Source of the DNA: Candidatus Brocadia sp.
GTDB taxonomy: Bacteria; Planctomycetota; Brocadiia; Brocadiales; Brocadiaceae
DNA: 36,321 bases
Assembly (NCBI GenBank): GCA_011525665.1
Contig: WYAU01000108.1
Span: forward strand, 1 to 36,321
Direction of reading: 5' to 3'
In this document: piece by piece, positions 1 through 36,321 of the stretch
Numbering within the stretch: the stretch's first letter is position 1
How the letters are laid out: every line of letters begins with the position of its first letter
The notes under the pieces: generated by a model
Database searches by the model: none
What the model was told of the DNA's origin: nothing
What the model saw: only the letters and a program-made list of their open reading frames with translations
Position numbers and translations under genes: made by a program

Positions 1-1
1 G

Positions 2-1318
2 GGAAGTGATTACCGGCTGGACCTGAAACACCTCAGGGAAGAACTGGCCCCGCTGGTTGCTACCGTCCAGAAAGATATAGACCACATTGGGGAGAACGTA
101 TCTAAACTATTGGAAGAGGATACACGGGCGACCCTGGGTCTGCAAAGGTCGATATGGCTGATTGCCGTAATTGCAGTGGGAATCAGCGTGGCAGTAGGTA
201 CGCTTCTTGCTATATTTAATATTAAGTTAGCCACCAGGATAACCACCCTCTTCAGGAATCTGCTCTCGGAACTCACCGGCGGCGCTGCACAGGTGGCGTC
301 TGCGTCGGAAGAGATCTCGGCCTCCAGCCAGAGCCTCTCACAGTCAACCTCGGAACAAGCCGCTTCAATTGAGGAAACATCGTCGACCATGGAGGAGATA
401 TCATCCATGACACAGCAAAACGCCAATAATGCCTCTGAGGCGTCGAAGCTCGCAAAGGCATGCAGCATTGCAGTAGAACACGGCAATAATACCGTTATCG
501 ACACAGATGCTGCGATGAAAGATATCACGGAAAGCAGCGGAAAGATTGCCGATATTATCAAGATCATTGAGGGTATCGCCTTTCAGACAAATCTCTTGGC
601 ATTGAATGCAGCGGTGGAGGCAGCCCGCGCCGGGGAACACGGACGGGGATTTGCCGTCGTGGCAGAGGAGGTCAGAAATCTTGCCCAGAGGAGTTCTGCA
701 GCCGCCAAGGACATCACGGCATTAATTACAGATAGCGTAAAGAAGTCGGAGGTGGGAACGGGTCTTGTCAAAAAGACAAAAGAGGTATTTTCAGACGTGG
801 TTGGCCAGGTACGGAAGGTTACCGATCTGGTAAACGAGATTGCCACTGCCTCGGAAGAGCAGACCAACGGGATAGAGCAGATCGGCAAAGCCATCCAGCA
901 GATGGATCAGGTTGTTCAGCAGAATGCGGCAAACGCCGAGGAGACTGCAGCGGCCAGTGAAGAATTGTCCGCTCAGGCGCAGGGACTCAATTCATTAGTC
1001 GACAAAATTGCCCTTGAGGTCAATATGGAGAGTAACGAAGGCGGCAGAGTGGTCAGGTCTGCAGTTGCTAAAGATAAAGAAACCGGGCATGAAAAGGGAA
1101 AAGAGACATTTGCCCCATCATATAAGAAGGCCGCATCCACACACAAGGGAGCATCCGGTGTTGTAAGAAAAAGAACCAGGGGTGGAAATTCCGATGCGTC
1201 ATTGCTTGACACACCGGAAGATACCTCATCTGAAGGAAATGGAAAGACCGTTGTTTCGGCAGGTGTCAGGCATGATCGTTTGATCCCTCTGTCAAACGAT
1301 GAATTTAAGGATTTTTAA
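2..1318 (+). CDS. Methyl-accepting chemotaxis protein, 5' end outside window
   Basis: Partial gene: the frame is open from base 2, so the true start lies upstream; the TTG at 110 is not a convincing start. What is visible is the end of a ligand-side helical region, one membrane helix (about bases 150-225, [16 protein letters not shown]), then a long cytoplasmic coiled-coil signalling domain. The hairpin tip that contacts CheA/CheW is clear ([19 protein letters not shown] followed by [15 protein letters not shown]). The protein would convert a periplasmic or membrane signal into control of CheA kinase. The last ~80 residues are a charged, low-complexity tail ending in DEFKDF, possibly a tether for adaptor or methylation enzymes (inference). 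No che genes are in the window. Family assignment is secure; ligand unknown. Confidence 0.95.
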
Positions 1319-1322
1319 TTTT

Positions 1323-1354
1323 TGTGGCGAGAGGAGGCGACGCCTCTCGCCACA
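1323..1354. terminator. Strong 12-bp hairpin after the chemoreceptor gene
   Basis: A perfect 12-bp inverted repeat (1323-1334 with 1343-1354, 8-nt loop) begins 5 nt after the chemoreceptor stop codon. It lacks a following T-run on the + strand, so it may be a factor-dependent terminator, an mRNA-stabilising hairpin or a dispersed intergenic palindrome rather than a classical intrinsic terminator. A second, weaker hairpin (1451-1455 with 1466-1470, followed by TTTTCTT) lies downstream. Confidence 0.55.
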
Positions 1355-1528
1355 CCCATAAAAAAGTAATCACACAAAACCACGATCTGCAACAACTATG
1401 TCAAGAAAGAGACTATCGAATATTAGACAGGGAATAATGATTGTTGAAATCGGAGGAACACAGTGCTCCGTTTTCTTCCTTAAAATTCGAAATTCCCTGT
1501 TCATTATTCAATTTCATCAGGGGAAAAT

Positions 1529-1630
1529 GACATCACGGCATTAATTACGGACTGCGAAAAGAAATCAGCGGGGGGGGTAATGGGATCTGCCAAAGAGACC
1601 CAAGAGGAATTTCAAGGTGAAACCAGATAG
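1529..1630 (+). pseudogene. Decayed fragment of a chemoreceptor signalling domain
   Basis: Bases 1529-1548 are identical to 710-729 inside the upstream chemoreceptor gene. The same frame continues as a degraded match: [16 protein letters not shown] then AKETQEEFQ, against [14 protein letters not shown] and KKTKEVFSD in the intact protein. It stops at TAG 1628. No receptor sequence is recognisable before 1529, so this is a short scrap left by duplication and deletion. Its 3' end supplies the ribosome binding site (GAGG near 1604) and overlaps the start of the next gene. Confidence 0.75.
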
Positions 1631-4172
1631 AACGTCTGCCATTCCTTTCACAAACACCTGTGGCCGTGCTGCAGAAATGTGCGGCGGCATAGTGATTTGC
1701 ATCGGTATAATGACGTTGCTGGGCTGGGCGCTGGATCTTCATTTGCTGGCCAGTATACGCTCAAACTACATACCAATGGCCCCGAATACCGCCGCAGCAT
1801 TTGTTGCGTTGGGGATTACGCTGCTTGTCTTCATCCGCTGCTTCGCAAACCGCATACTCCGGTGGTGTGCCAGGGTCTCGACAGTTTCCGTTTTGCTCCT
1901 TTGTTCCTCGACATTAGTCCAATATCTTGCGGATAGTGATCTTGGCATTGACCGGTTACTCTTCGTTACCACGAAAACACTCGGCCGGATACCGGTGGGT
2001 TTCATGTCGCCTATTACGGCTGTAAGCTTTCTTCTTTCCGGATTCTCCCTCCTGCTTGCGCTATCTTCTCCTGCACAGGGAAAGTATCTGAAAGGCATAG
2101 CATCGGGTTTTGCAACAGTAGTGATATTCATTGGGTCGATCGTGATATTGGGGTATTTATACAGAACTCCTTTACTTTATGGCGGGACAATAATACCGAT
2201 GGCGCTTACAACAGCGGCTGCCTTTGTATTTCTGGGTATAGGACTGATATTTGCCATTGGTCCGGAATGCTGGCCACAGTGCCTGGTGACAGGCCCGTCA
2301 ACACGAGCGCGCCTGATGCGGGCGTTTCTTCCCGTTACGGTCGTTATCGTTATCATCATGGGTTGGATATATACCGTTATTGTCCTGCAATCAAAGAGTA
2401 ACCCGGCAGTGCTGTCGGCATTATTTGCAATCCTGTTTATGGCTGTTATTGGCTTCATTGTTTCACACACGGCAAGCATCATCGGGAATGCAATAGATCT
2501 CGCCGAGGCAAAGCGCAATCTGGCAGAAGCACAACACCGTAAGTTATCACAAGCAGTTGAGCACAGCCCAAACACAGTGATTATTACTGACGTACACGGT
2601 AAGATTGAATACGTAAATCCAAAATTTACCCATCTCACCGGTTACACTCCGGAAGAAGTAATAGGGCAAAACCCGCGTATCTTAAAATCGGGAGAGACGT
2701 CACCGGAAGAATACGAACAGTTATGGAATACGATTACCGCCGGCGGAGAATGGCGGGGAGAGTTTTATAACAAAAAGAGGAGTGGTGAATTTTACTGGGA
2801 GCGAGCATCCATAACACCGATCAGAAATGCTGAAGGGGACATTACCCACTTTCTCGCCGTCAAGGAAGATATCACCGAGCGTAAAAACTTTGAGGCGCAG
2901 CTTGCGCATCTGGCAGACCGTGATCCGCTCACCAATCTCTTTAACCGCCGCCGTTTCCGGGAGGAACTGGAGCGATTGTTTTTGCATGAGCAGCGGTACG
3001 GCGTCACCGGTGCGTTGCTGTTTCTGGATATGGATAATTTCAAGTATATCAACGATACCCTTGGACATCAGACGGGAGATGAACTCCTCGTAAATCTTGC
3101 AGACATATTGCGGGAACGGCTGCGGGAGACCGACATTATTGCCCGTCTGGGCGGGGATGAATTCGCCATCCTGTTGCTGCAGGTTGATGCGAGCCGTGCG
3201 CTGTCCATTGCCGGTCAGATCGTTGAGACGGTGCACCGGCACACCACGATGATCAACGGACTCCCTGTCAGCGTTACCGCCAGCATCGGCATCGCCCTGT
3301 TCCCCCATCATGGCACTACATCAGAGACATTGCTCAAATGTGCCGATCTTGCCATGTATCAGGCAAAAGAGGCAGGCCGTAACCGCGCCTGTATCTTTAC
3401 GGACGAGCAGAAAAAAACGGTGGAAAACCATGCAAACCTGGAATGGCGCATCCGTAAAGCCATTGAACGGGATGGTTTTGTGTTGTTCTTGCAGCCCATT
3501 GTGGACCTCCACCGTCATAAAGGTATTGTTGGTTATGAGGCATTGTTACGTATCATTGACGAAGACAATGAACTTATTTACCCGTACAAATTTCTCCCCG
3601 TTGCCGAGCATGCCGGCTTCATCAGCGACATAGACCGTTGGGTGGCGTGCAGAGCTATCGGTCTCATAGCGGAGATGCGCAGTACCGGAAAAAATCAGTA
3701 TATCTCGGCCAATCTGTCGGGAAAGGCGTTTGTCAATCCGGGATTGCTGTCAGATATTAAAAAGGAATTGGCGGCAACTGCTGTCAATCCCGCAAACCTC
3801 GTCCTGGAAATCACGGAAAGCGCCGCCATTGCAGACCTTGCCAGAGCACAACGTTTTATCATTACCCTTAAGGACATGGGTTGTCGTTTTTCCCTGGACG
3901 ATTTTGGCGTGGGCTTTTCATCGCTCAATCGCCTCAAGCATTTGCCTGTCGATTATCTGAAAATTGACGGCAGCTTTATACGCAACCTTCCCAGTGATCC
4001 CGCAGACCAGCATTTGGTCAGGGCAATCGTAGAGGTGGCACGCGGGCTGGGAAAGCAGACCGTAGCCGAGTTTGTAGGATGTGAAAAGACGGTGGAATTA
4101 TTAACGGAGTATGGAGTGGATTATGCCCAGGGGTATTATATTGGCCGGCCACAAGCGATGACGGGGGTATAA
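1617..4172 (+). CDS. Membrane PAS-GGDEF-EAL cyclic-di-GMP signalling protein
   Basis: 851 residues. Roughly the first 290 residues hold about eight hydrophobic segments, a membrane sensory region I cannot assign to a named family. A PAS domain follows (about 310-420, with ITDVHGKIEYVNPKF and the C-terminal ITERK), then a GGDEF domain with an intact active-site motif (ARLGGDEFAILL), then an EAL domain with EALLR, DDFGVGFSSL, KIDGSFIR and the terminal QGYYIGRP. Both catalytic domains keep their signature residues, so it could make and degrade cyclic-di-GMP, with direction set by the PAS/membrane input (inference). The GTG start at 1617 is preceded by GAGG at a suitable distance and lies inside the chemoreceptor scrap, so the gene may have acquired its translation signal from that remnant. 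Confidence 0.92.
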   Translation: MKPDRTSAIPFTNTCGRAAEMCGGIVICIGIMTLLGWALDLHLLASIRSNYIPMAPNTAAAFVALGITLLVFIRCFANRILRWCARVSTVSVLLLCSSTLVQYLADSDLGIDRLLFVTTKTLGRIPVGFMSPITAVSFLLSGFSLLLALSSPAQGKYLKGIASGFATVVIFIGSIVILGYLYRTPLLYGGTIIPMALTTAAAFVFLGIGLIFAIGPECWPQCLVTGPSTRARLMRAFLPVTVVIVIIMGWIYTVIVLQSKSNPAVLSALFAILFMAVIGFIVSHTASIIGNAIDLAEAKRNLAEAQHRKLSQAVEHSPNTVIITDVHGKIEYVNPKFTHLTGYTPEEVIGQNPRILKSGETSPEEYEQLWNTITAGGEWRGEFYNKKRSGEFYWERASITPIRNAEGDITHFLAVKEDITERKNFEAQLAHLADRDPLTNLFNRRRFREELERLFLHEQRYGVTGALLFLDMDNFKYINDTLGHQTGDELLVNLADILRERLRETDIIARLGGDEFAILLLQVDASRALSIAGQIVETVHRHTTMINGLPVSVTASIGIALFPHHGTTSETLLKCADLAMYQAKEAGRNRACIFTDEQKKTVENHANLEWRIRKAIERDGFVLFLQPIVDLHRHKGIVGYEALLRIIDEDNELIYPYKFLPVAEHAGFISDIDRWVACRAIGLIAEMRSTGKNQYISANLSGKAFVNPGLLSDIKKELAATAVNPANLVLEITESAAIADLARAQRFIITLKDMGCRFSLDDFGVGFSSLNRLKHLPVDYLKIDGSFIRNLPSDPADQHLVRAIVEVARGLGKQTVAEFVGCEKTVELLTEYGVDYAQGYYIGRPQAMTGV

Positions 4173-4212
4173 AAGAGGGAAAAGACGCTTTGATTCCATT
4201 ACCAACGGACAA

Positions 4213-5325
4213 TTAATACCATTCAAGCGTTAGGGTATTATCTTTCTGTAATACTACCCTGGTCCCAAACCTTTTTCCTTCCCTGTTCAAGACGTCTCTG
4301 AGCCACACGGCATCAGGCGTAGTTGCCCGGTTTACTGTAAAGCGCTTAATGTGTGTCGGCGTCATGTGAAAACGAACGAGATTTCCGTTCTCCGGCTCCA
4401 TATACGCAAAATACATGAAACCTAAATCACCCCGGAAGAATTCGTAACCGTTGATACCTTCATAATCATTGAGAAAATCACCGCAGCCGTAAATTATAGG
4501 CCTTTCCCGATAAACCTCAATCCCTTTTACATGATGGGAGGAATGTCCGTGTACGATATCGATTCCTGTATAATCAATGAGCATGTGAGCGAATAGTGTT
4601 TGTTCATACGGAATCTCATACCCCCAGTTATCTCCCCAATGGAGAGAGGCAATTACAATATCCCCGTGTTTTTTTACTTTCTGTACGCGTTCTTTGATGC
4701 ACCGGACGGTGCTGCTCGACAAATTTTTCAAAAAATTCACGCCGGGCCTGTTTTCCCGGGCAGCCCATTCCTGAGGTATTCCGCTTGTTTCCGATCCGAA
4801 CGAGAAGACAATCACCCTTCCTTTTCCTTTGATTTCAAACAACACCGGGGTTTCCGCTTCTTTCAGGTTGCCACCTGCCCCCCCGCATTCCACACGTGCT
4901 TTCTTTAGCGTTTCAATGGTCTCTGTGAGACCTGCATACCCCCAATCGAGGGTGTGGTTGTTTGCAAGGGAACAATAATCTATCCCGGCCGCCGTTATAC
5001 AGGGAATGTTGAGGGGATTCATCCTGTAATGCACCGGTTTGCCTTTCCAGTAGTCATTGCTCTTTGTTATGCTTGTCTCGAGATTAATTATCTTCAGGTC
5101 AGGCGCAATCCGTTCCAGCTCACCGAGGGCGTCTCCCCAGATGGAGGAAAAACTAACGGGGTGTGGAATCCGGCCGCTTTCCCTTTCTGCAAGTTCCACG
5201 TATCCCCTGGCGTTTTTCATGTATGATTCATGGAGAAGGGGGTTGCCCGGATAAGGTAGTATCTGATCTATACCTCTTCCTGTCATTACATCGCCACACA
5301 TGAATATACTGATAGTGCCGGGCAT
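4213..5325 (-). CDS. CapA family metallophosphatase-like protein
   Basis: 370 residues beginning MPGTISIFMCGDVMTGRGID, the metal-binding GDVM start of the CapA/PGA_cap calcineurin-like family. Further family motifs are NLETSIT, SLANNHTLDWG, SLHWGDNWG and HGHSSHHVKGIE followed by YGCGDFLNDYEG. CapA was first known from poly-gamma-glutamate capsule synthesis, but most relatives stand alone, as here: no capB/capC neighbours are present, so a capsule role should not be assumed. No signal peptide is visible, unlike many CapA proteins. It converges on the c-di-GMP gene with a 40-nt gap and diverges from the HAD gene. Confidence 0.88.
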   Translation of the reverse strand: MPGTISIFMCGDVMTGRGIDQILPYPGNPLLHESYMKNARGYVELAERESGRIPHPVSFSSIWGDALGELERIAPDLKIINLETSITKSNDYWKGKPVHYRMNPLNIPCITAAGIDYCSLANNHTLDWGYAGLTETIETLKKARVECGGAGGNLKEAETPVLFEIKGKGRVIVFSFGSETSGIPQEWAARENRPGVNFLKNLSSSTVRCIKERVQKVKKHGDIVIASLHWGDNWGYEIPYEQTLFAHMLIDYTGIDIVHGHSSHHVKGIEVYRERPIIYGCGDFLNDYEGINGYEFFRGDLGFMYFAYMEPENGNLVRFHMTPTHIKRFTVNRATTPDAVWLRDVLNREGKRFGTRVVLQKDNTLTLEWY

Positions 5326-5607
5326 TTTTTTTTTGGCGTATGATCAACTCGCTGTTGAGTTTTTTTTCTGAGATTCGGGATGTTTATTGTCTGCTTTTTT
5401 GCTATAATATTTCATTGTTCTGTGCCTGTTTATGAGAAATATTATATCATATATTTCCTTTTCTGATGAATATTATTTGTATGACCGGCTTGCACGGGCT
5501 TTGTAACATTTTTAGCCGGCGACACTAATAAGCACACAATCCCCCTAGCCCCCGTAGCTAAAGAGTGGTTGTGGATATTGGTGTAATTGGAGAAGAATTT
5601 TCATTTT
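5326..5607. other. Divergent intergenic region, AT-rich
   Basis: 282 nt between divergent genes. It contains a short hairpin with a long T-run (AACTC/GAGTT then T8, around 5346-5368) and a TATAAT at 5403-5408 on the + strand without a good -35 partner. It is AT-rich to about 5475. No RNA gene or ORF of note is seen. It probably carries promoters for both flanking genes, but I cannot place them. Confidence 0.35.
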
Positions 5608-6294
5608 ATGCAATCGGTTTATAAAGCAAAGACGCGCTTCAAAGCCATACTCTTTGACCTGGATGGCACACTCCTTGACACATTGGAAGACCTGGGTAAT
5701 GCCACAAATCGAGTTCTGGAGAAAAACGGATTTCCCATACATGATATGAATGCCTATCGTTCCATGGTTGGTGATGGTGCGGTTATGCTCATACGGCGCG
5801 TCCTCCCGGCGGACAAGCGGGATGATGATACCATTTGTGCCTGTGTCCGGTTATTTCGTGAAGAATATGAACGCGGGTGGAAGATAAAAACCAGACCTTA
5901 CTTCGGTGTGACGGAAATGCTCGGTGCGCTGGCGGCGCATGGCATAAAAATGGCAGTGTTATCAAACAAGCCGGACGATTTTACAAAGAGGTGTGTCGCT
6001 GAATTCCTGCCAGATTGGACATTTGACGTGGTTCTGGGGCAAAGCGATTCCATACCCCTCAAACCGGATCCCACGGGTGCAAAAAAGATAGCGAAATGCC
6101 TGAACATCCCCCCCGTGAATTTCATCTACCTCGGGGATACTGCCATCGACATGAAGACCGCCGTAGCGGCCGGCATGTTTCCTGTGGGAGCGCTCTGGGG
6201 ATTCCGCACGGAAGGAGAGTTACGGGAAAACGGGGCTCAGGCGCTTATCAAAAAACCCCGGGAAATTCTGAATCTCCTGGATATGGCTCCATAG
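5608..6294 (+). CDS. gph: HAD-family phosphoglycolate phosphatase-like hydrolase
   Basis: About 228 residues. HAD motif I is FDLDGTLLDT, motif II lies in VLSNKPDD, motif III is the lysine in KPDPTGAKK, and motif IV is YLGDTAIDMKTA. The helical cap and overall length match the Gph/PGP subfamily, which removes phosphate from 2-phosphoglycolate produced by DNA repair or oxygenase chemistry. Substrates in this family are promiscuous, so the symbol is by resemblance. Start choice: ATG 5608 gives a normal N-terminus; a TTG at 5587 would add seven residues. GGAGAAG at 5589-5595 is 12 nt from the ATG, a little far. Convergent with der. Confidence 0.85.
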   Translation: MQSVYKAKTRFKAILFDLDGTLLDTLEDLGNATNRVLEKNGFPIHDMNAYRSMVGDGAVMLIRRVLPADKRDDDTICACVRLFREEYERGWKIKTRPYFGVTEMLGALAAHGIKMAVLSNKPDDFTKRCVAEFLPDWTFDVVLGQSDSIPLKPDPTGAKKIAKCLNIPPVNFIYLGDTAIDMKTAVAAGMFPVGALWGFRTEGELRENGAQALIKKPREILNLLDMAP

Positions 6295-6395
6295 GTTATG
6301 TCTCCCGGGAGTAGTCGCTTGCAAAAAATACTTTTTGTGATGTTCCGGGAACATGGTCATTATTTGCAGGATGAACGGCCGCCAAATGCCCATAT

Positions 6396-7730
6396 TTAAA
6401 CATGGCTCACTTGCGTTTTTGCCCGTGCACGGAAATGAAATTTCAGGGGAACTTCTGAAAAGGGGAGTTTGCTGCGGAGTTGATTGGAGAGATACCGCTC
6501 GTAATCGCTATCAAAGAGTCTCGGGTCATTTACAAAGAGGACAAATGTGGGGGGGGAAACATCCACCTGGGTGGCATAATAAATCTTCGGTGATTTCGTC
6601 TTCCTGCGTGTCGGGCGATGGAGGGCCAGGGCTTCTTCCAATGCCTGATTTAATTCAGATGTTGTAACACGGGTGTTGACCTGTGTATAAAGTTCCAGGG
6701 CCAAATGGACCATATCAACAACGTGATCATTATTCTTCGCGCTAATGAAGGAGATCGGAGCAAAGGAAAGCCCCGGCAGGCAGTGAGAAATATAATGATT
6801 AAATTTTTCTGTTTCTACTCCCTGCGCCAGATCCCATTTATTCAACACAATAATACACGGTTTATACTCGGAGATGACATAATCCCCCAATTTTTTGTCT
6901 ACCTCAGATACCTTTTGAGTGGCGTCAATGAGAAAGAGCACAACATCAGCCCTCCGAATGGACCTTTCGGCCCGTGCCATACTATAAAATTCGATAGAGT
7001 CCTTGACCTGCCTCTTTTTCCGTACACCAGCCGTATCAATCGCCAGGAATTGTTTGCCGTCCATTTCAAATCGGACATCCACCGAATCCCTCGTGGTACC
7101 GGGCACTTCGCTGACAATAACCCTCCGTTCCCGTGCCAGGGTGTTGATTAACGTGGATTTTCCTGCATTCCGCTTTCCTACGATGGCGAGCTTCACCACA
7201 GGTTCGGCAAAAACCGTTTCCGGATGTGGCGCCGGAAGTAATGAAACAATCCTGTCAAGTAATTCGGAGCGTCCAAACCCCTCGATGGCAGACACCAAAA
7301 GCGGTTCGCCAAATCCCAGTTTATGAAAGTCGGCTGCCTGGAGCTCAAACCGTGGCGTGTCTACTTTATTGGCAACAAGGATAATTTTCTTCCCCAGACG
7401 TCGCAACCTCTCTGTAACCATACTATCCAGAGGCGTCACGCCTTCCCGCACATCCACCACAAACACAATGACGTTGGCCATGAGGAGCGCAACTTCTATC
7501 TGCGCTTCTATCTCTCCGGTAAGGCCATCCACATCTTTTACTCCCATTCCACCTGTATCGACCAATTCAAACACAGAGTCCTTGTGTTGAATTTCCGTCG
7601 AGACGCGGTCTCTTGTAACCCCGCTGGTAGGCTCGACAATAGAGATCCTGCGCTTTGCAAGACAATTGAGCAGGGAAGATTTTCCTACGTTTGGTCTTCC
7701 AACAATAGTAACAACGGGAATAGCCATCAT
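6396..7730 (-). CDS. der: Ribosome-assembly GTPase Der (EngA)
   Basis: Two tandem GTPase domains plus a C-terminal KH-like domain, diagnostic of Der, which acts in 50S subunit maturation. Domain 1: GRPNVGKSSL, switch Thr in SGVTRD, DTGG, NKVD. Domain 2: GKRNAGKSTL, PGTTRD, DTAG, NKWD. The KH domain ends VPLKFHFRARAKT. The second P-loop reads GKRNAGKS rather than the common GRPNVGKS, still a valid Walker A. The frame extends upstream to 7769, but the MMAIPVVTIVG start (ATG 7730 or 7727) fits family length. Last gene of the minus-strand dnaJ-fmdB-yacG-membrane protein-der run. Confidence 0.95.
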   Translation of the reverse strand: MMAIPVVTIVGRPNVGKSSLLNCLAKRRISIVEPTSGVTRDRVSTEIQHKDSVFELVDTGGMGVKDVDGLTGEIEAQIEVALLMANVIVFVVDVREGVTPLDSMVTERLRRLGKKIILVANKVDTPRFELQAADFHKLGFGEPLLVSAIEGFGRSELLDRIVSLLPAPHPETVFAEPVVKLAIVGKRNAGKSTLINTLARERRVIVSEVPGTTRDSVDVRFEMDGKQFLAIDTAGVRKKRQVKDSIEFYSMARAERSIRRADVVLFLIDATQKVSEVDKKLGDYVISEYKPCIIVLNKWDLAQGVETEKFNHYISHCLPGLSFAPISFISAKNNDHVVDMVHLALELYTQVNTRVTTSELNQALEEALALHRPTRRKTKSPKIYYATQVDVSPPTFVLFVNDPRLFDSDYERYLSNQLRSKLPFSEVPLKFHFRARAKTQVSHV

Positions 7731-7797
7731 GCAATCTGTAAGAGAGCCGGTATTATAAAAAAAACACAAAAAACAATTATACTAAATAATCGAAGAA

Positions 7798-8982
7798 TTA
7801 TTTTCCTTCTTGTCCTCCCCCCTGAAAAAGGTTTCTCTCATTTTTATTCAACGGCACTCCTTCTGCTTTTCCCTGTATCTCTTCTTCGATGTAGACATCG
7901 GTTATGTCTGTACTATCGATTTCTTTTCTTAACAGAAAATAGATAATCGTTTTGGCAGAAAAGAGATAGGTGGTTGCGAAGCTCCACACGGCGAGTTTTA
8001 TCAGGAAGACGTAGATAAGTAACGTACCTGCAAGAAATTTCAGAGACCACTGGTCGGGAGAAACGCCTGCAGTCTTTGACTCCCCGGATGTTGCGCTACA
8101 AAATCCAAGACACGCAATATTGCACTTTTGTGATAGAAAGGACTGCACCAGATGAAACTTGTGTCCCATTCCCGCCCCCACTGTAAAAAAGGCAAGACGC
8201 ATCATTAGCCATGCAACAAATGCGATCAAGGCCAGACAAACGAGCCCATACACTGTATTCAGTATACAATAGAGGAGAAACTGTTTGGGACGTGAAAGGA
8301 CATAGCTGTATGCACGGCTCATTGCGTCAAAGGCATCAGACCCTTCCGCGCTGATTGTGGGAAACATAAAGCACAATCCCAGCGCCCCTATCACGCCGAT
8401 AAAAACCATCAAAAAACCCGATGCCAGGGCAAGGGGAAAGCCCAAAGCAACCACGACTTCACCGAAAACAGGGATCCGCCCCAGTAAACCACCGAACACA
8501 TTGCACAAGGCGAAGAAGAAAACACCGATAACGGGTACCAGGGGAGACCAAAAATAAGACCGGAATTTTTTCCGGGCAAAATTCAGGGCATCTGACAGAC
8601 GGATGCTTTCATCCCTCGCATAGTCCAGGGCGGCAATTCGCGTAATTGCCCCGCCCACAAACGACCAAATGACCAGAAGGCCAAAAATGAGGACAAGCAA
8701 AACGAAAAATTCTGCAAAATCCAGGGGCATAATTGCGGGCAAAAAATTGTTCAGGATGATAAATACGCCTTCTTTGGCAGAACGTAAGATAAGTTCTAAA
8801 AAGGTATAGGGAGTGGCGCTGACCATTTTTAATGCCGAAAAAAATGCGACCGCGATAAAACACCACGCAAGGCTGGCCAACAGACCGGCATATCCCAAGA
8901 ACATCTTCTTGGGATCAAAGGCCATTTTAAAGGCGCGGAAGATATCACGCCAATCGTGTCCTGCCGTTTTTGCTTCACCCAT
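7798..8982 (-). CDS. Polytopic membrane protein of unknown function
   Basis: 394 residues with about six or seven hydrophobic helices, starting with GYAGLLASLAWCFIAVAFF after a charged, cytoplasm-like N-terminus. Between two C-terminal helices there is an extra-membrane segment with several cysteines (CNIACLGFC). The tail is charged. I recognise no named family. The start ATG 8982 has a strong ribosome binding site (GGAGGGGAG directly upstream) and overlaps the end of yacG by 8 nt, so translation is probably coupled. Cotranscription with dnaJ, yacG and der suggests a housekeeping or envelope role, but nothing in the sequence defines it. Confidence 0.8.
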   Translation of the reverse strand: MGEAKTAGHDWRDIFRAFKMAFDPKKMFLGYAGLLASLAWCFIAVAFFSALKMVSATPYTFLELILRSAKEGVFIILNNFLPAIMPLDFAEFFVLLVLIFGLLVIWSFVGGAITRIAALDYARDESIRLSDALNFARKKFRSYFWSPLVPVIGVFFFALCNVFGGLLGRIPVFGEVVVALGFPLALASGFLMVFIGVIGALGLCFMFPTISAEGSDAFDAMSRAYSYVLSRPKQFLLYCILNTVYGLVCLALIAFVAWLMMRLAFFTVGAGMGHKFHLVQSFLSQKCNIACLGFCSATSGESKTAGVSPDQWSLKFLAGTLLIYVFLIKLAVWSFATTYLFSAKTIIYFLLRKEIDSTDITDVYIEEEIQGKAEGVPLNKNERNLFQGGGQEGK

Positions 8983-9175
8983 TCTCCCCTCCTTTTTTTT
9001 CTATTCGACTCAACGCTTCCGGGCTTATCGGCCCCTCAATACGATACCGTTCGTCCAGCCATGCCCCAAGATCAAAAAGTTTGCACCTTTCACTGCAAAA
9101 AGGGAAATGAGGCATATCCTTTATATTCCGATAGATAACTTTCTTTTTGCAGTTAGGACAGTTAATTCCGGGCAT
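8975..9175 (-). CDS. yacG: DNA gyrase inhibitor/zinc-binding protein YacG
   Basis: 66 residues with the YacG zinc-finger layout: CPNCKKKV, then FPFCSERCKLFDLGAW with the following acidic LDERYRI. In Escherichia coli YacG binds one zinc and inhibits gyrase supercoiling by contacting GyrB. All four zinc-binding cysteines are present. Length matches the family. The 3' end overlaps the next gene. Confidence 0.88.
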   Translation of the reverse strand: MPGINCPNCKKKVIYRNIKDMPHFPFCSERCKLFDLGAWLDERYRIEGPISPEALSRIEKKGGENG

Positions 9176-9193
9176 CGTCTTCTTTGTACCTCG

Positions 9194-9460
9194 TTATTTC
9201 TTTTCTGCGGCCTTTGATTCCGATTTTTCAGATTTTACCGGCTCGGTTTCCTTTTTGGCCTTTGATTTATATTCCTCGCTCCGGTAATCCGTCTGATAGA
9301 AACCGGAGCCCTTAAAAATGATTCCTCCCCCTGCCCCTATTACCCGCTTTGCCTTTAACTTTCCACAGGCCGGACACTTTTTTACAGGGTTTTCTGTTAT
9401 ATGCTGAAATAATTCAAATGAATGGTCACAGCTCGTGCACTGATAATCGTATGTAGGCAT
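9194..9460 (-). CDS. FmdB-type zinc ribbon regulatory protein
   Basis: 88 residues. Starts MPTYDYQCTSC with a second knuckle CPACG, the FmdB/CxxC_CxxC_SSSS zinc-ribbon signature, followed by the glycine-rich GAGGGIIFKGSGFYQTDY typical of the family. The last ~25 residues are Lys/Glu-rich and probably disordered. The family was named after a presumed regulator of the formamidase operon, but its general function is uncertain. Sits 18 nt upstream of yacG. Confidence 0.85.
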   Translation of the reverse strand: MPTYDYQCTSCDHSFELFQHITENPVKKCPACGKLKAKRVIGAGGGIIFKGSGFYQTDYRSEEYKSKAKKETEPVKSEKSESKAAEKK

Positions 9461-9473
9461 ATTCGTTCTGCTT

Positions 9474-9512
9474 GGTTATTGACCGTGCTATTGCCTCTCG
9501 AACAATAACCAG
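9474..9512. repeat. Inverted repeat between dnaJ and fmdB
   Basis: GGTTATTG near 9474 is matched by CAATAACC near 9505, giving an 8-bp stem with a ~22-nt loop in the 115-nt dnaJ-fmdB gap. No T-run on either strand; possibly an mRNA processing or stability element. Confidence 0.35.
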
Positions 9513-9575
9513 GCGATTTACCTCCTTCCGGAAAAATGTCATTTGATTCTTAAACTTCCAACATTTCTGGCAACT

Positions 9576-10697
9576 CTACACGAATAAATTCTTCATCTTC
9601 TCAAAAAATTTCTTTTGACGGGGAGAGACATTTTTTTTCTCTATTTCTGCAAACTCGCGCAGCAATTCCTCCTGCCGTGACGTCATTTTCGTGGGGACTT
9701 CAACACTCACCTGTACCAGGAGATTACCCTTGCCATAGCCGTGCAGATTGGGAAAACCTTCGCCCCGTATCGGAATGACCTCGTTATTTTGTGTCCCTTT
9801 GGGTATCTTTACCTGAATAATATTTCCGGTAAGTGTCGGCACGTCAATGGTGCAACCTAATGCTGCCTGTGCAAAAGGAACCGGCACCTCGCAGAGAACA
9901 TCATCTCCTTGCCGTTTGAAAATGGGATGCGGTTTTACGTGGATATCACAATATAAATCTCCCGGGGATGCCCCGTTTTCACCGGGTTCTCCCTGGCCTG
10001 CCAGCCTCAACCGCGTATTATCTTCCACGCCGGGTGGGACCTGAATGGAGATAACGGATCTTTTTGGATAACGCCCTGAACCTCCGCATTTCGTGCAAGG
10101 CGACTCAATAATCTTGCCCTTGCCGTAGCACTTGGGACACGTTGTGCGTAACGTGAAAAAACCTTGCGACTGCTGCACCTCTCCCCTGCCCCTGCAATAC
10201 GGACAGGTTACCGGAGATGCACCATCGCGCGCACCGGTCCCCCGGCATACATCGCAGATTTCCTTTCGTGTTAATTCGATTTTTTTTTCAACGCCATTAG
10301 CAATATCTTTAAAGTCGACCTCGATATCACACTTCAGACTGGCCCCTCGCCGGGCAGCCCTCCCCCGTGCCCTACCCCCGCCAAAGAAATCTTCAAAGAT
10401 GCTTCCTCCTCCAAAAATATCTCCAAAGGCGTCAAAAATATCTTCAAAGGTACTGTATCCGGGAGTTTCCGAGCCTCTCAATCCATCCATTCCGAATTGA
10501 TCGTATTTTTTTCTCTTGTCGGCGTCGCCCAGCACCCCATAAGCCTCCGCTGCCTTCTTAAAGATTTGTTCAGCTTCTTTATTTCCCGGATTTCTGTCGG
10601 GGTGATATTTTAAGGCGATCTTTCGGTATGCCTTTTTTATCTCTTCAGCGCTTGCATTTTTCTCAACACCGAGTATTTTATAAAAATCTTCTTCCAT
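9576..10697 (-). CDS. dnaJ: Chaperone DnaJ (Hsp40), type I
   Basis: 373 residues, complete type I architecture. J domain at residues 1-70 with the HPD tripeptide (KYHPDRN) that stimulates DnaK ATPase, a Gly/Phe-rich linker (FGDIFGGGSIFEDFFGGG), four zinc-centre repeats (CDVCRGTG, CPYCRGRG, CPKCYGKG, CTKCGGSG), and two C-terminal substrate-binding beta domains. Partner DnaK/GrpE are not in the window. It lies downstream of the groEL cluster but has its own promoter at 10777-10806 after a groEL terminator, so it is probably a separate transcription unit with fmdB, yacG, the membrane protein and der. Confidence 0.96.
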   Translation of the reverse strand: MEEDFYKILGVEKNASAEEIKKAYRKIALKYHPDRNPGNKEAEQIFKKAAEAYGVLGDADKRKKYDQFGMDGLRGSETPGYSTFEDIFDAFGDIFGGGSIFEDFFGGGRARGRAARRGASLKCDIEVDFKDIANGVEKKIELTRKEICDVCRGTGARDGASPVTCPYCRGRGEVQQSQGFFTLRTTCPKCYGKGKIIESPCTKCGGSGRYPKRSVISIQVPPGVEDNTRLRLAGQGEPGENGASPGDLYCDIHVKPHPIFKRQGDDVLCEVPVPFAQAALGCTIDVPTLTGNIIQVKIPKGTQNNEVIPIRGEGFPNLHGYGKGNLLVQVSVEVPTKMTSRQEELLREFAEIEKKNVSPRQKKFFEKMKNLFV

Positions 10698-10776
10698 GTA
10701 TGGGTATTATTCTCGTTAAGGTAAGGAGTGATTTTGTAAAGAGTTACTGCCAGACTTGGATATTCTATAAAAGGAA

Positions 10777-10806
10777 ATTATAGTACATCAGGCTGCAGAA
10801 AATCAA
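10777..10806 (-). promoter_or_regulatory. Sigma-70-type promoter for the dnaJ unit
   Basis: Read on the minus strand: TTGATT (10806-10801), 18-nt spacer, TATAAT (10782-10777). It lies about 80 nt before the dnaJ ATG and just downstream of the groEL terminator, so it probably starts the dnaJ-der transcript. Confidence 0.65.
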
Positions 10807-10978
10807 GATGTTTTACAGATACTTCCGGAGAAAAAACAAGCCTCGCTATGAGTTATACGTTTCACGATGCCTTTTTCTGCATCCTGCGAGGAATACAGCA
10901 CGGGCAAAACAGTGTTTGTCCGCGCCGCCCCCCAAACCAATAAATTCCCGGCCCTGAAAACGGCGTTTCCTGGAGTGT

Positions 10979-11020
10979 AAAAGTAAAAAGGCTACGTATT
11001 GCGCAGCCTTTCTACTTTTA
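10979..11020 (-). terminator. Intrinsic terminator after groEL (acidic-tail copy)
   Basis: On the minus strand the sequence forms a long hairpin centred on AAGGCT/AGCCTT with outer AAAGTA/TACTTT pairing and an 11-nt loop, running into TTTTTACTTTT. It lies 35 nt past the groEL stop and separates the chaperonin cluster from dnaJ. The 68-codon frame across it (10846-11052) is therefore not a gene. Confidence 0.8.
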
Positions 11021-11054
11021 TGGTACCCCGATTTTCCTGGAGAAACTCCCATTT

Positions 11055-12677
<1,623 letters not shown>

Positions 12678-12732
12678 TCAAACCTCCAAAAAATTTAATC
12701 AGTTAAAAAACCCCCCCAGAGACCGACCCGCG

Positions 12733-13017
12733 TCATTCAATCTTGGCCAAAATGTCGCTCTCTCTCATAACAAGGTATTCCTTGCCGTCAAGGGTAACCT
12801 CCGTCCCTGCATACTTTCCGTAAAGGACTTTGTCTCCCTTTTTTACGAGAAGTTCAGCCCTTTTGCCGCTCTCCAGCATCTTTCCATCTCCAACAGCGAC
12901 TACCTTTCCCTTCATGGGTTTTTCCTTTGCCGTATCGGGCAAAACAATTCCGCCCGGAGTTTTTTCTTCGGCTTCCATAGGCTCAATAACTACCCTGTCG
13001 TCTAACGGTCTGATCAT
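12733..13017 (-). CDS. groS: Co-chaperonin GroES
   Basis: 94 residues, normal length for the heptameric lid. Starts [13 protein letters not shown], has the mobile-loop region ([14 protein letters not shown]) that docks on GroEL, and the conserved [13 protein letters not shown] single groES serves two flanking groEL genes; it sits between them with 89 nt upstream and 58 nt downstream. GAGG upstream of ATG 13017 is a good ribosome binding site. Confidence 0.97.
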
Positions 13018-13106
13018 GTTTTCTCTTTACCTCCTCATGAAAAATAAACAATCAAAAATACGTAAATTTGCCTAAATTTCTGATACGCAACTTCCCGCCA
13101 CCGGGA

Positions 13107-15073
<1,967 letters not shown>

Positions 15074-15103
15074 TTGACTTTTAAACTCTTTATGGCATAT
15101 ATT
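15074..15103 (+). promoter_or_regulatory. Sigma-70-type promoter for birA
   Basis: TTGACT (15074-15079), 18-nt spacer, TATATT (15098-15103), about 58 nt before the birA ATG. Confidence 0.65.
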
Positions 15104-15160
15104 TTTCGGGAGTGATAAATTATAAATTACAGAATATTTTATTTCCTGAAGAAACAGAAA

Positions 15161-16036
15161 ATGTCTCAAACAAACCGGGACGATAATCCGCTGCGCAATT
15201 TTTACAAACAAACCCGACCTGAATTCATTTCACCCGATGCGGCAGACCGTTTAATCCCGGAAGAAATCACCAGGGGATTAAGAACGAAAATCGTTGGAAG
15301 CGCGGTAATTGCTTACGAACGGACGACCTCAACGATGGATATTGCCAAAAAGGTTGCGCGCACGGGCTTTAAAAACGGCACTGTAATTTTTAGCGAAGAG
15401 CAAACGTGTGGAAGAGGGCGTTCGGGTCATTCATGGTCCTGCCCCCGTTATAGAGGTTTGCTTTTTACTCTCATGCTCACCCATACGATACAACACGACC
15501 ACTTGTGCTTATTAACGGGCGCTATGGCCATTTCGATTACAGAAACAATCCGCGAAGTCCTTCGTCTTCCCGCAGAGATTAAGTGGCCCAACGACATCCT
15601 GATTGGCGGGAAGAAGGTGGGTGGTGTGCTGGTAGAATTAGAAAGGGGATTCAAAAAACAATCGATATTTTTAATTGGGGTTGGCCTTAACGTCAACATC
15701 ACCGAAAAAGAGTTGCCGGAACAAACCCGGCTGCCCGCAACGTCTCTCGCCATTGAAAACAAAGGGTTTGTTGACCGCATCCTGCTTGCCAGGTCATTAC
15801 TTCAGGATATCGACAAGTGGTATTCGATATTAAGAGATGAACACTTTGGATACATTGCAGAGAGATGGAAGGAGCTTTGTGTTACGGTTGGTGAAAAGCT
15901 AACGATTACCGAGTGTGATACGGAGTATTCGGGTAAGGTCATTGACATTTCCAGCAACGGTGGCTTAATGCTCAAACTCGATAATGGTCGGATAAAGATA
16001 TTTCGCGGGGAGCATGCCACCATCAAGCACACGTAA
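15161..16036 (+). CDS. birA: Biotin-[acetyl-CoA-carboxylase] ligase
   Basis: 291 residues. The ligase makes biotinyl-AMP and transfers biotin to carrier proteins such as AccB. Family motifs are TTSTMDIAK, the adenylate loop GRGRSGHSW (GRGRRGR in E. coli), KWPNDILIGGKKVGGVLVE, and GVGLNVN. The C-terminal SH3-like domain is present (GKVIDISSNGGLMLKL). The N-terminal winged-helix of E. coli BirA is absent; only a ~40-residue charged lead occurs, so it is a ligase without the operator-binding domain. No Shine-Dalgarno of note precedes ATG 15161. Confidence 0.92.
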   Translation: MSQTNRDDNPLRNFYKQTRPEFISPDAADRLIPEEITRGLRTKIVGSAVIAYERTTSTMDIAKKVARTGFKNGTVIFSEEQTCGRGRSGHSWSCPRYRGLLFTLMLTHTIQHDHLCLLTGAMAISITETIREVLRLPAEIKWPNDILIGGKKVGGVLVELERGFKKQSIFLIGVGLNVNITEKELPEQTRLPATSLAIENKGFVDRILLARSLLQDIDKWYSILRDEHFGYIAERWKELCVTVGEKLTITECDTEYSGKVIDISSNGGLMLKLDNGRIKIFRGEHATIKHT

Positions 16037-16048
16037 GATTCCACGCAA

Positions 16049-16663
16049 CTACTTCAGGTGCAAAGCCTTTTCTATGGCGAAAATTCGCGCCTCGATCCTG
16101 CTTGTTCGTTTTGAGAGATCGCTGTAAACGAAATATCCCAAAATAAGCAAAAGCGCCGTATAGGCAATGATGATATAGGTGGAAATGCGGTCGGAAGCAA
16201 CAGGGCGGAGTGCGTGATTTCTTTCAGGATCAATTCTTTTTATTGGTTGAATGGTTCTGGATGCAGAAAATGAAGGCTCCCCGTAATTTTTGGTGAGATC
16301 GTGAGATGTGCCTTCACTACGCTGCACTGCCTTCGCCCTTTCAGGTGATAGTTTTTCATACAAACGCCCGATCGCAACCCGGGGTTTAGGCGCGGCATTG
16401 TGTGTTATGCTGTCTGTCTTCGCACTGTCGGTTTTGCCGGGAGTCTGAGGTGGCTTTGAGACGTCAAAATTCTTGTCGCTAGTTTGGTTTATTGACGCAG
16501 GCGCCTGTTGTGAAAGCAAAGACTGAGATCCTGTTTGTTGATCACTTTTCTCAGTATTTTGAATGGTTTCATCCCCACCCACTGCTGGAAAAGATTTTTT
16601 ATTTTCTTTTGTGGCCTTCATCCAACCTAACGGATCATGGCCAAGCACGCTATCCTTTCCCAT
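16049..16663 (-). CDS. Single-pass membrane protein encoded next to ParA
   Basis: 204 residues from ATG 16663, chosen because GGGAGA lies just upstream and the N-terminus MGKDSVLGHDPLGWMK looks natural; the open frame extends to 16789 but would overlap the ParA gene. The first ~150 residues are polar and low in complexity (rich in K, S, Q, P), probably disordered. One hydrophobic helix lies near the C-terminus (ISTYIIIAYTALLLILGYFVY), followed by a short coiled-coil-like tail. Likely cytoplasmic with a membrane anchor. No family recognised. It starts 46 nt after the ParA stop, so it may be a positioning partner or cargo adaptor of that ATPase (inference). Confidence 0.7.
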   Translation of the reverse strand: MGKDSVLGHDPLGWMKATKENKKSFPAVGGDETIQNTEKSDQQTGSQSLLSQQAPASINQTSDKNFDVSKPPQTPGKTDSAKTDSITHNAAPKPRVAIGRLYEKLSPERAKAVQRSEGTSHDLTKNYGEPSFSASRTIQPIKRIDPERNHALRPVASDRISTYIIIAYTALLLILGYFVYSDLSKRTSRIEARIFAIEKALHLK

Positions 16664-16709
16664 GATTGTCTCCCAAGTAAATCTGTAAAAATATAAGGCA
16701 ACAGGAATG

Positions 16710-17486
16710 CTATTTCCTGTTGTTTTCTTGCTGCAATACTTCTTTTGCGAGCGCCATATAATCCTCAGAACCATACGAATCCGGCGCATAAGAGATGATC
16801 GGCTTGCCGTGACTGGGTGATTCTGAGAGTTTTACATTCTTTCTAATGATCGTGCTGAACGCTTTATCCCCCAGCGGGGGATATTCCTTAACCTTTCCAA
16901 TAACCTCATTGCAAAGACGGGTGCGGCTGGTATACATGCAAAAAATGATTCCCGTAATTTCCAAATCATGGTTTAATCTCTTCCGGACAACTTCGTACGT
17001 ATCTAATAATTTACTCACCCCTTGCAGTGCAAAAAATTCCGTCTGTAAGGGAATAAACAACTCATGCACCAATGTCAGGACATTGAGGGTCAGCAAACCA
17101 AGGGAAGGAGGGCAATCGACGAGGACGTAATCATACCCGTTAAGCCCATCGCCTAGATATTCCTTAAGCACCGTTTCTCTCCCCACAACGCCCACCAGCT
17201 CAATCTCTGCGCCGGCAAGTTCTATATTGGCAGGGATAATATCCAGGCCGTGAATGCCGGTGTTTAACAGGACGGTTTCCGGCGAACACTCTCCCTTGAT
17301 GAGATTGTAGACGGAATGCTTCAGATTGTGAATATCCACTCCGAGATGTACGCTCAGGTTGGCTTGCGGATCCATATCAATGACCAGCACCCTTTTCCCC
17401 AGCATTGCAAGACATGCGCCCAAGTTTGCGGTTGTGGTGGTTTTTCCCACGCCCCCCTTCTGGTTAAGCAATGCAATACTTCTCAT
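16710..17486 (-). CDS. ParA/Soj-family ATPase
   Basis: About 258 residues. Deviant Walker A KGGVGKTTTTANLG near the N-terminus, DMDPQANLS, and Walker A'/B region VLVDCPPSLGLLT identify a ParA/MinD-type ATPase that forms ATP-dependent dimers on DNA or membranes. Start: AAGGAGG abuts the ATG at 17495, so the next ATG (17486, MRSIALLNQKGG) is the likely start. No ParB, parS or origin is visible; its neighbour is a membrane-anchored disordered protein. It may be an orphan ParA that positions a protein cargo rather than the chromosome (inference). Confidence 0.9.
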   Translation of the reverse strand: MRSIALLNQKGGVGKTTTTANLGACLAMLGKRVLVIDMDPQANLSVHLGVDIHNLKHSVYNLIKGECSPETVLLNTGIHGLDIIPANIELAGAEIELVGVVGRETVLKEYLGDGLNGYDYVLVDCPPSLGLLTLNVLTLVHELFIPLQTEFFALQGVSKLLDTYEVVRKRLNHDLEITGIIFCMYTSRTRLCNEVIGKVKEYPPLGDKAFSTIIRKNVKLSESPSHGKPIISYAPDSYGSEDYMALAKEVLQQENNRK

Positions 17487-17662
17487 TCCGTGCATCCTCC
17501 TTATTTAAAGGTAGGTTTTGTTATCGGCACCAATGTTAGAGGTTTTGTTGTTATGCCATGAGCAAGAATTATTGAGTTCTCTAAGAACAAGTGGACAAAC
17601 TGTCACAAAGTTTAGCATTTCTGGCAGAAATTGCAAGCTATAAATGAGTCAAAATTACATAC

Positions 17663-18259
17663 TTACCCTTTTTTGTGGTTCTGGAAAATTTCTTCAATGT
17701 CGCGGTATTTTTTTGACATTGCCGCTTCGCTCTCTTTTATGCTATGAATGCGGCTGAGAATCTTTGCCATTAGTTCGGTAGCTAAAATTACTTGCTCCCG
17801 TGCGATCTTCAAAATTGGCCTCGGTACAGGGGGTGTTTTTTTCACGGCATCCCATAGGATACGGGCGTCGACATTAAACTGTTCGGCAATATCGTACACG
17901 CTGAACTTTGAGCGAAATGGGTTGGAAATCGTCACACAATGTGCGCCAACCACCGTGTTTTCGTCAATGCATATCGGCAATGAAAGCAGCGTTAAGCCGC
18001 CGGGGCACTCCTCCTCAAAGGATTTTTTGAAATGCATAGCACTTTTTGCCAGTTCCCTGCTATAGGAGAGGCATAAATCTTTTCGTTCGCTGACAAACCG
18101 AATTGCCTTGCAATACGCAGAGGCATTGATTTCACTAATTACATCTCCCTCTATGTCGTATACAACGTCGTTGGTATTCAAGATGCTCATTAAGTAGATT
18201 TGAATTGTGGAGATAATTTCCTTTTCGAAATCGATCTTTAGTTGCCTAATAGGTTCCAT
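17663..18259 (-). CDS. PocR-like sensory domain protein
   Basis: About 198 residues from ATG 18259 (the frame extends to 18313 but MEPIRQLKIDFEKE is the better start). The middle resembles the PocR ligand-binding domain: a Cys region (RKDLCLSYSRELAK), then ECPGGLTLLSLPICIDENT followed by VVGAHCVTISNP, matching the family's ECxxGL...PI...G pattern. The C-terminal third is helical and coiled-coil-like. No DNA-binding, kinase or cyclase output domain is attached, so it would have to act through a partner. Assignment rests on motif resemblance only. Confidence 0.6.
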   Translation of the reverse strand: MEPIRQLKIDFEKEIISTIQIYLMSILNTNDVVYDIEGDVISEINASAYCKAIRFVSERKDLCLSYSRELAKSAMHFKKSFEEECPGGLTLLSLPICIDENTVVGAHCVTISNPFRSKFSVYDIAEQFNVDARILWDAVKKTPPVPRPILKIAREQVILATELMAKILSRIHSIKESEAAMSKKYRDIEEIFQNHKKG

Positions 18260-18428
18260 ATGCGCTTTTCCAACAAATATTTTGCAACACCAGCATTCCT
18301 GCTGAAAGGGCAAAAGGGGACTTTAATAGGTAATATATACACAAATCACAGGGGGTTTTCAACAAAACTCACAAGATTTTTTTACAATCCCCGATTCATA
18401 AATAAGCGGAAATTATATCCTGCACTTC

Positions 18429-18457
18429 TTGACTCACCGATAAAACGACACTATAAT
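18429..18457 (+). promoter_or_regulatory. Sigma-70-type promoter for the radical SAM gene
   Basis: TTGACT (18429-18434), 17-nt spacer, TATAAT (18452-18457), about 70 nt before ATG 18530. Near-consensus. Confidence 0.75.
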
Positions 18458-18529
18458 TGAAAAACAAGCGTGTTTTTTTTACTCGTGTTTATTCCCGAGA
18501 AGGCTGAATTCGTATTAAAGGTATATGTA

Positions 18530-19672
18530 ATGTTTACCCGAAGGTCGTTGTTGAAGGCAGGTGTCGTGGGGGCGGGTTGTCTTTATCTGGGCGGGAGGCT
18601 GACTGCTCGGGCTGAAGACGTTTATAATCCCGAGGCTCTTAAGGGTATTAACCAGGGATTTCCTGTAAAGGAGGCTATGTATTACAGAAAACGGGAAGAG
18701 GAGCGGGTGGAATGCGAACTCTGTCCGCGGAAATGCACCATTGCTGATAGGGAGCGTGGGTACTGCGGTGTGCGGGAAAATCGCGGTGGCGCCTATTACA
18801 CGTTAGTGCATTCCCGTGTCTGCGCCCTGAATGTGGACCCTATTGAGAAGAAACCCTTGTTTCATTATTTACCCGGCACAAAGGCTTATTCTCTGGCAAC
18901 AGCAGGATGTAACGTGGAGTGTAAATTTTGTCAGAACTGGCAAATCTCTCAATACCGGCCTGAACAGATAGAAAGCATCAAGCTGACGCCTGAGGATGTG
19001 GCAAGAGATGCCAGAATGAGCGGCAGCAAGACGATTGCCTTCACGTATTCAGAACCCGTGGTCTTTTATGAATACATGTATGACATAGCCAGGTCTGCCA
19101 GGGAGGAGGGTATAAAGAGCGTTATGATATCCAATGGGTATATTCAGGAAAAACCCTTAACAGAGTTGTGCCAATACCTGAACGCCGTGAAGATCGATCT
19201 GAAAGGTTTTACAGAAAAATTTTACCAGGATATCTGTAACGGTGAACTGAAGCCCGTTTTAACCACCCTCCAGACCTTAAAGAAAGCGGGAATATGGTTT
19301 GAAATTGTTATGCTCGTGATACCGACACTCAACGATGGTGAAAAGGAAATTGAGGAAATGTGTGTCTGGATCAAAGAAAATTTGGGGGCGGATGTCCCTG
19401 TCCATTTTACCCGTTTCCATCCTACCTATAAGATCAAAAACCTGCCTCCCACACCCGTGAAAACCCTCGAAATGGCGAGAAAAGTCGCCCTTGATTCAGG
19501 GATTCACTTCCCCTACGTGGGGAATGTGCCAGGGCATGCAGGTGAAAATACCTATTGCCCGCATTGTCAGCGTATTGTAATCGGACGGGCCGGTTTCTCC
19601 ATACGGGAAAACCGCCTTAACAATAATAAATGCGGAGGTTGTGGCGGACCGATACCCGGCGTATGGATCTGA
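18530..19672 (+). CDS. amrS: AmmeMemoRadiSam-type radical SAM protein with Tat leader
   Basis: 380 residues from ATG 18530 (AAAGG about 9 nt upstream; the frame extends to 18470 but would run over the promoter's transcript start). N-terminus MFTRRSLLKAGVVGAG is a twin-arginine leader followed by a hydrophobic stretch and ARA, a likely cleavage site. The mature part carries an N-terminal cysteine cluster (CELCPRKCTIADRERGYCG), the radical SAM iron-sulphur motif CNVECKFC, and the family pattern through FTYSEP, KIDLKGF and YVGNVPGH. Two C-terminal knuckles (CPHC, CGGCGG) look metal-binding. The family is linked to AMMECR1 and MEMO1 homologues, neither of which is nearby. A Tat signal on a radical SAM enzyme is noteworthy because it implies export with the cluster in place. 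Confidence 0.9.
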   Translation: MFTRRSLLKAGVVGAGCLYLGGRLTARAEDVYNPEALKGINQGFPVKEAMYYRKREEERVECELCPRKCTIADRERGYCGVRENRGGAYYTLVHSRVCALNVDPIEKKPLFHYLPGTKAYSLATAGCNVECKFCQNWQISQYRPEQIESIKLTPEDVARDARMSGSKTIAFTYSEPVVFYEYMYDIARSAREEGIKSVMISNGYIQEKPLTELCQYLNAVKIDLKGFTEKFYQDICNGELKPVLTTLQTLKKAGIWFEIVMLVIPTLNDGEKEIEEMCVWIKENLGADVPVHFTRFHPTYKIKNLPPTPVKTLEMARKVALDSGIHFPYVGNVPGHAGENTYCPHCQRIVIGRAGFSIRENRLNNNKCGGCGGPIPGVWI

Positions 19673-19727
19673 AGTTGTTCCGGAAGACAATGATTGACAA
19701 TCAAACACGGGAAAAACAAATCTTCTT

Positions 19728-19748
19728 CACTCCTTTGCAGTGAAGGCG
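19728..19748. terminator. 7-bp hairpin after the radical SAM gene
   Basis: CTTCACT pairs with AGTGAAG across a 7-nt loop between convergent genes. On the minus strand it is followed by a T-rich stretch, so it could end the NrfJ-like transcript. Confidence 0.4.
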
Positions 19749-19803
19749 TCCATAAGCGGTACGAAAATATTATATGGTAGGTGAACTTTCCTGGCGGAGA
19801 TTG

Positions 19804-19850
19804 CCGATTCACAGTGCTCTTCCAACCACACTGTCACCTCAAGGAATCGG
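19804..19850. repeat. Nested inverted repeat in the convergent gap
   Basis: CCGATTC (19804-19810) pairs with GAATCGG (19844-19850), and inside it ACAGTG (19811-19816) pairs with CACTGT (19829-19834). Flanking words (GGCGGAGATTG before, GCCTACC after) loosely resemble the region 33631-33690, suggesting two diverged copies of one intergenic repeat. Confidence 0.45.
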
Positions 19851-19907
19851 TGCCTACCGGAATATTTGCCCTGTGTCTGCGTCGACACAGCAAGTGTGAG
19901 AGTTTTT

Positions 19908-20684
19908 TTATTTCTTAATACTCGCCTCTTCCACAATCACATCATATTTGTAACCGCTCCCAAAATCCTTATCTTTGTATAACGTCCCGTTTACGGTAAC
20001 AACGTCTCCAACGGCTGCCACGTCTTTTGATGTCACAACGAGGTCATTGCTGCCATCCTCCTGCTTTCCGCTTCCGTCCTGGATGTGTAACCAGTTCCTT
20101 CCCATAATTCCGGACGAGACCTTAACAACCTTACCCCTGACAATAACGGTTTTTTTGTCGAGCGCGGCTGTTTTTTCATAAAGCTCTGCCACCGTGTAAG
20201 CGTCAGGGCCGGAGGCCTTTTCAATCTGTATCTTCTCGCCATGTGAGGCCACGATATCTTTGCTGATAGCTTTGCCATGGAAACTTTTTGTTTCAATTGC
20301 ACTGTCCGCAGAAACAAGGCCGCTGGAGAAAACAATCTTATCAAAAGTCCGGTTCAGCGTCTTGCTTGAAAAATTGACCATTTCGTGGCCGGGCTGGAGA
20401 GCTATCTCCTGTCCTACAGCTACTTTCATTTCAGGCACAGCCGCCCAGATTTTTTTGCCATCATTTTCGATGCAGAGGTAGGTGTAACCAGCGCTATTCA
20501 TCGTTTCCACGATCTTGCCGGAGAGAGAAGACGCTTCCTGCGGGTAAGACGCATCGTGCTTTTCTTTCATATATACATTTTCAGGCGGTGTTTTGTATAA
20601 CTTCTTGGAAGCGGCATAAACGCCCGGCGATGAAACTGCTGCCGTCAAAGTTAAGACAAGGGTTAACGTCAGAAATCTTTTCAT
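19908..20684 (-). CDS. Secreted OB-fold protein, NrfJ-like
   Basis: 258 residues with a Sec signal peptide (MKRFLTLTLVLTLTAAVSS, cleavage near VYA-AS). Two OB-fold-like halves. The first (SGKIVETMNSAGYTYLCIE, then KKIWAAVPEMKVAVGQEI) resembles NrfJ-type proteins found near cytochrome c nitrite reductases and in metal-reducing bacteria. The second (KTVIVRGKVVKVSSGIMGRN followed by WLHIQDGSG) resembles OB-fold nucleic-acid-binding-like domains. Ribosome binding site AAGGAG before ATG 20684. No cysteines or haem motifs, so it is not itself a redox protein. Function unknown; periplasmic location inferred. Confidence 0.75.
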   Translation of the reverse strand: MKRFLTLTLVLTLTAAVSSPGVYAASKKLYKTPPENVYMKEKHDASYPQEASSLSGKIVETMNSAGYTYLCIENDGKKIWAAVPEMKVAVGQEIALQPGHEMVNFSSKTLNRTFDKIVFSSGLVSADSAIETKSFHGKAISKDIVASHGEKIQIEKASGPDAYTVAELYEKTAALDKKTVIVRGKVVKVSSGIMGRNWLHIQDGSGKQEDGSNDLVVTSKDVAAVGDVVTVNGTLYKDKDFGSGYKYDVIVEEASIKK

Positions 20685-20904
20685 TTCTTAACTCCTTTAC
20701 ATGACATGGTTAAATAATGTAAATATGCCAAAACTTTTTCCAGCCATAAGCATACTGCTTTTATCTTAAAAAACAAGTATTTTGTCTCTCCATTTGATTT
20801 TACCGTGGTTTAGTGTTATTAATAGTGTAACTTATCGGTAGAGGCAAGAAGCACGGGAGTGGAATTTTTTTATTGCCGTCTATAGCGAAGGAGCGCTGCA
20901 TATC

Positions 20905-21564
20905 ATGAGAGAAGCAGGAATCCTCTCAATTCAGGTTGGCCTGCCAAAGAAGCTTGGTGAAGTAGAAACGACTGATTTTTCGCGCAAATCCTGGGTGTCG
21001 GGTATTTTCAAGACCGAGGTTTGCGGCCCGGTATGGCTGGGAAAATGTAATCTCGATGGGGATGCACAGGCGGACTTGTCAGTTCACGGCGGCCCCCACA
21101 AGGCAGTCAATGTGTATCCATCCGAGCATTACCCTTACTGGAAGCAAGAATTTGCGATGCACGATATGCCTTACGGCGCCTTCGGAGAAAATTTTACGAC
21201 CCGTGGCTTGCGTGAGGATGAAGTTTGCATTGGTGACGTATTCAAGACCGGCGACGCCGTTGTCCAGGTTTCACAACCCCGTCAACCCTGCTGGAAGATA
21301 GATCGCCGATGGGGAGTTAAGGATTTCTCTCTCCGTGTGAAACAGGCGGGGAAGACCGGCTGGTATTTCCGTGTGCTCCAGGAGGGATATGTGGAGGCAG
21401 GAAATGCCATTGTCCTTCTCGAAAGGCCTTTCCCCCAGTGGACGGTTGCGGGGGCGTATTACATCAGGTGTAACCGCAAGACTGATAGTGAGGCAGCACG
21501 GGCGCTATCTCAATGTCCTGCCCTTTCGCCACGGTGGCAGGAGGATTTAAGTTCGGTGATATGA
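20905..21564 (+). CDS. MOSC domain protein, YiiM family
   Basis: 219 residues. MOSC domains carry a conserved Cys that binds molybdenum cofactor sulphur. Here DLSVHGGPHKAVNVYP, GENFTTRGL, ICIGDVF-like VCIGDVFKTG, and SQPRQPCWKID (the conserved Cys) are all present. A C-terminal helical domain follows, as in YiiM, whose relatives reduce N-hydroxylated compounds. AAGGAG lies about 12 nt before ATG 20905. Its stop is 4 nt before the ydbH start, so the two are probably cotranscribed, although the roles are not obviously linked. Confidence 0.85.
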   Translation: MREAGILSIQVGLPKKLGEVETTDFSRKSWVSGIFKTEVCGPVWLGKCNLDGDAQADLSVHGGPHKAVNVYPSEHYPYWKQEFAMHDMPYGAFGENFTTRGLREDEVCIGDVFKTGDAVVQVSQPRQPCWKIDRRWGVKDFSLRVKQAGKTGWYFRVLQEGYVEAGNAIVLLERPFPQWTVAGAYYIRCNRKTDSEAARALSQCPALSPRWQEDLSSVI

Positions 21565-21568
21565 GTAT

Positions 21569-24100
21569 ATGCATTTACGACGCGGGAAAAAAGGGGTTTT
21601 GTGTTTCATCTTTGTCGCATGCACGGTGTTTTTTCTTGTATGTGGCACATTTTTTTTCTTTCCCTTTTTCCTGGAGAAAAAACTGCTTCCACGCCTTGCA
21701 CAAGCCATCGGATTTCCCGAATCCTCCTGTGAGGTGCGCAAGTTTAGCCTGACCGGACTCGATCTGGCCTCCCTGCAACTGGGATATCCTGAAAATCACT
21801 TCCTGTCGTTCGATTCTGTCCGATTGGATTATTCCCTGTCCGGTTTGTTAAGGAAACACATGAAGAAGGTCATCGTCAGCGGCGTTGAAATCAGGGTTGC
21901 ATATAAAGATGGCCGTTTCGTAATACCCGGAATGAATATGGAAGATTTTTTCAAAGGCAACGCAGAAGCAAATTATGACAACCAGAACGATGCTCCTCGG
22001 CAATTATTACCCCTTACCTCCGGAGAACTCGAGGTCCGCAATGCCGCCATCACAATCGTCTCAGACAATTCCAGCCTGAGAATCCCCTTTGGCATGAAAG
22101 CAAAACCATTTTCATCATCGGGAAAAACAACTATTTCGGGTTATGATTTTCAGGTGTGGTTTCATCTGGATATAAAAACTCACGTTCCGGCATTGAAAAT
22201 TGCCTCCAGAATAGACATTCATGCTCGCCGCTGTTTTCCTCCGTATAAGACAGACATACGACTCAACTTCTCTGGCCTAGATATCGATTACGAGGGTTAT
22301 CGGATCATGAATTCCCCGGGCAATATCCCACTAACCATCGATATTGCCAAAAAACAGGATGCCTTTCACGCCACCTTTTCCCCTTTTTGCATTGTTTCCC
22401 CTTTTCCCGCTGAATTAACCATGGAACCGAATACCGGTTGTCACATCCGGTTTTCTCAGGAAGGGATGGAAATAGAGGGGGAATTTTTGGTGAATTTTTC
22501 CCGGGAACTCTGGAATGCTTCATCTCCCGCCGGGTTACAATTGCTCAATTCCGGGGTTTTTCCCTTGCGGTTTGCCGGTACAAAAAAGGGGAATGCCTGG
22601 CAATTTTTTTTGGACGCACCACCGAGCGGAAAAGCCCTGCAATTTCACAGACAGGTAGACACATTCAGCTTTTCCCCCCAGTCTCTTTCAATCCGGGGAA
22701 AAGGAGCGGAATCCGAGGGGGCTGTGGATTTTTCCCTGGCAATATCTGATATTACCTATATTTCAGATTCTTTCCAGGCGGGCATCAGGGATTTCAGGAT
22801 TTACGGGAATTCGTCACTGCAAAGTTCACACGTTTCCACCATGCACGCCTTTACCCAACTGTCCGGTGCCGAATTTACTGCAGGTGGTTTCTCGGCGAAA
22901 AAAATGGACGCCGTAATTCCCTTTCAATGGCCTATTCCTTTGCCGCAGGGGGAAAAGCCGGAGTATCAGGTGGAAGAAAATAGATATCTTACGGTCGGTG
23001 CCATAAAGTATCGTGGGAGGGAGCTTGGAACCATCTCTGCGGTTCCCTATCAGGCGGGAACGGGTGTTTGTTTTACCGGGCAATACAGGGATTTTTTCCC
23101 CTATTTCCACATAGACTTCACCGCAATGGCGGGAATAAGCAATGAGGGTAATGTGCTGTCTGAAATTGATTTTCAATCATCCGATTCCGGGAGCGCCGTC
23201 AATATCGATCTGGGAAAATTCTTACCCGAAATGTCAGGTATGTTTTTTGAAGGTGCTCTTGGTATCAAAGGAAAGTACCAGTCAACCGGCGGCGCAACAA
23301 CCAGCGGCGCCATTATTTCCATTCATAATTCCCGTATCGATGCCCCTGAAAAAAAGATGACGCTGACTGGCATTGATTTAGATTTTGAGATAAAGGATTT
23401 GGTGAATTTTCAGAGCGCCCCTGATCAGATTCTCAAATTTCAGCGTTTTGCCTGGGGTGATATAGAGATCAATGAGGGAGAAGTTGAATTTGAGATGGAT
23501 TCGTCATCCTTTTTTTTGAGAAAGAGTAGTTTCTCCTGGTGCGACGGATACGTGCACACGCATGGCTTACAGATAAAATACGGGAAAAGGGATATCGATA
23601 TTATCTGCATCTGCGACCGTCTTACCCTTGCAACGCTCTTAAAGCAGTTTAACTTAGCGGGCGCAGACGGAGAAGGCGCCGTGAACGGACGTATTCCCAT
23701 ACACTATAAAGGCGGAAAAATAAAACTAAACGATGGTTTCCTTTATTCTACCCCCGGCAAAGGAGGCACTCTTCGTTTCCATGATGAGACGCTTTCACCG
23801 GGGGCGCTGGTTGCGCAGCAGACGATACAACTGCAAATCGCGCAGGAAGCCCTCAAAAATTTCACGTATGACTGGGCAACGCTTTCTTTGCAAAGCGAGG
23901 GCGATGACTTACTCGTCCTGATGCAAATGAGTGGCAGGCCTGCGGGCTTAATGCCATTCGGGTTTAAAAAGGACATAGGGCTTTATAAAACAGAGGGGAC
24001 GCCAAAGGCCAATTTTCAGCAGATAGATTTTCACATAAATTTCAGACTGCCGCTGGATGCTATGTTGCAGTACAGTTCGGGAATAGGCGAATTATTGTAA
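21569..24100 (+). CDS. ydbH: YdbH-like AsmA-type inter-membrane lipid transport protein
   Basis: 843 residues. One N-terminal membrane helix (GVLCFIFVACTVFFLVCGTF) anchors a very long beta-rich body made of repeated amphipathic strands, as expected of AsmA/TamB/YdbH bridge proteins that carry phospholipid through a hydrophobic groove across the periplasm. The C-terminal region (LNDGFLYSTPGKGGTLRF, then LQSEGDDLLVLMQMSGRP) matches the YdbH-type domain once labelled dicarboxylate transport. The next two genes are YnbE-like and YdbL-like, the same set and order as in E. coli, which greatly strengthens the call. Start ATG 21569 lies 4 nt after the MOSC stop. Confidence 0.85.
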   Translation: MHLRRGKKGVLCFIFVACTVFFLVCGTFFFFPFFLEKKLLPRLAQAIGFPESSCEVRKFSLTGLDLASLQLGYPENHFLSFDSVRLDYSLSGLLRKHMKKVIVSGVEIRVAYKDGRFVIPGMNMEDFFKGNAEANYDNQNDAPRQLLPLTSGELEVRNAAITIVSDNSSLRIPFGMKAKPFSSSGKTTISGYDFQVWFHLDIKTHVPALKIASRIDIHARRCFPPYKTDIRLNFSGLDIDYEGYRIMNSPGNIPLTIDIAKKQDAFHATFSPFCIVSPFPAELTMEPNTGCHIRFSQEGMEIEGEFLVNFSRELWNASSPAGLQLLNSGVFPLRFAGTKKGNAWQFFLDAPPSGKALQFHRQVDTFSFSPQSLSIRGKGAESEGAVDFSLAISDITYISDSFQAGIRDFRIYGNSSLQSSHVSTMHAFTQLSGAEFTAGGFSAKKMDAVIPFQWPIPLPQGEKPEYQVEENRYLTVGAIKYRGRELGTISAVPYQAGTGVCFTGQYRDFFPYFHIDFTAMAGISNEGNVLSEIDFQSSDSGSAVNIDLGKFLPEMSGMFFEGALGIKGKYQSTGGATTSGAIISIHNSRIDAPEKKMTLTGIDLDFEIKDLVNFQSAPDQILKFQRFAWGDIEINEGEVEFEMDSSSFFLRKSSFSWCDGYVHTHGLQIKYGKRDIDIICICDRLTLATLLKQFNLAGADGEGAVNGRIPIHYKGGKIKLNDGFLYSTPGKGGTLRFHDETLSPGALVAQQTIQLQIAQEALKNFTYDWATLSLQSEGDDLLVLMQMSGRPAGLMPFGFKKDIGLYKTEGTPKANFQQIDFHINFRLPLDAMLQYSSGIGELL

Positions 24101-24183
24101 TGAAGGTTTCACGGATACGGACAGAAAACAAGGTTTTTCATGTGTAGAATATCCTGAACAATTTTAAAATAAGGAGAAAGAAA

Positions 24184-24405
24184 ATGAAGGGTGATTGTGG
24201 AGTTTTATGCATGATTTTTTTACTTTTTCTCACAGGATGCAAAACAGAACACAAACTGGAAGTAGATGTGAAGCCATTGCAGGTTACGATTGACGTAAAT
24301 GTTAAAATCGACCGGGACCTTGATAATTTTTTTGGCTCTTTAGATGAAAAAGCAAGACATTTTGACAGCGCAATAACCGGAGAAGCGCCGACACCCGTTC
24401 GATAG
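24184..24405 (+). CDS. ynbE: YnbE-like small lipoprotein
   Basis: 73 residues. A lipoprotein signal ends in the lipobox LTGC (Cys about residue 19). The mature part (KLEVDVKPLQVTIDVNVKID) is one or two beta strands with alternating hydrophobics, as in YnbE, which caps the C-terminal end of the YdbH bridge at the outer membrane in E. coli. Strong ribosome binding site AAGGAGAAAG. Family resemblance plus gene order support the assignment. Confidence 0.8.
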   Translation: MKGDCGVLCMIFLLFLTGCKTEHKLEVDVKPLQVTIDVNVKIDRDLDNFFGSLDEKARHFDSAITGEAPTPVR

Positions 24406-24406
24406 T

Positions 24407-24435
24407 AACGGTATCTTTCTCATGATACCGTTTTT
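24407..24435 (+). terminator. Intrinsic terminator inside the ydbH-ynbE-ydbL set
   Basis: AACGGTATC (24407-24415) pairs perfectly with GATACCGTT (24424-24432) across an 8-nt loop and runs into TTTTTC. It lies immediately after the ynbE stop and before the ydbL ribosome binding site. It would cut ydbL expression relative to ydbH/ynbE unless partly read through. Confidence 0.8.
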
Positions 24436-24453
24436 CAAAGAAAGGAAAATACG

Positions 24454-24834
24454 ATGAGAGGAAAATTTTGGGCATCTTTAGTGTTCGCAATGATTTTTGG
24501 TGGTTTTTTTATGAATACTGTAACTACGGCGGATGATTTAAATACCATAAAAGCAAGCATGGAAAAACGTCTTCCCGTTCTTGTTGATTTAAAGTCCCGA
24601 GGGATAGTCGGAGAGAACGCAGTGGGATTTCTGGAATTTATCGGTAAAAATCGCGAAAAAGACGATGTTGTTCAGGCAGAAAATCAGGACAGAACAAAGG
24701 TTTATACTGCAATCGCCCGAAAAGACCGGGTAAGCGCGGAGCAGGTTGGACGGCGCAGGGCGTTGCAGATTGCCAGCAAGGCAAAGAAAGGAGAATGGCT
24801 ACAGGATCAGAACGGAAAATGGTACCAAAAATAA
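24454..24834 (+). CDS. ydbL: YdbL-like DUF1318 periplasmic protein
   Basis: 126 residues with a signal peptide (FWASLVFAMIFGGFFMN, probable cleavage before DDLN). The body contains the DUF1318 pattern: MEKRLPVLVDLKSRGIVGEN, VVQAENQDRTKVYTAIARK and the C-terminal GEWLQDQNGKWYQK. In E. coli YdbL is a periplasmic helper of the YdbH-YnbE bridge, proposed to control YnbE assembly. AAAGGAAAA precedes ATG 24454. Confidence 0.85.
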   Translation: MRGKFWASLVFAMIFGGFFMNTVTTADDLNTIKASMEKRLPVLVDLKSRGIVGENAVGFLEFIGKNREKDDVVQAENQDRTKVYTAIARKDRVSAEQVGRRRALQIASKAKKGEWLQDQNGKWYQK

Positions 24835-24982
24835 AGAACTACCCGCATATGCATGCGTCCGGGATTGAAAAAAACAATCTGCAAGAGAGGACAGAGAAAA
24901 AAGATTACAGAAGGTACCATGGTGGGGTACGTGTGCCCCTGCAAATTACACAAGCGTTACTTTTATTCTTGAAGGAGAGATT

Positions 24983-25366
24983 GTGTCTGACCTCAAAGAT
25001 CCTCGGGTTTTATTTGCCGCAGAAAGGACGTTGCTGGCGTGGAATAGGACCAGCCTTTCCCTGATTGCATTTGGCTTTGTCGTTGAACGCGCCGGCACCG
25101 TGATTCGGGGGGCTACCCTGAAGGGGGCGGAACCATCAGGGATTATACCATGGATGGGGCTGTTGTTCATTGCGTTAGGCGCATTCGTGGCGTTTTACTC
25201 CTCACGGCAGTATTTGGCGGTCCTGAAAACGCTCAGCCCTGCAGAGTATCCAAAAGGCTATCGGTTAAGATGGGGGGTTGTGGTAAACATCATCGTGGCG
25301 ATTCTGGGAGCATGTCTTTCCGCTATCCTTTTTGCGGGGCATGCCCGTGAGTGGTTGCACGACTAG
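24983..25366 (+). CDS. DUF202 (YidH-like) inner membrane protein
   Basis: 127 residues. N-terminal LFAAERTLLAWNRTSLSLIAFGF is the DUF202 signature (R-T-x-L-A-W-x-R-T), followed by three hydrophobic helices in all. The family is widespread and of unknown function. GTG start at 24983 with AAGGAGAGA 4-10 nt upstream; the downstream ORF overlapping at 24795-25064 is a shadow. Confidence 0.85.
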   Translation: MSDLKDPRVLFAAERTLLAWNRTSLSLIAFGFVVERAGTVIRGATLKGAEPSGIIPWMGLLFIALGAFVAFYSSRQYLAVLKTLSPAEYPKGYRLRWGVVVNIIVAILGACLSAILFAGHAREWLHD

Positions 25367-25371
25367 AACCC

Positions 25372-25484
25372 CGTTCAGGGACGGCGACCCTGACGGGCGG
25401 GGACATTACCCCGGTAGTATAAAATGTTTCATTTTATTTATGCCGGTTTTTGGGTAGCGCGGACACCCTGTGTTTGTCCGTTTT
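25372..25484 (+). terminator. Hairpin cluster and intrinsic terminator before the SLC13 gene
   Basis: Just after the DUF202 stop, CCCGTTCAGGG and CCCTGACGGG form a stem with one bulge. Further on, CGGACA (25460-25465) pairs with TGTCCG (25475-25480) and runs into TTTTAATT, a plausible intrinsic terminator. It ends only 6 nt before ATG 25490. Confidence 0.55.
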
Positions 25485-25489
25485 AATTC

Positions 25490-27301
25490 ATGTTAAGAGA
25501 ATTTGGCGTGATAAGCGTGAATACGGAACAATTGATCATATTTGGTGTCCTTGCCGCAACGCTGGCGCTGTTCGTATGGAACCGCTGGCGTTACGACATT
25601 GTGGCTCTGGTTGCACTGCTGGTGGTTGCACTCGCCGGACTTGTGCCTCCCGATCAAGTATTCGCAGGTTTTGGGCACCCGGCAGTAATAACGGTGGCGG
25701 CAGTCCTGGTGATCAGCCGCGGGTTGCTCAATGCCGGAGTTGTGGATTCCCTTGCGCGTCAATTGACGCGTGTGGGTAATCAGCCCGCGATTCAGGTAGC
25801 GACGCTCACGGGGATCGTCGCTCTGTGTTCTGGATTCATGAACAACGTCGGCGCATTGGCGTTGCTTATGCCGGTGGCGGTCTGGATGTCGCGTCGGGGA
25901 GGCCGCTCACCTTCCTTCTTGCTGATGCCACTCGCCTTCGGATCTTTGCTCGGCGGGACAATCACGCTGATCGGTACCCCGCCGAACATTATCATTGCTG
26001 CGTATCGGGAACAACCACCCACTCCTCCATTCGGGATGTTTGACTTTGTCCCGGCAGGCGCGGCGATAACTCTGTGCGGTATTCTTTTTATTTCAATCAT
26101 CGGCTGGCGTTTAACGCCGCAGCGCGAGAAACAGGATGCCCCTGAAGATCTGTTTGAGATCAGCAGTTATCTGACCGAGCTTCTCGTTCCCGGAAACTGT
26201 ACGTTTACGGGCAGGACGCTTTACGACCTGATTACATCAGTCAGGGATGATGCCGATATTGTGGTAATCGGCCTGGTTCGCGCCGGAAAACGCCAGGAGA
26301 TGCCATCCCATTATGAAGTTCTGCAAGAAAAGGATATACTGCTGGTTGAAGCCGATTCTGACAACCTCAAGGCGCTGCTCGATGTCACGGGGCTTGAGCT
26401 TGCCGAAGCCAAAGGAAAAGGCGAGAAAGAGAGTGCCCGAAGGGGTGATCTCAATCTCGTTGAAGCTATTATCACCCCCGGTTCGATGCTCGCCGGCAGG
26501 ACGGCGACGAACCTTGACCTGCGCGGGCGCTATGGTGTCAACGTGCTTGCAGTTGCCCGTCAGGGGCGTCGCCTGCGGGAACGACTTGGCAGGATTCGCT
26601 TCTTCGCCGGAGATATCCTGCTGGTGCAGGGGAGCGAAGAGTCCCTGCAATCAGCCTTGAATGACCTGGGGTGCCTGCCTCTTGCGTCACGGGGGTTGCG
26701 CATTGGCAAGCCACGTAACGTCCTCCTGGCAACCTGTATCTTTGTTGTCGCGTTGGCGGTGATTGCTTTCAAGCTTGTTCCCCCGGCAACCGCGCTGGCT
26801 GGAGGCGCAGTAGTCATGGCTCTTGCCGGACTGATTTCACCCGGCGAAATCTACAAGAGTATCGACATGTCCGTCATCCTCCTGCTGGCGGCCTTGCTGC
26901 CCGTAGGCAAAGCTTTGGAAAGTACCGGTGGATCACAATTGATTGCCGACACGTTGCTTGCGGTAAGCAGATCAGCGCCCCCGTCGTTAACGCTCGTAAT
27001 TCTAATGGCCGCAACAATGCTGCTGTCGAACTTGATCAACAACGCGGCTGCCGCAATCCTTGCTGCGCCTGTAGCTATCCATGTTGCAAAAGGTACGGAG
27101 TCATCCGTGGATCCTTTTTTGATGGCGGTGGCTATCGGGTCTTCCTGTGCGTTTCTCACGCCGATCGGCCATCAATCGAATACGCTTGTTATGGCGCCGG
27201 GAGGATATAAGTTCAGCGACTATTGGCGAATGGGACTGCCTCTGTCCGTGCTGGTTGTGGCGGTTGCCGTTCCCGTAATCATGTGGTTCTGGCCTCTCTA
27301 A
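25490..27301 (+). CDS. SLC13-family permease with two TrkA-C domains
   Basis: 603 residues. Two sets of transmembrane helices flank two soluble RCK_C/TrkA-C domains (about 215-300 and 310-400). Each membrane half has the divalent-anion/sodium symporter pattern: SGFMNNVGALALLMPVAVW with LIGTPPNIII, and LLSNLINNAAAAILAAPVAI with LTPIGHQSNTLVM. Such proteins move carboxylates, sulphate or other oxyanions; the substrate cannot be read here. The gene looks richer in G and C than its neighbours, hinting at transfer. Start uncertain: ATG 25490 has no ribosome binding site and abuts a terminator; GTG 25508 is an alternative. Confidence 0.88.
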   Translation: MLREFGVISVNTEQLIIFGVLAATLALFVWNRWRYDIVALVALLVVALAGLVPPDQVFAGFGHPAVITVAAVLVISRGLLNAGVVDSLARQLTRVGNQPAIQVATLTGIVALCSGFMNNVGALALLMPVAVWMSRRGGRSPSFLLMPLAFGSLLGGTITLIGTPPNIIIAAYREQPPTPPFGMFDFVPAGAAITLCGILFISIIGWRLTPQREKQDAPEDLFEISSYLTELLVPGNCTFTGRTLYDLITSVRDDADIVVIGLVRAGKRQEMPSHYEVLQEKDILLVEADSDNLKALLDVTGLELAEAKGKGEKESARRGDLNLVEAIITPGSMLAGRTATNLDLRGRYGVNVLAVARQGRRLRERLGRIRFFAGDILLVQGSEESLQSALNDLGCLPLASRGLRIGKPRNVLLATCIFVVALAVIAFKLVPPATALAGGAVVMALAGLISPGEIYKSIDMSVILLLAALLPVGKALESTGGSQLIADTLLAVSRSAPPSLTLVILMAATMLLSNLINNAAAAILAAPVAIHVAKGTESSVDPFLMAVAIGSSCAFLTPIGHQSNTLVMAPGGYKFSDYWRMGLPLSVLVVAVAVPVIMWFWPL

Positions 27302-27373
27302 CGGGGAGATACTTTCTGTTTTTATATTGAGATATTTCTGGAGGGCATTGCATTCCTCACAGGGCTTCGCTTG

Positions 27374-29503
27374 CTAATGTTTCAGCGAAAGGGAAATTCT
27401 CCTCCTTTTGATGTCCACGTCCAGTACGGTAACATTTACCCTTTGATGAATCTTAATCACATCATTGGGGTTTTTTACAAAGCGATCCGAAAGCTGGCTT
27501 ATATGTAACAGCCCGTCCTGGTGAACCCCTATATCAACAAAGGCGCCGAATGCAGTTATGTTGGTTACGACCCCCGGGAGTTTCATACCGGGCTGAATAT
27601 CCTCAATCTTTTCGATCCCTTTGAGAAAGCCAAACGGTTCGAACTTCTCTCGCGGGTCTCGTCCGGGTTTGGCCAATTCCTTCATGATGTCATGTAACGT
27701 AGGCAACCCTACCGTATCTTTTACATATTTTGCAGGGTCTATTTTGCTCCGGAGATTTTCATCCCTCATCAAATCCGATATTGAACATCGAATGTCTTTT
27801 GCCATGGCATCCACAATGTGATAACTTTCAGGATGAACGGCGCTCCGATCAAGGGGATTTTCTCCGTCCCCGATGCGCAGAAAACCCGCTGCCTGTTCAA
27901 ATGCCCTTGGCCCCAGTTTATTTACCTTTTTCAACTCCTCCCGGGATCGAAAAGGGCCATGTTCATTTCGATATTCAATGATATTTTTGGCAAGTTGGGG
28001 GCCTAATCCGGAGACATACATGAGCAGTTGCTTGCTGGCGGTGTTGACTTCAACACCAACAAGATTCACGCAACTGGTAACGACATCATCGAGACTACGC
28101 TTCAGTATTCCCTGATCCACATCATGCTGATATTGTCCCACACCAATAGACTTCGGGTCTATCTTTACCAGTTCTGCCAGGGGATCCATAAGCCGTCTCC
28201 CGATAGATACCGCTCCGCGCACCGTTATGTCCTGGTCGGGAAATTCTTCACGGGCAACGTCTGAAGCGGAATAAACGGACGCCCCGCTTTCATTCACCAT
28301 CACGATCTGAATCTTTTCCGGGAGATCGAGATTTCTCATGAACGACTCGGTTTCCCTTCCTGCGGTGCCGTTCCCTATTGCAACGACCTCTACCTCGAAT
28401 TTTTTACAGAGATTTATAATCCTTGCAGCAGCTTCAGATGCGCCCGCCTCAGACTGATGAGGATAGATGGTATCGGTATGGATCAATTTTCCCTGTCTGT
28501 CCATACAGACCACCTTGCATCCCGTGCGAAAACCGGGATCGATGGCAAGGACGTTTTTTTGGCCCAGTGGCGGGGCAAGCAAAAGCTGCCGGAGATTTTC
28601 TGCAAAGACTTTTATTGCCTCTTCGTCCGCTCTTTTCTTTGTATCCAGACGTATCTCGGTTTCCATTGATATGGACAGGAGTCTTTTGTAACAGTCATGC
28701 ACCGACATCTTGACTTGCAGGGAGGCGCCCCCGTTCCCCTTTACAAACAGCGCTTCCAGTATGGCAAGGGCATTTTCTTCAGGAGGTGTTACCCGCAGGC
28801 TCAGGAACCCCTCCTTTTCTCCGCGTCTCATCGCTAAAATTCTGTGGGACGGGGCAGTCGATACCGGCTCTTCCCAATCAAAATAATCCTTATACTTGAT
28901 CCCTTCCTCTTCTTTGCCGGAAATTATCTTTGTCCTGAAGGCGCCTTGTGTCAGAAAAAGTTCGCGGATCTTTGACCGGGCATGTTGATCTTCATTGACC
29001 CATTCAGCAATAATATCCCGGCCCCCCCCCAGCGCGTCCTCAGCGGAATTAACACCCTTTTCCGCATCCACAAAGGCCTCCGCCACGGCGAAAGGGTCAA
29101 TATCCTCCTGTGCGAAGATACGGTGAGCCAGTTGTTCCAGGCCCTTTTCTCTGGCAATAGTTGCCCGGGTACGGCGTTTGGGACGATAGGGCAGATAAAT
29201 ATCCTCCAGCACTGACATGGTCGCTGCTGCAAGGATTTTCTCCTTGAGTTCTCCGGTGAGTTGTCCCCTCTCTTCCAGCGATTTCAGAATGGCTTCACGA
29301 CGCTTATCCAGTTCCCTGAGCTGGTCGAGACGGTCACGAATTGTCGTAATGGCTATCTCATCCAGGGACCCGGTAGCCTCCTTCCTGTACCGTGCGATAA
29401 AGGGAACTGTAGCGCCTTCTTCAAGAAGCGCGGCGGTTCCCATCACCTGTTTTGCCGTAAGACTGAGTTCTCCGGCAATCTGAGAAATGTATTCATTGTT
29501 CAT
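27374..29503 (-). CDS. tex: Tex family RNA-binding transcription accessory protein
   Basis: 709 residues, normal Tex length. N-terminal helical Tex domain (ATVPFIARYRKEATGSLDE), a YqgF/RNase H-like domain (NVLAIDPGFRTGCKVV), helix-hairpin-helix motifs (LGPQLAKNIIEYRNEHGPF), and a C-terminal S1 RNA-binding domain (GAFVDIGVHQDGLLHIS). The family binds RNA and affects transcription or virulence gene expression. AAAGGATTATT precedes ATG 29503. Monocistronic and divergent from the riboswitch locus. Confidence 0.95.
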   Translation of the reverse strand: MNNEYISQIAGELSLTAKQVMGTAALLEEGATVPFIARYRKEATGSLDEIAITTIRDRLDQLRELDKRREAILKSLEERGQLTGELKEKILAAATMSVLEDIYLPYRPKRRTRATIAREKGLEQLAHRIFAQEDIDPFAVAEAFVDAEKGVNSAEDALGGGRDIIAEWVNEDQHARSKIRELFLTQGAFRTKIISGKEEEGIKYKDYFDWEEPVSTAPSHRILAMRRGEKEGFLSLRVTPPEENALAILEALFVKGNGGASLQVKMSVHDCYKRLLSISMETEIRLDTKKRADEEAIKVFAENLRQLLLAPPLGQKNVLAIDPGFRTGCKVVCMDRQGKLIHTDTIYPHQSEAGASEAAARIINLCKKFEVEVVAIGNGTAGRETESFMRNLDLPEKIQIVMVNESGASVYSASDVAREEFPDQDITVRGAVSIGRRLMDPLAELVKIDPKSIGVGQYQHDVDQGILKRSLDDVVTSCVNLVGVEVNTASKQLLMYVSGLGPQLAKNIIEYRNEHGPFRSREELKKVNKLGPRAFEQAAGFLRIGDGENPLDRSAVHPESYHIVDAMAKDIRCSISDLMRDENLRSKIDPAKYVKDTVGLPTLHDIMKELAKPGRDPREKFEPFGFLKGIEKIEDIQPGMKLPGVVTNITAFGAFVDIGVHQDGLLHISQLSDRFVKNPNDVIKIHQRVNVTVLDVDIKRRRISLSLKH

Positions 29504-29768
29504 AATAATCCTTTCTTTGGTTGTTGAAGGGACTGCAAAGCTTTGTCATATTTATTCCGGGATAATAAAGCATTACTATTTCCGTACCCATGGCCCGGGG
29601 TAATTGGAATATGGGTGAATTCTTGAACGCGGAGCAAAAAAATTTTCAAAAAGTGTCCTTCTGAAAATGGGAAAAAGAGGTTTTTTTCACGTAATATAAT
29701 AGCGTATTCCCCGTAAATGTCCATAAGTCATGCGATTTAAACACGTAATTTTTTATGCACAAATCTGC
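29504..29768. other. Intergenic region between tex and the riboswitch promoter
   Basis: About 265 nt. It must carry the tex promoter on the minus strand, which I cannot place. The weak minus-strand frame 29500-29724 overlaps the tex start and has no recognisable content. Nothing else is seen. Confidence 0.3.
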
Positions 29769-29797
29769 TTGACAAAAAAGTGAACACGTAGTATATT
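29769..29797 (+). promoter_or_regulatory. Near-perfect sigma-70 promoter of the fluoride-riboswitch locus
   Basis: TTGACA (29769-29774), exactly 17 nt, TATATT (29792-29797). Transcription would start near 29804, about 15 nt before the aptamer. The strongest consensus promoter I see in the window, consistent with constitutive initiation and control by termination. Confidence 0.88.
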
Positions 29798-29819
29798 TAT
29801 ACCCATAGTTTTGAATTCA

Positions 29820-29863
29820 GGCGATGGAGTTCGCCCAATTGCTATGTGATAGCTGATAACTCC
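29820..29863 (+). ncRNA. Fluoride riboswitch aptamer (crcB motif), copy 1
   Basis: The order and conserved letters match the crcB aptamer. GGCG (29820-29823) pairs with CGCC (29832-29835) around AUG-GAGUU. A linker leads to the second hairpin GCTAT/ATAGC (29841-29853), then TGAT and AACTCC (29858-29863), which pairs exactly with GGAGTT (29826-29831) to form the pseudoknot. The same layout is found in the Thermotoga petrophila aptamer. The pseudoknot strand is also the left arm of terminator 1, as in known fluoride ON switches: fluoride stabilises the pseudoknot and prevents termination. It controls the 66-codon gene and the dynamin-like GTPase gene. Confidence 0.93.
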
Positions 29864-29896
29864 TATTGAAGGCAGATACTTCGATAGGAGTTTTTC
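29859..29896 (+). terminator. Riboswitch terminator 1, copy 1
   Basis: ACTCCTATTGAAG (29859-29871) pairs with CTTCGATAGGAGT (29879-29891), 7-nt loop, then TTTTTC. Its left arm shares ACTCC with the aptamer pseudoknot, so it can form only when the aptamer is not fluoride-bound. Confidence 0.92.
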
Positions 29897-29905
29897 TATT
29901 TGTAA

Positions 29906-29943
29906 AACCCCTGTCGAAGCTGCGGTCTCGACAGGGGTTTTTT
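29906..29943 (+). terminator. Second terminator in series, copy 1
   Basis: AACCCCTGTCGA (29906-29917) pairs perfectly with TCGACAGGGGTT (29928-29939) and runs into a T6 run. It stands alone as a strong terminator. Its left arm (29908-29919) can instead pair with the right arm of terminator 1 (29879-29890): ten consecutive pairs including one G-U. Confidence 0.88.
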
Positions 29944-30000
29944 GTTATACCGTTATACAGCGTAAAATAAATCCCTGTCCGAAATTCATAGGAGGGATTT

Positions 30001-30201
30001 ATGGAAAAGATTATTGGTATTAAGGATCTCCAAGATGCTGGTTTGTTGGGCGTTGAATATACGGAGTCAGATTTGTGTGATGCCTTTTTGATGTACTGGA
30101 TTTCCAATAATAAGTTAAATAAAGACCAGGTTGTTTTGCGTGACGGTGACTTTATGCTTGATATCCGCAGTTATTTTGAGTCGTGTAATTGGATGGTTTA
30201 A
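30001..30201 (+). CDS. 66-residue hypothetical protein, first gene under the fluoride riboswitch
   Basis: MEKIIGIKDLQDAGL to the end, 66 residues, acidic, no membrane segment or cysteine pair. A strong ribosome binding site (AGGAGG) lies 6 nt before ATG 30001. It lies 57 nt after terminator 2 and 106 nt before the GTPase gene, so it is the first product of the fluoride-controlled transcript. I recognise no family. Its opening MEKIIGI resembles the opening MERIIEI of the partial GTPase copy at 32381, evidence that the same segment was duplicated. Confidence 0.7.
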   Translation: MEKIIGIKDLQDAGLLGVEYTESDLCDAFLMYWISNNKLNKDQVVLRDGDFMLDIRSYFESCNWMV

Positions 30202-30307
30202 GCAGTAAAGTGTAAAAATCATATAGAGAAAGGCAGAAGGTGGACAATAAATTTTCCAGACTTGAAAGATATTACACTCGATGCTTTTATTTTTGTGGAG
30301 GTGTTCC

Positions 30308-32110
30308 ATGTTAGAAGAATTTATAAGGCATAAAACAGAAATACTGGCCATTATCGAAAATGTCGAGACCCTGACAAAGGATGACATGGCAGCCGTGGAT
30401 AATCGGTTGCTCACGGTCAAGGAACAGTTGATAGCAAATTGTTTCAATCTGGTGATTTTAGGACAATTTAAAAGAGGTAAGACAACCCTCATTAATAGCC
30501 TGATCGGCAAGGAAATACTCCCTTCTTCCGTAGTACCACTGACGTCTATTGTGACAATCCTGAGGTATGGAGAAGAGGTTAGCTGTTTGATCTCTATGGA
30601 GGACGGCAGTGAAAAAAAGATTTACATAGAGGAACTTCCTGATTATGTAACGGAGAAGGGGAATCCCAAAAATATACGGGGCGTACGATGCGCACGCATC
30701 GGGTATCCATCCCCTTTCCTTGAAAAAGGGATACTGCTGGTAGACACGCCGGGAGTGGGGTCCACCTTCCTGCACAATACAGAAACGACCTATGAATTTT
30801 TAGACCACCTGGATGCTGCATTGTTCCTCATGAGCGCCGACGTCCCCATCTCACAGGTGGAAAAGGAACTCCTCGATACCATCAAGGGCTCTACCCAGAA
30901 GATATTTTTTGTGTTGAACAAGATCGATAATCTGACCCTGAAAGAGATTGAAGAAATAGCCGCCTTCAACAGACAGGTGTTGGAGGAGATGGGGTTTACC
31001 GTTCAGGAAATCTGGCCTGTCTCTGCCAGGGAAGCACTAAAGGCAAAAACAACGAACAATGACCTTCAACTTTCACAGAGTGGCCTTTTGACCCTGGAAG
31101 ATGCATTAGGGAGTTTTCTCTCTTTAGAAAAAGGAAAAATCGTCCTCAATACCACCATATCCAAGACAAAGCGGGTCATCTCCCGGATGCTCTCCCAGAT
31201 AACCATTGAGAAAAAGACCATGGAAGCCTCCGGGGAAGAGTTAGAAGACAAGATTAACACCTTTCATCAGCTTGTAGCGAACCTGAAGCAGGACAGAGAA
31301 GACATGAAATGTCTCCTCAAGGGCGAATCAGACAAGCTGTGTTTTAAGGTGGAAGAGATGTTAAAGATTTTGGAAGAAAAGGAGATACCGAGAGTAAAGC
31401 AGTGCCTTACGGATTTCTATGGAAAAAATCCCGATCTCAATCCCACCGTCTTAAGGGACGGAATGCAAAAGGTTATCAAGGATGAGATCGTTAAAGGATT
31501 CGATGCATTCAGAAAGGATGCCGAGAAGGTAATCTCAAATACACTCCAGGAAACCTTTAATCGTTTTACAAGACGTTCCAACAATATCATCACCGAGTTT
31601 AAAACAGCTGCCGAGATACTCTTTGAGGTATCCATGGAACAATGTGAATTTTCCGTTGAACTGGCCAGGGATACCGGTTTTTATTACATGGTTCAGGAAT
31701 ATACCGCCCCCACCGAAGAAGAGGTCAAGTCCATCCTGCGCACCTTCCTGCCGAAATCCATGAGCAGTAAGATGGTCTTGAACGAGATGCTGGAACGGGT
31801 CTCCTCCGATGTGGGCAGGAATTGCGGCAGGATACGTTCTGACCTCACAGCAAGGATCAGCAAAACCATCGGCCATTACTCCAAACAGATGAAAGATCTC
31901 GGGAGCGATCTTATTGCCCAGATAGAACAGGCCATACAAAAGGGACAGGAAAGACGAAGGGCGGGTAGCGAGTCGGTACGGCTTGAACTGGAATTATTAG
32001 CAAACAAGACGAAAACCCTGGAAGAGTACAAAGAAAATCTGGAGAAGGTATGGAATGCGGTAAATCTCATAGATATAAAACCAGAACGAATAAAGATGGC
32101 AATGATGTAA
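30308..32110 (+). CDS. Bacterial dynamin-like GTPase
   Basis: About 600 residues from ATG 30308, chosen because GGAGG lies 7-11 nt upstream (the open frame begins at 30281). GTPase domain: P-loop GQFKRGKTTL (about residues 52-61), switch threonine in VPLTSIVT, G3 LLVDTPGVGS, G4 VLNKIDNL. The remaining ~350 residues are predicted long helices with coiled-coil character (KKTMEASGEELEDKINTF and others), the stalk/effector part of dynamin-family proteins. No clear transmembrane helix. Dynamin-like proteins self-assemble on membranes to remodel, fuse or protect them. Here the gene lies under a fluoride riboswitch with two terminators, so I infer expression under fluoride stress. The exact subfamily cannot be read. 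Confidence 0.9.
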   Translation: MLEEFIRHKTEILAIIENVETLTKDDMAAVDNRLLTVKEQLIANCFNLVILGQFKRGKTTLINSLIGKEILPSSVVPLTSIVTILRYGEEVSCLISMEDGSEKKIYIEELPDYVTEKGNPKNIRGVRCARIGYPSPFLEKGILLVDTPGVGSTFLHNTETTYEFLDHLDAALFLMSADVPISQVEKELLDTIKGSTQKIFFVLNKIDNLTLKEIEEIAAFNRQVLEEMGFTVQEIWPVSAREALKAKTTNNDLQLSQSGLLTLEDALGSFLSLEKGKIVLNTTISKTKRVISRMLSQITIEKKTMEASGEELEDKINTFHQLVANLKQDREDMKCLLKGESDKLCFKVEEMLKILEEKEIPRVKQCLTDFYGKNPDLNPTVLRDGMQKVIKDEIVKGFDAFRKDAEKVISNTLQETFNRFTRRSNNIITEFKTAAEILFEVSMEQCEFSVELARDTGFYYMVQEYTAPTEEEVKSILRTFLPKSMSSKMVLNEMLERVSSDVGRNCGRIRSDLTARISKTIGHYSKQMKDLGSDLIAQIEQAIQKGQERRRAGSESVRLELELLANKTKTLEEYKENLEKVWNAVNLIDIKPERIKMAMM

Positions 32111-32185
32111 GTAAAATCGAGCATCAAATTAGAGCATGGATTCTCATAATGTAAGTAAATAAACATTTTTTTCTATTTTTATTCC

Positions 32186-32229
32186 GGCGATGGAGTTCGC
32201 CAAACTGCTACATTGTAGCTGATAACTCC
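32186..32229 (+). ncRNA. Fluoride riboswitch aptamer (crcB motif), copy 2
   Basis: GGCG (32186-32189) pairs with CGCC (32198-32201), then AAACT, hairpin GCTAC/GTAGC (32207-32219), TGAT, and AACTCC (32224-32229) pairing with GGAGTT (32192-32197). The second hairpin differs from copy 1 yet still pairs, supporting the structure. No consensus promoter is evident just upstream, so it may be transcribed by read-through from the GTPase gene 75 nt before it. Confidence 0.92.
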
Positions 32230-32262
32230 TGTTGAAGTTGAGCTTCGATAGGAGTTTTTTTT
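32225..32262 (+). terminator. Riboswitch terminator 1, copy 2
   Basis: ACTCCTGTTGAAG (32225-32237) pairs with CTTCGATAGGAGT (32243-32255), 5-nt loop, then a T8 run. Same overlap with the pseudoknot strand as in copy 1. Confidence 0.9.
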
Positions 32263-32269
32263 ATTGAGC

Positions 32270-32306
32270 CCCCTATCGAAGCCGTGGTTTCGATAGGGGT
32301 TTTTTT
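32270..32306 (+). terminator. Second terminator in series, copy 2
   Basis: CCCCTATCGAA (32270-32280) pairs with TTCGATAGGGG (32289-32299), then T7. Compared with copy 1 the stem has a paired change (G-C becomes A-T), so both sides changed together. Right arm of terminator 1 (32243-32252) and left arm of terminator 2 (32272-32281) are perfectly complementary over 10 bp. Confidence 0.88.
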
Positions 32307-32380
32307 GTTTTATCGTTCATCTTCAATTTGGAAATGTAGCTTGCAAAAACAGCACCTTGTTTGATTTACAGGAGGTACGA

Positions 32381-33187
32381 ATGGAAAGAATTATTGAAAT
32401 TGTTGAGAAAAAGACCTTAGAAATTTCCCGAAAAGATTTGGAGGATAGGATAAACACATTTTATCATCTCGCTGCAAACCTGAAACAAGGTAGAGAGGAT
32501 ATTACGTATCTGCTCGAAGAAGAATTGAACACGTTGTGTCTGAAGGCGGGTGAGATGATAAAAATTTTTGAAGAAAAAGAGATATCCAGAATAGGGAAGT
32601 GTCTCCATGATGTTTTTAAAGAGGATGCGGATACCAATCCGACGGTTTTGAGAGATAAGTTACAGAAAGTTATCGAGAAAGAAATCGTCAAAGGATTTGA
32701 TATGTTTAAACAGGATACACAAAAAGTAATCTCAAATAATACCGGGGGGGCTATTAACCGTTTTCTGAGGTGTTTCACCGATAATATCTGTGAGTTTAAA
32801 ACGGCCGTAGAGATCCTCTTTGAGGTACCTATGGGCCAGTTTGAATATTTCGTGAAACCGACCAGAAAAACTAGTTTTTCTGGCATGGCTCATGAGTATT
32901 CGGTTGCACCTGATGGAGAGTTCAAGTTCGTTTTACGCGCCTCTCTTCCAAAGTCGATCAGCATGAAGCTGGTTTTATATGAAATGATAGATAGGATGAC
33001 CTCTGATGTAAATCGGAATTGCAAAGGGATACCGACGTTGAAAGAATTGTTGATACTATCATCAACGAATCCAAAACGGGGAGCATTGGCGATGGAAAGA
33101 TATTTGTTTTTGATGTGGAAAAGGCCTATCGTATTCGTACAAATGAGTCCGGCGAGGCTGCAATTTAAATTGTTTGATGCAATTTAG
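32381..33187 (+). CDS. Headless dynamin-like fragment, chimeric, probably a pseudogene
   Basis: About 268 codons from ATG 32381, with GGAGG upstream. It begins [14 protein letters not shown]: the opening resembles the 66-residue protein, then from EKKT onward it follows the GTPase's helical region ([20 protein letters not shown] against NTFHQLVANLKQDREDMKCL; ILFEVPM against ILFEVSM; SLPKSIS against FLPKSMS). The whole GTPase domain is absent. Similarity ends at SDVNRNC; from about 33030 the sequence is the 3' end of a PII gene read in the wrong frame, so the last ~50 residues are accidental. It cannot bind GTP; it might still bind the parent protein if expressed (inference). Preceded by its own riboswitch copy. 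Confidence 0.75.
33034..33168 (+). pseudogene. 3' fragment of a PII nitrogen-regulator gene (glnB/glnK type)
   Basis: In the frame starting at 33034 the sequence reads DVERIVDTI, then [30 protein letters not shown] and a TAA at 33166-33168. TG-x-IGDGKIFV and RIRT-x-E-x-G are the PII C-terminal signature. The N-terminal two thirds, including the T-loop, are missing and replaced by the GTPase fragment in another frame. No start codon or ribosome binding site serves this frame, so it is a remnant. Confidence 0.85.
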
Positions 33188-33233
33188 TATTTTGAAACAA
33201 ACATCATAACACAAACAAGATGGAATATGTAGC

Positions 33234-33287
33234 GCGACATTTATGTCGCTGTCCTGCGAACTGCAGGGGCGGGGTAACCCCACCCCT
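33234..33287. repeat. Tandem palindromes, dispersed intergenic repeat type
   Basis: Three adjacent inverted repeats: GCGACAT/ATGTCGC (33234-33249), CCTGC/GCAGG (33253-33267), and AGGGG-x-GGGG with CCCC-x-CCCCT (33265-33287). They look like a non-coding dispersed repeat, not a terminator, as no T-run follows. Confidence 0.5.
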
Positions 33288-33350
33288 ACACAGACGGTAA
33301 ACCTGATTTTTATTAAGGTGGGTCTTCCAAGGATTATAAGGAGGTCGTCT

Positions 33351-33614
33351 ATGTTAACTAGCACATTCTTTGTATGTCCAAACTGTGGCAACTCTAAAAA
33401 ATTTAAGGTATTTACGAGTAGCTTTCAGATAATTGAACAATCTCAAGAAACAGGGATGCGTATCCACGAAAGTAGCATTTTACCCAATTTAAGGCAGACC
33501 GATAACTATATTGAATGCCAGCTATGTTCCCGAAGATATGAGCACGATGATGCGTCGGTTGTTGGTAAAAAATATGTCCAGGTGACTAAAAGATTTTTCG
33601 GGTTACAAAGGTAG
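33351..33614 (+). CDS. Small zinc-ribbon-like hypothetical protein
   Basis: 87 residues from ATG 33351, which is preceded by AAGGAGG (the open frame begins upstream at 33243 inside the repeat and is not used). Two cysteine pairs, FVCPNCGN near the N-terminus and ECQLCSRR about 50 residues later, suggest one bound zinc ion. Otherwise unremarkable; no family recognised. Stands alone between the PII remnant and the FNT genes. Confidence 0.65.
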   Translation: MLTSTFFVCPNCGNSKKFKVFTSSFQIIEQSQETGMRIHESSILPNLRQTDNYIECQLCSRRYEHDDASVVGKKYVQVTKRFFGLQR

Positions 33615-33630
33615 GATCCCTCTCCTGACG

Positions 33631-33700
33631 GCGATTGGCAATTCACAACGGAGAGCAAGAGCTACAAGTCGCCAACAGGAGTTGGCTCCTACCTGCATAA
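33631..33700. repeat. Intergenic inverted repeat
   Basis: Contains GCCAAC/GTTGGC around AGGA (about 33670-33685) after GGCGATTGGCAATTCACAA. Loosely similar to 19790-19860. Non-coding. Confidence 0.35.
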
Positions 33701-33808
33701 GTTTGAATTTCCTTGACGTTTAAATAAAATGAAAAGTCCTATACTATTAAATCATTGATGGAGTTTAACTTTCCATAGCAGAAAACGTACCTGGAAAGGA
33801 GGTAATTT

Positions 33809-34723
33809 ATGTCTGCTGAAGGGAATGAAGGTGCAAACAATCAGGAATATACTGCACCAGTTATTGAGATTGATACCTACGAACCGTCTGAAATGACTGA
33901 TCGGGTAGGACGGGTGAGCATTTCAAAAACAGACCTTGGTACTTTAACGATGCTTGGCCTCAGTATCCTCGCCGGAGTCTTCATTTCACTTGGAGCACAG
34001 CTCTCCATCCTGGTAACACATACAGCTACCTCAAGTTATGGTTTAAATCAACTCATCGGCGGGGTAGCTTTTACCTTGGCGATGATTTTAATCGTAATCA
34101 CCGGCGCCGAACTTTTTGCTGGAAACCCGCTTGTTGCAATGTCTTTTATGGCCAGGAAAATTACTGGCAGAGCCCTTGTCAGAAATCTGATTATTGTACT
34201 TACCGGTAATTTTATTGGTGCATTAACCGTAGTTTTGTGGATATACAATTCTGAGCAATGGATGGTGAACAATTACTTACTTGGCGCCAAAATTGTCCTT
34301 ACCGCAAACGACAAGGTAAACACCTCATTTGGTGCAGCCTTTGCGCGGGGAGTGATTGGCAATGCCCTGATTTGTCTGGGTGTCTGGCTGTGCTATTGTG
34401 GCAGGAGTAATATGGATAAAATATTGGCGTTGCTCTGGCCAACATCCTGTCTCATCGCCTGCGGATTCGAACACTGTGTTGTCAATATGTGGCTTATTCC
34501 CATGGGGCTTATTCTGAAAGGCCACCGTGCAATACTGGCTACCGCTGAAACGGTACATGGCGGAAAGTTAGACCTTTCCAATCTCACCTTTTTTAAAGGC
34601 TTTTTGATAGATAACCTGTGTCCCGTCGTACTTGGAAACTTGTTTGGCTGTATTGTACTGGTTGCAGGTGCGTATTGGTTTGTGTTTTTACGCCTTTCAA
34701 GGAATGATAAAGGAGTTGTGTAA
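33809..34723 (+). CDS. Formate/nitrite transporter (FNT) family channel, copy 1
   Basis: 304 residues. A polar N-terminal extension of ~45 residues, then six membrane helices with FNT motifs: GAELFAGN, TGNFIGAL, ARGVIGNALICLGVWL and the central filter histidine in GFEHCVVNMW. FNT pentamers move small monovalent anions such as formate, nitrite or hydrosulphide. In an anammox-like organism nitrite is the likely cargo (inference). The motif here is ELFAGN, where copy 2 has ELFTGN. Strong ribosome binding site AAAGGAGG. Copy 2 follows after 2 nt, so they are one operon. A TATACT at about 33750 has no clean -35. Confidence 0.92.
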   Translation: MSAEGNEGANNQEYTAPVIEIDTYEPSEMTDRVGRVSISKTDLGTLTMLGLSILAGVFISLGAQLSILVTHTATSSYGLNQLIGGVAFTLAMILIVITGAELFAGNPLVAMSFMARKITGRALVRNLIIVLTGNFIGALTVVLWIYNSEQWMVNNYLLGAKIVLTANDKVNTSFGAAFARGVIGNALICLGVWLCYCGRSNMDKILALLWPTSCLIACGFEHCVVNMWLIPMGLILKGHRAILATAETVHGGKLDLSNLTFFKGFLIDNLCPVVLGNLFGCIVLVAGAYWFVFLRLSRNDKGVV

Positions 34724-34725
34724 AA

Positions 34726-35649
34726 ATGTCAAAAAATAACATCTCAAGACCTGCGAAAGATACAAATACCGATGCATATACGCCCCTGCAGACCGTTGCC
34801 ATAATTGAAAATAAGGCCGTAGTAAGGGCCAGATTGCGGGTTACACAAACTTTTATATTAAGTATGTTAGCCGGAATCTTTGTGGCCATGGGTGCCCAAT
34901 TTGCCACTTTTGTGACCAGCGACTCCGCCCTGCACTTTGGAGTTACCTCCCTTATTACCGGCATTGTGTTCTCTCTTGGACTCATACTGGTTGAAGTTGC
35001 CGGGGCCGAACTTTTTACAGGCAATAACCTCAACATTGTGGGCTATGTCAGCAAAAGGATTACAACGCGTGAGTTAGTTAAGATATGGACTATCGTGTAT
35101 ATTGGTAATTTTATTGGCGGCCTCATGATGGTCTGCTGGATGTATATGGCACACCAGTGGGAATTTTCCCACTATGCTACAGGTGCAAAGGCACTGCTTA
35201 TTACCCACAAAAAGGTGAATCTGTCTTTTAAAGCCGCACTGGTGAGGGGCGTGCTTTGCAACGCACTGGTGTGTCTTAATGTATGGTTATGCTACAGCAG
35301 TAGAAGCGTGGCAGACAAGGTCCTTTCAGTTCTCTTCCCCATTGGTGGTTTTGTTGCCAGCGGGTTTGAACACTGTGTTGCCAACATGTATTTTATTCCC
35401 ACGGGCTTGATGTTACGAAAAAATCAGGACGTCATTGCTGCCGCTGAAAAAATGGCAGGCAAACCATTAGACCTTTCTTTCCTTACATGGAAGGGATTTT
35501 TGGTAAACAACCTCTTCCCCGTTACCATGGGAAATTTCATTGGAGGTGTTATTCTGGTTGGTATCGTGTTCTGGTTTATTTACCTGCGACCACGTATCAG
35601 TTATTTATCACTTGAAATAAAACCAGATTTTCCCCAAGACAAAAAGTAA
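34726..35649 (+). CDS. Formate/nitrite transporter (FNT) family channel, copy 2
   Basis: 307 residues, same architecture as copy 1: polar N-terminal extension, GAELFTGNN, IGNFIGGL, VRGVLCNALVCLNVWL and filter histidine in GFEHCVANMY. Ribosome binding site AAGGAG inside the end of copy 1. The pair diverged throughout, so they are old tandem paralogues and may form mixed or separately tuned channels (inference). Confidence 0.92.
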   Translation: MSKNNISRPAKDTNTDAYTPLQTVAIIENKAVVRARLRVTQTFILSMLAGIFVAMGAQFATFVTSDSALHFGVTSLITGIVFSLGLILVEVAGAELFTGNNLNIVGYVSKRITTRELVKIWTIVYIGNFIGGLMMVCWMYMAHQWEFSHYATGAKALLITHKKVNLSFKAALVRGVLCNALVCLNVWLCYSSRSVADKVLSVLFPIGGFVASGFEHCVANMYFIPTGLMLRKNQDVIAAAEKMAGKPLDLSFLTWKGFLVNNLFPVTMGNFIGGVILVGIVFWFIYLRPRISYLSLEIKPDFPQDKK

Positions 35650-35693
35650 ACCTCGTAGTTTTAAATCTATAAATGTATCGGCAATTGTCAAAA

Positions 35694-35774
35694 ATGGAAA
35701 TTATCGATTCATTGAACGAAATAGGGGCACCGGAAGCCAGGAAGTTTATAATCAAAACATTCATTCAGACGTAA
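35694..35774 (+). pseudogene. Decayed HEAT-repeat scrap
   Basis: A 26-codon frame reads IDSLNEIGAPEARKFIIK and stops at 35772. It matches the last HEAT repeat of the next gene (ILNALNETGVPEAREFIVK). No 5' part is seen, so it is a leftover of a duplicated copy. Confidence 0.65.
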
Positions 35775-35799
35775 AATTAATAAAAGTTTGAAAAATACT

Positions 35800-36189
35800 A
35801 TGACGTTCTTCTGTCCTGTATGCTGGAAGGAAATAAAGGGGATTGATACGATATGCCTTTTCTGCGGTGCTGATATATCAGCGTATGAAAAGAAGGATTT
35901 TGAAGAAAAATTGATAAATGCGTTAAGACATACAGAGCGGGAAGCTGTTCAGCGGGCTGTTTACATCCTCGGCAGACGCAAAAGTATTAAAGCCGTACAG
36001 CCACTTGTAAAGCTCTTTAAGCAGACCAACAACACCCTTTTAAAAATTGGAATCCTCAATGCCCTCAATGAGACAGGTGTGCCGGAGGCCAGGGAGTTCA
36101 TCGTGAAAGTGATCGACTCAGATGTGGGTATAACGAAAAGAATGGCAAAGGAGATAATAAACAGGGAATCTATAAATCATGCTGAATGA
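35800..36189 (+). CDS. Zinc-ribbon plus HEAT-repeat protein
   Basis: About 130 residues from ATG 35800 (a TTG at 35788 is the alternative). N-terminal double knuckle FFCPVCWKEI and CLFCGAD binds one zinc. It is followed by helical repeats of the HEAT/PBS-lyase type (VQRAVYILGRRKSIKAVQPL, LLKIGILNALNETGVPEARE). Such proteins are interaction scaffolds; partner unknown. No clear ribosome binding site. Confidence 0.75.
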   Translation: MTFFCPVCWKEIKGIDTICLFCGADISAYEKKDFEEKLINALRHTEREAVQRAVYILGRRKSIKAVQPLVKLFKQTNNTLLKIGILNALNETGVPEAREFIVKVIDSDVGITKRMAKEIINRESINHAE

Positions 36190-36241
36190 ATGTCAGAAAA
36201 GCTTGCTATATTGTAGAAAGTAGTTGAGCTTTGAGGAAAAG

Positions 36242-36313
36242 AGCTATACTCTTTCTTGAATAGAATAGGTTTAGTAAGTTAGTAAAATTCAAGTCAAAGA
36301 AAGGAGTATAGCT
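36242..36313 (+). promoter_or_regulatory. Hairpin that masks the next gene's ribosome binding site
   Basis: AGCTATACTC (36242-36251) is exactly complementary to GAGTATAGCT (36304-36313), and the adjoining TTTCTT/AAGAAA and GAAT/ATTC also pair with small bulges. The right arm contains the AAAGGAG of the next start codon. It could be a translational switch or the inner part of an insertion-sequence end. Confidence 0.5.
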
Positions 36314-36321
36314 GTGAAAGA
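36314..36321 (+). CDS. Start of a gene running off the window
   Basis: GTG at 36314 with AAAGGAG 7 nt upstream; only two full codons are visible, so no function can be given. Confidence 0.45.

What the first reader, a model, noticed from the sequence alone, without database searches (positions are those of the whole stretch)
21569..24834. Complete ydbH-ynbE-ydbL lipid-bridge set outside its best-studied hosts
All three parts are recognisable by domain, lipobox and signal peptide, in E. coli order. If the host is a planctomycete, this supports a conventional outer membrane with phospholipid traffic from the inner membrane, relevant to the debate about the planctomycete cell plan and to ladderane lipid distribution.
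Basis: partly seen in the sequence, partly recalled or inferred. Interest (0 to 1): 0.55.

Follow-up and report, generated by a model that had tools for sequence, protein, structure and literature searches.

The report
Outer-membrane lipid bridge in anammox bacteria
A three-gene set that in E. coli forms a bridge carrying membrane lipids from the inner to the outer membrane is also present in the planctomycete Brocadia, where the better-known E. coli stand-ins were not recognised; it is a known kind of system in an unstudied host.

Summary
Window 21569-24100, 24184-24405 and 24454-24834 encode a YdbH homolog (PF11739, 67 bits, cut-off 26), a 73-aa YnbE-type lipoprotein and a YdbL (DUF1318, 79 bits, cut-off 27), in E. 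coli order. Pfam misses the window YnbE; a profile of 24 planctomycete copies recovers E. coli YnbE, and hhalign agrees at 89.7%. The host shares a genus code with Candidatus Brocadia species. The set is widespread: YnbE and YdbL both follow ydbH in 75 of 80 named relatives. Best mechanism: an inner-membrane-anchored beta-groove, capped at the outer membrane by YnbE and helped by YdbL, carries phospholipid. That is inferred by homology and fold, not tested. The outer-membrane argument is consistent (LptD 30/33, Omp85 32/33 Brocadiaceae) but dates from 2012; the ladderane link is untested. Beyond the finding: TamB was found in 0 of 33 Brocadiaceae and YhdP above cut-off in 0 of 33; two YdbH types about 25% identical occur in one family; sister families carry a long DUF1318 lipoprotein instead, possibly a merged YnbE-YdbL, for which the sequence test was negative.

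The parts
21569..24100 (+). ydbH homolog, 843 aa: N-terminal helix (9-29, low confidence) then a long all-beta AsmA-like groove
   Evidence: PF11739 67.4 bits; AF2 model mean pLDDT 74, 53 strands (list, counted); Foldseek top PDB rows LPD-3 and Vps13 lipid-bridge proteins, low TM-scores
23246..23935 (+). Family-defining stretch of YdbH (residues 560-789), overlapping the best conserved part
   Evidence: PF11739 match 624-850 of 893; in 19 Brocadiaceae rows the mean share of the commonest residue is 0.67-0.71 at 601-843 against 0.48-0.56 at 101-600
24184..24405 (+). ynbE-type lipoprotein, 73 aa; lipobox cysteine Cys19, strand-like motif VTIDVNVKID
   Evidence: alignment of 24 copies; profile recovers E. 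coli YnbE; hhalign 89.7%; no Pfam hit for the window copy itself
24454..24834 (+). ydbL homolog, 126 aa, N-terminal hydrophobic signal-like stretch (by reading) and DUF1318 domain
   Evidence: PF07027 79.3 bits; profile matches PDB 28oj 'Probable chaperone-like protein YdbL' E 6e-19; AF2 mean pLDDT 87
20905..21564 (+). MOSC-domain protein ending 4 nt before ydbH; a neighbour, not shown to be part of the system
   Evidence: PF03473 128.6 bits; no tblastn match at E 1e-10 in the 16 related named loci tested, where window YdbH matched 16 of 16

Best explanation
The three genes encode a YdbH-YnbE-YdbL intermembrane bridge. YdbH is held in the inner membrane by its N-terminal helix; its long hydrophobic beta-groove crosses the periplasm; its conserved C-terminal edge pairs by beta-strand addition with the outer-membrane lipoprotein YnbE; YdbL acts as a periplasmic helper in assembling YnbE. 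Phospholipids move along the groove to the inner leaflet of the outer membrane. Shown here: the sequence families, gene order, conservation, an AsmA-like predicted fold, and one face of the strands being more hydrophobic. Inferred from E. coli: the YnbE contact, the YdbL role and transport itself. In Brocadiaceae this set may matter more than in E. coli, since TamB and an above-cut-off YhdP were not recognised.
For: Family matches above curated cut-offs for YdbH and YdbL. YnbE by profile and hhalign. The block stays together: YnbE found in 77 and YdbL in 75 of 80 named loci; of 20 Brocadiaceae loci, YnbE in 19 and YdbL in 18, and for one exception (G049) both sit on another contig. The AF2 model of window YdbH has Foldseek hits to the LPD-3 bridge complex (E 4.9e-4, prob 0.60, TM 0.10-0.14) and Vps13 fragments (prob 0.99, TM by target 0.30-0.36); VIA-align Vps13 Z 7.7, TamAB hybrid-barrel chain B Z 7.3. 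Strand hydrophobic alternation 2.3 against 1.49 (sd 0.2), reached by 0 of 2000 shuffles. LptD, Omp85 and MlaD/MCE in the same genome. The YdbH-YnbE contact is reported for E. coli (PMC12977461 passage; PMC12045153 passage).
Against: No experiment in any planctomycete was seen. The window YnbE is not called by Pfam. hhalign of the planctomycete YdbHs with E. coli YdbH gives only 5.7% probability, though at the expected C-terminal place, and the home-made profile does not list E. coli YdbH at E 1e-3. Apolipoprotein B and outer-membrane barrels score higher than Vps13 in VIA-align, so the fold match is not specific. Residues 1-53 of the model, with the supposed membrane helix, have pLDDT under 50. 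Whether Brocadia YnbE reaches the outer membrane is not tested. Other AsmA-like genes exist (PF05170 in 31 of 33), so 'main route' is not shown.
Confidence: 0.82

Rival explanations
1. The set is an AsmA-type bridge, but for another cargo or purpose (for example lipoprotein, hopanoid or ladderane handling, or outer-membrane protein assembly), not bulk phospholipid supply.
For: AsmA-like folds can serve other roles; GspN, an AsmA-like fold, is reported in transport of lipoproteins to the cell surface (PMC12802150, title and passages). Brocadiaceae have further AsmA proteins that could carry the bulk.
Against: YdbH with YnbE is the arrangement tied to phospholipid homeostasis in E. coli (passages), and it is kept here with YdbL.
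Confidence: 0.12
2. The large protein belongs to an unrelated beta-rich family, and the small genes are chance neighbours (the finder's own refutation).
For: PF11739 covers only residues 560-789 of 843; the window YnbE has no Pfam call.
Against: 67.4 bits against a 26.3 cut-off; all 23 members of alignment A1 match PF11739 at E 0.01 or better, though the 22 others were fetched by PF11739 in the first place; block kept in 75 of 80 loci that were fetched by YdbH alone.
Confidence: 0.02
3. A degraded or non-expressed relic acquired by transfer.
For: Two very different YdbH types occur in one family, which suggests replacement.
Against: No stops inside the matched stretches listed; AGGAG a few bases before the ynbE start (read from sequence); conserved C-terminus.
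Confidence: 0.03

Closest known systems
E. coli K-12 ydbH-ynbE-ydbL (b1381-b1383)
   Same: Same three families, same order and strand
   Different: Only the C-terminal part of YdbH scores in PF11739; genes do not overlap; YnbE is longer (73 against 61 aa); TamB and above-cut-off YhdP not recognised in the host family
TamB and YhdP (AsmA superfamily bridges)
   Same: Predicted long beta-structure after an N-terminal helix; recalled: both are inner-membrane anchored bridges
   Different: Sequence family is YdbH; no TamB or YhdP hit in the window protein at E 1
Vps13 / LPD-3 bridge-like lipid transfer proteins
   Same: Among the best Foldseek rows for the model
   Different: Fold resemblance only, low TM-scores; sequence identity 8-14%
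Long DUF1318 lipoprotein beside an AsmA-like gene in sister planctomycete families
   Same: DUF1318 domain next to a large AsmA-like gene
   Different: One lipoprotein and no separate YnbE in the 8 loci examined; in the 5 of these genomes where the large gene was scanned it does not match PF11739

Membership tests
YdbH (PF11739) | Score over the curated cut-off | tested here: met
   67.4 bits vs 26.3
YdbH (PF11739) | N-terminal membrane anchor and long periplasmic beta-groove | tested here: inconclusive
   AF2 model: helix 9-29 then mostly strands; mean pLDDT 74, but residues 1-53 under 50; location not tested
YdbH (PF11739) | Full-length match to the family profile (not required by Pfam) | tested here: not met
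   Profile 624-850 of 893 only; E. coli YdbH matches 1-892
YnbE (PF13617) | Score over the curated Pfam cut-off | tested here: not met
   No hit for the window copy; best relative 20 bits vs 25.8
YnbE (PF13617) | Short lipoprotein with lipobox directly after ydbH, homologous to E. coli YnbE | tested here: met
   GC of the lipobox invariant in 24 of 24; profile finds E. coli YnbE E 1.6e-4; hhalign 89.7%
YnbE (PF13617) | Outer-membrane location and contact with YdbH | not testable with these tools
   -
YdbL (PF07027 DUF1318) | Score over the curated cut-off | tested here: met
   79.3 bits vs 27; PDB 28oj YdbL E 6e-19 with the profile of 26 rows
E. coli-type YdbH-YnbE-YdbL bridge | Three adjacent genes in this order | tested here: met
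E. coli-type YdbH-YnbE-YdbL bridge | Supports outer-membrane phospholipid supply | not testable with these tools
   needs genetics or biochemistry

The most novel reading that the evidence does not exclude
In Brocadiaceae, which show no recognisable TamB and no above-cut-off YhdP, the YdbH-YnbE-YdbL set is a principal route of lipid (possibly including ladderane lipids) to the outer membrane. In sister planctomycete families the same job is done by a two-gene form in which YnbE and YdbL are merged into one long DUF1318 lipoprotein, a natural fusion showing that YdbL acts on YnbE.
Probability: 0.18. Interest if true: 0.6.

Novelty: new member of a known kind. Interest (0 to 1): 0.36.

Why it matters
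It extends a recently described E. coli lipid bridge, with its lipoprotein cap and helper, to Brocadiaceae (anammox planctomycetes by recall) and to Lentisphaerota and Desulfobacterota relatives. It gives a host family in which YdbH is the only one of the three jointly essential E. coli bridges that profiles recognise above cut-off, so the question whether YdbH can be a main route becomes testable. If the long DUF1318 lipoproteins are merged YnbE-YdbL, they would be natural evidence for what YdbL does. It adds little to the question whether planctomycetes have an outer membrane, which rests on earlier work.

Tried and rejected
Two origins of YdbH in Brocadiaceae: the quick tree puts Brocadia/Kuenenia with Lentisphaerota and Kiritimatiellota (SH-aLRT 99) and Jettenia/Loosdrechtia with Desulfobulbaceae and others (93), but the AU test does not reject one Brocadiaceae clade (p 0.502), so the tree is left undecided. 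83 rows went in; near-duplicates and short or doubtful rows (28 locus ids named in the script, not all of them with a hit) were left out. The identity contrast still needs explaining.

Patchy distribution as plain absence: PF11739 hits 31 of 392 planctomycete genomes, but DUF1318 hits 49 of 392, and neighbours of DUF1318 include AsmA-like genes that PF11739 misses; so the gaps may be partly a sensitivity matter.

YnbE-YdbL fusion by sequence: hhalign of 14 mature N-termini against YnbE gave 3.9% and 1.4% (one row, L008, was cropped at a wrong place) and 2.0% and 1.7% with the crop corrected. It stays a lead.

Conservation claim: the invariant columns listed could only fall in the C-terminus, because row L007 is a 249-aa fragment; I recomputed without it, and the C-terminal bias stands.

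Host naming by hydrazine synthase: PF18582 rang nowhere, controls included, so uninformative. 16S rRNA: none found in the assembly (9 of 14 control genomes rang). First genome-contig scan with the window YdbH alone: 16 pattern matches, no relative.

Conserved gene neighbourhood: seven window neighbours gave no tblastn match (E 1e-10) in 16 related named loci with up to 5 kb flanks; as control, window YdbH matched 16 and YdbL 13 of the 16. Promoter and terminator counts are near the shuffled means. Solved structures by YdbH profile: only weak lectin matches. Row L007 of A3 runs into N and was dropped from the YdbL profile.
Full report
OBSERVATION. The 843-aa protein at 21569-24100 matches PF11739 YdbH-like at 67.4 bits (cut-off 26.3), residues 560-789; a weak DUF748 match (25.5 bits, cut-off 50) covers its N-terminus. 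The 126-aa protein at 24454-24834 matches DUF1318/YdbL at 79.3 bits (cut-off 27). The 73-aa protein at 24184-24405 has no Pfam match, and NCBIfam names none of the three above cut-off. E. coli K-12 shows the same order, ydbH-ynbE-ydbL.

YNBE. Twenty-four copies (19 Brocadiaceae and 5 other planctomycetes) from the same position keep M1, G18, C19, N39, L46 and F50 without exception. Four of 24 touch PF13617 YnbE-like, best E 6e-4, below the cut-off (20 against 25.8 bits). A profile from the 24 picks E. coli YnbE in its own locus at E 1.6e-4; hhalign against E. coli YnbE gives 89.7%, E 1.9e-6 over 35 columns. I take it as YnbE, failing only the Pfam threshold.

HOST. No 16S was found. The genome shares a genus code with genomes whose YdbH loci are 100% identical to Candidatus Brocadia pituitae (L011/L035), B. 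carolinensis (L012/L036), B. sapporoensis (L017/L040) and Brocadia WS118 (L008/L047). The family code also holds genomes matching Kuenenia hertensis, Jettenia ecosi and Loosdrechtia aerotolerans records at 100%. I call this family Brocadiaceae. That these are anammox bacteria with ladderane lipids is recalled, not tested; the hydrazine synthase search was uninformative.

SPREAD. PF11739 hits 20 of 24 genomes of the host's family, 0 of 12 of other families of the order, 0 of 2 others of the class, and 11 of 354 others of the phylum. A scan of named genomes with an alignment of 20 family members found 115 relatives, of which the best 80 were kept: Brocadiaceae, Lentisphaerota, Kiritimatiellota, Desulfobacterota and some that the NCBI names map to Myxococcota, Pseudomonadota or Tharpellota. 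Near-duplicates are among the 80. With home-made profiles, YnbE follows in 77 of 80 and YdbL in 75 of 80; in L034, L040, L058 and L076 the contig ends within about 0.5 kb of ydbH, and in L062 768 bases are left without a YnbE. In the 20 Brocadiaceae loci, YnbE was found in 19 and YdbL in 18; the two exceptions are shortened loci (L017, L025), and for L017 (G049) both genes are on another contig. Five of the 11 other planctomycete hits also have both (L006, L009, L015, L019, L024); L026-L030 do not in the stretch held, and the match in G111 came without a locus. For G124 (L028) and G111, YnbE- and YdbL-like frames lie on other contigs (L137, L145).

FOLD. An AlphaFold2 model of window YdbH (20-row alignment) has mean pLDDT 74, pTM 0.61, a helix at 9-29 in a stretch of pLDDT under 50, and 53 strands (count). 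Foldseek ranks the LPD-3 lipid-bridge complex first (E 4.9e-4, prob 0.60, TM 0.10-0.14) and a Vps13 fragment second (prob 0.99, TM by target 0.30) among solved structures; only one row has E under 0.001. VIA-align gives Vps13 Z 7.7 (172 residues, 5.1 A) and TamAB hybrid-barrel chain B Z 7.3, but apolipoprotein B (12.3) and porins (about 10) score higher, so the fold is a long beta-structure, not proof of a bridge. Alternate residues in the 31 strands of 8 or more differ in hydrophobicity by 2.3 against 1.49 (sd 0.2) in shuffles, 0 of 2000 as high; a membrane barrel could do the same. YdbL models well (pLDDT 87), and its profile matches PDB 28oj, deposited as 'Probable chaperone-like protein YdbL', E 6e-19.

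ENVELOPE PARTS. In 33 Brocadiaceae genomes: LptD 30, Omp85 32, MlaD/MCE 33, AsmA (PF05170) 31 (25 over cut-off), TamB 0, YhdP over cut-off 0 (13 with weaker matches). The TamB model rang in 6 of 14 control genomes, so its absence is meaningful at that sensitivity, not proof; in a sister family one AsmA-like protein (L130) matches TamB at 25.4 bits, over the cut-off of 22.4. The window's own genome has one LptD, one Omp85, two MCE and three AsmA matches. YdbH is therefore the only one of the three jointly essential E. coli bridges (PMC8593681, passages) that profiles recognise here above cut-off, next to other AsmA-like genes.

TWO TYPES OF YDBH. Among six Brocadiaceae genomes compared, BamA is 64-79% identical (a 693-aa piece for G239), yet YdbH falls in two groups: window, G239, B. 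pituitae and G070 are 41-60% identical to each other; L. aerotolerans and G153 are 66% identical; across groups 24-27%. G239 and L. aerotolerans (G088) share a genus code but have different types. Replacement by transfer, or old paralogs with losses, would explain it; the tree does not decide.

A VARIANT NEXT DOOR. DUF1318 hits 49 of 392 genomes of the phylum and 32 of 62 of the order. In the order, 23 of 33 Brocadiaceae have it; in the 22 loci examined YnbE was found in 21, the other (L154) being cut short. Nine genomes of other families have it; in the 8 loci examined it is a 200-214-aa lipoprotein beginning C-AVITVN[VI]YFPTEA and no YnbE is found near. For five of these genomes (L126-L130) I looked at the gene before it: 807-1009 aa, scored by the YdbH profile at E 1.7e-10 to 0.013; Pfam gives DUF748 or AsmA in three (only L128 over a cut-off), TamB in L130, neither in L126, and PF11739 in none of them. 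Their alignment aligns with the planctomycete YdbH profile at 97.8% (99.0% with four more from other families), from near the N-terminus to about column 700-720 of 864. Cysteine, strand, helix, then DUF1318 looks like YnbE joined to YdbL, but the sequence test was negative (1.4-3.9%). I report it as a lead.

MECHANISM AND PRIOR WORK. In E. coli, YdbH interacts with the outer-membrane lipoprotein YnbE (PMC12977461, passage), proposed to be by strand addition at the YdbH C-terminus (PMC12045153, passage); a 2024 review places YnbE with YdbH in phospholipid transport (PMC11784454, passages). The key paper (Kumar 2024) was not held, so I know it only through these and from recall. The strongest conservation in Brocadiaceae YdbH lies at residues 601-843, where the YnbE contact is expected. 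For outer membranes in planctomycetes, Speth et al. 2012 found LptD and BamA in all published planctomycete genomes (PMC3422733, abstract and one results section). My searches for YdbH with planctomycetes (3 papers), DUF1318 (1), AsmA with anammox (2), and a six-term query (26, of which 20 were listed) gave no listing whose title or abstract start describes this set in planctomycetes; I read passages of only one of the three papers, and a paper outside the library may exist.

VERDICT. The finding is real and correctly named; it is a new host for a known kind of system, and the wider claim about the planctomycete cell plan is not new. Interest comes from the unrecognised TamB/YhdP, the two YdbH types and the long DUF1318 lipoproteins.

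Noticed in passing
L126-L130 and L172, L173, L175-L180 (other families of the order); also L131, L132, L134-L136, L139-L141, L144: Long DUF1318 lipoproteins with a strand-helix-like segment after the lipobox; in L126-L130, L132, L134 and L139 a large gene with weak AsmA-type or YdbH-profile matches lies beside it; possible merged YnbE-YdbL.
   Followed up: partly
L133, L138, L142: DUF1318 proteins without a lipobox (by reading) beside genes of about 1400 aa in other planctomycetes; only the L133 one was scanned, with a weak DUF748 match.
   Followed up: no
L002 (G239) against L021 (G088): Same genus code but YdbH only about 26% identical while BamA is 74% identical; suggests replacement of the gene.
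   Followed up: partly
window 29811-29872 and 32177-32238: Two fluoride riboswitches 2.4 kb apart, one upstream of a dynamin-like GTPase ORF (30281-32110) and one upstream of an ORF that repeats part of it (32357-33187); ORF naming by reading.
   Followed up: no
window 33809-35649: Two tandem ORFs that read like formate/nitrite channels (FocA type), by reading only.
   Followed up: no
window 11055-14771: Two consecutive GroEL-like ORFs (by reading).
   Followed up: no
33 Brocadiaceae genomes: No TamB match in any, with 6 of 14 controls ringing; YhdP matches only below cut-off, in 13 of 33.
   Followed up: partly

Follow-up and report, generated by a model that had tools for sequence, protein, structure and literature searches.

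How a gene could be switched on by fluoride when two terminators stand in series between the riboswitch and the start codon is the question raised by a locus in the Brocadiaceae, since a single terminator overlapping the aptamer is the textbook layout of fluoride riboswitches (PMC11077080). The window analysed here is a whole contig (C109) of 36,321 nucleotides from the 3.63 Mb genome of a Brocadia-group anammox bacterium of that family. Only two fluoride riboswitches scored above threshold in an Rfam scan of the window, copy A (29811-29872) and copy B (32177-32238), and two is also the total for the genome. A match to the PyrR binding site (RF00515) was sub-threshold, with 26.8 bits against a gathering score of 54, and was rejected. 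The same riboswitch element is found in Ca. Brocadia pituitae, Ca. B. sapporoensis, Ca. Kuenenia hertensis and Ca. Loosdrechtia aerotolerans. Both copies presumably bind fluoride. The strands whose alternative pairing is at issue are numbered 1 to 5 in order of transcription, and their positions are collected together with those of the surrounding genes in Table 1.

Table 1. Positions in the window of the two fluoride riboswitches, their pairing strands and the neighbouring genes.
Feature	Positions	Strand	Basis or remark
Sigma70-like promoter of copy A, TTGACA-17-TATATT	29769-29797	+	agrees with the consensus at 11 of 12 positions; best in the region
Fluoride riboswitch aptamer, copy A	29811-29872	+	RF01734, 45.7 bits (gathering score 34)
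Strand 1, left arm of T1	29858-29871	+	its ACUCC doubles as the pseudoknot 3' half
Strand 2, right arm of T1 and start of U tract	29879-29894	+	alternative partner of strand 3
T1 U tract	29890-29899	+	terminator scan
Strand 3, left arm of T2 (29904-29917) with A29918 and G29919	29904-29919	+	fold, alignment
Strand 4, right arm of T2	29928-29941	+	MFE fold
T2 U tract, TTTTTT	29938-29943	+	sequence
Strand 5, UCCCUGUC	29972-29979	+	complementary to GACAGGGG of strand 4 (29930-29937)
Shine-Dalgarno AGGAGGG of the 66-aa ORF	29990-29996	+	sequence
66-aa ORF, first gene of copy A	30001-30201	+	beginning conserved in relatives
Dynamin-like GTPase (Dynamin_N), regulated gene	30281-32110	+	PF00350, E 6.5e-27
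Fluoride riboswitch aptamer, copy B, within the gene string	32177-32238	+	RF01734, 49.1 bits (gathering score 34)
T1 of copy B	32224-32256	+	terminator analysis
T2 of copy B	32270-32299	+	left arm complementary to 32243-32254; same arrangement in copy A
GTPase-less paralogue of the C-terminal part of the GTPase	32357-33187	+	55% identity over 210 aa
Two formate/nitrite-transporter (FNT) genes, downstream of copy B	33809-35649	+	PF01226

The aptamer of copy A consists of P1 (29820-29823 with 29832-29835), P3 (29841-29845 with 29849-29853) and a pseudoknot that joins GGAGU (29826-29830) to ACUCC (29859-29863), according to the sequence and the Rfam alignment. This ACUCC lies inside the left arm of the first terminator, T1, whose stem of 14 pairs (29858-29871 with 29879-29892) is followed by TTTTTCTATT. 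The second terminator, T2, pairs 29904-29917 with 29928-29941 in the minimum free energy fold and ends in a TTTTTT tail; it is absent from the promoter and terminator scan because its loop measures 10 nt and the maximum allowed in the scan was 8. A U tract stands behind both hairpins in copy B as in copy A, and the segment 29800-29950 of copy A folds with a z score of -7.4. That T2 might serve a convergent gene was rejected, as there is none there: the neighbour, Tex, is on the minus strand with its start at 29503 and is directed away.

The right arm of T1 has a second possible partner in the left arm of T2. In this 2:3 helix CTTCGATAGG (29879-29888) pairs with CCTGTCGAAG (29910-29919) over 10 contiguous positions, one U.G included, and beyond a single A.C mismatch 29890-29894 forms 5 further pairs with 29904-29908, which brings the total to 15 of 16. 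Two bases of strand 3, A29918 and G29919, pair with strand 2 in this helix and neither has a Watson-Crick partner in T2. The first-pass annotation had recognized the two terminators in series and had counted 10 contiguous pairs between them; both observations hold, the latter being too low a figure for the helix as a whole. When the composition of strand 3 was shuffled, a run of 10 recurred in 3 of 20,000 cases, and none of 4,000 shuffles matched the duplex energy of -18.0 kcal/mol. A chance match is ruled out by these shuffles, by the z score of the fold and by the covariation described below, and the arrangement is not the accident of one sequence, because it is conserved across the Brocadiaceae.

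Of the 33 Brocadiaceae genomes surveyed, 23 contained aptamers over or near threshold, 41 in all, which often came in groups of two or three spanning a few kb. Each aptamer was inspected, with the register of strand 3 anchored on CCCC, and 34 of the 41 have T1, T2 and the 2:3 complementarity. Two copies, both from clusters, have T1 only (G004:1082359 and G008:319681), so that T2 is dispensable in them, and two others are degenerate (G022:2899585 and G002:176724). In G008:C1:319681 the left arm of T1 seems to be joined to the right arm of T2, a natural one-terminator variant. The remaining three (G018:C24:44753, G019:C7:45241 and G022:C1:2899462) have no terminator, and the CUCC of their pseudoknot lies opposite a GGAG ribosome site, which suggests that translational control operates within the same gene clusters. 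The distance from the T2 tail to the start codon is 19 nt in G003 and about 25-45 nt in G012, G014, G021 and G022; in several copies T2 is thus too near the start codon for an intervening promoter, and expression must therefore traverse T2.

The tandem layout is not a common trait of fluoride riboswitches in the phylum, as none of the 33 aptamers examined from other Planctomycetota combines a U-tailed T1 with T2. Outside the family, the Scalindua-like G330 and G331b have a single T1 followed by the same GTPase gene, and G065 (L087), G193 (L089) and G331a (L109) have a three-strand layout in which the 1:2 hairpin has no U tract, 2:3 is the alternative and 3:4 is the sole terminator. The Brocadiaceae form looks like a fusion of these two layouts. 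When 84,980 genomes were scanned for the pattern, 18 of the matching stretches came from Brocadiaceae, and the other 22 had no aptamer motif upstream.

The fate of the competing helices during transcription was simulated using ViennaRNA energies, direct-path barriers and a master equation for each added nucleotide; as a stand-in for the ligand, ACUCC (29859-29863) was made unavailable, and the model leaves out the footprint of RNA polymerase, the folding and competition of the aptamer, and Mg2+. In the simulated apo state copy A formed T1 and then T2. In the holo state a remnant of T1 with 8 bp, UAUUGAAG/CUUCGAUA, formed first and was displaced by strand 3 starting at the free GGAGUUUU end, after which 2:3 lasted throughout and T2 was absent. 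Among the 34 simulated copies T2 formed in 33 in the apo state, and in the holo state T2 was below 0.1 in 29 and 2:3 above 0.9 in 29, while T2 persisted in four (G003, G023, G015 and G022:2901692). Breaking 2:3 in copy A and keeping both terminators intact brought holo T2 to 1.00, and compensating strands 3 and 4 returned it to 0.00. The outcome was robust over 0.005-0.5 s per nucleotide, over k0 from 2e4 to 2e6 and with a 5-s pause at the T2 tail.

These runs bear directly on the first-pass annotation, which had proposed that one ligand event opens both terminators through 2:3, by a trp-type logic of 1:2 and 3:4 against 2:3 gated by the pseudoknot, and had named a co-transcriptional folding simulation and mutants among the means of checking it. 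The pairings of this scheme are present in copy A and in its relatives, in which the structural steps also hold; the predicted logic was reproduced by the simulation, and the mutants, run in silico, behaved as foreseen. 2:3 excludes 3:4 and is conserved, as seen from the simulations and the alignment.

With ligand the energy minimum of the model is T2 together with the 8-bp remnant of T1, at -33.7 kcal/mol, against -26.4 kcal/mol for the 2:3 state, and a barrier of 13.8 kcal/mol lies between them. In the model, 2:3 is a kinetic trap and not the thermodynamic winner, T2 being favoured at equilibrium even with ligand. It prevails because it is formed first and because strand 4 has to invade from the unfavourable end, at which T2 is weakest (A.C, G.U) and 2:3 strongest (CUUC/GAAG).

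We consider it likely that the element is a fluoride-ON riboswitch that acts on transcription through a double lock, in which one binding event opens T1 and T2 by way of 2:3. This reading draws on the aptamer and both terminators, on the conserved and covarying cross-pairing, and on its behaviour in the simulation. Without fluoride, strands 1 and 2 would form T1, and polymerases slipping past it would meet T2, free to fold because strand 2 is already engaged. In fluoride, ACUCC would remain in the locked pseudoknot and T1 would be reduced to the 8-bp remnant, which would be too distant from the U tract for termination and would leave the GGAGUUUU part of strand 2 free. Strand 3, on emerging, would be caught by this free end and zip into 2:3 before strand 4 exists, and strand 4, finding no free partner, would not form T2 in time. 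The model has to rest on kinetics because T2 is thermodynamically favoured in the ligand-bound state. Termination at both sites, and antitermination in response to fluoride, would be expected in cells, and a very low leak in the OFF state, as predicted by the first-pass annotation, is plausible.

Across 33 aligned copies the 2:3 helix is paired in 89.4% of cells, the fixed A.C mismatch explaining most of the unpaired remainder, and 4 pairs show changes on both sides. The covariation score of 2:3 is 0.179 and that of slid controls at most 0.066, with T1 at 0.173 and T2 at 0.191, where the shuffle counts ignore phylogeny. Strands 1 to 4 form a chain, and therefore T1 and T2 could drag along some 2:3 complementarity; the two stems are also alike, so part of that complementarity is expected from a duplicated terminator. 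This leads to the alternative that T2 is a ligand-blind, fail-safe duplicate of T1 and that duplication or gene conversion produced the cross-pairing incidentally, which we judge unlikely. Mean identity is 8.5/12 between strands 1 and 3 and 7.4/12 between strands 2 and 4, and the two stems vary together between lineages, as a duplicate would. Gene conversion should however have removed the fixed differences that remain, such as GGAG versus GGGG and the unrelated loops, and with a strong ligand-blind T2 next to the start codon the gene would stay off even in fluoride.

Changes that compensate in 2:3 only are found in two genomes and weigh further against duplication. In G028:C181:2305 a G of strand 2 has become A and a C of strand 3 has become U, strands 1 and 4 being unchanged; 2:3 is thereby kept (G-C to A-U) and the T2 pair weakened (C-G to U.G). 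The last pair in G019 reads G-C in 2:3, as against GxG in T1 and CxU in T2. Moreover, the two loop-side columns of strand 3 (69 and 70) are paired in 2:3 in 33/33 and 29/33 copies, respectively, and are little used by T2, where 12 copies leave column 69 unpaired and column 70 forms G.U in most (26/33); their conservation as partners of strand 2 is not what a mere duplicate would call for. At the level of sequence, G028, G019 and these columns argue against drag from T1 and T2 as the full source of the complementarity. The innermost pair of T1 is lost in four copies (G014, G009, G029:71 and G027:39041), and the corresponding 2:3 pair is retained in them. Duplication would also have to contend with the finding that random T2 stems of the same composition gave 2:3 in just 1 of 16 simulations.

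It is improbable, in our judgement even more so, that T2 is a weak constitutive terminator that caps output and that fluoride works on T1 alone. Such a role would suit the four copies with persisting T2 in the modelled holo state and the loss of T2 from the two clustered copies, and it is opposed by the 12-14 nearly perfect, GC-rich pairs and the six-U tail, which make weakness unlikely, and by the 2:3 covariation, which it leaves unexplained.

The double lock may extend further downstream in copies of the copy A type. A CCCUGUC-like element between T2 and the Shine-Dalgarno site occurs in 15 copies, all of which have a strong AGGAGG site, and it provides strand 5, a complement of strand 4; in copy A the overlapping AAAUCCC (29969-29975) could alternatively pair with GGGAUUU (29994-30000) at the Shine-Dalgarno. 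In the 4:5 helix 95% of cells are paired, against at most 61% when slid, its covariation being within the shuffle range with one double change in one clade, and it beats about 99% of dinucleotide shuffles in 9 of the 15 copies. The matching change on both sides is seen in G018 and G020 (GACAAGGG/CCCTTGTC). Pairing of strand 5 with the Shine-Dalgarno in the 15 copies is no better than in dinucleotide shuffles. Simulations of a few copies were extended to the start codon. In Brocadia-type copies the apo state had T2 formed and the Shine-Dalgarno 0.83-1.0 paired, and the holo state showed 2:3 with mostly 4:5, the Shine-Dalgarno being 0.4-0.6 paired; in the Kuenenia copy its pairing was unchanged (0.48 vs 0.44).

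Strand 5 is probably an extension of the same chain, and its capture of strand 4 is better supported than translational control. In copies of this type the freed strand 4 would probably take strand 5, which may help keep T2 off and may uncover the Shine-Dalgarno. A full domino of six strands, with 1:2, 3:4 and 5:Shine-Dalgarno in the apo state and aptamer:1, 2:3 and 4:5 with a free Shine-Dalgarno in fluoride, is a tentative proposal that we regard as somewhat doubtful. If true, one ion-binding event would be relayed about 140 nt down the nascent RNA to two terminators and a ribosome site. Control that is mainly translational, in which strand 5 covers the Shine-Dalgarno and the role of the upstream hairpins is to present strand 4, could appeal to the two pairings in 15 copies and to the modelled exposure in the Brocadia-type copies, and is nevertheless highly improbable in view of the full U tracts on both upstream hairpins, the lack of strand 5 where the GTPase is the first gene, the shuffle-level pairing at the Shine-Dalgarno and the unchanged exposure in the Kuenenia copy.

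The genes placed under this proposed double lock form a string in the order copy A, 66-aa ORF, dynamin-like GTPase, copy B, GTPase-less paralogue, 123-aa ORF and two FNT channels. The 66-aa ORF has no Pfam or NCBIfam match, and together with its homologues under riboswitches of the copy A type it has the conserved start MEKIIGIKDLQ..GLLG. In 22 of the 23 riboswitch-bearing genomes a fluoride riboswitch is followed closely, on the same strand, by a Dynamin_N gene; the GTPase is the constant gene under Brocadiaceae fluoride riboswitches and occurs also in the Scalindua-like G330 and G331. In G028 the riboswitch C181:2305 is located immediately upstream of an ORF that starts MKKIEAIIRPEKFDMVKDAL and resembles a PII nitrogen-regulatory protein.

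Copy B repeats the layout of copy A, with aptamer, T1, T2 and 2:3 pairing. The stretch between the GTPase gene and copy B yielded no promoter-like site, and copy B therefore probably gates read-through from copy A within the gene string. If so, a transcript that extends to the FNT genes may be under fluoride control at two points and would have to cross four gated terminators. FNT genes are likewise found in or beside fluoride-riboswitch loci in G004, G015, G020, G022, G027, G028 and G029, and it may be speculated that these channels could be exporters of fluoride or HF. CrcB (PF02537) was not found in the 33 Brocadiaceae genomes in a search that gave matches in 10 of 14 control genomes. CLC proteins are present in 22 of the 33, and the single CLC of the present genome sits on a separate contig.

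The crcB/fluoride riboswitch of the Bacillus cereus type (PMC11077080, PMC8752731) belongs to the same aptamer family, and there too the 3' pseudoknot strand doubles as the 5' edge of the terminator; the Brocadiaceae add a second terminator whose left arm is complementary to the right arm of the first. The three-strand riboswitches of G065, G193 and G331a share the 1:2 hairpin, the 2:3 alternative and the 3:4 terminator after the aptamer, and differ in that 1:2 is itself a terminator in the Brocadiaceae. Attenuators of the trp type have the same chain of mutually exclusive pairings with 2:3 as antiterminator; in the Brocadiaceae, however, the gate would be a ligand-locked pseudoknot and not a ribosome, and 1:2 is also a terminator. 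Tandem terminators with a potential antiterminator structure have been described for the rimP-leader of some Gammaproteobacteria (Naville and Gautheret 2010, PMC2965389), which is not a riboswitch, has no known ligand aptamer and, in the part of that account consulted, is not described as controlling both terminators jointly. A 2026 covariation study of whole RF01734 riboswitches (PMC13273304) restricted the post-aptamer sequence of one alignment to 5-40 nt and mentions neither a second terminator, a tandem arrangement nor an antiterminator. In the open-access literature we found no paper on tandem terminators under one fluoride riboswitch and none on fluoride riboswitches in anammox bacteria. 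The aptamer is thus ordinary, and what appears to be new, from sequence comparison and modelling, is the placing of two terminators under one fluoride riboswitch with a shared 2:3 antiterminator.

If the double lock is true, it is a natural riboswitch in which one ligand event acts on two intrinsic terminators through a shared antiterminator, and would offer a ready-made design with low leak. It would also be a clean test of kinetic, non-equilibrium RNA folding, given the prediction that the ON state is the less stable one, and the family itself supplies natural test variants, with and without T2 and with compensated stems. For the anammox bacteria, the loci point to a fluoride response without detectable CrcB that is centred on a dynamin-like GTPase and FNT channels.
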